Below, piece after piece: positions 1 through 64,000 of a stretch of 64,000 nucleotides of DNA. A program made the translations under genes and the position numbers. The DNA comes from Aplectana chamaeleonis (lineage: Eukaryota; Nematoda; Chromadorea; Rhabditida; Cosmocercidae). Under the pieces are notes generated by a model. It made no database searches and was not told where the DNA came from. It worked only from the letters and a program-made list of their open reading frames with translations. The first letter of the stretch is position 1. Every line of letters begins with the position of its first letter. Where the stretch lies: assembly GCA_029168955.1 (NCBI GenBank), contig JAPDOI010000287.1, forward strand, positions 124,001 to 188,000, given 5' to 3'.

Positions 1-730
1 AAAGGCAAAAACTGGAATTTAGCACAGCCTGGAACAGTTATAATCAGGGATATACCAAAATAAAGTTTTTGGAAACAGAGACAAATCCCAAAAAACAGGC
101 AGAAAACAGAAAATTTTGGTCGTCGGAGTGAAAATTGAAATTTTTTTAAAAGTTTTCAGCTGATCGGTTTCAACCGAGTGCGCCCTCCACGACACATTCC
201 AACCTCCTGAATGGTCTTATAACCAGAAATAATTAAATTTCAATTTCCCCACAATTGAATACAATAACCTCAAAAATATATATTAAAGATATACTATTAC
301 CTGCATTTGGTGCTTTCCATAGAAATGGTAAAGAGGTGGTGCCGAGATCACGACCATATTGAGGTAAAAGAAAGCGCTGCTCCTGGCTGAGGTCGCAGGG
401 GAATATGGCTAGACAGAAAGACCTCCTTCGTGAATTTGTTCATGAGTTACCTGAAAAAGCTCATAAAGAGCATCCACACACAAAAAAAAACAGCTCAACA
501 CGCAGGAACACAGGAGAAACGAGAATGAATTTAGTCGCGCGGCGTCACCCACGCAGGCGAACAGGAAAAGAACATGATAAACACGAATGGACGAATTTGG
601 ACACTTCTTTGGTGACGTCGCGCTACCGAAATCATTCGCGTAAAATAAAAAGCTTCTGCCGCGACTGCAGACCAAGTCACCCATCAGAAGTCAGCCATAA
701 TATTAATGCAAAAAAAGCCATGGCTAGGAT
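1..730. other. No gene recognised
   Basis: AT-rich DNA. The short open frames here are Lys/Arg/Ser-rich in both directions and show no domain. I see no exon-like block with splice sites and no clear repeat. Confidence 0.4.
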
Positions 731-905
731 ATCTTCCATACTTGGGCAAAACTGTAAATATTTTAGAATTTCGAATTTTCGAATATATTCGAAAACCTGA
801 TTTTCTTTGAATTTTCGAGTATACTCGAAAATAAAAATTTTCGAATTTTCGAATAATTTTTCTACTTTTCGGATAAATTTTCTCGAATTCACGAATGATA
901 GTCTG
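731..905. repeat. TTCGAA-type AT minisatellite
   Basis: Degenerate repeats of ATTTTCGAATT / ATATTCGAAA run through this block. The same word family recurs near 2100-2410, 2960-3080 and 8450-8980. The core TTCGAA is self-complementary, so every copy can pair with any other. Open frames over it are artefacts rich in Phe/Ile/Glu/Arg. Confidence 0.7.
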
Positions 906-985
906 ATTTTAAAAATTAGTTTTGAGCTGTCATTTACTGTACTATCACTTTGTGGAAATAGTCATCGGCCTACCACAATGCTAGT

Positions 986-1660
986 CGCTATTCATAGTGA
1001 CGCGTGACGCGTCGCTATGAACAGCGCGTAGCGCGCGGACGTGGCGTTGATGTGTTGATAGCCGACGCCACGCCCGCGCGCGTGACGCCCGCTCCGCCAT
1101 GGTGGCGGCCGTAACAATTTTTGTTATTTTCATTATTAATCCGTCTTCAAATTCATTTTGTTTAATAATAACTAATTTTAGTGCTATCTTCTGCTACTAT
1201 GATAGTGATCGCATGTACAGATTTCGCATGCCCAGCAAAGTTAGGGACCCATTCTAATCCGCTCCGCCATAGCGTCGCCGCTGGAGTATTAAAGTCTCCG
1301 CAAGCGCGTCACGCGCGTTTAGCACAAGACGCTTGGCTTCAGGCGAGAATTGGCCACCACTATACCTTTCCGGGAGCGCCTTATCGCACACAAGCGCCGA
1401 GACCCTAGCGCCGCTCTCAAGACCTACTACCGCGGCGCGGCCGGGCGCTATAGCGGTAAACGTTTTCTCTGCTACCGCCGCGTTTATCATTTTACTTAGG
1501 TGTCGTTTATACTTCGGCCGTCGAGCGGCGCGGCGAAAAGCAATCCTACAATATCGATCGTGCCGCGCCGCGTGATCAATATTACAGAAATTCACTTCGC
1601 CAACAGCCTCTCGGCGGCGGAATTATAAACGTTTCCTCAATATCGATCGTGCCGCGCCGT
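986..1660. repeat. GC-rich palindromic block
   Basis: The block opens with an imperfect inverted repeat of about 19-nt arms (986-1004 and 1008-1026) around CGCG. It continues with another stem (ACGTGGCGT pairing with ACGCCACGT-like sequence near 1038-1074). The word ATCGATCGTGCCGCGCCG occurs twice, about 88 bp apart (near 1553 and 1641). It resembles the GC-rich interior of a fold-back element. No coding evidence. Confidence 0.45.
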
Positions 1661-2420
1661 GCAGGACTGTGCGTAACAGAATTTTGTTAGTAAAAAGTTT
1701 TCAAATTCCTCGTAATTCGCAAATCGTAATTCACAAGGCCTGAGCAAAACCAAACCTTCCCAGCCAAGCGAAGACCACTCCAAGCTAATGTTTCCAGAGT
1801 AGTCCTCTGGAACGGAGGGTTTTGAAGCTAAAACCCTGGCACTGTCCATATCTGCCTGACAGCTACATAATAAAATGCAAAACGAGAGAAAATGGTTTGC
1901 GTTGGCTGGCCGTTCAAGCCAGCCTCTCCCACCGATGGAGCGCCTTACGTTGACGCAATATTTCGAACGATCCAAGCATGTGAGAACCCCAAATCGGTCG
2001 TGGTGAATAGGCCAAGATGGTGCTTTTGATAAAGTGTGCTTTCAAAGGTTGGTCATCAAAAAGAACTTTTAATGAAATGATGATTGTGCATTTCGATTAT
2101 TCGAAATTCAAAAATTCGAATATGCTCTTTAGAAGATCTTCGAATTTTGAATACTATTCGAAGTTTGTTTTCGAAATATTCGAATTTCGAATAGTATTCG
2201 AAAGTCTGTTTTCGAAATATTCGAGTTTCGAATATTAATCGAAACCGCTTCTTACGAAGTATTAGAATTTCGAATAGTATTCGAAAGCCCGTCTTCGAAA
2301 TATTCGAATTTCGAATAATATTCGAAAACCAAATTTTTCGAATTTTGAATGATTCGAAATTCGAAAAATCATTCGAACATTTTTCGAATAATATAATTCG
2401 GTCCGAAGTTTGAATAAGAC
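1637..2420 (-). repeat. Inverted copy of the 8.4-9.4 kb repeat
   Basis: Blocks here (GGTTGGTCATCAAAAAGAA, a TGATTGTGCATTTCGATTATTCG block, the GATGGAGC and TATTTCGAACGATCC blocks) match, in reverse complement and with divergence, the sequence at 8448-9420. The 2100-2410 part is the expanded TTCGAA minisatellite. Probably two copies of one dispersed repeat in opposite orientation. Confidence 0.55.
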
Positions 2421-2429
2421 CCAAATCAA

Positions 2430-5120
2430 CTTTGCCTTCGTTGAATAAGACCCAAATCAACTTTGCCTAAGAAAAATCACTCCTAAAATGATCTTAGAGT
2501 CTATTATATCTATATCTATCACTACTAAACACCTATAAGGCCGATTTGTCAAAATTCTCTATAGGTTTTTCACCCTATTTTGAAGATTCAACTAAAGATT
2601 TTGTATTCTTTTGGATAAGACGACAAACTAGAGAAGTTTATTATGGACTATCCATCACACTAGAGCTGTGAAATGAATTAGTCTTTTCCAAACACACTAG
2701 ACTAGTTTGTGTGACCAAGCTAGCTGTCTGTCGAACCGAAAGAAGCGGCTTATTTCGTTGTACACAAGTGGGTTGCCTATTCTGAAAAAGTACCGGAAAT
2801 TTTAAACAAAAAAAGTTGCTAAGCGAAAAAACCGTGCCGCCTATTCAGTATCGATTCGCCTAGGGATATCATTCCTCACCTCGGTAAAGCTGATTAACAA
2901 GAGTTGAACTCTATCTCCCAAGTATAAACTCCTCCAAAAAACACCAACTTTTGAGAATTTCAAGTTATTCGAATAATCGAATATTCAAAGAAGTGGAATA
3001 TTAGTTTATTCGAACAATCGAATATTCTAAGTAGTGGATTATTCGAATTATTCGTTTATTCGAATATTCAAAAAAATTATTCGTTCCAACACTCTAATGC
3101 ATACTGAACTTTCTTGACGGCAACTTGACACAAAAAAAATTTGCTGATAAGGTTCGGGAAGGAAAGCTCGGCACTGTGTTCCTGCACGTCATCTAATTGA
3201 TTCTTTTGAAGGCAAAGTTCACGATAATCTTCAATTTCGAGATTATCTGCTAAAACGAATGCTTGGCCCTAGATAGACCTGAAACGACGAAAAAAGTAAG
3301 AAAATCGCACCCAAAGTACGCGAGATCCTGTACTCTCACTATGCTCCAGTAATCTTAGTAGACCTGTTTATTGTGACAATGAAATCTTTTATGGAGCCGT
3401 CCACTGAAATTATCAGATCCCTTTTGCTCCGTTCTTTCTTTTGGACTTTAGCTATTACTGTTTCGCATAAAATATTCTTCTATTTTTACGTGACCCCACT
3501 TTTCTCCGATCGCAACCGCAGAGAACATGCTTATGCTACCGGACTACTACTTGAGGCCAGAGAATTATGTCACTGAAAAAAAGGTGTCTTACTTTCGCCG
3601 CTTCTTCCTGATTTCAGTAGCCTTTTGTAGCCAACGCGGTGTTTTTAGTTAGGAAATCGGTAACGAAAATCACTGTGAACACTGTCTCTAAGAAACGAAT
3701 GCAGAAGAGTGAGGCTCATATGAGCAGGAATTAGATTCACCATCAACATGATATTGGTACTGCTATACTTGAAAATATGCATGACGTTTTTATGCTTAGC
3801 CCAATTTATTCGCTTTCTAATTATCGAATGATGTGAATAACAAAGATGGATGTCAACTGTATTTCACAGATAAGCAGATGGATACAAACGCACTAGTTGT
3901 TTTGTCGTTCGGTGTGTAGGGTGGAGCACCAACGTAGCATTTAATAGATAGCAACAATATACTAATTAGAAATGATGAACAACAGTTGCCTTATATAAGA
4001 TGCTGGGTGCAAAGCACGGGAAGATGTCTAGGCTAATGTTGGGGAATTGAGAGAAGAGATATTGGGAGCAGACCGTCATTGCCAAAGTTCATAGAACATT
4101 CATTTGAACAGATTGCCTTGGGAGTTTACAGAGAACGTTGTCACGGGACCGTGTGCATTTGGCACACTGTGTAAATGATAAACGTTGTGTCGCATCGCTC
4201 GCCGCTGGAAGTATGATCCCGGCCTTAGGCCATTGTTATACCTCCAGTCTGCGACCGCGACAGGTTCGTTCATCAATAACGAATCGTGTCGGGACCCACA
4301 CTCTCACCTTGAAAAAAGCTGTCGCGTGAACACTGCATGCGCCGGTCGCTTTGCAGGGTTGGAGATGGGTGTTATACATTCAAATGTTAAAACCGTGCCG
4401 CAGTCGGTCGCTGTCGCGGACGTCGGTCGCAGTGTGACGCACTGTGACCGATGCCCGCGACAACGATGGAGTAATTGGTTAGGTGCGGGTTCCCCTTTTT
4501 TCCATCCTTTTTCGTAGTTCCTTTTTTCATTTCTCTCCTGGTGTCTTCACTTAGTCTTAGATGTATAGATCATAGTACCTGCCCCTTTATAAAACTGAAT
4601 TTAAACTGATTTGCCCTAAGATTCCGGGTTATTGATCCGAAGTCTTGTCTGCAATAGCGCGGGTGATGGCGCGTGTCAGACGTAACTTGGCGCGATGTAT
4701 GGCATAGCATACCATGGCCCTCAGCGACAGCGACGTCGCTCTCCTCTGCGACCACGACAGGGCTGAAGGAGAGTATAACAATGGCCTTCTTAGGCCCAGT
4801 CGAATTGAAGCTTTCACAATCACTGATACCATATTTTTAGAACCATTATTCACTACCTCTCTGAGTCAAGTTCTTCCAAAAATTTTATAAGTCTAGTATC
4901 GATTTTGTTGAGACGTCCATTATGGGAAAGAGAGAGAGACCAATCGGAATAGACTTGTTAGGCTCCAAAACAATTTAACCCGTCGCCTTTCGAGACGTCC
5001 AGAGCGATTAAAAATGCGCAGTTCTTGAACGACTTCATAACAGCTCTTCGATAGGCGAGTTCTTTGCGTCCACAATTCACAGTATGTAAAATCGACCATT
5101 GATGGATCATGATTTCCTTG
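2430..5120. other. No intact gene; minor repeats
   Basis: Contains a TTCGAATAATCGAATATTC-like stretch at about 2960-3080. At 3373-3560 there is a diverged plus-strand relative of the repeats at 16740-17095 and 22640-23010. Near 4380-4480 lies a GC-rich stretch of GTCGGTCGC/GCGACAACG words that can self-pair. No domain, splice-flanked exon or RNA gene was recognised. Confidence 0.35.
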
Positions 5121-5570
5121 AAAGGCAGGGTTCGCGATAAAAACTACTTTTGAGCTCTCTCAATAAGAATGTATATTTGGCCATCACAAAAGTAAAAATA
5201 AGTGAAAAAAACCCGGAAATTCGAGGGAAAAACGCTCAAAAACAAAGTGTAACAGCTAACTACCGGTGTCGGCCGGCCCCCTAATTGACGCTATTTTCAT
5301 CAATGCTTGCTTATCCGACATTTATTTTGCTGTTAAAGTAATCAGTAGTTTTCACAAATGTTCAGGAATTACTCTAGAAGCAAAGTAAAAGTTGACAAAA
5401 CAGGCTTTTTACCCAAATCTCGATAATCGGGGGCGGGAGGACACCAAGCCATAACTTTCTCCTGAGCGTCTTTTATCCAATTTTTTACTCATTTTCACTT
5501 TTGTGATGGCCAGATCTACCATTCTATGGTGATAGCAAAACAACCGATTTTATCGAGAACCCTGCCTTTG
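5121..5570. mobile_element. MITE family 1, copy A
   Basis: About 450 bp with terminal inverted repeats AAAGGCAGGGTTCGCGATAA and (reverse complement) TTATCGAGAACCCTGCCTTT. It lacks any transposase frame. Further copies lie at 18768-19166 and 47968-48412, with a half copy at 18505-18702. All share internal landmarks (CACTTTTGTGATGGCCA, GGTGTCGGCCGGCCCCC). Abuts and slightly overlaps a family-2 MITE on its right. Confidence 0.85.
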
Positions 5571-6062
5571 AGGCAGTGTCCACGATAAAAACCATGTCTG
5601 ATTTTTTGGTGGAGATCGGCAGCTTCGGGGCCTAGCGGAACCCTAACGTTGAAAAAACTGAGAAAAATGAGCTCGGAACGGTCCCCTGCGGCCCCAAAGT
5701 TGGACACCCATCAGCTCGTCACCCCCAGATGCACTTTCCACGCCCACCGACGTGAACAAATGAATGCTCGAGATCAAGAGATGAGCGACGATTTCCAATC
5801 AGTAGCCCCGTTCTTCCCTTCATTCTCAACTTCTCTCTCTCTACTCAGGTCAGCTCGCATACATCGGCTGCAAAAGACGGAAGTTGCAAGCCTCGGACAA
5901 CTCGTCCACCATGTTTCCTTAGCTCAATATTTGTGGGACCATAACTCCGTTCCCTGAAGGTCTTGTGCGATTCCAGAGATATTGTTGGAATCAGCATGGG
6001 GCCGTTTTCAAGATAGGCGGGAGAACAGAGAAACGATTTCTATCGTGAACACTGCATTTAAA
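5567..6062. mobile_element. MITE family 2, copy A
   Basis: About 500 bp between GGCAGTGTCCACGATAAAAA and its inverted partner TTCTATCGTGAACACTGC. A second copy is at 9484-9975. The interior carries a core of about 170 bp (around 5780-5960) also seen at 9690-9870, 30555-30720 and, more diverged, 31210-31400. It sits exactly next to MITE family 1, so one element inserted at the end of the other. Confidence 0.85.
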
Positions 6063-7780
6063 GGTATCGTACGCGCTGAAAACCACTTATCATTTTTCGG
6101 TTCGAATGATTTTCTAGGTCCACCCAGGAACGTAGTGAGAGTTTGTTTGATTAAAAATACCTTAGTGTAAAGATAAATGAGGTCGAATGTCTCAAATTCC
6201 GTCAAAAGAGGCCGGCCCTCCGTCAGTCATCTGGCACGATTTGCTGTAAGCCATCATATAAGTAAATGATCAACAATCGATACAGTACAACAAGAGAGAA
6301 GTTGATGAACTATACTATACGATTACGTGAAGAATGACTTTTCTACACACATCGATTAACCTTTTCTTCTCCACAAATCATTTGAAAGAAAGATGAATTC
6401 CATTTGATGCTCAGATAAAAACAGCCCACTTCCCGCCGGCCAAGTCGGCCTAGTCGACTTCGCGCGGCCCCAATCTTGTGGGCGTGGCACAGCGCCCCAC
6501 TTCCTGCGGAGAGAGAGGCTTGCCCGTCTTTCCGCGGAGTGTCGGCGGACAGTCGGCTACTCCTAGGGGTTCTCAGGCAAACTAGGGATCGGAGCGCCGT
6601 AGAATACGTCAGGTATGGATCGGGATGTCGGACAGCCGGTGCACCTGCCGAAAGTGCCAGCGCTGGCTTTTGGCCGGCAGGCTGTGCGAGTGCTGGCTTT
6701 CCGCATATTGCTATATTGCATGCACATACGGGTATTGTCACGTCATTGACCTGCCCGTCTTCATCGACTCCTGTCAACTCGTCACGCCATTTCCTTCTCA
6801 TTCAGTGTCCTCACGCGCTCTGGCATTCACTCTGAAGTCGCATCTCGCCCTCTTCCATATTTTGTTTAAATACTGTAGCGTTCAAAATTGAAATGAGTGT
6901 TGTTTCAATCATTCGAACTGTATGTATTGGGTTTACAAAGAAGTTTCGAGGATTTTACAAAATGTTTCATGGCTGGTTCGTTAATTCATCTAGGCTACCA
7001 CTTCTTTGGTGGATTACCAATGGTTACAGACACTTGCAATATATAGATTTATTAACAAGTACCTGCTCAGTGAACAGACGAACCCTCTATCAACATTCCA
7101 TCGCCTTTTATACAGATTGGGGAGGCGGCCCCACAAACAAGTATTATACAAAGTTGTAATTACAGCTATATTCACAGGATGTACCGAGCCTCAAGCAGTA
7201 GCTCATCTATCAATTGTAGCGGGACCTATGAGGCACACCCGCGTGTAATTAACCTACCAGACACCACCCTCTGGATACGATGCCTAACGGCAGAGTCGTA
7301 AATGGTGTCTGGGCTATGGATGAACTATACAAAGTTTTATGACCGTTCTGATTCTTAGTACTTAATACCATTTGCCCTAACCTATATAAGTTATATTAGA
7401 TTTAGATTCACAAGGTTGTGTATCCACAACACTGGGGCGGCCGGCAATTAGCGGTAGCTAAAATGTTGTACAGATGTCAGGCCAATATTCATTTGCACAT
7501 TCGAAGGTTGAAAAATAGTGTACAATAAATCGACTTTATATGAGATTTGGTTGTTCACAACAACTTCTGCTAACCTGAAAGATATTGCTCATGACCTGGT
7601 CGAGCAGAATTTAACTTCTTTGAATAATCCGTAGACTAGTGCGACCTAAGGGTCAACTAAAAAAGAACTTTCTCTTTCTCATAGTCCTGGCCGCCTCCTC
7701 GCTTGTGAGTGAACAGTTTATCACATGCGTATCGACTGGAACGGCCGCAGGCGGCATAGGCGCAAGCGAATTGTATTGCT
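6063..7780. other. No gene; GC-rich repeat at 6585-6705
   Basis: The block at about 6585-6705 (CTGGCTTTTGGCCGGCAGG and flanks) is present in inverted orientation at 22085-22225. Otherwise unremarkable AT-rich sequence with short open frames and no domain or splice-bounded exon. Confidence 0.4.
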
Positions 7781-7784
7781 AGTA

Positions 7785-8430
7785 TCTCTTGGGCATCTAT
7801 AGTATAACTGCGCAGTACCCCGTCCCGAGCCGCTTGTTCTGAGCAGTCTTAGGCTCGAGAAGGTCGTTTTTTGTGCTTTTTTACCCTTCCGAAATGCTCA
7901 GTGAACTTCCGAAAACCTGAAAACCGATCTCATAATCATGTCTAGCGCCTAAGCGAAATATGGGTGAAAACAAATTTTCCGCACTTTGTGCAGACTTATA
8001 GCATTTTGGGCTTGTGCGAATTCTCGGTTGAGAATTCGCTTCTTCAGTAAGGGGGTTCAGAAAAGCTACGGGAAAGGTTCCAGATTTGACATAAAAGTCT
8101 CCCAGGAGGTTTTTAGGGGCCCTGATTATGAACCTGAGGTTTACTGGTTGATTTTACAATTTACAAAAATTTGGCCTTGATTCGCTTGAAGCATCCCAGC
8201 AGCGGAAAATTTTTAGAACCAAACACCACTTTCCAAATTTCCGGATTTGTTCTACGGATGTGTCTCAAATTCATTTTCTGAGGGTGAATTGATGTGCCGA
8301 ACATCAATCTGAGGTCCCTATGCCGATTTTCTACAGATTATAGTGGGTATACGGTAGTCTGATCAATGTCTCAGATTTGACTCAAAATTCGTATGCGGGG
8401 GTTACTCGTAGAGGTGAATACGAATTAGAT
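7785..8430. repeat. Dispersed repeat (AATCTGAGGTCC type)
   Basis: Shares its start (GTATCTCTTGGGC, then TGCGCAGTACCCCGTCCC) and its interior phrase style (GAACCTGAGGTTTACTG, CATCAATCTGAGGTCC) with the long-TIR element at 19808-20842 and with 43780-44450. Most likely a truncated copy of that family. Confidence 0.5.
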
Positions 8431-8447
8431 GTCCTTCGACTGATGAC

Positions 8448-9073
8448 TTTCGATTAATATTCGAAATTCGAATGTTTTGAAGAGCATATTCGAATTCTTG
8501 AAATTCGAGTAATCGAAATGCACAATCATAATTTTATTAGAAGTTTTTTTATCAACCTTTGAATGACCTATTCACCCCACGCCCGAGTTGATGTTCCCAT
8601 ACGCTTGGATCGTGTGAGATGTTGCGTCACCGATATTCGATTAATATTCGAAATTCGAATATTTTGAAGAGCATATTCGAATTTTTCAAATTCGAATAAT
8701 CGAAATGCACAATCATAATTTCATTAGAAATTCTTTTTTTTTTCTGATCAACCTTTGAAAACATTCTCTATCAAAGCACCATCTTGACCTGTTCACCCCA
8801 CGCCCGAGTTGAGGTTCCCATACGCTTGGATCGTGTGAGATGTTGCGTCACCGATATTCGATTAATATTCGAAATTCGAATATTTTGAAGAGCATATTCG
8901 AATTTTTGAAATTCGAATAATCGAAATGCACAATCATAATTTCATTAGAAATTCTTTTTTTTTTCTGATCAACCTTTGAAAACGTTCTCTATCAAAGCAC
9001 CATCTTGACCTGTTCACCCCACGCCCGAGTTGAGGTTCCCATACGCTTGGAACGTGTGAGATATTGCGTCACC
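8448..9073. repeat. Tandem repeat, about 221-bp unit, three copies
   Basis: Copies start near 8448 (shortened, about 184 bp), 8632 and 8853. Each runs from a TTCGAATATTCGAA block through AATGCACAATCATAATTT, CACCCCACGCCCGAGTTG and GTGTGAGATGTTGCGTCACC. Copies two and three are nearly identical; copy one is more diverged and internally deleted, which suggests stepwise duplication. Confidence 0.85.
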
Positions 9074-9483
9074 GCACAACGTGCTCCATCGGTAAGATAG
9101 GAGGGTGGATTGAACGGCAAGCCAATGCAAACCGTTTTTCTCTCTTTTCCGCATTTATTATGTAGCTATCAACCAGATCTAGACAGTACCAGGGTTATAG
9201 CTTCCGGGACCCTCTCTTTCCAGAGGAACAGTTACTTGAAAAACGAACGGGAGTGTTTGAGCTCACTAATCTATAATGACTATTCCGAGAATATCAGCTT
9301 TGAGAGGCTATTATGGGTTGTGTTTAGCGAATTTACGTCCATTTCTGTAGTTCCTGAGCTTCAGCGAATCCACCTAGCCGCGCCTTGGCGTAGTGTTAGG
9401 TCTTGGGAGCGGCGTTAGGGTTTCGGCGCTTGGGTGCGATAAGGCGCTTCCCCAGAAAGGGATAGTGGTGGCCACGTCTCGCC
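9074..9483. repeat. Continuation of the 1.6-2.4 kb repeat in opposite orientation
   Basis: Follows the tandem array directly and matches 1637-1980 in reverse complement with divergence (CATCGGTAAGATAGGAGGG, CAAACCGTTTTTCTCTC, TTATTATGTAGCTATC). No conserved frame was recognised. Confidence 0.45.
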
Positions 9484-9975
9484 TTAAAGGCAGTGTTCAC
9501 GATAAAAATGTGTTTCAGTTCCCACTAGGAATGGGTAGTGGAGGGGCACACTGTAACGTTGACGTCGAAAGAACGCTTGAAAACGAGCCAGGAAACGTTT
9601 CAATAGAGCCCGAAGTTGCCACTTCGAGCGCAGGGCAAACTCAAAAAGCTCAACACACGCCCACCGACGTGAACAAATGAATGCTCGAGATCGTGAGATG
9701 AGCCATGATTTCACATCATTAGCCCCGTTCTTCCCTTCATTCTCAACTTCCCTCTTTACTCATGTCAGCTCGCATACATCGGCTGCAAAAGACGGAAGTT
9801 ACAAGCCTCGGACAACTCGTCCACCAAGTTTCCTTAGCTCAATTTTTGAGGGACCGTAACTCCGTTCCCAGAAGGTTTCGTACGATTTCAGAAACATCAT
9901 TGGAATCAGTATCGGGCCGTTTTCAAGATAGGCGGAAAAACAGAAAAAGATTCCTATCGTGAACACTGCCTTTAA
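9484..9975. mobile_element. MITE family 2, copy B
   Basis: Ends are TTAAAGGCAGTGTTCACGAT and its inverted partner ATCGTGAACACTGCCTTTAA. The interior holds the shared core of about 170 bp (from about 9690) with the same landmarks as copy A (GCCCCGTTCTTCCCTTCATT, GCTCGCATACATCGGCTG). The open frames here are fortuitous frames through this core. Flanking TTAA suggests a TTAA target. Confidence 0.85.
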
Positions 9976-11275
9976 GCAAAGCGTTTTGTGCTAGCATTTC
10001 GGTGAGCCCTCTTAACCAGTACCGACAAATCCAGCCCCATTGACAGATTCTGCAGCCATCCTGATTAAAAATGGCTTGAGATTAAGAGTAAGTGTAACCG
10101 ATGAATATTTCTACTCAGTGATAGTCACAGCAAATTCCAGCTCGAACATGGTTTTAATATCGAAGCTATCATTTGTAAATTCGAGAATATTTGTCCGAGA
10201 AGTGAAAAAAACCTGAGAAAACTATTTGGAAATTCTAAAAAAAATGTTTTCGATTTTATGCACAAAATCGAAATTCAAAAATTTCACCAGCTTTACCCAA
10301 GTATAGTGTAGATGCTCGCCGACCGGAATGACTACAGCCGATCGGCCGACTATGACAGCTTTCTTAAAGAGGCTTCAGAGTTACGACAAAACCATGAAAC
10401 CCAATTGTAGACCTAATACATGTTAAATGAGAAAGAAATTCCTTCGCCTAGTCCCTTCATCCTGTTCAACAACAGTTACTTCAGCTTTGATTGCGCTGCG
10501 CTACTTACCTCAATTAAAGAAATGTGTTCTCAGGTGCAACACAAAGTGTAGCGACAGCGAATTTGACGGCGCAAACATTAGAAAGCCGTGCAACTTCAAT
10601 GTGGGTGGGAACGCTAAACTTTGCACTGGAACAAAATCAGAGTGAGGGTGAGTCGTCCGTCATGTTAGGTTCCGAATGATAGTCAGCGTCTATGTAGCTT
10701 TCTACAGGTTTCTTTTTCAATAAATTGCAGGTTGGTCAAGCATAACTACCGCTGGGAGATTTTGTGGATTGGAAGAGCACAACACCTGGTGAAGGTGGTA
10801 TGGATGAGGCGCGTCTTCATCGCTATTCTGGACGGTACGGTTTTTCTTCCAGATGTGCGAAAAATTCTTGAGCGTTCAATATTGTTATTCAGGATTTTTT
10901 TCTTTTGCAATACATAGAAAAACACAAACTTTCGAGATCCCAGGTTACCAACTTTTACATTAATTGCAGCTGCTAATTCTTTGTGACCATGCAAGTTCTG
11001 CACCTTCCAGCCGCTTGTTCTTGTCCACACATCCGTTCCCAGCTTAGAAAAAAAAAGATATAGTGGTTCATAAATATGAACAGTCATTCAATGATAACGC
11101 TAGCACTCACATCTGCGCACCCGAAAACTGCTGTCGACATACCTGCCACACCCTAAAACAAAAACCCGCTCCACGCCCCGTTGAGGAGCCGGCGTCGCCA
11201 GTGAGATAGTGGCCGTGGAGTCCGAAATTCGAAGGTTATGTCGCCCGCGGTAGTGGCTGTATCGGGCACGGTATA
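9976..11275. other. No gene confidently recognised
   Basis: Mixed AT-rich DNA. A stretch at about 10731-10840 follows a TTGCAG acceptor-like site and reads openly in one frame, but it lacks a convincing donor or partner exon, so I do not call an exon. No repeat boundary was found. Confidence 0.3.
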
Positions 11276-11351
11276 AACTGTAGTAGGCGAGCAGCTGCTT
11301 CATGCCTGGGCGACTGCCCAGGCATGAAGCAGCTGCTCGCCTACTACAGTT
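11276..11351. repeat. Perfect palindrome, 36-bp arms, 4-nt loop
   Basis: Positions 11276-11311 and 11316-11351 are exact reverse complements around the loop GACT (arm begins AACTGTAGTAGGCGAGC). No mismatch was seen in 36 bp. In RNA this would be a single strong hairpin. A much longer, imperfect fold-back follows immediately at 11376-11573. Confidence 0.95.
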
Positions 11352-11375
11352 CGTAACGTGGCCACCTTCCCCGTC

Positions 11376-11573
11376 CGATTCCAAAGAGCCGACTGATGCA
11401 CACTGTGAGATGAGAAGCCTTCAATACCAGTATCATTGTCAATATTTCCGTCTACACATGACAACGTTCTGCCATATCAAGGACGTTGTCATGTCTAGAC
11501 GAAAATATTGTCAATGACACTGATATAAAAGACTTCTCATCTCACAGTGTGCTTCAGTCGGCTCTTCGGAATT
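11376..11573. repeat. Fold-back with arms of about 90 bp
   Basis: The left arm (about 11376-11468) and right arm (about 11482-11573) are reverse complements at roughly 85-90 percent, around a short centre near CTGCCATATCAAGG. Landmarks are AGAGCCGACTGATGCACACT on the left and AGTGTGCTTCAGTCGGCTCT on the right. Mismatches are scattered point changes, as expected of an ageing hairpin element. Confidence 0.85.
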
Positions 11574-11636
11574 GACATGAACAAACTCCTTATCCCGCGC
11601 TCTGCCAAAATCAATGTTTTTCACTAAGGTCAACAT

Positions 11637-13784
11637 CAGGGGTGTGCGGCAAAGGAATTTGAAATTTCGGCAAACGTCAACGGCAAACCCCAAAATTGAC
11701 TGGCAAACGGCAAACGGCAAAATCTGTTTTGCGCTATAATATGCCAACATTTGTTCAGCCATGTGGTGTACCAAACAATATATCTGCCAGTTACTATGTG
11801 TCTAGCGTTTCACTATCTCTTACAGGAAAAAAAATTCCATATATCGAAGCTACTTGGAAGCCTCATATGATCAGGAAACGCCAGTGGCGCTGTTCTGTAT
11901 GTGATCTGTGCAGGAGTCGATATCAATTTCAACAACACCGTTACCCTATCCCTCGCCGGAGATTATTCTGTTGATTCCTCTCCCTCTATGTAATCAAAGT
12001 CTCAGTACAAGCAGTGCTAAAGATCCAAAGGTTGGGCGTCCTTTTGAGTAGTGCAAAATGTGATTGATCCGCGAAGGATTTAATCTGAAAGGGGCTTGCG
12101 GTCAGCGCGACCCAGCATCGTTAATCCGGGGGCGGGCAGCGAACTCAATATTTTTGTTCCTCTCACTTCAAACTACGCTTGAATGGTTTCCACTGTGAGG
12201 CTACAGGAGTGGAGTGAGACTAGTCTAGCTGAATGCAGAGCTCACGATAAAAGCAGCTTGTGAATTTCCATGGGAAATCAAGAGCTTTGAGGGACATGTT
12301 GATCGAACACACAGAAAGAGAGGCATATAATGACAGTTTGACTGGTATTACGCGCGACGGAAAGCCGCTGCGCTCACGCCGTCGCTGAAGCGCCACGTGC
12401 AGTGCGCTTAGCCAGCCGGACAGCTTTTGGTCGCTTCCCTTTCTGTGTATTCGGCCTACAAGCCGGCATGAGGCCCATTAAAACCCCAATATCGGCCAAA
12501 AGCGAGCAGTAAATCGCTTTACACGGTCCCACACTTGAATGTGGTGCTCTCGCCCCACCCACTTCCCCTGTGGCTACAGAGGAAGTGGAGGAGGGCACAA
12601 CATGTCCAAGTTTCGGGGCCGTATATTGCAAGTGGTTGCTCGTTTTGAGACGGTTTCGACATTGTTGCTGCGATAGATCTTTCGATTTCTGGTGAAAAAT
12701 TGCGGTTTCAATCGCTGCCAATAAAAAATTTTATTTTTTCCTCTTCACACCATTTCTTAACAAACTCAGCTCTGCCATTGAGTCAACCATTCGTTTCAGC
12801 TAATGATTTCGAAATTGGTAATATGAACACCGGCTTTGATGACCGCTGTAAACACTTTTCAATTTTAAAAAAGCTGGACAAAGCATTTGCAGAATTGATC
12901 AATTTCCTGTCACAATTGTTACCATCAGCTCACCAACCGGCGATAAGTGGACTGATCTACACGAGTTTCAACGGGTTCATATGTATGTCTGAAAAAGGCA
13001 ACTTTTAAGCTACAACTTTGTACCACTTTGTTTTGTAATCTTGGAACTTGCGGGAATCGGTGTGCCTCTGGAAAAGAAATTTTCTTTGCCTTTCTGGGAT
13101 TGCCCAAGAATTTGATGAATGAGAAAAGACGTTGGGGGCTCCCAAACAACTTAGAACTTCAACGAACTCCTCTGATTACCTAGTCTAGTCAGGATTTTTT
13201 CATCTGTTTATTTCTATTCACTGCGACGTGGGCGAGAACTAAAGAAAGCGAAAGAAAATGATTTCTTTCAATAATAGTACTTATTACAGGATTAGTTCTG
13301 TTGGAGAAAAAGATGGCTCTGATTTCGGTTTTGGTTGTCATAGTACTGAGCTTCAGGCATCCTTTTTTTAGTTCTAGAAGATGTGAGATTGAAAAATTTG
13401 CTTGACAATTTGGGCGTTTTACCGGTTTGGATTTTGAATATCAAAACCGAGTCGAATTAAGCCCTTCTTGAGAGAGAGAGAGAGCAGGGGGACCTAGTCA
13501 AACTCTTCTGTCATTTGCGCTAGAGATATCAATGTTTTTACCGATTTAGTGGGTACATTTACACACCACATGAGCTGGAACTAGTAGCTGAAACTAGTCA
13601 AAATAATTACTTGTAGCAGCTTCGAATCGCTGACCAATACAGAAACTGCGGTGAGGGCAAATTTTGTAGTTTTGAAGCATTTTTGCCGGAAATTTGCCGT
13701 TTTAGACGAAAATTTCGGCAAACGGCAACGGCAAACCCCAAAATTAGCCGGCAAACGGCAAACGGCGATTGCCGCACACCACTG
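11637..13784. mobile_element. Non-autonomous hAT-type element with 8-bp TSD
   Basis: The left end is CAGGGGTGTGCGGCAA and the right end, read inverted, is CAGTGGTGTGCGGCAA. The 8-bp word GTCAACAT flanks both sides (11629-11636 and 13785-13792). A 5'-CAG terminus plus an 8-bp duplication is diagnostic of the hAT superfamily. Both subterminal regions carry GGCAAACGGCAA repeats, typical of hAT transposase binding regions. No transposase frame survives in the 2.15 kb. It was inserted into the 76-bp tandem array that resumes immediately to the right. Confidence 0.85.
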
Positions 13785-14025
13785 GTCAACATCCAGGGGG
13801 TCATCATCCACGAAAAATTTTTGTGCCCGCGCTTCGCGAAAATCAATGTTTATCACTGGGGTCAACATCCACGGGGTCATCATCCACGAAAAATTTTTGT
13901 GCCCGCGCTTCGCGAAAATCAATGTTTATCACTGGGGTCAACATCCATGGGGTCATCATCCACGAAAAATTTTTGCGCCCGCGCTTCGCGAAAATCAATG
14001 TTTATCACTGTGTTCAACATCCACG
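13785..14025. repeat. 76-bp tandem repeat, three units plus partial
   Basis: The unit is GTCAACATCCACGGGGTCAT, a CATCCACGAAAAATTTTTG block, CCCGCGCTTCGCGAAAATC, then AATGTTTATCACTGGG. Copies start near 13785, 13861 and 13937, with a diverged fourth. A decayed unit at about 11590-11636 lies left of the hAT element, so the array was split by that insertion. Long open frames here arise only because the repeat lacks stops. Confidence 0.9.
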
Positions 14026-14892
14026 AGTGCCTGCCTTTTTCATACAGAACGACTGCGTCGGCCACACAAGGTCTTTTTTTTTCAATCTTTCTCGTCCAGG
14101 TTTTTCATACGTATCGACAGTGTAGGCCATGGCAGATCACGCCCAACTCTGACCGAGGCCTAAACCGCCTCGTCCTACTGAGTGCTCACTCGGCACTTCA
14201 GAGCATGCCCTGTAGTGGAGCTTCGAGGATCTTGAGAGTATTCCAAATCGTAGGAGCCTCTAGAAAGGAATTTAGAGTCATTTCTCATCGCCGGCATCGA
14301 CTGCTGGAGCGATGTCTTCCCCGTACCACCATCAACGGCCTACAGTGCGATGGTCCCTCACGGCTGATTCCCAGAGGGGTAATACCCTTTTCGCAGAAGT
14401 GGCGGCAAGGATGTAACCTCCCTTACGGTCGGCACTGCCCCCACGATCTCTGCTGCGGTACATGGTAAATGAGACGCGTGACGCGTCTGGCCGAAATGGT
14501 CAGATGGTGCGGTATGGATAAAACATTACAATATTGTGCGTTTGGGCAATACAGCATGATGGTACGGGTCTGGAAGGCAGGATCGGGCTGCGAAAGCACC
14601 TACTTCGCCTCAGACCCGTCTAAGAGAGGGCAGTGGTACGGTTTGCTCACCTTATGGCTACGTGCGTGAATTTGTCAGCTGACGGCTGGCTTACCATCCT
14701 AAAAGTGCTTGATAGTGCGAGTCCGCCGGCATCGCTTTCCCCTCCCCTTTGCCACTATATTTCTGAGCACAAAACATTTGAGCGTTTTGAATATCTGCTC
14801 ACGAAAAGGAATGATGGATATTGAAGGACTTTGAATGTTTGGACAAAAAAGGTCTTTCGTTTTTCGATAAAAACTGTTTGACAGTTTCTTCG
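14026..14892. other. No gene recognised
   Basis: GC-moderate sequence with one motif reminiscent of repeat interiors (GAGACGCGTGACGCGTCTGG near 14471 can self-pair). The long plus frame entering from the tandem array stops at 14468 and has no domain. Confidence 0.35.
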
Positions 14893-15310
14893 TACTCAGA
14901 CAATGGGGCGGACCGACCGCGGGCAAAAAATCCCTCTTCGTACCGACCGCGTGCCACTATCGTACTGACGACGGGCTAAAATTGCATTTCTTACCGAATG
15001 AGCGCATTTGAGTACTGACCGCGCACACGAAATAGTTCTCACGGTCTGTACGTCTAAGCTACAAACCCCTCGCAAACTTCCATAAACGCGTACTGACCGC
15101 GCGCATTCATCCATGCAAACGGTCAGCACAAAATAGGCGTTTTTCGCCGCGTTCGGTACGAAAGCCCACGCGGTTAGTACGCAAGTGCTCGCGTTCAGAA
15201 CGCGACCGCCCGCGTTCAGCACGCAAGAAAACTGGTGGGTGAGGTTGGTTTGTCAGTTCGCGTTGTCGATACCCAAGTGTTCGCGGTCGGTCCTCTCCAT
15301 TGTCTGAGTA
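14893..15310. mobile_element. MITE with GTACTGACCGCG internal repeats
   Basis: About 418 bp bounded by TACTCAGACAATGGGGCGG and the inverted TCCATTGTCTGAGTAG, continuing inward as GACCGACCGCG on both sides. The interior is a degenerate iteration of GTACTGACCGCG / GTACCGACCGCG in both orientations. A truncated relative begins at 23038. Confidence 0.85.
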
Positions 15311-15675
15311 GCTATGAGCGAATTTCAGAACATTGAATTTGCTAAAAAGTTCTCACTATTACTTCCACGCGGCGATCCAATACGTTTGCATTCTTCAGGT
15401 GCGCAAGATCATCAAGGGAATGCACAAACTTGAAGAAATCATGCAGAAGCGGACGAATGGCGAAAATGGATCAGTTCTGAACGCGATTGCGGAACTAGAT
15501 CACATTTAGTGTGATGAAGTTTTTTTTTTTTAATTGGTCAAGTCTGCGATTATGTCGTGTTTATATCGATGTTTTCATTTCGTAGAGCAAGATAAAATTA
15601 ATGAAATATTTTTGACCATTTTCTTTTACATTTAGGGGTTGCTCCACATTAGCAGAGGTCGCGAAAACTGCAGTA
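15311..15675. other. No gene recognised
   Basis: AT-rich spacer with a poly(T) run near 15525. It ends at the start of a GC-rich minisatellite. Nothing further seen. Confidence 0.4.
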
Positions 15676-16460
15676 GTGTTGAATGAGCCGGAGGAGGAGC
15701 TCTGGAAACGGCCGCAGGGCACCGAAGGCGGAAGCAAGGGCACCTTGAAGGTGCCGGAGCATTGGCACCGGATGCGGCAGCAGGGGCACCTTAAAAGTGC
15801 CGGAGCACGAGAACCAAACGCGGTTGCGGGGGCACTCTCCAAGTGCTGGAGCAGCGGCGCCAAACGCGGCAGTAGGAGCACCTTAGAAGTGCCGGAGCAG
15901 GGGCACCGAGCGCGGCTGCAGGGGCACCGAAGGCAGCAGCAGGGGGGGGACGAATCCGCCCACTTTGGCTGTCGAAGCCCACATCCTCGACCGCTCCGAC
16001 GGCTGTCGAACGGGGCACCCATCCCCAGTTTGCCTGAGTCATCGAACACTCACTCATCGACTCTCACTTTGATATCATCACTGCATCACATACTCAGGCG
16101 AACTGGGGATCGGAGCTCCGTCCGACAGCCGTCGGAGCGGTCGAGGACGTACTCATGCAAACTGGGGATCGGATCCCCGTCCGACAGCTGTCGGAGCGGT
16201 CGAGGACGTGTGCTTCGACAGCCAAAATGGGTGGAGTCGTTTCCCTGCTGCTGCATTCGGTGCCCCTGCAGCCGCCTTCGGTGCCCTGGCATTTTTAATG
16301 TGCCCCTGCAACCGCTTTCGTCCCCCCCCCGCTCCGGCTCTTTTAAGGTGCCCCTGCTCCGGCTCTATTAAAGAGCCCCTGCAACCGCCTTCGGTGCCCT
16401 GCTTCCGCATTTTCAGGTGCTTCTGCTACCACTGTCGACGCCTGCTCCGCGAACTTTGAC
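15676..16460. repeat. GC-rich hairpin minisatellite
   Basis: Irregular units of about 60-66 bp are built on GGCACCTTNNAAGGTGCCGG-like hairpins (variants GGCACCTTAAAAGTGCC, GGCACTCTCCAAGTGCT) separated by GGAGCAGGGGCACCG and GGCAGCAGGGG. The right part (about 15960-16220) contains inverted copies of CTCCGACGGCTGTCG and GGGGATCGG blocks. Related sequence lies at 22190-22480. Long frames in both strands are composition artefacts. Confidence 0.75.
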
Positions 16461-18504
16461 GATTTTAGGCGATTTGAGACCTAATCACAGCAAATGCCGT
16501 AGGTGTCGGCGTATATCCTTGCCTTGATGTTATAATCGACGTTATACAAACCATTAACGAACTCGCGCATCCGAAAAATTCAGGACAAGTGGTAGTAATG
16601 ATCCCTCCTGTGCTATAGATGGAGAAATTGTCATAAAAAATTCAAACGGTTCCCGTATTTTCGAGAAGAAGAATACACCAGCTGACTCACAGTCTGTTCT
16701 CATTATCGCTTAGAAGCCCTTTCAGCGATGATTTGTGTTCTGAAGTTTCCCTCCCAAAACAGTGCATAGGCCTCCAAATATTACTCAAAATACGAAGCAG
16801 CAGCAAAAGCGCACCAAATGCCTGATTTTGGCCTGGCACGTTCTGGCCTGTTTGGTACAATGATAAAGTTCTTGATGGTTGTGACCGGTAAATAGTGGGG
16901 ACAATCGAGGATGGAAGAATATGTCATGCAAAGCAGTATTAGTCAGGATTCGAGGGAGAGAACGGAGCAACAGGGAGGATGAGATTTTAGAGGACGCGCT
17001 CACAAGAGATCTCGTTGCCACAAAAAACAGTTCCTCTGAAAGTAAAGAGATGGGGTGAGAATGCAGCTTTTTGTGTAATTCTGGCGCGCACTTCTGAATT
17101 TCTTTGTCATTTCAGCTCTAAATCGTCAATTCGGCTCTTCCGTGCGACCGAGTAATCGTTTTAGCAAATAGCCCTAAATTTGAAGATTTTGTTAACACTG
17201 CCGGATAGAGATAAATCCGGAGCTGGTTCTGATGGGGGAGGGATTGAAAAACTGCAACCATTTCCAGTTTGCACCTTCCCAAAGGTTCTAACCCATTGGA
17301 AAGATTAGGGAACTTTTTGCATTCACTTTAAAGGCATTGTACGCGCAGGAAGCCGTATATTATTTTTTCATGTTTTTGTGTAGCTTGGCCTCTCTTCTGA
17401 ACAAATATGTCGAAGGCGCCCATGAAAAACCTCCATTTGTAAAGAAAATTCATTCGGAACACATTGTCAATACGAATTTAAATTTCGCGCCAAAATCGTT
17501 CCTGAGGTTTTTCTGCATTTGGGGGCCTCTTCACAGTTATTTTCGAAGTTTTTCTACATGTGAAGTTTGTGCCGTAACTGTTTTTCATGTTGTCTGCCAC
17601 TCGATTCTACATTCTATGAAAAAGTGCTAGATGACTGGGGAGAACTGGTGGCGCATCCTCATCTTCAACCTCTCACAACCTCATAACCCTAAGTTTTTGA
17701 AGCGCTAAACCTCACCGGTGTGGTCTACCGGGCTCATTCATGAAATTGAGCTCAAAAAATGGAAATTGATTTTTAGCGGGAACTATGTCCTTAATAATCA
17801 TAAAATGCAAGTCTCTATATTAGGTGAATGATTTGGAGACAAGCCTCACCTCACCTTCAGTGCCAAAATTTCATGTTCTACGGTTACTTGCTGGTTGCTA
17901 AGTTGTGTGTTGGCGTGCATTTCTGAAATGTAAGGCGAGTTAGGCTCAACTTTACAAAGCCATTGTAGAAAGATGGGCTCGCTAAAAATGACTAAGGATT
18001 TCGTTTGTAGTAAAATGCGGTGCAATTTGTTTTATTGGATCCGCCCTTCAACTAAATTTTTCAGATGGTACGAAAATGGTTGATTTGGCCCTTGTTGGTA
18101 TTAATATGCAGACAACGTTATCACTAGAATGTGGTGAAATTGTTGCAAATGGATTTGGAAAGCGCTCATCCAAGCCGAATCACGCATCAGAAGGAATCTC
18201 GAGTCAAGGGTAATTGGGAGGAATTAAGATCAAGGATAAGTCCAGCAACAGAGCAGAAAACGTTCTGGCATATTGTGCACTGTGAAAGTGGCAATATCAC
18301 ATAAGAACTGTCCTATTGTCGTAATTTAAAATGTCTCGATTGGACGAGTAATTCGAATATATTCTTTTGAATGTTCCAGAATATGTGTGTTTCTCGAAGA
18401 CAGCCATTTTAAATTAAGAATACGCTCAAGCAAGGCGTCTTTGAAATTTTTGAATGAACGACGTTATCGAATATCTCGTTTATCAAAAAAAAAATGAATG
18501 AATA
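16461..18504. repeat. Dispersed repeat (16740-17095) and unassigned DNA
   Basis: The block 16740-17095 matches 22640-23010 in the same orientation at roughly 75 percent by eye (shared GTTGCCAC, CTCTGAGAGTAAAGAGATG and related phrases). Both lie next to GC-rich minisatellites, so 15.7-17.1 kb and 22.2-23.0 kb are probably two copies of one element. A MITE-like terminus TTTAAAGGCATTGTACGCGC sits at about 17327, but I did not find its partner. The rest shows no gene. Confidence 0.5.
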
Positions 18505-18702
18505 CTTAAAGATAAGCAAGCATTAATAAAAATCGCGTTAATTAGGGGGCCGGCCGACACCGGTAATTAGTCGTTATACTTTGTTTATGAGCGTTTTTCC
18601 CGCGAATTTCTGGGTTTTTTCACTTATTTTCACTTTTGTGATGGCCAAATCTACATTCTCATGAAGAGAGCTCAGAAGTCGTTTTTATAGCGAGCCCTGC
18701 CT
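18505..18702. mobile_element. MITE family 1, truncated copy
   Basis: The end GAGCCCTGCCTTTAA is at the right and the interior landmarks GGCCGGCCGACACCGG and CACTTTTGTGATGGCCA run in reverse order. The other half is missing. It lies about 65 bp from a full copy. Confidence 0.75.
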
Positions 18703-18767
18703 TTAAGGTCAAATGGGGCACATCAGATTTTTCTCGAACGATCGGAAAAAATTGAAACGCTGTCCTT

Positions 18768-19166
18768 TAAAGGCATGGTTCGCGATAAAAACGACTTCCG
18801 AGCTCTCTTCATGAGAATGTAGATTCGGCCATCACAAAGATGAAATTATGTGAAAAAACCCGGAAATTCGCGGGTTTTTTTAACGCGATTTTTACTAAGG
18901 CTTGCTTATCCGCCATTTATTTTGCTGTTAAAGTAATCAGTAGTCTCCAGATATGTATAGAAATCAGTTTAGAAGCAAAATAAAAGTTAACAAAACAGGG
19001 TTTTACACAAATCTCGATAATTGGGGGGCGGGAGGGCACCAAGCCATAACTTGTTCCTGAGCGTTTTTTCTCCAACTTTTTACTCATTTTCGCTTTTGTG
19101 ATGGTCAGATCTACAATTTCATGAGGATAGTTTTAAAACCGATTTTATCGAGAACCCTGCCTTTAA
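18768..19166. mobile_element. MITE family 1, copy B
   Basis: Bounded by AAAGGCATGGTTCGCGATAA and inverted TATCGAGAACCCTGCCTTTAA-type ends. It is shorter than copy A through loss of the GGCCGGCC segment. No coding capacity. Confidence 0.8.
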
Positions 19167-19807
19167 GGGATTCGAAAGGATAAACGGAAAATTCATACAA
19201 ATATGTGAATCATCTCCAATCTCCGTATATTTACTGAATACTTCAACATTTGTTTAGTGGCCGAATATTCGATTGTCCTCTTCCAGAATTGACCGCATAT
19301 TTGAAAAACCACGTAAGTTAAATACACGAAGTGATGGTGTATCGTCTGTGTTCCTTTTGTAGGAAGCCATATCCTCTCTTTTTCGAAGTAAAATTTGTTT
19401 CCGTTCAATGCTCATCTTGCGGCGTCTCCTTAACACCTCACTAACCTCATGCTGCGTCTACTTAACCCCTCACTAACTCACTCTCTTTACAATCACCCCG
19501 CACAAGCACGTGAGGGAACAGAGAAAATTTGGCTCCGAAACATAGGATATGTTGCGTACGCGCCGAGATATTATCAATAAGGTTCTGATATCGTTGCTTC
19601 CGAGCGTGCTACTTAGGCCCAGTGCATAGTTGCGTCGTGGCGTCGGGATGCGGTGTTAGGCTTAGGTCATACTAGTCGCGCAGCGCGACCACTACAGTGG
19701 ATCTGTTCCAGAGTCTCGACAGATTCTAGTGCAGCTAAAAGAAGCAGCACTTGTGCTACACAGAAGCATTTGTGCAACACACCTGGGCAGGGACTCTGAC
19801 AAGGGTA
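19167..19807. other. No gene recognised
   Basis: AT-rich, with short frames of no recognised family. The segment just left of 19808 is GC-richer and contains the palindromic word GTCGCGCAGCGCGAC. Confidence 0.35.
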
Positions 19808-20842
19808 GTATACAAAGCGTAGGTCGGATCTGCCAAAACGACTAGTATGGTTAGTATCTCTTCTGGCTCAATAGTAAAAATGCGCAGCATCTCGCCCCGA
19901 GCCGCAGGTTCAAAAAAGTTATGAGCATTTTTCAAGCCTCGCGAAAAGGCAAGGGTATCCATCAGGCATTTTTTTAAAGTTTCAAAAAATTCTCTCGGAT
20001 TCAGCTCAAAAACTGTTTGTAGGGATAATCTAGGGTGGTGAACACGAATCTGGAGTCCATTTGTCGAAGTTCCGAGGTTTACTGTAGGTTACGGTAGGCA
20101 ACATGTCATTTAGGGGTCAAAACCCATCTTAGTAATTTGAAAATCGACAAACGGACGTTAAGTTCGTATTTTTCACCCCGAATTACCCCGTATACAAATT
20201 TTGAGTAAAATCTGAGATTTTTACCAAACTACCGTACACCCACCGTAAGCTACCGTAATCTGCGAATAATCGACGAACGGACTCCAGATTCGTGTTTAAC
20301 ACTTCACATAACCCTCAGCAAATGATTTTGAGACACATATTTTTCCCTCGAAATTTTCCCCGGTTGGGAAGCTTCAAACGAAATTAGCCGACAACTTCGG
20401 AAAATTGACTAATAAACTACAGATTCGTGATCAGCGCTCCGAAAAAACCCCTGAGCGAATTTCAAGTTAGATCTGGAACATTTTTCTCAAACGCTTCCAG
20501 AGCCTTCAGTTGGTAGAAACAAACGCCCAACCAAAAATAGGTACAAGTCCAAAACGCTGTCCGTCTGGACAAAATATGGAAAATGTGTCTTCGCCCAAAC
20601 TTTGCTCAAGGGGGTAGTTTTGGGCACTGAACACATTTATGAGGTCCGTTTCCGGATTTTCCGAAGACTAAAGCGCTTCTTGGAAGGTACGATAAGCCCT
20701 AAAAATGCGCCTTTTAAGCTCGTAACTTCTTGGAACCTGCAGGTCGGGGCGGGATACTGCGCAGTTTTACTATTGAGCCACAAGAGATACCTACGACACT
20801 AGTCCTTTTGGCAGATCCGACTTACGCTTTGTATACTTCTTT
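19808..20842. mobile_element. Long-TIR element, about 1.0 kb
   Basis: Arms of about 118 bp (19808-19925 and 20725-20842) are inverted copies: GTATACAAAGCGTAGGTCGG on the left, CCGACTTACGCTTTGTATAC on the right, extending through GGCTCAATAGTAAAA. The interior carries phrases such as CGAATCTGGAGTCC that recur at 7785-8430 and 43780-44450. No transposase frame, so a non-autonomous element. Confidence 0.75.
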
Positions 20843-22084
20843 TATGAGTAAGCATGCCGCGGCAGTGCCAGAAAAGTACCGCGACCCTCCATTGTGCCGC
20901 TATAGTCCCACGGTAAGCAGCTCCGTGATGATTACTGTGCCGTGGAGATTCTGTTGCAGTGTCTTGAGGGTCGACAACGCAGCGAAATCGCCGCGACAGT
21001 ATCGCGGCAGTTCCGTGTTGGAACCGCACGATCTCCGCGAGGATGCATCAGCGACCACGCGTCGACTACGATTTACTGTTCTGTGTGGTAGAACGAGATT
21101 GTTGCTGGTTCAATATCCGGAATTTGACGTACATCCCGGATCTGCTAGGTCGCAATAACGATGATACCCTCTGTCCCTATCAGATTGAGGACGTAAGCAC
21201 CGCAGGTGTGTATTTTTGTTCGTGGGCCCACCCAGTTGTATTATGACCCATTTTATATGAGTTGCTCGCAGTCGGCCCTATTTTTGTCAGAGCGAAGCCA
21301 CCGTTCGCAGAGCCACAGCGGAGCCATAGCGGAGCGCAGCTTCACTACCACGGAGCCGCATCGGCGCTACCGCGGAGCCACGCAGGGGCGGCATGAAATT
21401 GCCGTTACGACTCCGCGATAGTGCCGCTTCGGTGCCTGTAAGAGCCGAAGCCGCTTTCTCGCGAAGCTGCATCGGCGAGTTCTTTGATTCCCACGAGGTC
21501 CCACATGCCTTGTTTTTGTTCATTTGATGCCTTGAAATAGAGCTACTCCCTTAAATTGGAATTATCAAAATGTTGACAAAAGTAATGAAAAAAGGGAAAA
21601 AAGTAGAGCGGCACATGTGAATAACTTTCGGGTGAATCTGAGAGATGAGGTTTTCTGCCGTTTGCCGATTGCCGGCCATTTTTGGAATTTTCTTGCCGAT
21701 TGCTGTTTGCCGAAATCTCAAAATCGTTTGCCGCACATCCCTGCTTCCAATCGTGGCGAAAGCAAACCTGGGGCTCGAGTGCTAGGTTTTCAAGAGATTT
21801 CGGTGTTCAGGTGACCAGTCTCGTTCAACAATTGTTCAAAAACCACCAGAAGTGCTTAGTATGAGCAAAGAGAGTTAGATTGGAAAGTTTTTTTCAGCAA
21901 GTTAAAGTCCAAAAACGGAATTAGTACCCGAAATAAACTGGAACAATATACAAGCGAACAAAACGAACACCTGAAGAGTGAATGCACGAGAGAACAGCGA
22001 AAGGGAAAGAGCAAGCGCTGTCGAGTTGACAGGAGTCGAATAGAAAGTTGATCAATGACGTGATTTCACGCGCTCGATAGTGCT
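20843..22084. other. GC-rich repeats and a hAT-type end; no gene
   Basis: At 21290-21420 the word CGGAGCCA / GCGGAGCCACAG repeats irregularly. At about 21655-21743 the sequence carries GCCGTTTGCCGATTGCCGG subterminal repeats and ends GCCGCACATCCCTG, the inverted right end of the hAT-type family at 11637. I did not find its left end. Confidence 0.5.
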
Positions 22085-22489
22085 GACGGCAGAAGGCCGG
22101 CGCTTGCACAGCCTGCCGGCCAAAAGCCAGCGCTGGTATTTTCAGCAGGTGCACCGGCTGTCCGCCGGCCGAATCCATATCTGACGTACTCTACGGCGCT
22201 CCGATCCCTAGTTTGCCTGAGTAAGCTCCGACAGCCAAAGTGGGCGGAGCAGTTCCCCCTGCTGCTGCATTCGGTGCCCCTGCAGCTGCGTTCAGTGCCT
22301 CTCCTCCGGCTTTTTTAGGTGCCCCTGCTGCCGCCTTCGATGTCCCTGCTTCAGCCATTTCTAAATGCCCCCGCTGCCGCTTTCGGTGCTCCTGCTCATG
22401 CATTTCCATTGTGCCTCTGCTGCCGCCGTCGATGTCTGCTCCGTGTTTTTGGTCCATGCGGCAGCTTTCGGAGCCTCTATTCAAGTGAT
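22085..22489. repeat. Copy of 6585-6705 repeat plus hairpin minisatellite
   Basis: 22085-22225 is the inverted counterpart of 6585-6705. From about 22240 the sequence becomes GCAGC/GGTGCCCCTGC-type minisatellite related to 15676-16460. Both can fold extensively. No coding evidence. Confidence 0.6.
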
Positions 22490-23037
22490 GAGATCCCAGA
22501 ATGTGATAAAACGCAACAAACGGTCAAGCTGTTTCATTTTCCATATAGATGTATAATTAACAAAAACAACATTGACTTACAAAATAATCCCTTTTTTTGA
22601 AAACATGATATAATCGTTGACTCACATGTTGCTTTTCTAACATGTTCACGATGGTTTGTGTTCTCGATTTTCCCACTCAAAACAGTGCGTAGGCCACCAA
22701 ATGTTACTACAAACACGAAGAAACGGAAGAAAACACACTAAACGCCTCATTTTGGTCAAATACTTTTCTGACTAGGACTAGTTGTTCGGTAGGATGATCG
22801 AGTTCTCAGTGGTTGTGACTGGTGCATACAATAGAGAACGTAATATGCCGAGCAAAACAGTATAAGTTAGGAATAAAAGCAGAGAATCGAGCAACAAACA
22901 GTAGGGGATTTAAAAAAACTGGTGCAAGAATATTTCGTTGCCACTCCAAACAGTTTCTCTGAGAGTAAAGAGATGGGTGAGAATACAGCTTACATGTTAT
23001 TCTGGCGCTCTTCCCAATTTCGTCGTCATTTCGCTTC
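22490..23037. repeat. Second copy of the 16.7-17.1 kb repeat
   Basis: About 22640-23010 aligns with 16740-17095 in the same orientation, with many substitutions and small indels. A short diverged relative on the opposite strand is at 3373-3560. No intact frame is shared by all three. Confidence 0.5.
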
Positions 23038-23230
23038 TACTCAGACAATGGGGTAGACCGACCACGGGAGAGAAATCGTGTCTCGTACCGACCGCGTACC
23101 ATTATCGCACTGACCGCGTGCAAAAAATTTATTCCGTACCGAACGCGGTCATTTGCGTACTGACCGTGTCGCGAACGCGATGGAATTCATGGTCCCTAGC
23201 ACGATGCGAACGCATCATGCATGGACCGAC
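23038..23230. mobile_element. Truncated copy of the TACTCAGACAATGGGG MITE
   Basis: Starts TACTCAGACAATGGGGTAG and continues with GACCGACCACGG and iterated GTACCGACCGCG / GCACTGACCGCG, as at 14893. The matching right end was not found before the GCGNANTA-rich region begins. Confidence 0.7.
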
Positions 23231-24404
23231 CCACGGGTATGATAACCCTGGATAGCGGTGTGGATAACACCTAGAAGGATCTCACTAGATCCCTGGTTCC
23301 CCGGCCCACTATCGCGACGCATCGATGGCTACTATGCATCCGTCAGCTTGCCCCGTTACCGCAAGGTTATCTCGCAACCTGCTTCCCTCAAGCAGGCGGA
23401 GTCCTCGCGTTCACTGTGGATCACCTTGTCCACTAACCTGGGACAGCCGCACTAGCAAGCCACGAAACCCAACCAACATTTATGGGGGGGGGCAAGGGGG
23501 ATAGTCCCGCGTAGTACCAGCGTAATAGCACAACAACACAAGCCAACCATATTGACACCGATATAGCAGCGCTATACGAACACCAACACAGGTACAAGGT
23601 ACACAGTGGTAAGTTATAACCCTTTATCCTTAAGGCACTAACACCTAAAAGCATCTACAGGGTTCGCCTTACAGTTAACGGTTCAAATGGCTCACATCCC
23701 ACAGCGCGTAGTAGATAGCGTAGTCTACCACGGCGTAATATAGATTGCGTAGTACGTGGTGGCGTAGTATCGCACCTCTCCCTCTAGTCAACCGCACATC
23801 CCTAGCGGTGACTAATGCCAAAAGCCGTTGGGCCTCCGCCAACCTCCAGGCCGCTCGGTCTAGGCCGAGCTGGCGCCCAGATGCCAGCTTCCTCAGCAGC
23901 CAAGACTGCTGGGGACGGAGCCCACGGTTCCTGGATCTCCCGGTAGGCCTTCGCTGCCAGAGCAGCGCAGTACCAATGGGTACTGTAGGCCAACGCCATC
24001 CGGCGCCGGTCAGACCACTGAACCGAGGACAGCCGCCTTATAAAGGCAGCGCGGAGCAAGGGGGCAGGGCGCCGCGGCTGGCGCGGGCATGCCCCGCCTC
24101 CAAGCGGCTGGCGTAGTGGTGAACAGGCCGGGGCCTCACGGTCCGCCCCCAGCCACCGTCGCATCCGCGACACTCCCGACAACAAAAGAATTGCTGCCAG
24201 GGGCCGCAGAAGGCGGTGACAACAGGGGCAGGGCCACCGAGAGGACCCAATTAAGCGAAATATGAATTTACATAAAAAGGGGCAGCAAAAGTTATGCTGC
24301 GGGGATGAGCCAGCGTATTATGAACCCTCATACACACATTCTACCCTACCTAACGAGGCGAACCCTCTCACTCATAACAACGGCGAAATACTATGCAAAA
24401 TATA

Positions 24405-25400
24405 TACACGAGCCCTCATCAGAAACGGGCTTGAGGGGCATAAGTCCTCACCTCGAAAAGAACCGGAACATAAAAAATATATACATACAAGCCCTCAGCA
24501 GAAACGGGCTAGAGCGGCTTAAGGCCTCACCTCAAAAACAATATATACACTATATACAAGCCCTCATCACAAACGGGCTAGAGGGGCTTAAAAGCAGTGG
24601 TCGCGATCAAATATGCTTGTCGTCTTTTTCTCTCCAAATCCTTTCCTGGGTTTCGAGTAGTAGGACCTATAAGAAAAAATCGCGAAAAAACCACTGTTTT
24701 GGGCCAAATTTGAAACCTGAACTTTCTTGTCTTTTGGTGGTGGACGAGCCCTCTCCACATCATCGGCATCGATGACCTCTTATATCAAAAACATCAGCTG
24801 GCTTGAAATTGAATTCCAATCAATGTACCTTCGGATTTACGTACATATCTAGTCAAAAACATTGACTGAAGTGATGCTTTCATTACTCAACTGTTTTTAT
24901 TCGTTAAATTTGCATTTATTTCGTCCTCTGAATGTCGATGATTTTTGACTGCTCGGCATGAGACTGCGATCTGTTTCGTCATCGCTGTGCACGTGTGCAC
25001 GAACTAGCTTCTTCGGGCCCTAGAAACTCTATTTGTAAACCGTTTTTCACCGCGCTACCTTCATAGTTTTTCAGCTGTTTTCGATCTAAGCCGATTTATG
25101 TAGTTTTTTCGATAACGTTTTTCATCGTGACCACTGCCTTTAAGGCCTCACCTCAAAGAACAGCGAAATATACATGCCCTCGACAGAAACGGGCGAAGGG
25201 GGCTTAAGGCCGCACCTTAAAGAAAAGCGAAATACATACATGCCCTCAGCAGAAACGGGCGAAAGGGGCTTAAGGCCACACCTTAGAAATCAAGGGGCCT
25301 AAGGCCTCCCTCAAAAACCGGTAGATCAAAAACTAAAACTAAGACAAAACTACCTATGGCCCTCACTTGAAACGGGCGCGAGGGGCTTATGGCCTCACCT
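24405..25400. repeat. Tandem hairpin array (GCCCTCAGCAGAAACGGGC)
   Basis: About six copies (near 24408, 24491, 24558, 25171, 25235, 25357) of a 65-80-bp unit: hairpin GCCCTCAGCAGAAACGGGC, then GAGGGGCTTAAGGCCTCACC, then A-rich spacer, often with GCGAAATA. The four-base stem GCCC/GGGC is kept while the loop varies. The array is split by a MITE at 24589-25141. Confidence 0.85.
24589..25141. mobile_element. TTAA-flanked MITE inside the hairpin array
   Basis: Ends are AAGCAGTGGTCGCGATC and, inverted, AAGGCAGTGGTCACGATG. The array unit normally reads GGGCTTAAGGCC. Here that TTAA is present on both sides of the insert, giving a TTAA target duplication. About 550 bp, no transposase frame. Termini resemble those of MITE families 1 and 2. 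Confidence 0.8.
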
Positions 25401-26144
25401 CTAGAAGCTCACACAAAACATGAGCTACAACATAAACGCAGCGAAATAAATGTGAAAAAATTCAAGACTAAAAACTAGACGAAACTAAACTAAATAGATC
25501 ACAAATTATTTACAAGCCTTCTTGCGATGCCATCAGGCATACCATGGTTGACCCATCCGTCGTATATAGGGAATATATATCCATCTAGTCGACCATATAG
25601 CATGCCATCCATTTGAGCGCCACAGATCCATCAGAATACCATGACGCATCCAACCAGGCATCTCGAAGGCGTATTAGGCGGCAAATCGATCTGGAAGTAA
25701 TCGGATAGAAAACGAGATAAAAAAACGTGTGTAAATTTGCCACCAGCGTAGTATGACCTAGCAACGAAGTCCAGGCCAGAGCGAAATAAGTCTGACGTGA
25801 GTAGATCAGACCTGCGTAGTAGAGTCTGCCTTAGTGGTCTAGACTGTAAAAACGTATTAGTTAGTCAGCCACTAGGAACAAGACTAAGCGTATTAGCTAG
25901 TGTATTTCAGCACAGCACAAGGTGGTCGTACTGAGCGTATTGTGGTTATTACTAACCCGCGTGATAACAAGATTAAACCATGCGTATTCAAAACGGCGTA
26001 CTATAGCAAGCCACGAAAATGGCTATACCTGCGTATTACGGTTAATTACAACTAACCAGCGTATTCAAAGCGGCGTATTAACCAGGTGTGAACATGCGTA
26101 TTAGCTGCGTCTTAACGCAGGCGTATTAGCGCCTGCCGCTACGG

Positions 26145-26945
26145 TCATCTCCCCTGCGCCCTGCGTTCAGAGGGTGACCGATGTCGGTTTTGGCGGCGAT
26201 TGGCGTCGCGTCGATTGCGCGACTGCGAGTGCGGAGTACGGACCCTAAGTCCAGGCGGATTAGGGCGAAACGTCTCACGAGCTAAATCCTCGTAAAAACG
26301 CTGGGCCGTCGTATTAATGTTTGCGATTACAAACGGGTTATCTACGCACACAGTCTGGTGGTGACCTGTCCGGTGACAGAAAAGGCATCTGTCGGCCCGT
26401 ATACAGTGCCCTGTGTGACGTCGTGGACAAATCGAGCATAGCTCGCTGTCAACGAGCATATCAGCCCGTTGCAGCAAGCGCCTGGGCGTAATACACTCAG
26501 CGGAATAATGCCCTCTGCCGGAGCAGAAGACACAGGGCTGCTGCCCTTCTGGCGGAGTACGTTGACGAGGAGGAGGATGCGCCCGCTGGCTGCTCCTCGC
26601 CCCGTCTGCGGAATACTGCGTACTAGGACGAGATCTGAGCGTACTAGGCTGATCCTGGAACCGACCTGTACTTGTTCCTCTGTCGCGTTTACGTTGCGTA
26701 TTATTGCTGGACCCTGGTCCATCCTCCCGACTTCGAGGCGAATGCCTGTCGCGGGATGATGGAGCAAGTACAGACCTTTGCGTAGTGAATTGCGAATTTC
26801 GAGATCGAGACGAAGACGCGGTTGAGCGTCTCTCGAATTGCGTATTTCGAGAATCGAGCGAAATAGACGACTCTGAGTCGTTCTCAAGAGGTCTGGAAGC
26901 AGCTTCCAGAGCACACTTGCTGAACGTCAATGGAGCCGTCTGCAA
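26145..26945 (-). CDS. BEL-like Gag C-terminal part with zinc knuckles
   Basis: 266-residue frame. The N-terminal two thirds are Ser/Arg/Gln-rich and low complexity. Around residues 137-205 come three Cys/His knuckles: CVFCSGRGHYSAEC, a variant CSICPRRHTGHC, and CLFCHRTGHHQTVC. This triple arrangement, with a charged spacer between the first and second knuckle, is typical of BEL/Pao Gag nucleocapsid domains that bind the element RNA. The C-terminal tail is Arg-rich. It lies 17 bp past the upstream gag frame in a different frame, so either a frameshift or programmed slippage separates them. No protease or RT follows. Confidence 0.7.
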   Translation of the reverse strand: MQTAPLTFSKCALEAASRPLENDSESSISLDSRNTQFERRSTASSSRSRNSQFTTQRSVLAPSSRDRHSPRSREDGPGSSNNTQRKRDRGTSTGRFQDQPSTLRSRPSTQYSADGARSSQRAHPPPRQRTPPEGQQPCVFCSGRGHYSAECITPRRLLQRADMLVDSELCSICPRRHTGHCIRADRCLFCHRTGHHQTVCVDNPFVIANINTTAQRFYEDLARETFRPNPPGLRVRTPHSQSRNRRDANRRQNRHRSPSERRAQGR

Positions 26946-26962
26946 AGTCGGTAGCGAATTAG

Positions 26963-28723
26963 TTAGCGTACTTTGTTGCGGAGTACTCTGCGCAGTGTTT
27001 TGCGCAGTATTTGGCGAGAAAGCCTGCGTAGTATTACAGTATTTTGCGTATTTGCTGTGAACCGTCTCTCGTAGAAACTGTCGAGAAATATTCGTCCCTG
27101 TCTGTGATTCATAACAGTGCTATATCTATCTCTCCACATTTCGAGTGTGCGATTGAACCAAGCATAAGTGGTCTCAAGCTCCACCGGAGGCGGAGGAGGT
27201 GCCTCGCGGAGGTGCTGAGGCGCTTCGACTTGATCGCGACCCTCGACTGTGGCCAGCATGCGTAGTTGTTGTCCTTCAAGAATCCGGACATAGCGAATTA
27301 TTATCGCCACGATGGCAGATGAGCGTACTAGATTCGTGCGAACGAAGTCTGGCGTCATATGGAACCTTGCGAGCGCATTAAGGAAATTTTGGCGAGTCTG
27401 ATGCTCTTCCAGCACGTGTGGAAGCATCTCTTCTTGAAGAATATCCCGATGAACTGTGATAGCGGTAATGCCATGCATCAGTTCCTGGATCCAGGCAGTG
27501 GGCTCGACATAACTCACTGCCCAAGGTTTACTGAGCGGAATAGCGTCGGCGAGGTCTCGAATGAGCCCTACGCTTTCACGCGTAGTAACCTGGATCAGGT
27601 TTAGCGAATGAAGTAGTCGAGAAACCGACATGCGTATTCGATCAGCCATACCAGGAGCTGTGGACTGAGGTTCACGCGGAATAGGTTCTTCAGAGTAGTT
27701 TTCGATATGCTCGAAGATACTGCGTAGTTGAATAGCTGTGAGTTCTTCAACAATGTGAAGACTCACAAACTGCGAACTAAACTGCAATACCGGCGGAAGC
27801 GGAATGACATCCGGAGGTGCGGTATTTGCCATGATAGGCGGGCAGTTTTCTGGCGTAATAATTTGAAATGACGGATCAGGGACCCTGCTGGTGCTGGATA
27901 TGCGTCCGTAGTCCTGCGCAATACGTTGCTTGTGCTGTTCGTAGGCCTTGCTCAAACGATTTGCAACGTTGCGAAGTATATTTCGATAATCGTCCATGGT
28001 TTGCGTCCGGGGATGAGAAGTTACCTCCAGAGGCTCACCAGGAGTCTCACCGAGATATCGCGTAGTATGAGAAGCGGAGTAATCCGCAGCTCCAGCGGCC
28101 GTCGGCGCAGTAGAAGCATTGCCTTTGGCTGCCGGAGGTGCAGGCTGCTTGAAGCAGGAGCGTATTTTCTTCGTCTTCCTGACGGTACGCGTAGTAGTCG
28201 TCGTTGCACCGGATTGCGGTGTCTGAGACGACTCAAGCTTAGTTTCAGACGTGGTTGTCTGAGGCGTATTAACAGACTCAGTTGGAGTCTGCTGCGAAGT
28301 AATAGACTGGGTGACAGTCATGGATTCCAGAGGCGTATTAGACGAGTCTGTGTCTGCAGTGGAGACGACAGTCGTCTGCGTAATAGTGGTGGAATTCACC
28401 TGCGAATTAGACAAGGAATCAACTTCCATCGGCTCGACAGGCGTATTCGCCATCTCATCAGCCCTCAACCCCAATTGAGGCGGTGGAACTGTGAAGTCGA
28501 CTGGTGCTGAATGGACGTAATCCTGCTGCGATTCTTCGACGTGAACGTCTTCGAGCGAAATAGTGGAAAACATCGGGAAGACCGATGTCAGCGGATTAGT
28601 CTGCGTAGTAGACTGCGTATTAGGCTGCGTATTAGAGCCTCCATCGTCGTCGACAGAACGAGAGGTCGAAGCAGAACGAGACCGCTCCGACTTCTTTGAA
28701 GACGAAATCGATGGTCTGGGCAT
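26963..28723 (-). CDS. BEL-like Gag, main frame
   Basis: 586-residue frame starting at an ATG (MPRPSISSSKKSERS). Residues 1-200 are Ser/Thr/Gln/Asn-rich, partly because the DNA word TANTNCGC (GCGNANTA on plus) is repeated and reads as NTQ/TTQ. Residues 200-230 are basic (RKTKKIRSCFKQP). The remaining 350 residues are alpha-helical in character with no domain I can name. The position upstream of the knuckle frame supports a Gag role. The last 30 residues are an Arg/Leu repeat created by successive motif copies, suggesting the true frame shifts into the next ORF there. Intact for its length; no obvious transposase-like or host domain. Confidence 0.6.
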   Translation of the reverse strand: MPRPSISSSKKSERSRSASTSRSVDDDGGSNTQPNTQSTTQTNPLTSVFPMFSTISLEDVHVEESQQDYVHSAPVDFTVPPPQLGLRADEMANTPVEPMEVDSLSNSQVNSTTITQTTVVSTADTDSSNTPLESMTVTQSITSQQTPTESVNTPQTTTSETKLESSQTPQSGATTTTTRTVRKTKKIRSCFKQPAPPAAKGNASTAPTAAGAADYSASHTTRYLGETPGEPLEVTSHPRTQTMDDYRNILRNVANRLSKAYEQHKQRIAQDYGRISSTSRVPDPSFQIITPENCPPIMANTAPPDVIPLPPVLQFSSQFVSLHIVEELTAIQLRSIFEHIENYSEEPIPREPQSTAPGMADRIRMSVSRLLHSLNLIQVTTRESVGLIRDLADAIPLSKPWAVSYVEPTAWIQELMHGITAITVHRDILQEEMLPHVLEEHQTRQNFLNALARFHMTPDFVRTNLVRSSAIVAIIIRYVRILEGQQLRMLATVEGRDQVEAPQHLREAPPPPPVELETTYAWFNRTLEMWRDRYSTVMNHRQGRIFLDSFYERRFTANTQNTVILRRLSRQILRKTLRRVLRNKVR

Positions 28724-29350
28724 CTCAACGAGTAACCAGTAACTGAAATGAATACAAATCAGTAGTGGTTCGCGTATTTATAGCGTAGTATAAGGTTAAG
28801 ATGACAAATGATAGAGATTAGCGAAGTAGGTTAGCGATAACTGAGAGCTGCGAAGTAGGCAAGCGAAGAATAAGACGGATCGAGTGACTGACGATCGATA
28901 CCGTCTGCCGAGTAGGTGGAGTCGACTGTCATCGGTTGGCTGCGTGCCCGAAAAGGTCCTGCGGTGATTTTGCAGGCACGGGACTCTTTCGCAACCACCA
29001 CGACTACGAGGCCGTGCGAGAACGAAAGCGAACTAGGGGAAATCGTCGAGGACGACGATTTCCACATAAAATAACGCGCAGTAGGTGTCTGGGAAAGACA
29101 CCTGCGAGGAGGGAAGCGAAGTAGGTGTCAGAAATGACACCTGCGAGGGAGAGAAAAAACATAGTAGGTGCCTGGAAAAGGCACATTTAAAGCGGAATAC
29201 ACATAATGCGCAGTAATTAAGCGTAGTAAGTGTCGAAAATGACACCTGCGAGGTAGGAAAAAACGTAGTAAGTGCCCGAAAAGAGGCACGTTTAAGCGAA
29301 ATACTTAATTTGCAGAGTAATTTAGCGTAGTAGGTGTCGACTAGCGACAC
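28724..29350 (-). repeat. Leader or LTR-like region with hairpin array
   Basis: Lies between an integrase tail (upstream on minus) and the gag start, where an LTR plus leader would be. It has no coding frame of note. 29038-29410 is an array of short perfect stems separated by GCGNANTA words: an 11-bp stem at 29038-29063, 8-bp stems at 29083-29103 and 29123-29142, then GTGCCT/AGGCAC, GTGTC/GACAC, GTGCC/GGCAC and GTGTCG/CGACAC. LTR boundaries could not be fixed because no second copy is in the window. Confidence 0.55.
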
Positions 29351-29351
29351 T

Positions 29352-30116
29352 CTAATGCGAAGTAGAGCGCTTAGCGCTCCTACTCGGCTGAAACCGAGTG
29401 GGTTTAGGCGTATTAGGACGTCGATTTTTGACGTTTTTGGACCGAAAATGGTCGTTAGACGGCGTAGTAGGTGGAAAAATCGTGTCGATTTCCGGCGTAA
29501 TAAGCTGAATTCTAAATCTCTGGAGGTGGTTATTCTTTCCGACTCGTAATTGAGCGGATCGAATATGACCGTCTCCAGATTTCTTCAGCTGCGTAATTAC
29601 TCCCAAGAGCCATACGGTTCGAGGCGTATTATCCTGTTTGATTATCACAACTTGTCCCACTTGAGGGGTCAAGCGTGAATGTTGAGCGGATTTAGACTTT
29701 TTCTGTGCACGTTCGGCTAAGGACTGGAGATAATCCTGTCGCCAAACGGTCCAGAAATGGTCTAGCGTATTCAGAAGAGCGTAATATTCACTCTTTAGGA
29801 ACTTTGCAGTTTCCGAGTCGCGTATTTCACTGTTCACAAACTGCGAGTATTTTGAACTAGAACTGGCAAGGATCTGTCCCAGTGTGAACTGCGGATTAAT
29901 GAGGTCTATAGGCCGTAGCGTACAGATCGCTTCAGGCGTATTACTTGCGTTGACCGGAGTTAATGGTCGTGTATTTATGACTGCTTCGATCTCGACAATT
30001 AGTGTCTCGAGCGATCGAAGGTCGAGCGTACTTCGTCGGATTGTCTTTTTTAGAGACAATTTGACTGTGCCGACGAGGCGTTCGTAGAACACTGAGAGTC
30101 TGGACGGCCTAGACAT
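29352..30116 (-). pseudogene. BEL integrase C-terminal fragment plus DUF5641-like domain
   Basis: 254-residue frame. It begins near the third catalytic position of a BEL integrase (VFYERLVGTVK contains the expected Glu), continues through VINTRPLT and LRPIDLINP, which are standard BEL integrase C-terminal landmarks, and through the WRQDYLQSLAER and GQVVIIKQDN segment of the DUF5641-like tail that precedes the stop. The first two catalytic Asp residues and the zinc-binding domain are absent. It follows the RNase H fragment after an internal deletion, so it cannot be functional. GCGNANTA motifs run through it as well. Confidence 0.8.
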
Positions 30117-30149
30117 CCCTGGAGAGGTGGGTTCTAGCGTATTAAGGAT

Positions 30150-30398
30150 TCACGAAGGAATCTTTCGCGTAATATTGACGGAGTAAAATTTGCTTTCAAT
30201 TTTTGCCTGAGCAAAAATTTCAAGCACGGAATGAATCTGCTGTATGCGATTCGCGATAAAGGTTTTCGTTGGTCGCTTGGAATGGATCCAATGAAGCGTA
30301 ATAAGTGAGTCTGAGAAGATTCTCACCGTCGTAATAGCGATTTTCAATTCCTTAAAGGCACAATCCAAGCTGTGGGAGGAAATCTGAGATTTCCACAT
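30150..30398 (-). pseudogene. BEL RNase H-region fragment
   Basis: 82-residue frame with VRIFSDSLITLHWI, the SDS-x-x-x-LxWI signature of the BEL RNase H-like/connection region, then TKTFIANRIQQI as in pol of this family. Normally several hundred residues lie between this point and the integrase tail; here only about 35 bp separate them, so the zinc-binding domain and integrase catalytic core are deleted. The 5' side is cut at about 30400, where unrelated repeat DNA begins. Confidence 0.7.
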
Positions 30399-30399
30399 A

Positions 30400-31440
30400 A
30401 TTGTGAAGTGGACCCACCCTATATAACACCTGCCAGGTGCGAGCTCTCAATTCCTCCGAATAAACTAGATATAGGTGGAAGCCACCCTGGGGTGCCCACA
30501 TCCGGAAGCCACCTTGGCACGCCCCTTTTACGATCTTTCAAGCTCAACAGTGGCGAGATGAGCGATGGTTTCCTATCAAAAGCCCCGTTCTTCCCTTCAT
30601 TTTCAACTACACTCCTTGTCCAGGTAGGCTCGCACACATTGGTTGCAAATTACGAAAGTTACAAAGCTCAGACAACTCGTGCACTCTGCTTCCGTAGCTC
30701 AAATTGCCAAACACTTACCCGAGTACCGGAGATCCATTCCGAAAAGAGGTGTACTTATAAAAGAGGTGTACTCCAAATAGAGGGTGTAATTCTAATACTC
30801 AGCCTTCCCTTTTAGGTGTACTTTTATTAGAGGTGTACTTCAAATAGAGGTGTACTTCTATTGGAGGAAATACGGTATATGATACCTTTTCTTGAATAGT
30901 AAAAGAACAGTAATTAATATCACAACTACGATGCGTCTTCTGATGCGGATTCATTCAAAGTCTTTTCAAAGGGTGATGTTGTTGGGTCGCACGTCGTGGT
31001 CCGTTGATATCAGGATGCGACTCGTTTGCGTATTAAGTTCTGGAAGCACAAGTCACACTATAATATTCAAATATTATTGTGTAGTAGATCCCTACTGTAT
31101 TAAACGCGCCAAGTGCAAGAGCTCAATTCTTTCAAATAAGTGAGATATAGGCGACCACCACAGACCCGACCCCCACCGCCCACCAACACAGGCCACACCT
31201 CGTTCCTGATTTTCTGACTCAATAGTGGCTAGAAGGATGGGTGAATTTGACCGTAATCGTCGTTCTTCCCTCCATTGCCGGCTTGTCTCCTCATTTTGGT
31301 TCGCTCTCGTACAGCGACTGCGAATGAAGAGAAATGCAGACCCGAGAAAACTCGTACACGACATTGTTGCACTCAAAATTTAAGCATTTTCGAGGAACCA
31401 TAATTCCGCTTGAAGGGGACCTTGAACGACTTCAGAGTTA
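30400..31440. repeat. Two related repeat copies sharing the MITE-2 core
   Basis: 30425-30720 and 31100-31400 are diverged direct relatives (GCGAGCTCTCAATTCCTCCG versus GCAAGAGCTCAATTCTTTC; both then enter GATATAGG and the roughly 170-bp core with GTTCTTCCCTTCATT or CATTG). Between them are AGGTGTACTT repeats (30750-30865). One GCGTATTA motif is at 31027. No coding capacity. Confidence 0.55.
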
Positions 31441-31459
31441 TAATAAATGTTATCAGCGT

Positions 31460-32235
31460 TTGTACGGATTCTAGTGCTCGGATTGTGCGAATTACCGCTC
31501 AATACGTTCACTGTCTCACACCATAAAAGTGTTTGAACGGATTATCGATCGTCGAATCCGCGAAATCGTTGAGATCACAAGCAATCAGTGTGGCTTTGTT
31601 ACCAACTGTGGCACGACGGACGCAATCCACGCTGCAAGACTACTGGTTGAGAAACACCGCAAGAAACAGAAGCCGCTCTATCTTGCTTTTCTCGATCTGG
31701 AGAAGGCGTTTGACCGAGTTCCGCATGAAGTAATCTGGTTTTCATTACGGGGGCACGGTGTCCCAGAGGAGCTCATAGACTGGCTCAAGGTTCTCTACAC
31801 TGATCCAAGAAGTCGGGTCCAAGCTGCTGCTGGAGCGTCGGCCGAATTTCCCATCTCCGTTGGCGTGCACCAGGGATCTGCTTCGTCTCCCCTTCTATTT
31901 ATCATCGTGATGGATACTATCACAAGAGGCCTGCAGAGACCAGCGCCATGGACGTTTTTGTATGCGGATGATGTGATGCTCGCAGCTGAAGATAAATCGG
32001 CTCTCGAGCGACAGGTGCAAAACTGGAGTGACCGATTGGCTCGATTCGGGCTTCGCCTTCTGACTACGGATAGAAGTGAGCGTGCCTCCATCAAGATTGA
32101 TGGTGCCGAGCTTCCTCGCGTTGACGTTTTCAAATACCTTGGTCGATGATCACATCTGACTGCAGTCTAGATAGTGAGGTCAACACTAGGGTCAGCGCTG
32201 CGTGGTTGAAATGGCTGTCAGTTTTGTGCGTTGTG
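31460..32235 (+). pseudogene. RTE-type non-LTR retrotransposon pol, truncated
   Basis: From the NYRSI-like segment through about 200 residues of reverse transcriptase in one frame (31529-32149): AFLDLEKAFDRVPHEVIW (first catalytic Asp region), QGSASSPLLF, FLYADDVMLA (intact YADD), then FKYLGR. About seven residues are missing just after FGLRL, and at about 32145 a frameshift moves the reading into SDCSLDSEVNTRVSAAW before it degenerates. Endonuclease and the 3' half of pol are absent. The wording is very close to RTE pols of hookworm-type nematodes. No promoter or tail seen. Confidence 0.85.
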
Positions 32236-32239
32236 GACG

Positions 32240-32624
32240 GTAGCAGGCAAATGATCTAATCCATTTATTAATTAGAATAAAGAGGGTTTTATATAGCATC
32301 ATTGACAGAAGAATTTCATAGGATGAATAATTATAAAAACAGAATTCTCATGAAGAATTCTTATACAGGTCTCGGACTTTATGGAATAGACAAACAGAAA
32401 CGATTCAGTCTATACATCAAAAGCTGATTCAGACTTGTGCAATTTCGACAACGAAATGTCGGTTCTGAAATCATCATGCAGAAACGGTCCAATAATCCGT
32501 ATTCTGTATATGTACAGAAACTCCCAACGAGCAAGGATTGGTGCGACTTGTCATGTGATGTGGGGCAGAACCTAGCGAGAAGGCTGATGAGAAGCACAAT
32601 GATTATAAGATAGAGAAGAGTTTC
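32240..32624. other. No gene recognised
   Basis: AT-rich DNA between the RTE remnant and the Env-like fragment. Short minus frames carry no signature. Some of it may be decayed Env sequence. Confidence 0.3.
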
Positions 32625-33848
32625 TCAAGCATTGGAAAAAGAAGTTATGTTATTCACAATGGTGACAGAAGTTTCAATAATATTATCAATGAAAGGTAGG
32701 TCTGTTTCGGCAGTTCTTCGGATATTCGTAGCTCCGCGGTCCTGTGAGAGATTTCTTTCATTGAAGAATGCGAGAGATCCCTTAATCGTAAAATTGGAGG
32801 TTCCTCCTGGACAGGATGCGGTGCAATTGGTGAGCACTTCGGCTGTGATGAACATCAGGAGTATTTTTTTGAGATGGTCAGATTCCGTTCAATGGATGAC
32901 ATGGGTTTGGTGACCTCACTTGATGTCAGCGAGTACTTCATATTGTTCTGTTTTAGATGACAGCATCAGTAAAGCGCCCGTGGTACAACTGTAGCACCCA
33001 TACAAATCGGTTGATTCGACGTGACAGCGAGTGATGTGTCTAAGAGTGGTCATCTTTAGGTTTCCCGATACAACATGCAGTTGTAGCGCGGAACCAACGT
33101 GTGTTTCAGCGTAAATTTTGTTTTTGTCTTCTAATATGAAGAAATTTTTTGCTGATAGAGGGAGTGGTTGGGCTTTTATGGGCTCTTGTACATTTCCGCT
33201 GCTACACGTGCGGGACACTTTTCGTAGTGCATTGGTACAGGTGCATATGTTACGCGAGAAGTGGCAGTCAAACTGTTGGGCAGCTTCACGCGTGGAACAT
33301 TGTAGTTGTCGTATGGAGTGACTTTGAAGTTGGCCTGTGTAAGCTGGTTTGATTAGTGATATACCTCCTTCATATGTGACGAAAGCTGATGCGAGTGGAA
33401 GTTCGGGGACTATTGTTCCCACAAGTGAAAAGTGGAAAATGTTTAAGCGATGGTTTTTCCAAGATGTAGTTGAAAATATGGGTCGTACTCGCTCCTGATT
33501 CTTGTTGTAGTAAAATTTCAGCGTCGAATTCGAGTTCTTAGGCGGGGCAGTAGAACACAGTGTAGAGATGATGTGAGGTTGGTACTGCGTAAAGCCTGTG
33601 ATAAAGGCAGCTTGGTAAGCAGTAGTAACATCCATCACAGGTGATGCAGCCACAGCTTGAGGAACACTATGTGTATCCTGAACTATTGTTCGCAGTTTCT
33701 GGAAATTCCTACGATTTATCTGTTTCTTTTGTGTTATGACATTCGTTACTATGGCAGCTTCCAGCACGGTGGCGACGATGCACTGATTCGGATACGATTC
33801 TATGATCTTGGGTGAAAAATTCAATGCTCTTGTGGCAACGGAATTCAA
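32625..33848 (-). pseudogene. Env-like (phlebovirus G2 type) glycoprotein fragment
   Basis: A 310-residue frame (33848-32916) followed, after a frame change and stops, by a second frame (32855-32625). Landmarks of the G2-like Env proteins carried by nematode BEL elements are a Cys-rich stretch (QCSTREAAQQFDCHF, then NICTC), LPLSAKNFFIL, a Cys pair in the GCYSCTTGA phrase, and in the second frame CTASCPGG. In such elements this protein would be a membrane fusion glycoprotein; here it is broken, has no visible signal peptide and no adjoining pol. It probably derives from a BEL element whose other parts are gone. Confidence 0.65.
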
Positions 33849-34836
33849 TTCTGTCGACTTTAATCGTCAACATTCCCATGGACTGACTTTTAGGATCGTT
33901 CAGAGTGAGATAAGTTTGTTGTCTGTTGTAGCGGTTGTAGAGTCAACAGTGTCGCGTGATTGAATATGCATGTCGTTTTCGTCTCCTTCAGGCCTGTAGT
34001 AAACCCGACGACACGTCTGACGAGCTCCTTAGAACGGAAAATCGAGAATTTTTCTGGTGACTTGACAAAAAATGGTGATCGTATGTTAAAACATACGAAG
34101 GTCGTCCGACAAAAAGGTTTCTGGTCACGTAATATTCGAGACAGGTGCTCTCCCTAGAATTATCTAATGAGCTCTCCATAAATTTCGGCCAGACGCATGT
34201 GAGATAGTGCACCTCTCGCGGAGAGTGTCCCCATAATTTTTTAAGTTGCCCCGGACCGACTCACAAAAACGTGACGAACTTGTGTGCATTATTGCGTCAG
34301 CTACTGTAGTGCGGCGCGGAAGCGCACAACTCAAACTAGCTTCACTCATCTGCAGCCATCCATTCCGCATTTTATTAACGCTTGCTGTTTTCCTGTTCCA
34401 CTTTCTACCTCGTATTCGTATTCAGCATTCTTAAATAATCTCTCTGTATAGGTTTTGTGCAACAAGTTAGATTCCAGAGAGTAGGAAGGGGATACTGGCG
34501 AAAATTTGTCTTGTTGTGCAACCACTGGTTCTTGGAAATGCTCTTTCCTCGATTGAACAATTCAGTATTTTGATTTTATAGCGCTCGTCTGATAGGTGAC
34601 TGTGTAAAGTGGTTGGAAAACATGTTTGATAGCATCTTTGTTTGACAGCATCTTGATTCGTCTTGAAAACCGTCGAATCTCAAATTGAGAAGCCCCTCCT
34701 AGTTCCAAGATAGTTCGGCTCCGATTTAAAGGTCTGAAAAGCTCCCGTAACCTTTTCGAAAGCGGTTTAGATGGGTCATTGATTGTCTAATTCGGCATGC
34801 TTGGGTTTGAAAATATGGCGCACTCATTACAAAGTG
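33849..34836. other. No gene recognised
   Basis: Sequence on the 5' side (minus sense) of the Env-like fragment. It may contain decayed Env or element DNA, but nothing diagnostic was seen. Confidence 0.3.
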
Positions 34837-34838
34837 TA

Positions 34839-35830
34839 AGCCACTGCGTGTCGAACGCTGAAATTCCCCGGTACGGTAGCGGACAATCGCGTCGGGACCA
34901 ACTCCGCATAAAATGCATGACGCGCGCAGAATTGTGTGATTGGGGCGCGCTTGCGCAAACTCAACATTGCGACTGGGTTTTGTTCCGTTTTCCATAACCT
35001 TTGTGTAACAATTGGTGTACCGCCAAGATCGCAGCGTGTCCCAGTCGAAACTTGCTGGAATAATTAATCCGCTTACATACATTCATGCGTTTTTTGGTGT
35101 TTGGGGAATTTAGTTGCCACAGAGCTTACTGCGGGTTATGTTGCGGAATCAAAAGTGGGTTTTATAAAGTTTTGGTCCAAAACGCAATGTTTAACATTGA
35201 TAGTGCAAGCATATTTATACTCCTAATGTTCCTGCTTGAGAACGATCTCAATATTCTCGAGGAAATCACAACAGCGAGCCCGGTATTGGGAACTGGAAGC
35301 GACGACACCGACTTGATACATGATTCCGAAAGATGAGAGCGAAGTGTTTAGTGTCCCTATTCTCCCCATTACAGAAAAGAAGAAAAAAATCCATCCTTGT
35401 GGATGGTCGAAGCTATCAACTCATCAAAATTGCACATGAGCAAAATCACTTATTGCAGAATATTTTTGCTTCCAGCTGACGTTTGGGAGAGATGAGCGCG
35501 ACATGCAGAAAAACTTGAAGCATCTGTACTGGAATGTTCGGCAGCACATTGATTTTGATAACTACGGATTGTGAATAGGGGTACACAACAGGTTGTCCAC
35601 TCTAAAAACAACGATTTTATCGCAACAGTCCAAATCCTTAACATCACCATCACTGACAACGACTTTTCATCCAGCTTTGCATTCGATGACGTGCCAAGTA
35701 TTATCAATTCGGCACCAGCGCGCCCCATTCGCACAATTCTGCGCGGGTCATGCATTTGTATGCTGAGTTGGTCCCGACGCGGTTGCCCGCTACCGTACCG
35801 GGGAATTTCAGCGTTCGACACGCAGTGGCT
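34839..35830. mobile_element. Long-TIR element, about 1 kb, TA flanks
   Basis: Arms of about 125 bp (34839-34965 and 35708-35830) are inverted copies beginning AGCCACTGCGTGTCGAACG, then GGTACGGTAGCGG. TA flanks both ends (34837-34838 and 35831-35832). Interior frames have no transposase signature, so the element is non-autonomous. TA flanks are compatible with a Tc1/mariner-like or similar TA-targeting family. Confidence 0.8.
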
Positions 35831-35832
35831 TA

Positions 35833-36568
35833 GGGGGGGGGGGTTGGGGTGGTGAACACCAACATGATCGCTGTTTTTTTGGAATATTCCTTTTGGTTAG
35901 GATTTCTTCCTATGTAAAAGGCCAACTTCTTAACTGTGGTTGAAATTTTCTAAACAATTCCCATAGGCTGAGACTTGCCTATGGGAAATTTTCAATATGC
36001 TGCTCACAATCCGTGAAACAACTCCACTTCTAGAACTCAGTGTTGGAAAAGGAAATTTGCCCGGAAATTTTCTCCAGAGGGGTCGTACGGGGTGTTGAAT
36101 ATGAATATGAAGTCTGTTTCGGGTTTTTTCTTCACATAAGATTACGGGTATGTTACGGATTTTATTTCGGGTTAGGTCAGTGTTTTCGATTTAGTTGAAA
36201 CTTGGGTGAGAGTGGGCTCTTAGGTCTTCATCGCGAATATATCTTTTTTCGTGCGGATGCTAATAGACGCCATTACTATTGAAACCAAAGTGTCGTGAGT
36301 TGTCGTGAGGATTAACGTTGCGAAACTAGCCGAAGTTTTAGTACGGTCTCGTTTTTTCTGTATTGTAATCCAGATATAGCACTTATTCATGCAGTCAAGT
36401 TCGTCCTTCTTATTGTGATCTCAGTACATGGAAAGGGAGCATCTACGGACGAATTAGCCGCCTAGCGGTGGACATCTAGGCGAGCCACTCGTCAGTAGCT
36501 CCTTTTCGTGTTCTGGGACCACCACTCTTTACCCTTGTATTCAGGATTGTCTCTTTTAGTTTGTATAG
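35833..36568. other. Upstream region of the spliced gene; small hairpin
   Basis: Begins with a G-run next to the TIR element. An 11-bp stem TTCCCATAGGC / GCCTATGGGAA lies at 35958-35987. A TTTTAG site at 36559, 9 nt before the ATG at 36569, could be a trans-splice or cis acceptor for the gene that follows. Confidence 0.35.
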
Positions 36569-39500
36569 ATGTCTACCTCACAGCAACAACAACCGCCACA
36601 GCAGCCTCCTAAGTCAGAGCTCGTTGTGAGAGTTCCAAGGTAGGGATCCTTGTTCAGACTCTCAAGGGAAGTTTGTTCACAAAGTGTATCTGTCTCACTA
36701 GACATACATTACTAGGCCCGTTTTTGAAAGCAGAGCCCGAATTTGCCCTCCAAAATTACCAATATTTATTTTTAACGAAGAAATAAGCTTCTTCTCCTGT
36801 GGGGATGGGTGACGGTGGACACAATGAAGTTTGGTTGGTGTCAAATATGTCTCGAAATCGCCATGTGGGGCTTGTTTGAAGTGCTGAACGCGATTTTAAG
36901 CGTCATGTATCGAATTTCCATACACAAGTGTTAATTACGGTGAGTATATTGTAGTTTGTTCAAAGTCTCAAATTTGTCTAAGAAGCTCTGTACGTGGTTT
37001 TTTTATGTGCTGAAGACGACTTTGGTATATTCGTTGATTTTGGTAGTATAAGGGTGGGTCACACCAACTCAATGACATTTTACGTACCGTAGGCAGCAGT
37101 ATACCATGAAATGTCGGCGAGCATGTCTCAGATTTGTGTCCCGCACCCTTGACAACCCTTCTGAAAAGCAGGGCCACGAGTCGGCGCGCAACGGGGGGGG
37201 GTCCTAGAAATTTTTGAAAAGAAAAATGAAAATTTGTTTGGGGGCTCGTAAATTTTTTTGGAGGAAAAGGCGAATCCTCTCCAATCCATTGGTTAGCTAA
37301 AATGGGGCAGTAGTAGTCGATCGCGTTCGAGAAATATGCATTTTCAACAAGAGAAATGTAGATTGTAGTCAGAGATACTGCCTTTTTTTTTACAAAATTT
37401 GTCACTTATAAAAGGGCAAGCAATTTTTCCACTTGGAAGGGGGATCGTAAGAATTTCTGAAATTTTTAAAAAAAATTTCAGAAACGGCCTGGCAGGATTG
37501 GGCAGGCTTTCGCAACGGGGGGTCGTAAAAACTTGGGATTTTTTCCGAAAAAATGCAAATTTTGGGAAGGGGGAGTTCGTGAAATTTGCGGGAGAAAATG
37601 AGTTTCATCTCCAAACCACTCGGAAAGGTAGAGTGACGCAAGAGTAGTAAATCGCCTTTTTTCATCCCAGGGGGGTCGTAAAAGCTTGGTCACTATGAGG
37701 GGGGGGGTGGTCGTACATTTTTGGTCACCGGTCGCAACGGCCTACTCAACCCTGGCCGCACCGAACAGAAAGCGGGTTACTCCTTTGGATTAGACGACTC
37801 ACACTGGTGGAAAAGGTACTTTTATGCCACTTCAGGCTCCTGTTTTCATGTATTTCTTTCTAAACATGAAGCATACAGTAACATAGAAACTCATCTAAAG
37901 AATATATATTTAAATGACTACAAAAGTTCGGCGGTTGTGGGTGGGTCGTTCAATTTGAAAGATTACGGTAAACAGAGCTGCCTGGTAGTTCGGGTAGTTC
38001 TCCCTCTCTTCGGGCCCGTGCTGTTGCTGTCCGAGCTTTTCTTGCTCGCCCGGACAACCATAGCGGTGGCCCGGAAAGTAAAAAACAGTGGCTTGTACGG
38101 AAACCGGATGGGGCCGGCGGATTCGGAATGCGAGCCGAGGTGTTGGGTGGCTCCGGCCCGAGAATCACTTGAGAGAGTCTAAAATTCATCCATCAAAGCC
38201 TAAAAATCGAGTACGACTTAATAAAAGTATACTGTAATACATATAACCTATCTCGCTCAATTGAGTCAGGGCGAAGCATGCAGCTGATCGATAGGTCATT
38301 GCAAAATATTTTTATGTAAAGGAGATTCTGACATACTAAGGCCGACAAGCCTCTCTGCGACCGGCTCACGATGAGCGAGAAAGGTTATACAGGTGTAAAA
38401 ATGTGTAATTAACAGAGGTTTCAGTCAATCGAATGGATAGTGGCCGCTACGAGCCCGTCAAAGCAGTGCGAAAGAAACAATCCGCCGCCGTTTCGAACCG
38501 GACCCGGCACGAACAGTAAGTGACGGTTTTAGCTGACTTCGAAGTTTTTTGATCGAATTTCTAGGGGCCACTGGGAAGGTGCCGAAAGCACGCTCCAAGA
38601 AGTATTACTCAACGTAATGCACAACTCTTGTTATTTAATATACCCCCTCAGCTTTTTCAAATTTCCATAACAAGCTCTGTTTCCAAAGTGAAGAGCAACC
38701 ATCTAAATTCGTGCAGGGTAAGGCGTAGCGGTGTGATCGGTCCGTGGGAGGTGCGGCTCTCCCTCCAGCTTTGAAATCGTTGCGGCCCATCTCCAGCTTT
38801 CGAATCGGTGTGGCCCCGCTCCTATCGCGGTCAGGGTACGGCGCGGGGTGTGGGTATCCACCCTGGGGGGTGTGGCCGGGCTGCGCAAGGGTGAAGGGGG
38901 GGGGGGCTCCGCCGGAAGACCAAGTGAACCATTCTGACATGGAAGACATTAATGTTCACAGAATTTCAAGTTTTACAAATAAAATGCTCCTTGGAGGGGT
39001 CTGAGAAAATCGTAAAAATTGTGCTCTTGGGGGGGGGGTCTGAGTAAATTTAGCCTTGCCTACACCGCCGTACCCTGATCGCGGTTGTGACTTTGACCCT
39101 TGTTAGAACCGATTCGAGTGAAGTCTCTCCCCGAAAATGCTCTCAGATTATTTTTTTCATCGAAAACAGATCTTATAGGTCAAATCACACCTGTCAATCT
39201 CGGCTCAAAATGGTTGATCCACCTGGGACCCGGCCGATAGCATTTTTTTATGAACCCGTTTAAAATAAACACCACAGCAGCCAGATCCTGAAAAATATTT
39301 CTTCGACCAGTCCAGACATCCAAGTTCAGACAGCGGTTTTTTTTTCATCCAAATTTGTTGACGAAAACTATAAACTCATTTTTTTAGTTTCAGTTGACCA
39401 TGAAGACGAATTCAATCAGAATTCATCCTCTCATGGTGTCCTGGGTGATTGTTACGAAGAAGGATTCGTGGAGGAAGGTGCTGACTATTTAGATGACTGT

Positions 39501-42500
39501 GACGTGGAGGTGGAGTCTATGCGGAAGGTTGCGTGATTATTTGCTTCAGTAAAGTAATTTTTGCCCGCTGTATTAATTTGAGTCGATCGATCGATCAATT
39601 TTAGTTCCAAAGGACTGTAGAGGAGGCGATGTTAGGGACTCGTCACTGTATATTATGTAACACGGTGGCCAGGAGCGATTTTCATCTTCGAAGTTGGCCC
39701 TATGGTGAGTATGGGAAGTTGAAGTCAAATAAAATCACCAGATTCTGCGGGCATTCAAAACAAAGCCAGCCTATGGCTGTGGTCGATCCGTAGATTTCTC
39801 GCGAACGTCGTCGGTCAAGACTCCTGCTCGACGATTGACGAGATTGCCGTCCTAAAAATCTCCATGCGAGTGGTCGCGTCGCGGCTGAGGAGGGAGGCTC
39901 TGGTCAAAAAGAGCCGTAATGAGATTGCTGGCGTGGGAGTTTAGTACTCGGTGTCACGCAATTCCCGGTGTAGAGGGCTGTATCACTTGTTCTATTCAAA
40001 CAAAACGGAATCCCTGTTTCCAATTCCCGATCGGGTCTGTAGTCCGATTTCTGTTTTTTTAACACCTTCATGTGCGAAAATTATTGAGGGTAAATATCCT
40101 CGTCCGGTGCATGACGCAACACCCCTCTTGACCCTGATGCCCCCCCCCCTCTTGTTGTGATTGCACCTCTCCTCCTTACGTATTAAATTGCGTTGTTCTG
40201 TCTGACCGATGTTTGTGCGAGTGGGTGACCAAATGGCATTCAGAAACTCGATATCTCCCGCATTTCTGTATTCCTTAGATTAGGGCGCATTATTGTTCCA
40301 CTATTGCGAAGAACGTCGTGGTAAGTAGGTGGAGCTTGAGGAGGAGCGCGCACTTCGTCTCTGAAGACGAGCATTCTCTGATTCAAAGGCAAATTCAATT
40401 TATTCCTACACGTGCTTGTGCGGAGCGAGGCTGGAGAGAGCGATAAGGTGCGAGAAAACCCCACTCCTGGTGATTAAAGCCTAGTTTTGACTGCATCGCT
40501 GCTGTTTTTCATCGCAGCGATTTTGCAACCGCTGCTGCAGCGATGTAGCAGCGGCAGCGATTCTGTTCATAGTGCATAGGTCCGCGGATGATAGAAGAAA
40601 TTCAATCAATCAGTGAAATTAATGGCTGGTATACATCAATAACGCGTTTCGACTCGAAAACACTGATCTTGTCATGTGAAAGGGTCAACGTTCACTAGAC
40701 GAAATGTGCCATTCGCTGGCAATCGCTCCATCGCTGCCATTTTGGCCGCGATGGAGCGATGGCCAGCGACCATTGAGAATCGCTCTTCAAGCAGCGATGC
40801 AGTAAAACATAGGATTTCGTCGCCGCGACCCAGCGATGTAGGACGTTTGCCACGAAGGGATCACAATTGGAGCGGCTTTCGATTACGCGCGATGAAAAAA
40901 GAGCAGTTGTCCCTCGCATGGCCGCAGCGACCACCTGCAGTCAAAACTAGGCTTAAGTGAAACGTGAAAAGTGGGCGGGGCATCTGGGTTGGGGTCTCAT
41001 AAATTTTCACGTGGGTGCGAAACGATCTCCAATTTTTCTAAGATTCTAAGAGGTTGGAACTTTTTTGCGGGCGAAATTTTGACGTAAAAATTCTGCTCAT
41101 TTTCGAAATATTTGCTTTAATTCTGTGGTAATCTTCAGTACTAAGCATTTTCGAGTGCTTGTATTTACTTTGAGGTAAACCTCCAAACCTGCTAGAGTCG
41201 ACAGGATATTTGATCCACCCTAGAACTGGACGATTAAGTTTGCCGAAATTATCGAAGGAGCGTAATCATGGAATTCTATCGGATTTCGGGATGTTGCAAA
41301 TTCGGCCTTTTCTGGATTGTCTGAGGAGTTTCGGCCTCGGAGCTTCGAAGCTAAGTATAATGACCGAGTTCCTACTTTACAGCATATGTTTCGACATTTA
41401 TCGGTCGTTTCTTCGAAAATCGATAAAAATGGCTGATATCTAGTTGTCGAAGAAACTATCGATAATTGACGAAAAAATATCCTTCAGTGGGAACTTGGCC
41501 ATTATACCTAACTTTGAAATTTCGAGACCGAAACTTCTCGGATACGCCAAAAAAACGAACTTGCAAATTCACTAAATCCGCTGAAAACCAATATTTACGC
41601 TTCGTTGCAATTTTTCAAAAACGCTTTGATTTGGCTCTAATAAAGCTCAAATTTTCTGTCAACTCTGGCAGGTTTGGTGGTTTACCTCAAAGTATATAGA
41701 AGCACTCAAAGATGTTCAGTACTGAAGATTACCACTGAATTACATCATATATTTCACAAATAAGCAAGGTTTTGCCCCAGTGGAAGGCAGCCTCAAATGG
41801 AAAAGAAGTTGTGCTTCCAAACTGTATCTCGCATTTGGATAAGTTTGGTAACAGTTTCAGTAGTTCATATGGTCTACAGCAATGGAAGTAAGACCTGGTG
41901 AGGTTGCGGACTCGTCCTAACATACGGTAATTTGTTAGAGGTATCACTTATTTTTCCGAAGCAGTTGTGATAGATCGGTGGGTCTGCGCTTTCACCGATA
42001 TGACTGCATCTGTGGAAGCAATGAAAACAGGTTAAAATGTAAGAGTGGAAACAGAAACTCACCGACCAACCCCATATATTTTGAAAAAGTGAGTGATAAC
42101 ACAATCAGACTACCGGATCCTCTGATTCCGAGCCTGATCTACTCTGTTCCGTCGCGAGCTTGTGCGGAGCGAGGGTAGAGACAGCGAGAAATTGTGGGGA
42201 GAAGGAGACGCAGCGTACGCACGCAGACGCACGCGACGAACGGAAATAAATCACACTCGGAAACAGAGGATATGTTAGCACGAGTCTGCAACCGCACCAT
42301 GTTATTTTAACATTGCGGTAAACTGTAAATGCCACTCGAACCTGCCATTCTTGGGTCGTTTGTTGTTGTTTTCTCCATTTTTCCTTTACATGAAACACCG
42401 TGAATCTTTCAGGCGAGCTCTCACGCGTTGGTCACCGTGGTGGACCACATCGGCCCCTTCACCGCCGGTGTCGAGGATTTGGCTGACCGTAATGTTGAAA

Positions 42501-42968
42501 TGTGGAAGATGACGGGAGCCGAGTTAATTATCCCGCCACGCTATCAGATTGCTCGAGTGCAGAGGATACTAGCTGATGAGTACGGTTCCAGAACCGGTGA
42601 GTTTTTTGAAGAGTATAATCACTTTAGAGGTTTTTTAGGAGGGGAGGGAAGATTGTGATTTATCGCTGTCTAGAGGTGGCAGGCTATAAAACAAAGTAGC
42701 TCAAATTAAATTGGCTCGCGGACGCCCTGATTCATCTCCAGTGGTCATGTCCTGGCAACGGCTGGTCAATTGTTGAAAAACTTCTTTTGGCCATTAGTGA
42801 CCTGCGACTGCCGTGCCGCCACGTGACCGCTTGTTGCCGAAGTATGGCGTACGCGTAGCGGCTTTATTAAAGACGCCATCAATGTAAGGGGCTGGTAGCA
42901 CGTTTATGTTTGAAAAGCTGATTTCAGAAGGAGATGGCTCAACGCAAACGTCAGGCACCTTGTTCTAG
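36569..42968 (+). CDS. Spliced gene of unknown function, Cys/His motif
   Basis: Phase-consistent exons by eye are 36569-36625 (ATG, MSTSQQQQPPQQPPKSELV, donor GTGAGA), 38425-38515 (TTTCAG acceptor, donor GTAAGT), 39394-39527 (acidic, EEGFVEEGADYLDDCDVE) and 39605-39704 (HCILCNTVARSDFHLRSW, a C-x2-C-x8-H pattern like half of a zinc finger, donor GTGAGT). 42413-42596 (VDHIGPFTAGVEDLADR) joins 42928-42968 in phase and ends at TAG. Between 39704 and 42413 the phase does not match, so at least one exon of 3n+2 bases is missing from my model; a candidate lies near 41968-42033. No family recognised. Introns are full of MITEs. It could be a host gene or a transposon-derived accessory gene. Confidence 0.45.
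37190..37754. mobile_element. Partial hAT-like MITE copies in intron 1
   Basis: The right end GCCTACTCAACCCTG matches that of the element at 46281-46589. The interior repeats the GGGGGGTCGTAAAAACTTGGG / TTTGGGAAGGGGG style several times, suggesting two or three tandem or nested partial copies. The left terminus CAGGGTTGAGCAGG was not found. Confidence 0.5.
40474..40956. mobile_element. TTAA-flanked MITE with CAGCGAT repeats
   Basis: TIRs are AGCCTAGTTTTGACTGCA on the left and the inverted TGCAGTCAAAACTAGGCT on the right, both bounded by TTAA. The interior is rich in GCAGCGAT / ATCGCTGC words that make it strongly self-complementary. It lies in the unresolved intron of the spliced gene. Confidence 0.85.
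41118..41742. mobile_element. MITE with 75-bp TIRs
   Basis: 41118-41190 (AATTCTGTGGTAATCTTCAG, then CTTTGAGGTAAACC) is inverted at 41665-41742 (GGTTTACCTCAAAG, then CTGAAGATTACCACTGAATT). No coding capacity. The acceptor- and donor-like words inside the arms are part of the TIR and should not be taken as exons. Confidence 0.8.
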
Positions 42969-43176
42969 TTCAGATGGAACACCGCACCGGAGAAGAAGCA
43001 GAAGAAGTGAGGCTCGGAAAGCGTTGTGGAATTGTGCTCTGCTATGACTGCTGTGATGTGTTTGCGAATTTCACACTAATCCGGCGCTTTGTTTTATATT
43101 GGAATGCTTTCTATATAAAACTGCCAGTAATTAGTATTATTTATAATATTGTAAATTCGTAGCTTTCCTTTGTTTT

Positions 43177-43182
43177 AATAAA
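43177..43182 (+). terminator. Possible poly(A) signal AATAAA
   Basis: AATAAA lies about 210 bp after the stop codon at 42968 of the spliced gene, in T-rich context, which suits a nematode 3' end. The assignment is by position only. Confidence 0.4.
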
Positions 43183-43466
43183 CTCATTAAAGGTAAACAA
43201 AAAAGGCGAACAGTGTCGTGCTTGGTGGTTTTCCTCGAATATCGAACAAGTGATCATTCTTGTGTTTTGAAAGACTCGTTTCTGGTAATTTCTAATTTCT
43301 GTTTCTTTTTTCTATGTCTCCCTCCCCATTATATTGTCCAGTTCGAGCGTAACTAACTTCCTCGGTACTGACGGCCCGCTGCACATCCGCTCGTGACGTC
43401 ATGCATTGATTTTGTCCGGATGGATTGGTGGCCCTTGATGTGACCTGACTGCACACGGAGGCAATT

Positions 43467-43719
43467 ACAGTTCACTTCAGCACTGCCGTTCAGTCCGTAA
43501 AGTGCTCGCTGTGAGCGAAAGCGTGCTGCGGCGCGGTTGCGAGTATCCTCAGACAAGGATGTGGGATCACCCGGGCGGTTTTTGCCTTTGGTGCCTGGGT
43601 GATCCCACCGCCCGGGTGATCCCACATCCCTGTCTGGGGATACTCGCAACCGCGCCGCAGCACGATTTCGCAATCAGCGTGCACTTTGCGGACTGAACGG
43701 CAAAGCGGAGGTGAACTGT
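43467..43719. repeat. Fold-back with 112-bp arms
   Basis: Arms 43467-43578 and 43608-43719 are of equal length and nearly identical in reverse complement (for example GGTTGCGAGTATCC on the left, GGATACTCGCAACC on the right), around a 29-nt centre that itself repeats CCGGGTGATCCCA. Mismatches cluster in the outer 30 bp. It would form a long double-stranded RNA hairpin if transcribed. Confidence 0.9.
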
Positions 43720-43779
43720 ACGTGTGGGCTCCCACATAAAAACTAACAAGGGAGGCTTGCCAACTTCCGGTTGAGTTTC

Positions 43780-44450
43780 GAGATGCCACTGTAATATGTT
43801 CTAGGGGGAGTACAGTGTTCCAATATTCCGTACTCAGAATCGGCTAAATGCCTCAGAGATTCACAGGAGATTTCCAAAAGTGGGCATTTCCATAGATACG
43901 CCAATAGGTCATGGGGACGTACACGAATGACAGTTTTTAGGGCGTTCAAAAATTGTCTCGGATTGAGCCTAAAACTTGTTTTTGGGGGTTGATTTGGGTG
44001 CTGATTACGAATCTGAGGCCCGTTTGTCAATATTTGAAAAATTTCATCCGATTTGGTTCCAAGCTTCAAAATGGGAGGAATTTTGGTGCCCAATTGCGAC
44101 ATTTGACGATTTCGAGAATCCTACGATCAACTTGCTCCATAACTTGTACATAGGGGCTCCTCGGGCTGCCTGACACGAATCTGCAACCCGTTTATCGATT
44201 TTGGGTAGGTTACGGTGGGTGGCTTGGTACGGTAGCTCGGTCAAAGTCTCAGTTTTGACCCAAAATTTCATTGTGGGTGTTATTTAGGACGCTGAACACG
44301 AATTTGAGGTCCATTTTCCGACTTTCGAAATTTTAAGGTAGGTATCGCCAGTAAAAGGCATTATGCCTACCATAACCTACAGTAACCCTAAGTCTAGCGA
44401 GGAATATACCCCAGATTCGGGTTCAGCGCCCCCAATAACCCCCACTCGGA
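43780..44450. repeat. Dispersed repeat (GAATTTGAGGTCC type)
   Basis: Contains GATTACGAATCTGAGGCCCG, GAACACGAATTTGAGGTCC and GGTAGGTTACGGTGGG phrases shared with the interiors at 7785-8430 and 19950-20700. It lacks the long TIR of 19808-20842. No gene. Confidence 0.5.
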
Positions 44451-44453
44451 AGG

Positions 44454-45148
44454 GTGCAAAACTAGGGGGGGCACTCGGAATCCAAGTGAGAAATGGATGA
44501 TTCTGCTTCCACAAATCAATCTAATTTTATGGAATTTCTAGGAAATTACGAGTGATAACCTTATCAGATATCTGATAACGAAAGAAAATTTGATTTTTAT
44601 GGATGAATCTTTTCATTTCTATGGGGAAATCTTGAGTGGCCCCTCCAACTAGTTTTGCACCGAGATTGGAAGAAACTTCAAGAAACTTTCACGGAAAACA
44701 ACGATAATTCTCATGTTGAACTCAAAGTGCGGGAAATTCATGCATCTGTCATCAGTGACTCCCAACTGCCCTAGTGCATTTTGGAAGATTCCTTGATATT
44801 TATTTGTCCTAGAATTCACTATTCGGTTCGTCGTCGATCGTGTTTTTTTCTCCTGGAATTTCCTGCACTTTGAGTTCACCATGACAATTATCGTTGTTTT
44901 CCGTGAAAGTTTCTAATTTATTCCAATATCGGTGCAAAACTAGTTGGAGGGGCCACTCAAGATTTGCCCGTAGAAATGAAAAGATTCATCCGTAAAAATC
45001 AAATTTTCTTTCGTTATCAGATATCTGATAAGCTGATCACTCGTAATTTTCTAGAAATTCTATAAATTTGGATTGATTTCTGAAAGCAGAATCATCCTTT
45101 TCACGTGGTTTCTGAGTGCCCACCCCCGAACTAGTTCTGCACCGTCGA
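44454..45148. repeat. Fold-back with arms of about 290 bp
   Basis: The left arm (44454-44745) reappears inverted at about 44850-45148, with landmarks CTTATCAGATATCTGATAACG, CAACTAGTTTTGCACCG and GGAAAACAACGATAATT on one side and their complements on the other. The arms differ by substitutions and small indels, and the centre is about 100 bp. A large non-autonomous fold-back transposon. Frames inside are not conserved between the arms. Confidence 0.85.
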
Positions 45149-46280
45149 GAGCTTTGAGCCAAATACGAGAAATTCTTTCTGGAGGCCCCAAAAATTCTCT
45201 GATGGGTAGGTACCCTTACCTTTTTTGAAGCAATAAAAATGCCGTTTTTGAAATACCCGCAGCCATTTAGACAATTTCAAGCACGGGTCATTTATATACT
45301 CTCACACATCTACAGCAACGACTACATGATTTTCCAAATCGTCACCGCAAGGTAGCAAGCCTCCCTTGTAAGGCATTTCGGGCGGTCATTCGATCCAGAT
45401 TACCTTCATCGGGGAGACTGCCCTTGTTGTTAATAGTCCTCACAGGAAGCGCGGCACGCGCAAACTAGGGGTGGATTATGAAACTCTTTGGAAATCTCTT
45501 TGGAAATTATGAAACTCATGAAAAGCGTGTCGCCAATCCAGCATAGCCAAAATGTAAGCCTGGTATTCGCATCGCCGGAGATATCTTGGTGACATTCCCG
45601 CGCAACAACAATTTTTATAGTGCACCGCTAGTCCAGTGCATGCCCCGTCTGCGATCAGAACAATGAGAAATTCGATGATTTCCGGAGCTTTAGACTTGCA
45701 GCCCACTACGCCTATTTCTTGTGTTGAGTTTACTACACAAACGTCAGAAATGTCAACGTCTAAAATGGTTCTGAGCCTCAAAAAATTGAGTAGCTTAGTT
45801 AATTGCTTGAAGTTATGTGATGTTAAAAATTCTCCAAAAATAGAAAGCTTCCAATGTGCATGCTTGAATGCTGACATTTCTCGAACTAAAAATATTCTCT
45901 GATCAATTGTCTTAGATTGTGCTGGCGCTTCTGCTCCTGGTGCTAGACGATTGACCGGGGAACGCCTTTCCAGACCACAGAACTGTTTTCACGGGCTATA
46001 GTATTATGGATAACCAACACTGAGGTCTTAAGCTCTGCCAATTAATTCCACCTGACTCACACATGGGATTGAGAAGAGTAGTTGTGCTTTTTTGCGCATA
46101 CGCTGCCTTTCGTTGATCAAATATTTTACATACTCGCAATTTTTTTCGCTATAGTCAATAGTGGTGGTGCAACTGCTGAGAAGCGTGTGCAGGATTGCTT
46201 CCTTACAATGTCGGAGAGGAACTCAATCATGTAAGTTACTGTTGTAGTGTCTTTCCACAGTATTAAAAGCGTATTGCACT
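45149..46280. other. No gene recognised
   Basis: Short frames on both strands at 45476-45900 have no domain and no splice-bounded structure that I can support. Confidence 0.3.
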
Positions 46281-46589
46281 CAGGGTTGAGCAGGGTTGCG
46301 ACTTGGCGCAACGAGAGGTCGTGAAAATTTTGAAGATTTTTCGGAAAAATGCAAATTTTGTGGGGGGGGGTTTGTAAAATTTCTGAAAAAAATGGGAATT
46401 CTCTCCAAAGGAATAGGAAATTTGTCTTTTATGATAACCGCAAGTTTGTAATTTTTTTTTCAAATTTGTCACTCAAAAAGCTAAAGCGAGTTTTCATCTT
46501 GAGAGGGTGGTCGTAAAAAATTCAAAATTTCGGTCAACAGGGGGGTCGTAGCTCCGCCGGAAATTGGCGCAACGGCCTGCTCAACCCTG
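46281..46589. mobile_element. hAT-type MITE with near-exact 8-bp TSD
   Basis: Ends are CAGGGTTGAGCAGG and the inverted CCTGCTCAACCCTG. The flanking 8-mers ATTGCACT (46273-46280) and ATTGTACT (46590-46597) match at 7 of 8. The interior carries the GGGGGG-TTTGTAAAATTTC style also seen at 37190-37754. About 309 bp, non-coding. Confidence 0.85.
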
Positions 46590-46877
46590 ATTGTACTTGA
46601 GCCGAAATAAATAATCGAATGAAAATCGTACTGTTAAAGTCGGACAAAACAATTGCGATTTAATTCTAAAAGTAGAACAATCGGGAAGTGCCAAATTTCA
46701 GAAGTCCGAAAGTCGATTATTCAAAAATTACTTCATTCAGAACGAGTGTCGCTAGTTTCGAGTGATACTGCATTTTAACATGAACCTGCAATATTTAGGG
46801 CAGCAAAAATCAAGATACCGAAGTCGATCTCCAAATTTATTACTCAGTTCTATCTGTTACACAAGGAAAAACTCGTT

Positions 46878-49800
46878 ATGTCTGCGAATTCGCGGTCGCC
46901 ATCCATCAACGCTGAAAGGAACAAGTTGCTCAATCAACTCGTGAGCGAAGTGAAACGGAGGTTTGGGTTCACCCTGGACGTTAAGAAAGCGAAAGCGCAC
47001 TTCGACTACACTAAACAGAGGGCTCTTAATAAAGGCTTCGAAATCAACAAGCGAGGAAGGCAGGAGAAGAAGTAAGCACAGAATTCCCACCATCGTGATA
47101 GTGATTCAAGATGATTGTCTAGGTACAGAGGAGGGACTGGTGGAGGTTTGAACAAGGAGAAAGAGGCTATTTTTCAAACAGACGTCGGTTTCGACGACGA
47201 TGTAGATGAGGCATTGTGGGAAGTATTTCGCGGGACACCGGCGGCTGAAGGGATAGATGGAGGGGAGACACCTGTTGGTGCCTCACACACTCCACGAAGC
47301 AACCGTGAAAGCGTCGTCAGTGTTGTACAACAGAGGTGATTCATAGAGGACGAAATATGGACAAGCTGTTGATGTTTCGCTGATGCTGCTTTTTTTTTCA
47401 GGTCCGGTGATTCCGACATGGAGTCGGACTCAACTTTCGGTGAAGCAGTCAGAGGAGATACAGCGTCGTCATCCCAGGATGGTGGCGTTCGCCCGCAGAA
47501 GCGTACCAGTGAAGAAAACTATCACGCTGTGGTTGAGAGGTATGCTTGTCGAGCCCTTTCTTCATATTTCATTCTTTTTCACTGTTGTTGCTGAGCACAA
47601 AGTGAAGCAAGGTTATGGCCATGCAATCCATGCAATACTGCATAGGCTGCCGACGGTGGTGGGATGGCGTCCTATTAATTTTAGGGTGGACTATTTTTTG
47701 AAGCGCGTCATTAGTTTTTTGAATTATTATTTTTTCATTCAGTCCGTGGATTAGAATGTTACAACACTCTCAATACACTGCCGAGGTGCGTATTTTTATC
47801 AAAAGATATCAAAACAAATGAGGGGTGAGAGCTCCGCCACGGTTCTTGCTATAGCATTCTGCCCTTGTTATGAGAATTGTGAACCCTGTTTGAGGAGAGC
47901 GTCATAAAGTTTCGGTTTGGTCGACGGTTTGAGTTTAAGTTGGGGCCTGGTCATTCGGTTGAGACTCAAAGGCAGGGTTCGCGATAAAAACGACTTTCGA
48001 GCTCTCTCTATGAGAATGTAGATTTGACCATCATAAAGGTAGAAAATGGTGGAAAAACCCGGAAATTCTCGGGGGAAAAAACGCGCAAAAACCAAGTATA
48101 ACGGCTAATTAGCGGTGTCGGTCGGCCCCCCAATTAACGAGATTTTCATTAATGCTCGCTTATTCGCCTTTTATTTTGCTGTTAAGGTAGTCAGTAGTCT
48201 TTAGGAATGTTCAGAAATCACTTTAGAACCAAAAAAGCTGACAAAACAGGCGTTTACGCTAATCTCGATAATTGGGGGAGGACACCAAGCCATAACTTGT
48301 TCCTGAGCGCTTTTTCTCCAATTTTTTACTTATTCTCACTCCTGTGATGACCAGATCTACCATTTCGTGGGGATAGCACAACAACCGATTTTATCGGGAA
48401 CCCTACCTTTAACTGATGCAGCTGTCGACAATGATTCGAAAACGGAGAAATGTCGTATGAAAGATGGCTTGAATACAATAAGTTTTTGTACAATTATAGC
48501 ACATGTGGCGGCTTACACAAGTGGTCATCTTTATGGGGGTTGCTTTATGCTCTTGAAAACATAAATGGATGAAACTAACAAATTATGAATACACAGTTAG
48601 TAGATATCGTGAAAACTACACAGAGGCTCGAGCGATTTCCAGTATACCGAACATTGGTATTAGATGTTAGTTGAAATTAACACTTTCACAGATTAAAAAC
48701 GTCGTCTAGAATGCACTCACAAGGAGTTAGTAATATAAGCTCTTATATCTACGTTCTGCGGGGGATGAGGCATTGTGCCCTTCAGAGCACCTAAAGGCTG
48801 CCCACTCTGTGCTCCTAGTTCGAAGCCCATGTTATATAAGATAACACACGCTTTGATTAATTTTTGAAGCTTAGGAGGCTCAATTCTTGTTATGTTGTGC
48901 AGGATAGGGAAACGCCTCTTTAACGCCCCAAAAGCCTGTTCAACAACTCGGCGACACTTGGTGTGTTCCTTGTTGAAGCGCGCCTTTGCAGGATCAGCCT
49001 CGGCTCTAGCTTCTCTATAGGGCGTCACTATGGCGTTGGAATTGGCGTAGCCCGCGTCGCCGAGAAGACAGTATCCAGCAGGGACGCGGCCATCTTCGTA
49101 GAAACGAAATGCGGCCGAACGTCGCCATACTGCCGAGTCATGCCGACTGCCAGGGTGGTTGCAGTTGATGAATAGGAATCTTCCCCTGGCGTCGACAATC
49201 GCTAACATGTTCACTGCTGGATAACCTTTACGGCAGTAAAACTGGTCTCCGTATGCGCGTGGCCTTTGTATCCTTATGAGACACCCGTCGATACAACCAA
49301 TCACATCTGAATAGGAGGCACAATGGTTTAGTCTTTTGTACTAAAACTCGCATTTCATACTTACTGGTGAATCGGCTTCTCCTTGAGAATTCTCTGGCCT
49401 TCTCCCTGCACCATGCGGCATCATCAAGCGGGAATCTCATAAAGAACCCTTCAATGTCAGGATGCGTGAGGGCTTCGATTACCCTACCAACGACATCGCT
49501 GACACATTTCTGGCTCACTCCGAACACATCGGCGACCAGAGTTTGGTGACCATTTGTTGCGAGATACCGCAACGCAATCAGCACCTTCAGAAATTGAAGT
49601 TAAAACATGCACTTTTTTTAATATGTTGGAAAGTTTATACCTGGTTCCTCTTGTTGATAACCCAAGGCTCAAACCCATTCATGGGGAGCAGGGGGGATAG
49701 GGTTCGAACAATTTCGTCCACGTGGTGTGGATAGAACCGGTACTTGGAGAAAAAGATTTCTTCGTTATCCTCGAATTCTACAGTTGGGTAACGCCTGCGA

Positions 49801-50861
49801 TAGTTGACGTTACGTCGCCTTTGTGTCGGGTGCACTAACAGCAAAGCCATGTTGTTTCCCACTTAGAGTTCTGAAGACTTAGACATTGCCAGGTGAACCA
49901 TATTAAACAGCACGGACGATTAATGATGTCGAAGGTTCAAATTTAGACGGAGTAGAAAACTGTTCTCACTGTTTCAGCTGCGCCCAATCTATTTATTTAT
50001 TGTCTATGTCCATAGTATGCGCCAAAACATCGTACATTGAGAACCAAACAGCAGTGAATATTCAAACAAGAAAATCAAAACGCAAAAAAAAACATTCAAA
50101 AGGAAAAGACAAAGGAAAAATCAAATGTCAAGAATCTGCGGAAAGCCGGTATACAGTCATAGTCACCGGTAGTAGTTTGCATGATGTGAGAATACTTTTT
50201 TTCTTCTGTGTGGGCATTGCGAAACGAAAGCGAAAATGGACTGGATTAGAGAAAAAAGAAAAACCGTTGTAATTGAATCGCGATACAATGTCAATGAGGT
50301 TGGCGCGGACAGTGCCAGCCAGCTATAACACCTATATTTATATACCGCAGCTTCGAAACGGGTACGAATACTACTGAAATTTAGAGTTGTTTCGTTCTGC
50401 GCTCAAGTATCGAAGTAATATGGAACAAGGGCTCTCAATTTCAGTCCGCACGAGAGTGGTTGCGAATCTGTCGATGAAATAGATGTCGGCGAGCCACGCC
50501 CGTTTCTGGTATGTAGAGCTGTTGATATAGTTGTAGCCACAAAGTTTATATGATTCCCTCATGGTACACAGTTCAGGATAATTTCGCGGGTATGAGGAGG
50601 GCGCTGAAGCCAAAGCGCGAGAGCTTGGTTCAAAAGCAGAGCAGGTTGCTTGATGTAAGTGTAGCAGCAGAATTTCTGTCGTTGATCGGTGCAAGATTTC
50701 TTGTTTTTCAGCGACAAGACGAATTTTTCAAGACGATGACCAACACAATGAAGGAAGTGCTCCAGTACGTTCGCGAATGCCGGCAAGAGTTGAAGGGAAA
50801 CCCGAGGCCTGGCGTAGGAGATCCGAATCTGGAGCCATCGACTTCAGGGTCGGTGATTTAG
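46878..50861 (+). CDS. Five-exon DNA-binding-like protein, possible Harbinger partner
   Basis: Exons 46878-47071, 47123-47335, 47402-47539, 50531-50654 and 50712-50861 join in phase to a 272-residue protein ending at TAG. Donors GTAAGC, GTGATT, GTATGC, GTAAGT; acceptors include TTTTCAG twice. Residues 10-65 form a basic helical segment (RNKLLNQLVSEVKRRFGF, then KKAKAHFDYTKQRALNKG) resembling the Myb/SANT-like or trihelix domain of PIF/Harbinger accessory proteins. The middle is acidic and Ser-rich. The last 70 residues (RQDEFFKTMTNTMKEVLQYV) look like a coiled coil. In Harbinger systems such a partner carries the transposase to the nucleus and TIRs. The Myb-like assignment is tentative. The 2,991-bp fourth intron contains the transposase on the opposite strand and a MITE. 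Confidence 0.65.
47968..48412. mobile_element. MITE family 1, copy C
   Basis: Ends are AAAGGCAGGGTTCGCGATAA and the inverted TTATCGGGAACCCTACCTTT. It has the same interior as copy A (GGTGTCGGTCGGCCCCCC, CCAAGCCATAACTTGTTCC). Inserted in the large intron between the accessory-like exon 3 and the antisense transposase. Confidence 0.85.
48717..49862 (-). CDS. PIF/Harbinger (HARBI1-type) transposase
   Basis: Exons 49862-49641, 49584-49365 and 49306-48717 (minus strand) join in phase to 343 residues, the usual length for HARBI1-like proteins. An N-terminal helix-turn-helix-like segment (ADVFGVSQKCVSDVVGRVIEAL) is followed by a DDE_4 domain. NVIGCIDGCLI carries the first Asp, LLGDAGYAN the second, and CRRVVEQAFGALKRRF the catalytic Glu; GSRHDSAVW is the other conserved block. 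No internal stop or frameshift was seen. Introns are 56 and 58 bp with GTATAA/CTGAAG and GTAAGT/TTCAG borders. It lies entirely within an intron of the plus-strand gene. A start at the second Met (49850) is also possible. Confidence 0.85.
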
Positions 50862-53798
50862 GCCGACTGAAGTTTCGGCGTATAGCTAGCTAGTTTTAGG
50901 TATTTAGGGGATTGAGGCGCAATCGGGAGCTACTGAGCCGCTCCATTGTGAGCAGTATTCTTATTTTTCCAGTGGTGACGCGATGCATACCAAAAGACTG
51001 CTAATGTGCACTTCTTGAACCAAGTTTTGTAAATGAGACAACTTCTAAACGATTGTGGAGATACTGATCTTCTCCTCTTTTTCGGCTTCGGTTCCTTTTA
51101 CTGGGACTGATTTTGGTTTACCAAATAATGCTAGAAGATGGGGTCTTGATTTAGGGCCTCATATGATTTTTCCACAGTCTCTCAGTTTCATCAGTGTATA
51201 CAGGAATACGAAGATCCGTAGCAGCGACTACTTCTCTTTTCAGTTCTGTTCCAATGCTGAGGCATTGCTCCTGGCGCTACGTCTCAAGGGTCAGGGTACG
51301 AAGCTCTCGACAGGGTTAAGAAAATAACAAATTTCAGCTACAATCAAACTTGAGCTTTTGAAAGCTTGAGGTTGCAGTATGAGGCCCCAAATCAAGATTC
51401 CATTCACCAAGATCGCTTCATATCTGCATCATCATGACATGCGATTCCTGCCGAGGTTTGAAGAAGGGAAAATTTATATTTTGGTAATTATTCTAGATTT
51501 GTCTCAATAGCAAAGCCTAGTTGAACACATGCAAATGGTTCCACCGAATTGCCGAAACATCGCATCATTATTGCAATTGTATTGTTATATTTGTGTTGAA
51601 GGGGCTCTGTATGGCGCTTCATTCTTCGTAGTTACTCGTCTGAATTGTTTTCAATTACTTGTTTTGAATCTTGTTCTCGAGCTTGTTGCAGAAGTTCATC
51701 TGAGGACGTGAACTCTATCTGTTTTAAAAAAATCGATGGTATCTTTTTTTCGACAAACCCCAATTTCTTTGTTGATGTTATTGGTTTGCTGAAATGTTGG
51801 TTGTGAGTAGTATACTACACTATTTGTTTCCGAGGTTAGCCCTATCTGTCGTTATGCGATATCTCTTCTCGAATGGATTTTCTGCATAGGAAGTTGGTAT
51901 TTTGTTATCGTTACTGGCTATTCTCACTTGTTATTACTTCCGTTTAAAACGGGTACTCATTGTGCAATAATTGTTGTGTTGAATGTTGATGAAAGTGTTA
52001 CTAATGTTTTTTTCATCATGTTTTGTTTTTGTCTGCGTGTTTCCCTAAAACGCCACGGAAATTAAGAAGCCAAGAGTGATCATAAGGAGGGTAGAAATCG
52101 CCTCAAGAGTCCTGAGTTTATCCATCTATTTAACACAGAAAAAGCGGTATTATTTTCAACTAGCTCAAATATGGCAGTGTTTGCGTTGAATACTAATACT
52201 AAAGGAGAATAGATCACGCGCGGATGCTGTAAAAGGGGATGCAGGCGATGAAATCTTCGAATAACGAAACCCAGTATCCTTGTAAAGTGCGCTCTACTTC
52301 GTGCCCGAATTAACGCTGGCCAATCACATGTGTGCGCGCGCATGCTTCTGCTTAGCCACAATCGCTGCCTCTCTCCTTCGCTCCTCTAGCGCATGCGAAA
52401 CAGAGTGAATTCGCTTCCAAGTAGTTGGCAGCATATGATTTGCTGTTCACAACAGCGGCCAAGCGCTTTGACGACGCCCGTGCCACGAAAGATCGTAGTG
52501 TGACCACGGCCTTTTGTCACGATTATCCTCTAGGTGCCCGCTGCGACTGCGGACGGGGACGTTGCGACGATAAGGTCTCTATGTCACATGGAAGTAGATT
52601 ATGTTTCTTACAATACAATGTTCCTTCATAGAGAGCCTTAATTTGCCGCTTCGGCAATTCTTCCTTTCCTACTCATTTGGCTCTATCGCGTTGCTCCCCC
52701 GTATTCGTAGGCGTCCTGGTCAGATGAATGTTCCGAGCACGAGTGTGCGGAAATATTAAACACATGGTCGAGCTGATGAACTTCTAACATCAAATACGGC
52801 CGAGCTTGATATTCTCAAAGAAACGAAATATTCGTCCAGGACGTGCAAGGCTGCGTGTTCAGGCGGATAACGTGGGACCTCACGCCACAAGTCACTTCAT
52901 CGCGCGCAGCACTCGCAGATCATAATGAAATGAAATCCGGGTCGTAGGTGAAATGTTTGCCGCCCGTTTTTTTGGTAGCTGCTTTTTTCGGCTAATGTCA
53001 GGGTAGTATGGTTGTTTACTGATTACTTCTGTTTTGCTGATTCTGTTAGTTTTTTTTTCCTGTTAGGTACGAAACATCGAAAAAGGCTTAGCCGAATCGA
53101 TACACCGGACCAGCCCACGTCGCACTGCAAACGAACACTTAGGGGCGCCTGAGGGTGCAAAACAGTGCTATCTCCTCTCGAGCTGCCTAATAACAGCTAG
53201 AAGCGAAATTCTGCATGCAGCCTCTGTTGTACGGCATACATCATGTGAAAAATGATGGTGAATTAAATGGGTGATTTTGCTGCTGCGACGTTTGAAGGCC
53301 TCCAGCTCTTCTCCATTGAAACCCTACCTTCCAATGTCCGCTTTCGGAGCCGCGCGCCTATCAAACATCAGAACGAAGAATCATGAAGAAACGATTGATT
53401 TTGAGATGCAGTCTGGAGATTCCCAAAATTCCCAAAAGTCCCCTCATCGAACTTTCCTCATGTTCCACATTTGTTTCTCAGCTTGAGCACCGATTGCTCA
53501 CTTATTACACGTGCTCACCTGACACAAAACCAAGTTTTGAAGGAAACTTATTCTAGTGATTGGCTTTATGAGTACTCGATTGAACACGATCCTATCGCAG
53601 CGAAATCCCGATCCACAATTGCTGCAAACCGCACGGGGAAGCATGATCGTGGTGGAACTGCAGGTTCTCACCACGATTATCGTCAAGCTAATTAGGCATT
53701 ATTGAAGATCTGCGGCCTGCAATATCGGTTGTCTGGAACTGTGGGTCAGAATTTAGCTCCGCTAAAAATTGTACGCAGTTTTTACGATTATGTTGAAA
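50862..53798. other. No gene recognised
   Basis: Follows the stop of the accessory-like gene. 51130-51170 (GGGTCTTGATTTAGGGCCTC) has an inverted partner at about 51378-51405, so part is a small fold-back. 51700-52060 is T-rich. 52290-52400 has alternating CGCG and CTCGC words. Short frames have no domain. No TIR for the Harbinger pair was identified here. Confidence 0.35.
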
Positions 53799-53957
53799 AT
53801 AATAGTAGTATTACTAGTAATAATAATCATGATAGCAATGCTCATACTAATAATGATAATAATAATACTAGCACTAATACTACTACTAACATTAATAACC
53901 TCAAAAATAATAATAATAACAATAATAATAATAATAATAGTGATAATAATAATAAGG

Positions 53958-54011
<54 letters not shown>

Positions 54012-54380
54012 GTAATAATAATAATATTAATAATATTAATAATAATAATAATAATAAGGATAATAATAATAATAAAAATAATAATAATAAAAAATAATAA
54101 TAATAAGGATAATAATAGTAATAATAATAATAATAACAATGATATTTTCAATAATTATAGTTATAATAATAATTATTATAGTAAAAACGTACTATTAATG
54201 ACAATAATAATGATAACAATATGAAAAACATGATTAACAATAATTATAATAACAATAATAATAATATTGATAATAATAGCAATATCAACAGTATTAATGG
54301 TACTGTGTGCATTAACACTATTAGCATTATTAATATTAATATTAATAACGCTTGCAATATTTATGATACTGAGAACATCC
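53799..54380. repeat. Long (TAA)n microsatellite
   Basis: About 580 bp dominated by AAT/TAA trinucleotides, purest at about 53905-54165, with interruptions (GAT, ACT, CAA) that increase toward both ends. The Asn- or Ile-only frames are artefacts. Confidence 0.95.
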
Positions 54381-55192
54381 TACAGTAATAGAATTAATTG
54401 AAAAATTAAACGAATGACATGGAAAATTATGATTAGTGATAAAATAATTTCAATCTTCTTTATAACGTTTGCAGCATAAACTGCACTTTTGTGCAGCTCA
54501 AGACAACCTACATAGCTTGAGAAATCCTTGTAGTTGTACAAGCAATAATACTGGGTCGATCGCCGATTCTGCTGGTCAACTCGCACCGAACTATTGAGTC
54601 GCTGTTCTCGACCTCCCCAGACAGCACTTCGAAAATTTTAGGGTCACCCAACAAAGTTTCTGATGAGCTCACCGGAACGGCGGGTTTACTACAGGCCCTT
54701 CAGTGTGCAAACTTCTTCGGTTGTCGTGAATGTGATCACCTCGGAACATGTGTGAGCATGAATTATTCGGAGAAGGATGAGTAGAGTGCAGGTGAGGAAT
54801 TTTTGCTGTTTGGTCCTTTTTATTCTGTTTTGGTATATCGGTAGGTGGTGATGGTGCTGTCGACGGAAAAGTTGTATGCGACGAATAGGCCAAATCATCT
54901 TGAGTATAGTTTAAACGATGGAAAAACTAAGACGTAGGATTTTGATGGAGACGTATAGCAGGGGTGCACTGATGAAGCTAGTTGAGCAGAGTAGGAGAAA
55001 GAGGACGACTTCTTTGTGGCTCCAGCATTGAAAGTTGTAAAGCCTCTCCCAGCACACGTAGCATAGAAGAATTTCACAAATGGGGTGAGCTTTGCCGGAT
55101 TGTTGGGTCGTAGAATAGAGTTTACTGTGCTTCCAGGTACTGATAGATGCGATGTAGTCAAACATTACCAGCAAGTTGGGGAATAAAATTCT
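54381..55192. other. Probable 3' part of the BEL element, undefined
   Basis: Continues below the Env-like remnant on minus. Short frames are decayed. The 3' LTR would be expected here but cannot be recognised without the 5' LTR, which lies beyond the window or is displaced by the hAT insertion. Confidence 0.3.
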
Positions 55193-55636
55193 TTAGGAGG
55201 TGACGTCTTTTAAGAAGACGCAGTAGTTATGGACAAAAATTTCTGCAATGTCGATCTTTTGGTTACTGCGAGAGGAGATTCCACCTATCGTACAATTCTT
55301 TTCGATGTTGGGAGGCATTTCTGATTGTATTTCTCTTTTCTCGACTGGAGAACCAAAGTATGGCCTTACAACGGTCCCCCATGTCTTGATAGGAATTTCC
55401 GTGGATGATTCGGTGTCAATGATGTTTAAGATCGCTGGCGGATTGTCATATGTGCAGAACAGTTTTCCATTTTCTTCGCACTGATGTTTTTCGCAGAAGC
55501 GGGATGTTCCTATGAACGTTCGTTTAGGAAGTCGTCTCCATCCTTTTCTGTCGATGAAGGTAAAGTCGCTTTCGTCCAAATATTCCTTGATGCTTATTGT
55601 GAAGTGTTTCACTAGAAGGATATTGTCGTCAAACAA
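55193..55636 (-). pseudogene. Post-integrase Env-like remnant
   Basis: 147-residue minus frame after the integrase/DUF5641 region, where env sits in nematode BEL elements. It contains a Cys-bearing stretch (FCEKHQCEENGKLFCTYD) compatible with an extracellular glycoprotein ectodomain, but no signal peptide or membrane segment in frame. It does not overlap the part of Env preserved at 32625-33848, so homology is inferred from position and Cys pattern only. Confidence 0.4.
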
Positions 55637-55639
55637 CTG

Positions 55640-56568
55640 GATCTGATGGGAAGTTTCTATTTGTCGTTTGCTGTCGCATTTTTAGGAAGAATTGAAGAAA
55701 CAGACCTGGTTGGGCGAGTAGTTTTGTATTTTCTCAGAAAGCATTGCTAATTCCGAAAGAGTAGTACTGATGCCATCACTGAAGGAGCAGGAGATAGCCC
55801 AATTCGGGCAGTTGCACGGTTTTGCGCACAGTGTCGAATTGTCCTTGAAGGGAAAATCAGATCGTAGTGCGCCAAATGGACAAGATACTGGAAACTAACA
55901 TAGCTTTTCCTTAGTAGTATCATTGTATCGAGCGATGGTGATTCCTTGTTTAACGCAAATTGTCGACTACAGAATTGTTTTGCTGAAGCTGGAGCTAGTG
56001 AGACAGCGTGTGTTAACTGCTGTGACTGCTTGAGCTAAGAAAATGATACCCACATATATGTTCAGGCGAGCTTTTGATCTTGTGGCCATAGGATGACGTG
56101 TGGGGAGTGTCTCTGAGGTAGTTCTTGGATTGGTTGGTTTGTATCATTGTTGATTGATTCACTAGTGTTATGAGATGCGTTAGGAGCCGCTGAAACCTCA
56201 AGTTTGTCGACAAGATTGAATGGTCGTGCAGCTTCTGCAGTGACATTTGTTGAATTGTTTGAAGACTTTGGCCTGGTTATCATCGGATGCCGATTTTCTG
56301 TTGACGGTTGAGTGATGAGAGTGTATGCTGGATTGTGTCCGTCTGGATCCTGAACTTCTAGCTTATACAGCAGATTGATGGGTCGTGTAATGACTTTTTT
56401 CGATGCGATTTCAATCGCGGCAGATCTTTGAAAGTTACCCGATGATGATTTCACTTCTCCTAATTTCCATTTTCCTCTATCGAGGTTGCTGTCGTGAATA
56501 ACTACTATGTCTCCTTGTTCTGGATGATCTTGGTTTTCACATCGTGGATGTGGATGGGTGATGCGATA
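55640..56568 (-). pseudogene. BEL DUF5641-like tail and linker
   Basis: Directly after an in-frame stop at 56569 the same frame continues with GDIVVIHDSNLDRGKWKLGE and VITRPINLLYKLEV, the characteristic end of BEL/Pao pol (nucleic-acid-binding tail of the integrase). A Ser/Asn/Pro-rich linker to about 56062 follows, then decayed frames toward the Env-like part. Confidence 0.65.
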
Positions 56569-57580
56569 TCATTCACGTAGACTTGTGAGATACTCTGAAT
56601 ACCATCGTTTCCAGAATCGACTTTGTAATTTATCAAGAGAAGTCCAGTCTTCCAATAATTGACTTCGTGTTGAGTATGTTGTTGCCCAGTTTTCTTGATT
56701 TTCTTCGATCTCAGGTGGTAGAAGCGTTGTCCATGGTCGCATGAAATCTATAGGGCGCAGCGGTAGAATTTGGTCTTCTTCGGAGACATACGTTAGTGGT
56801 CGACAATTGACGATGGTCTCTGTTTCCTTTGCTATGGTGCGTAGCTCTTCGATTGGTAGAAGTCGGTTGTTGAGAGCATGTTTGAATGAGATCTTGAAGT
56901 TATGAATAATTTTTCCATCTAGTCCTCCCTGCCACGGGGAAAAACTTGGAAAGAATTTGAATTCAATAGCGTGTTGAGCGAAATAATTCATCACATCTGG
57001 ATCGCTGTGTTCCCTGATTTGGATGAAGCGTTGCAGGTCGCCAATTGAGTGGAATGCTTTGGCATTATCACAGAGTATCCATCTTGGATATGCGACCGTG
57101 GTGAAGAAACGTCTTAACGTATGAAGAAGGGTTTGCGATGACATAGCAAAAGTAGAATTGCTCTAGTGTTTATGCATGTTATTAGAAGAACCCAGAACTT
57201 TGCTGATATGTTGTCTTCAGTTTTGTACATCATGGGGCCTGCGTAGTCCATTCCGGAATTCTGGAATGGGTAGCATGGTTTTGTCACTCTTCTTGGCGGA
57301 TGTTGTGGGAAGTCGGGTAGTCGGAACGGTTGAGCTTGACTTCTTTTGCAGTGGTAACACTTGTTACGTAGTGCTTTCTTTATTATTGTTCTTGCCTTTG
57401 GAATCCGTACGTGTCGTCTTGATTCTGCGAGTGGTTGATTTACTCCACTGTGATTGTTGGCTTGGTGAACATGAAGTATATAAAAGGGCAGTTATTTCGT
57501 TATCTCGTGGTAGGAAGATTATGTGAATCGCGTCGTACTGTAGGTCAGCATTGAGCATCCGTCCTCGTGATCTCCATAGA
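56569..57580 (-). pseudogene. BEL integrase, catalytic Glu lost
   Basis: The zinc-binding region (NKCYHCKRSQAQPF) precedes MDYAGPM, which carries the first catalytic Asp. The second frame (57144-56569) has ILCDNAKAFHS (second Asp) and SPWQGGLDGKI, where the usual Glu of the GG-x-x-E motif is replaced by Gly. NCRPLTY and LRPIDFMRPW follow as expected. Frame changes at about 57145 and upstream plus the stop at 56569 confirm decay. The enzyme would insert the cDNA into the genome; this copy could not. Confidence 0.8.
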
Positions 57581-57609
57581 GATGTGTTGTCGCAGAAGAA
57601 AAGGTTGAG

Positions 57610-58357
57610 TTATTTTTTCACGGGAAGAGTCGGCGGATGTTGTTTTTGTGCTAGCCTGAAGGGTATATTTCTTGCTTTCCGTAGAAGAGTGGCTGGGGTT
57701 TCTACGAGACGTCGTTTGGCTGCCTGCGATTTTTTGCTCATGAAAAGAAGGGTGTAGTACATGACACGGAGTAGTTTTTCCCAATTGCTGAAACGCTGAG
57801 TGCTGATGATGATTGCAGGAGGGCTTGCTGGCATCGTGTTATCTTCCAAGGTGTGAAAAGTTCCGATGGGTGGATCTGATGTTATGTCAGTCGCCCATCC
57901 TTTTTCATCCTGAAAAAGGGATTCAAGCCCTTTCCACCCAAGATTGAATGATCTGAGGTCGCTGGCTGAGATTCCTCGACTTCCTACGTCGACAGGGTTT
58001 TCGCTGCCTGGAATGTATCTGAGCGATCTGGAGTGGTTTCTCTTATAAATTGTATACGGTTCCGAATAAAGGGCGAGACATCCTTTGCTGTTTTGATCCA
58101 TGTCAAGGCGACGTCACTATCTGACCATATTACCTTTTTCTTGATGTGAATATCCGAATTCTTCGGTAAGTGGCTTAATAGGCGTATTCCAAGTGCGATT
58201 GCGCAGAGTTCCAGGCGAGGTATTGTAGTAGTTGCTTTCAGAGGGGTCAGTCGTGTTTTCGACATCAGGATGGTAGTAGTTCCAGTTCCGGTTATCTCTA
58301 CAAGATAAGCAACTGCGCAATATCCTTGGGATGAGGCGTCTGTAGAGTTCGCGCAAT
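57610..58357 (-). pseudogene. BEL RNase H-like region and connector
   Basis: Starts with STDASSQGYCAVAYLVE (first RNase H Asp), followed by TIPRLELCAIALGIRLL (Glu) and VIWSDSDVALTWIK (Asp), so the RNase H acidic residues are retained. After a frame change near 58000 come YIPGSENPVDVGSRG and LGWKGLESLFQDEKGW, the conserved connector before integrase. It is separated from RT by a 126-bp inserted TIR element. Confidence 0.8.
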
Positions 58358-58358
58358 C

Positions 58359-58484
58359 ATTTTAGTCTGATGAATGGACGGGGCTGCGACGGTAGATCAC
58401 CCCGCGCGAATCGAAACCCCATTCTCTAGTGAGGCCGCCAACCCCGCACGGCCAGCCGCCTGATCCTTGCGTCAGACTAAAATG
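58359..58484. mobile_element. 126-bp TIR element inside BEL pol
   Basis: Begins CATTTTAGTCTGATG and ends with the inverted GTCAGACTAAAATG. It interrupts pol exactly between RT/connection (58487 and up) and RNase H (58357 and down). The interior is GC-rich (GGACGGGGCTGCGACGG) unlike the surrounding BEL DNA. No coding capacity. The word GCGAATCGAAACCCC weakly recalls a pol III B box, which I could not confirm. Confidence 0.75.
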
Positions 58485-58486
58485 AA

Positions 58487-59523
58487 AACGGAAACCATAC
58501 ATACGTGAATCTCGAAAGATGATTCTTTAGTACCTGTGGTTGCTCGACGCGGGAGACTAAAACTGGATCCAATCCACTTCGATATGATAGTATTTCAGCT
58601 AGACTGGAGTGTCGTTGGTAGTATGGTGTCCCATCCAAGTTCCAGTTTCCATAGTGACTGCAAACATATTTTACTTGGAAGGATGACCGGAGAGCACCAA
58701 CCATGTGGATCATAGGTGCTGGCCACTATTTTCAGAACTTCTCGTTTCGTCCAAGTTGTATCATCTGGAGTTATCATAGGGAATCGTACCTGCAATGTGT
58801 CGTCAAATATGTTCCACAATATTCCGAGAATCTTGGTTGTTGCTGGTAGGCCGTCATTTTCGATTTTTGAGAAGAATTTATTTAATTCGGCAGAGTTGCT
58901 GATGTACTGTCGTAGGCTCATTCCTGCTTCAAAGAAAAGCTTCTTGGATGAGTAGTAGAATTCCATACATTCTTCCTATAAGTTTACACCATGGAAGACG
59001 TTATCCACATAAGTGTTCCTTAGTATTGAGTTTGCTAGTGGAGTGTCTAACATCTTCAAATGATATCGAATTGTTCCTGCAAGCAAAACGGTGAGGAAAT
59101 TAGTCCAAACGGAACGAGACGAAATCGGTAGGTTACAACGTTATCGGTCGTCAATAGTTGTCCGGGATCTTTAAGCAAAAAAAAACTTGTGAAGTCTCTG
59201 CTTTCCTCTCCGAGCCCTATCAAAAGAAAGGCCTTTTCAATGTCGCTGGGGATGAGAGTATTTGTCATTCTTATGCAAAGTAGTATGCCGATTAATTCGG
59301 GTAGGAGGACTGGACCACGTAGTAGACGGTCGTTGAGAATGGGGTATCCTTTGATTTTGGCTGAACCATCATAGACGCACCTTATTTTCGTTGTTTTGTT
59401 AGCTTCTGAAATCACAGCATGGTGAGCTAAATAATGACAGTTGACTGGGAGGTAGTTTTCTTGTACTTCTTCGATGATTCGGTTGTGCAATTGTTTCTGG
59501 ATCAAGCTGTGATATTTCTCCAA
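58487..59523 (-). pseudogene. BEL reverse transcriptase, frameshifted
   Basis: Frame 59523-59056 has IRCVYDGSAKIKG and LIPSDIEKAFLLIGL (first catalytic Asp) to VPFGLISSPF. A one-base frameshift near 59080 moves the reading to TIRYHL and then NTYVDNVFHG, the catalytic box with Asn at the second Asp position, followed by a stop near 58980. Frame 58966-58595 continues with FFEAGMSLRQYISNSAELNK and VLKIVASTYDPHGWCSPV, standard for BEL. A further shift near 58600 leads to the 58713-58487 frame. Clearly a dead copy. Confidence 0.85.
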
Positions 59524-59539
59524 TACCTGTGGCTTGATT

Positions 59540-60231
59540 TCAGAATACTGACGTTGTCCACCAAGCGTGCATAGGCCAACTGGATATTGTTAGGGAGTTC
59601 ATTTTTATTTCTTCTGAAAGGTAATTGTACCACGTAACGTCCTTCATCGGTGTCGGATTATGTTGTTTCATCGAATTTTTTGATACATTCGCTATCCTCC
59701 TGATCCTGAGAAGTGTCGGATACTCTCTGAGATTCCAAGCTCCAGAAGCGATGTACCAATTCTTCAAGACTATCTGAATTATCTTCAGTGACGTTGTAAC
59801 AAAATTCTCCATTCTTATTGAACCGTAAGGGTTTTCCCGTTGCGATGTTACCAATAGAAGAATGTATCAGATGATAAACATTGGAAAGGGTTTCTCACGT
59901 AGAAATCTTCTGAGAAGATGATATCCCAGAAATAATCTGATCCAATGAGTAGAGATGGTTCTCTAGGTGAGGTGGTGACAGTGCCTAGATCGTTGGGAGA
60001 AACTGTATTGAATTCCACGACTTTGAGCTCATTGGTCAGAGTTGCCAGAGATTTCACATTCAAAAGTCGACTGCCATGTCGAGTCTCTATTCCTAGCATG
60101 TGCGAGGTGGCAAGGAGAGGAAGTGGTGTTAGTGTACCTAACGTATACATGGTGATCTCTTGCTGTTCATTTGAAGGTAGGCCGAGAGTTCTGGCGAGTT
60201 TTTTGATGATATATTGTTTATTGTTCATTGT
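59540..60231 (-). pseudogene. BEL aspartic protease (C-terminal part) and linker
   Basis: Begins just below the non-LTR insertion with IIKKLARTLGLP, continues through LLIGSDYFWDIIF (the DUF1758/peptidase A17-type landmark of Pao proteases), and shifts frame at about 59850 into a segment leading to RT. The catalytic DSGSS motif is on the other side of the insertion, at the end of the gag frame. Together they show a protease split by a roughly 1.85-kb insert. Confidence 0.75.
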
Positions 60232-60235
60232 TTAT

Positions 60236-61384
60236 TTATACGTCAAAGTTGACGTGCTACAAAACACCTGAGAATAGAGAACCTGGGCTCACACGTGACA
60301 AATAAAACTACTCATAACGCAAAGAGAAAAAGAGGAAGTAGAGAAAGTGCATCAAAACAAATCCGAACTAGACAATCTCCGGGCTGAAAGAAACCGAACA
60401 CATTTGTGAATCGGGGAGTTTAACTGTGCTGTAGTTCTGAGCATAGAAAAGATACTGTTTTTGAGAGATACGCCGATTCAAAGGAAATCTGAGGTGCGAA
60501 CATAGAAAACACTCTGATTCTGATGAAGCGAAATATCTATTACAAGAGATACAGCATTCGAATGCGAAAGCGCATCAGGGTAGGCCCAACAGGCACACAG
60601 TATAATAGTTCTTGGTTAGGTAGGTATCATGGGTGGACATGGAGTAGTTGATACCAGTGGTGGCTCCAACCGCCAGTAAGGACCGCAGTCCATTCAAAAA
60701 GACCCTTTATCCGCTCGCACCTCGACATACCACAGTCGCATAAAGAAAGCAGATACTCCCATCAGGAGCAACCGAGTAGCAGCGAGGCGGCGGCACGAAA
60801 AGCGGGTGGCCCAAACAGAGGATTCATCACCACATAGCATCACCACGCACCTCATTTTTACTAATGTACTATACTAATACTAAATTTGCCTCGTGCTAAA
60901 TACCACTGAATACCCTGAAATATGATTTTGTGAGATACTATTCCTCCGCATAACTTTTCATTTGCGCCGATTATGTTGAAAAAGATTTAATGGGCTTGGG
61001 CGCAGAGTTCAACACGCCAGGCTTGTAAACTACAAGGCAAGTATCCAGAATAGTTGAAAACAAGGGGTATTTGAGCTTAAAAATTAATGATAATCCTCGC
61101 ATGTCATCGGATGAGAGTGATAACTATGAACAATTACTAGTGCAACTACTAGAATAAAAAGACGGCTTGTCTCGAGACATGGTTATAGAAGTACAGCTAA
61201 CAGTAAGAAGTGATGCAGCGCTCTTGATGGCAACTGGCACAGGTAAGATTGATCAACACATGTTAGATCTATGAATAGCTTCCATTGCCATACGATATAA
61301 TAAGTGGCTAGGTCGCTGTAGAGAATAGGATAGGATAAGATATCATCCACGCCGAATACAAAATAAGACGAAACACGTTCTTCT
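60236..61384 (-). mobile_element. Probable 3' UTR of the inserted non-LTR element
   Basis: DNA between the last non-LTR coding fragment and the point where BEL protease resumes. It has no conserved frame. Its lower boundary, read on minus, contains an AATAAACAAT duplication, which resembles the short A-rich repeat tail of some non-LTR elements. Assignment by position; an independent second insert is possible. Confidence 0.4.
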
Positions 61385-62080
61385 CTAGCTTGCACCTGGA
61401 ATATTGGATATCCGTGACATGTTGATTTTTTTCAGCTTTTTCTTGAAAACGATTTTGTTTTCCGCCACGAACACGTCAAGTGGCAATTGTCGGATCCAAC
61501 GCGCGCAACAATAGAAGAAGATGTTGAACATTTGGTTTCTCCTTCTGCTCCCCAACGTAGCACAATGGATGGCAAATCTGGATAGTCTAGAGCTCGAAGG
61601 CATAAATGTCCAGTACTTTCCCGCGCGTAATTTTACTTGCCTTTTAAGAATGCGGAAGCACAACAACAAATCAGAAAAAATTGTCCTCTTTTGTAAGGAA
61701 ATCAGTGAAAAAATGCTTCAAGCGTTCGGTATAACTAGGCAAAGAGTCACGATCAGAATTTATGCATTTAAGCCACAGAACTCGGGTGAAAAACTGTTGA
61801 ACTTTCTCGATTTTAGAGATTTCTTTTTTTGAGAAATGGGCCCCACAAAGGTGAACAATAATCCAGATGAGGCATGACTGGGAAATCATAGAGACGTGTC
61901 AAAATTTCTGCGTCAGAGCACTTAATGTTTCTAGGCAACATTAGCGATGTAGCATATGCTTCTTTAATGGTCTTGTCAATGTGGTCAGAGAAGTCGAGCT
62001 TTGAGTTGAGATGAACTCCAAGGTCTTTGCTAGAGTCACAACCAGAGCACATAATCGTAACAACATTGACTTGGATTTCA
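61385..62080 (-). pseudogene. Non-LTR (CR1/Jockey-like) RT C-terminus, inserted
   Basis: Three fragments in three frames. 62085-61813 has KDLGVHLNSKLDFSDHI and MPHLDYCSPLWGP; 61889-61671 has ISKIEKVQQFFTRVLW; 61669-61385 has RFAIHCATL and a Lys-rich C-terminal stretch. This order (DLG-x, LxYCSPxW, IExVQ, RxxxRNxxxFxxFxxLP-type end) is the conserved post-RT region of CR1/Jockey-like elements. The 5' end is truncated exactly at the BEL junction near 62080, the pattern of an incomplete target-primed insertion. Confidence 0.8.
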
Positions 62081-63801
62081 GGCAAAATAGCTTTTACTGG
62101 AGCCGCTGTCGAGGAATACCATTGCCAATGTTGATTTCATCGGGTCGTCAGGATTGAATACTTCGACATCCGTACACATTAGGAGTACACACTTCGTACC
62201 TGTAGAACCATGGTTGGAAGCCACGACAGCGTTGTCATTTTGGGATTGCGTGGATTTTTGCTTTGGCGGGCTTGGTGTGGATCGATCCTGAAAGCAATTT
62301 TCTGTCGTAAAGTGTACCTGTGCACGTTTCCTTGTGAAGTCTTCCGTCGAGCTTGGAGGCGAAGAGGAAGGTTTGAAAGATTTTGGGGATGTTGTTGTTC
62401 GAAGACATAGTGATGAGTGGTGGCGTTTGGAGCAAACCTGACACAGTTTCTTCGACAGGCAATCCTTGGTTCGATGTCTGGTGGACAGGCAGTTGTAGCA
62501 CAATTTCTTATCTTTGACAATCTGGATCCGGAGTCTGGATGATTCGAATTTCGTGCAGCTAAACACATTGTGGTTGGTGGAGCCGCAGAAACTACATGAG
62601 AGAGATTTGGATAAAGGTTGGTTTGGAATCCTCCTGTGTGGCCAAGAGCGAGAGGTAGAATCGGATGGTGGTGGCTTCTTGGGTAACTTGAGCAGACCGA
62701 CGTAACTTTCGTATTTTTGTACTGAACGGTTGCAGTGAAACTCAATTTCTTGGAGTGTAGCTTCTTTGTGAACTATGTCCGTCAGCACGTGCAGAAGTTC
62801 TGAAGGTGTAAGATTGTGCCAGTTATTGGTCCTGTCATAGATCCTGCTGCGAATGTGACGTGGGAGTTTATTGAGTGAAATCGCACCAAGGGCTACTTCA
62901 TTGGAGTCGTCTTCATACGAGCAGAACTGACGAGTCAGTGAATACATCTTATTGTACAATGATTGTAGATGTTTGCCGTCAGGGTCGCACTGAGGTAGAT
63001 TGGCGAGTTGAGTGAAGAGGATATGGCGGGTTGTAAATCTATCGTCGTAACGCGATTTGAGTATGTTGAGGGCAATGTGATAGTTGTGAGCGGTTATTGC
63101 GAGCCCTTGAATGGAGTGAAGGGCGCGGCCTTTGCGGCATGACTTCAGTAGTGAAAACTTCGTAGCTTCATCTAACTGCGTCTTATTGCCAATTAGGGCC
63201 GAAAATCGGGTGAAGAATTCTGGATACTCCAATAAGTTACCATCAAAGGTAGGTAAATCCAACCTACTCAAAATTGAAGCGTCTACGAAATTCCTGGTTG
63301 TGATATCGGTACCTGAGTTGGAGTGAGCTTGTTTGGGAGCAAGAGGATGCGGTGCAGTTGCGTGTTCAGAGCGGCTGAGCTGATGTGCACGTGGTTTTGT
63401 AGACATCTCTTCCATATCAAGTAGAATGGGTAAATTTCGGTTTTTGCATTCCAGATCGATTGCGTTCAGAATGTCGTCTGCGTTGTCCAGTGAAGTGTCA
63501 GCTTCTTGAACTGTAGTTGCGTAGTCGCCGTACTTCTTCACGTATTCGTGGCACACAGTCTCCTCTTCTGGGTCTTGCTGTCTTGCGTTGAGCCATTCAG
63601 CATGAAGTTGCTGGATTTTTGAGTAAGACGTGTGTAGGTAACCCCGGGCTTCGAGAAATTCGCTTTTGAAGTCAAGGAGATCGTCGTTGCTCAATTGCTT
63701 AAGGTTTGGTTGTTTGAAGTCAACTGCGAAGTCTTGAAGAATTTCAGTGTTGATGTCACATTGCTGTTGTATCCTCTTCTTGATGATACCGATGTGCCGA
63801 C
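62078..63801 (-). pseudogene. BEL Gag with start of protease
   Basis: The frame is open from the hAT junction at 63801 down to a stop at 62078 (the non-ATG codon at 63694 is not a real start; the true start lies beyond the insertion). Order: helical N-terminus, the DUF1759-type Gag domain (LDLPTFDGNLLEYPEFFTRF to LANLPQCDPDGKHLQSLYNK), three knuckles (CSFCGSTNHNVFSC, CYNCLSTRHRTKDC, CQVCSKRHHSSLC), a Ser/Pro/Thr linker, then VFLDSGSSKSYF, the protease catalytic motif. It is cut at that point by the non-LTR insertion. Apart from the two insertions the frame is uninterrupted, so gag has decayed less than pol. Confidence 0.85.
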
Positions 63802-64000
63802 CAGGGGTGTGCGGAAATTTCTGTTTTCTGTTTTCTGATTTCTGTTTTCTGGCCGTTTTGGCCTTTCTGTTTTCTGATTTCTGTTTTCTGAAAAACTTGC
63901 AAAAATCAGAAAAAAATCAGCAAAAATTAAAGAAAACCAGGTCTGTTGGACAGTGCGGGTTGTTTAGTCGTTTATGTGGTTTCGCTCTCAATTGTGTTTA
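63802..64000. mobile_element. hAT-type element end, running off the window
   Basis: Starts CAGGGGTGTGCGG, the same terminus as the element at 11637, and continues with repeats of TTTCTGTTTTCTG. It interrupts the N-terminal part of BEL gag. The 8 bp to its left, GTGCCGAC (63794-63801), should be duplicated at its other end outside the window. Confidence 0.75.

What the first reader, a model, noticed from the sequence alone, without database searches (positions are those of the whole stretch)
23500..30400. A roughly 7-kb chain of GCGNANTA words alternating with short hairpins, through coding and non-coding DNA
Seen directly: the 8-mer GCGNANTA (GCGTATTA, GCGTAGTA, GCGAAATA, GCGGAGTA, GCGCAGTA and others) occurs about 80 times by my count, nearly all in one orientation; six fixed bases predict about two per strand in 7 kb. 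Intervals between words usually hold a short perfect stem, for example GTAGA..TCTAC, GCTCGG..CCGAGC, CAGCAG..CTGCTG, AGTACC..GGTACT, CTGCGT..ACGCAG, AACCT..AGGTT, AATTTTTGC..GCAAAAATT, or a stem with the word in its loop (AGTCTGCGTAGTAGACT, GCGGAGTAATCCGC). The pattern ignores gene boundaries: it runs through both gag frames, the leader, the integrase tail and the non-coding 3' part, and it skews protein composition (NTQ/TTQ repeats, an Arg-rich gag end). Inference: either a small hairpin unit has proliferated inside this retrotransposon, like the palindromic elements known from Rickettsia genes or GC clusters of yeast mitochondria, or RNA/ssDNA structure and a protein-binding word are under selection. 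I know of no described BEL element with this architecture.
Basis: partly seen in the sequence, partly recalled or inferred. Interest (0 to 1): 0.88.

Follow-up and report, generated by a model that had tools for sequence, protein, structure and literature searches.

The report
Family-specific RNA words along nematode retrotransposons
A jumping gene in what is probably a nematode genome carries one sharp eight-letter word about every 90 letters, on one strand and through genes and non-coding DNA alike; related jumping-gene families in the same genome carry the same word with a different ending, which looks like a selected identity code written along their RNA.

Summary
The window holds a 5'-truncated BEL/Pao retrotransposon on the minus strand (23167-30355). 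Its sense strand carries TANTNCGC (GCGNANTA on plus) 83 times against 2 antisense. A fuller copy in this 1.04-Gb genome has 143 in 13.2 kb against 4.4 expected, 3 antisense; single-letter variants are rare except at the first letter.

Words exceed synonymous-codon shuffles in all nine frames tested. In integrase they arose by substitution in place. Their fixed letters, but not the free ones, vary less between copies. They stop at the LTR ends. In three other copies, though not the window's, they are more exposed than shuffles predict, relative to the whole, and in the two tested sit just 3' of short hairpins.

A further family shows no clear word.

I read this as a family-specific RNA recognition code under selection, most likely bound by the element's own zinc-knuckle proteins to package its RNA. 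The selected word is well supported; reader and function are inferred. Mobile hairpin units are not supported.

The parts
23167..30355 (-). 5'-truncated copy of a BEL/Pao LTR retrotransposon; 83 sense TANTNCGC words, 2 antisense
   Evidence: homologous copies L011-L024 at about 89-96% DNA identity in the long aligned pieces
23167..24172 (-). 3' LTR (TGTCGCGG...CGCGACA), 7 words
   Evidence: LTR pair seen in C1337 (L031:2029-3040 and L013:7172-8184, 97%); ends and 5-bp duplication GGTAG in C1337; word count
24173..26144 (-). region 3' of the third ORF, without an assigned gene, 16 words; holds six copies of a 67-nt repeat (24393-25406)
   Evidence: no Pfam match; zinc knuckles read by eye
28724..29351 (-). 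inter-ORF region with hairpin-then-word array, 11 words; tandem repeat 29114-29340 (104-nt unit)
29352..30116 (-). tail of integrase with DUF5641 (PF18701), 8 words; an inner stretch present in several other copies is missing near its 5' end
23509..30303 (-). the chain of 83 TANTNCGC words (GCGNANTA on +)
   Evidence: one search lists every position

Best explanation
Shown: the word TANTNCGC is spread at about one per 92 nt over one BEL/Pao family, almost only on the sense strand, from LTR to LTR, through coding and non-coding parts. It is kept by selection on nucleotides, and other BEL families in the genome use the same TANTNC core with another ending (AG or A; GT). Inferred: the word is read as single-stranded RNA (UANUNC plus a family suffix) in the genomic transcript. 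Short hairpins between words, best seen in this family, help keep words unpaired. A multivalent reader binds dozens of words along one RNA, so that the element's own transcript, and not that of a neighbouring family, is recruited. Most likely reader: a zinc-knuckle protein of the element (Gag, or the third ORF that follows integrase in these families), with RNA packaging or assembly as the function; one knuckle could read the constant half and another the family-specific half (speculation).
For: Word count and sharpness: 143 against 4.4, antisense 3; single-letter variants 0-7 against 3.1-5.5 expected except at position 1 (A 24, C 12, G 19). Protein-preserving shuffles: gag1 27 against 4.3, RT 15 against 1.6, INT 27 against 3.05, ORF3 N part 27 against 2.5; 0 of 1000 shuffles reach the observed count in any of 9 frames (some are the same gene from two copies). 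Edges: no word in 2028 nt before and 1717 nt after the element. Conservation among 14 copies: word kept 0.91 against 0.77 for permuted CG words; diversity at the six fixed letters 0.0317 against 0.0528 matched (lowest of 2000 draws 0.0363), at N letters not reduced. Family code: AG in L028 (pol 24 against 2.7, ORF3 13 against 1.4), GT in L029 (8 against 2.3; 11 against 2.1; shuffle max 7 in both), CA in L030 (16 against 5.1, max 11), without clear cross-enrichment. L028 to L030 at 72.7% identity: TANTNCA kept 14 of 30 against 21 of 108 permuted, P 0.003; reverse 14 of 22 against 20 of 110, P 4e-5. Exposure in L013: words unpaired 0.41 against 0.27 for permuted words; word minus whole 0.161 against 0.101, sd 0.018, with spacers shuffled. 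Hairpin directly 5' of the word 18 against 1.4. Stem arms vary less (0.035) than loops (0.051); 12 of 16 double changes restore pairing, at 6 distinct pairs, against 1-4 of 6-13 in shifted controls. The GC chain occurs at 320 places genome-wide against 47 for the reversed pattern.
Against: G-U against A-C changes in stems (98 against 73 cells, 49 against 46 events, 0.95 expected) do not settle which strand folds. Absolute exposure of words in L013 (0.414) and L022 (0.405) lies inside the shuffle range (max 0.426, 0.410); only the contrast with the whole is clear, and the window copy shows none. Words overlap stem arms less than slid positions do (8 against 17.8) but more than in spacer shuffles, which have fewer hairpins (8 against 3.8). 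The hairpin link is clear only in this family: word just 3' of a hairpin is 3 against 1.7 in L028, 0 against 0.4 in L029, 2 against 0.7 in L030. The sixth letter (C) shows no lowered diversity under either control, nor the last C under the trinucleotide control. L025-L027, the nearest sampled relatives by integrase, have a third ORF too but no TANTNC word. L028, L029 and L030 rest on one 9.9-kb stretch each. L029 has a second enriched word nearly as strong (GTNGCGNNG 27 against 1.8, antisense 4; GTCGCGNNG leads with 7 fixed letters). In L030 the AG suffix alone is weak in pol (5 against 1.7, shuffle max 6). The reversed control of the AG chain is nearly as frequent as the chain (195 and 228).
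Confidence: 0.5

Rival explanations
1. A host RNA-binding protein reads the words in the sense transcript and the element exploits it (export, translation, stability, or shielding from small-RNA silencing); different families have adapted to different paralogues, hence the suffixes.
For: Same strand, density, unpairedness and selection data. Small RNAs antisense to LTR elements are dense in strongylid nematodes (PMC13195028, passages only), so pressure on these transcripts is plausible.
Against: Family-specific suffixes without clear cross-enrichment fit self-recognition better than one shared host factor. L025-L027 lack the word.
Confidence: 0.25
2. The words are DNA or cDNA signals: sites for a DNA-binding protein, or sites used during reverse transcription or integration.
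For: LTRs carry words as well (7 each); the folding bias is equal on both strands (mean z -1.43 and -1.40); the G-U test is neutral.
Against: 143 sense against 3 antisense is hard to explain for double-stranded sites; words are unpaired when the sense strand is folded.
Confidence: 0.1
3. A small hairpin-plus-word unit has proliferated inside the element, like Rickettsia palindromic elements or mitochondrial GC clusters.
For: Word-bearing tandem arrays exist at 29114-29340, 28591-28636 and 25140-25285, and L013 and L016 show self-matches.
Against: Most words in integrase align codon by codon to relatives, there is little shared flank beyond the 8 letters, one-mismatch variants are not in excess beyond position 1, and spacing is near random (CV 0.94 against 0.98).
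Confidence: 0.04
4. By-product of protein repeats (NT, TQ) or of codon and dinucleotide bias.
For: In eight of nine frames 74-93% of words start at codon position 3 (8 of 15 in RT), giving N/T/I/S - T/S/P/A - Q/H/L/P/R.
Against: Shuffles that keep the protein and codon usage give means of 1.2-4.3 against 8-27 observed, and shuffles that also keep junction dinucleotides 1.6-7.1, with every maximum below the observed count; non-coding parts and LTRs carry words in the same orientation.
Confidence: 0.02

Closest known systems
BEL/Pao LTR retrotransposons (Belpaoviridae), nematode branch
   Same: LTRs with TG..CA ends and 5-bp target duplication in copy C1337; DUF1759 gag in C1337, DUF5641 in the window, and Pao peptidase A17, RT, integrase zinc finger and DUF5641 in relative L028; best-scoring named protein relatives in strongylid nematodes
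   Different: Two observed copies are 12.6 and 13.15 kb against 4.2-10 kb in the ICTV profile (PMC8742986, whole text); a third zinc-knuckle ORF follows integrase; a family-specific word every ~90 nt. The ICTV profile mentions no such word.
Multiple dispersed packaging signals of RNA viruses (MS2 and others)
   Same: Many short RNA sites, linked to stem-loops, spread over the genome (PMC6281560, passages)
   Different: Those sites are stem-loops with loose loop motifs such as (x)xYA; here a sharp 8-letter word with 6 fixed letters, 143 in one copy, often beside rather than in the loop, and with a suffix that differs between families. Protein binding is not shown here.
Rickettsia palindromic elements and yeast mitochondrial GC clusters (recalled, and named in the finding)
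   Same: Short palindromes running through coding and non-coding DNA
   Different: Those are inserted units (recalled); here most words in integrase arose by substitution in place.

Membership tests
BEL/Pao retrotransposons (Belpaoviridae) | LTR direct repeats and target-site duplication | tested here: met
   C1337 copy: LTRs of about 1.0 kb, 97% identical, TSD GGTAG. The window copy keeps only the 3' LTR.
BEL/Pao retrotransposons (Belpaoviridae) | Pol of the Pao type | tested here: met
   DUF5641 in the window's integrase tail; Peptidase_A17, RVT_1, Integrase_H2C2 and DUF5641 in relative L028; the RT part of this very family was not scanned
BEL/Pao retrotransposons (Belpaoviridae) | Gag with DUF1759, 5' of pol | tested here: met
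   L031:4366-6636 in copy C1337; absent from the truncated window copy
BEL/Pao retrotransposons (Belpaoviridae) | Genome 4.2-10 kb with gag, pol and at most env | tested here: not met
   about 12.6 and 13.15 kb in two copies; the third gene is a zinc-knuckle protein without Pfam match. A range in a profile, not a strict definition, so the filing as BEL/Pao stands.
BEL/Pao retrotransposons (Belpaoviridae) | tRNA primer-binding site after the 5' LTR | tested here: inconclusive
   TGG follows the LTR; no tRNA was matched
Dispersed RNA packaging signals | Many copies of a recognition motif spread over the genome | tested here: met
Dispersed RNA packaging signals | Motif presented in a stem-loop context | tested here: inconclusive
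   L012, L013 and (exposure only) L022: yes; window copy: no extra exposure; L028-L030: no clear hairpin adjacency
Dispersed RNA packaging signals | Capsid or Gag protein binds the motif and packages the RNA | not testable with these tools
   needs binding experiments
Mobile palindromic units (Rickettsia palindromic elements and the like) | Sites created by insertion of a unit | tested here: not met
   in integrase, 22-26 of 27 words have every codon aligned in the four best-covered relatives

The most novel reading that the evidence does not exclude
BEL/Pao families of this worm write a family-specific address along their whole RNA: a constant half (UANUNC) and a family suffix (GC, AG/A, GT), repeated many times and read by the element's own proteins, so that co-resident families do not package each other. 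A change of suffix would be a change of identity, as in a lock-and-key system. Elements that lack part of the coding region could use the code in trans: loci at C42:2852049-2861502 and C39:2540225-2549866 hold word chains of LTR spacing at both ends and a diverged gag, but no integrase tail or third ORF was listed there.
Probability: 0.35. Interest if true: 0.93.

Novelty: new variant of a known kind. Interest (0 to 1): 0.87.

Why it matters
How retroelements pick their own RNA among thousands of transcripts is largely open, and the known signals that I recall are few and local. Here is a natural experiment: related elements in one genome, a sharp word repeated many times in each, and a suffix that differs by family. 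The specificity code, its reader and its evolution become testable with simple binding assays. It would also be a case in which RNA-level selection reshapes protein sequence (the NTQ repeats) across whole genes.

Tried and rejected
Mobile hairpin units, protein or codon bias, and chance were tested and set aside. Folding-energy z-scores did not separate word-bearing L013 (-1.43) from word-free L025 (-1.43); L029, which bears the GT word, had -0.35. The G-U against A-C test of which strand folds was neutral. Rfam and tRNA scans of the window found nothing. One scan of the viral contig collection gave no relative. The protein search with the window's third ORF gave no match. The family L025-L027 was searched for another word: CNNCANCGCNG, 12-13 against about 0.65, and a plain excess of CGC on the sense strand (209 against 70 in L027), which I do not call a word. 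In the longer stretch of L025 GTGTGNA scored 50 (26 against 1.5, antisense 3), but not in its first 6000 nt. The structure of the third ORF (6-row alignment, mean pLDDT 46; a long-helix bundle at about 320-480 with 15 of 16 ten-residue blocks at 71-91) matched nothing at E <= 0.001 in the PDB or viral libraries. Papers: the listings of searches showed none on such words (63 listed 15 of 141 papers, 64 15 of 16, 93 10 of 144); 92 looked for the word itself (3 listed papers, not opened; the titles concern microbial ecology after a tsunami, a citrus virus RNA and metabarcoding). I read PMC8742986 whole and passages of PMC3118150, PMC6281560 and PMC13195028. Not answered: the GT chain search, a search with the LTR and an RT search for the C42 and C39 loci. 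Row dropped: L024 was left out of the conservation counts because its stretch holds a second copy in reverse. In one search the mean for L027 could not be computed. The AG chain gave 228 places but its reversed control 195, unexplained; I rest the AG word. only waited.
Full report
What the thing is. The stretch 23167-30355 of the window, read on the minus strand, is a 5'-truncated copy of a BEL/Pao retrotransposon. It has an integrase tail with DUF5641 (29352-30116), a hairpin-rich gap, a third ORF in two frames (26145-28723), a region without an assigned gene and a 3' LTR (23167-24172). The window lies in a genome of 1.04 Gb. A search with the integrase tail gave 150 rows there: 39, the window's own included and some being pieces of one copy, at 72-100% identity, and 111 at 34-58% (a capped list). 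The best-scoring named relatives of a related pol (L028) among public proteins are strongylid nematodes: Ancylostoma, Trichostrongylus, Necator, Haemonchus, Cylicocyclus (120 of 390 shown). The host is therefore probably a strongylid nematode (inference).

Fuller copies show the plan. In contig C1337 two LTRs of about 1.0 kb, 97% identical, enclose an element of 13.15 kb, flanked by the 5-bp duplication GGTAG. Order: LTR, leader, gag with DUF1759, pol, then the third ORF, then the 3' LTR. A copy in C65 spans 12.6 kb with its 5' LTR clipped. It has zinc-knuckle motifs (read by eye), no Pfam match, and two public homologues, both from Ostertagia ostertagi, in a search with the L028 protein; a search with the window's own frame gave none. 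C1337 shares with the window copy an inner gap in the pol region.

The word. GCGNANTA on the plus strand is TANTNCGC on the element's sense strand. In 23500-30400 it occurs 83 times against 2 in the other orientation; in the rest of the window 8 and 9. In C1337, counted over two pieces, it occurs 143 times in 13,155 nt against 4.4 expected, with 3 antisense, and is the top word of an exhaustive scan of gapped words with six fixed letters. Variants with one fixed letter changed occur 0-7 times each, near or below the 3.1-5.5 expected, except at position 1 (A 24, C 12, G 19). At the free positions A, C and T are favoured over G at position 3, and A over T over C over G at position 5. Decaying relics would leave many near-misses; a recognition word would not.

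It marks the whole element and stops at its ends: for example LTR 7, leader 6, gag 27, integrase frame 17, third-ORF frame 37, LTR 7, and none in 2028 nt before or 1717 nt after. The 13 stretches L011-L023 show the same: 57-101 sense against 2-5 antisense in 9.9 kb each; L024, which holds two opposed copies, has 70 and 56. Genome-wide, chains of three GC words occur at 320 places against 47 for the reversed pattern; the first 100 were listed, many at known copies, others at places with the 37- and 64-nt spans that the LTR words give.

It is selected at the nucleotide level. Shuffling synonymous codons, with protein and codon usage kept, gives means of 1.2-4.3 words where 8-27 are seen in nine frames (some of them the same gene from two copies); 0 of 1000 shuffles reach the observed number in any of them. 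Keeping junction dinucleotides as well raises the means only to 1.6-7.1, with every maximum below the observed count. Among 14 copies the word is kept at a rate of 0.91 against 0.77 for permuted CG-bearing words (111 loci) and 0.75 for all permuted words (754 loci). Diversity at its six fixed letters is 0.0317 against 0.0528 for positions matched by base and codon position (lowest of 2000 draws 0.0363), while the two free letters are not reduced. The sixth letter (C) alone shows no reduction, and the last C none under the trinucleotide control. In integrase 26, 24, 23 and 22 of 27 words have every codon aligned in L027, L030, L028 and L029 (17 in L025 and 8 in L026, which are aligned over less), and those relatives have 0-6 of the six letters there, so most words were made by substitution in place (an insertion in the relative inside a word would not show).

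Structure. With sense-strand folding the words of L013 are unpaired at 0.41 against 0.27 for permuted words. With words held in place and spacers shuffled, the excess of word over whole is 0.161 observed against 0.101 (sd 0.018) in L013, 0.159 against 0.098 (sd 0.017) in L022, 0.160 against 0.088 (sd 0.022) in L012, but 0.119 against 0.109 (sd 0.019) in the window copy; the absolute exposure of the words in L013 and L022 stays inside the shuffle range. Perfect hairpins are in excess (63 against 21.9 in L013, 56 against 20.6 in L012) and words lie directly 3' of them (18 against 1.4; 14 against 1.6). Words overlap stem arms less than slid positions do (8 against 17.8), though more than in spacer shuffles (8 against 3.8). 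Stem arms diverge less (0.035) than loops (0.051) and the rest (0.043); 12 of 16 double changes restore pairing, at 6 distinct pairs, against 1-4 of 6-13 in shifted controls. Against this: folding z is as strong in word-free L025 and on the antisense strand, the G-U test is neutral, and L028-L030 show no clear hairpin adjacency, though L028 and L030 have a hairpin excess (40 against 25.7; 36 against 17.3).

A family code. The same blind scan on other BEL stretches of this genome gave, as top words, TANTACA in L028 (69 against 2.3, antisense 3), TANTNCGT in L029 (28 against 1.8, antisense 0) and TANTNCAG in L030 (31 against 2.3, antisense 2), with scores of 169, 51 and 52. Shuffles stay at 8.5-15.1; window tiles reach 16, or 39 where there are repeats, so L028 stands far out and L029 and L030 less so. 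In L029 a second word, GTNGCGNNG, scores nearly as high (48), and leads when seven letters are fixed. The 16-suffix table shows one main ending per stretch: GC 99/3 (sense/antisense) in L013, AG 58/3 in L028 (with AT 13, AA 12, AC 7), GT 30/0 in L029, AG 31/2 in L030 (with AT 11, AA 10, AC 6). Codon shuffles support the own word, without clear excess of the others, in eight frames; the weakest is L030 pol, where AG alone gives 5 against 1.7 (shuffle max 6) but CA 16 against 5.1 (max 11), and L029 pol, 8 against 2.3 (max 7). Between L028 and L030, at 72.7% identity, TANTNCA is kept at 14 of 30 and 14 of 22 sites against 21 of 108 and 20 of 110 permuted words. The family L025-L027 (89-94% alike), with a third ORF too, has no TANTNC word, only an excess of CGC on the sense strand (209 against 70 in L027). 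A second BEL gag in the window (62078-63694, DUF1759) also lies in a region without such a word.

How it most likely works. A sharp word, mostly single-stranded, almost only on the sense strand, spread over the whole transcript and family-specific, is what one expects of a site read in RNA by a multivalent protein that must tell its own transcript from a relative's. The element's own zinc-knuckle proteins are the natural candidates and packaging the natural function; this step is inferred. A host reader is the main rival. The loci C42:2852049-2861502 and C39:2540225-2549866 carry chains of LTR spacing and pieces of a diverged gag (41-86%) but were not among the listed integrase-tail or third-ORF matches (lists are capped, and the letters were not seen). 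If they prove to be elements without pol that keep the words, a function in cis served in trans would be favoured.

Novelty. As an element it is a BEL/Pao member. The word system has no counterpart in what I read: the ICTV profile (whole) and passages on dispersed packaging signals; the listings of searches showed none. I file it as a new variant of a known kind because dispersed packaging signals are a fair analogue; if the suffix code is shown to be read by each family's own protein, it would be a new kind.

Noticed in passing
26145-28723 and loci L025-L030: A third ORF with zinc-knuckle motifs follows integrase in these BEL families (whole in L028 and L029, a piece in L030); public homologues found only in Ostertagia ostertagi (P0121, P0122). 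Predicted long-helix bundle, no fold match.
   Followed up: partly
L025-L027: Nearest sampled family by integrase has no TANTNC word but a strong sense-strand excess of CGC (209 against 70 in L027) and a weak CNNCANCGCNG.
   Followed up: partly
L029: Besides TANTNCGT a second enriched word, GTNGCGNNG or GTCGCGNNG (27 against 1.8, antisense 4; 23 against 0.8, antisense 1); nature unknown.
   Followed up: no
G000:C42:2852049-2861502, G000:C39:2540225-2549866: GC word chains with LTR-type spacing at both ends and a diverged gag, but no integrase tail or third ORF among the listed matches: possible elements without pol.
   Followed up: partly
whole genome, AG chain pattern: The reversed control of the AG three-word pattern has 195 places against 228 for the pattern itself; cause unknown.
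   Followed up: no
62078-63694: Another BEL gag (DUF1759) on the minus strand, in a region without such a word.
   Followed up: partly
24393-25406: Six copies of a 67-nt repeat in the 3' region, five of them 66-84% identical to the sixth.
   Followed up: no
2139-3072 and 8564-9074: TTCGAA-rich tandem repeats and a 221-bp tandem repeat of 2.3 copies.
   Followed up: no
34837-34913 and 35756-35832: Inverted repeats of 77 nt, 95% complementary, 842 nt apart; could be ends of a small DNA element.
   Followed up: no
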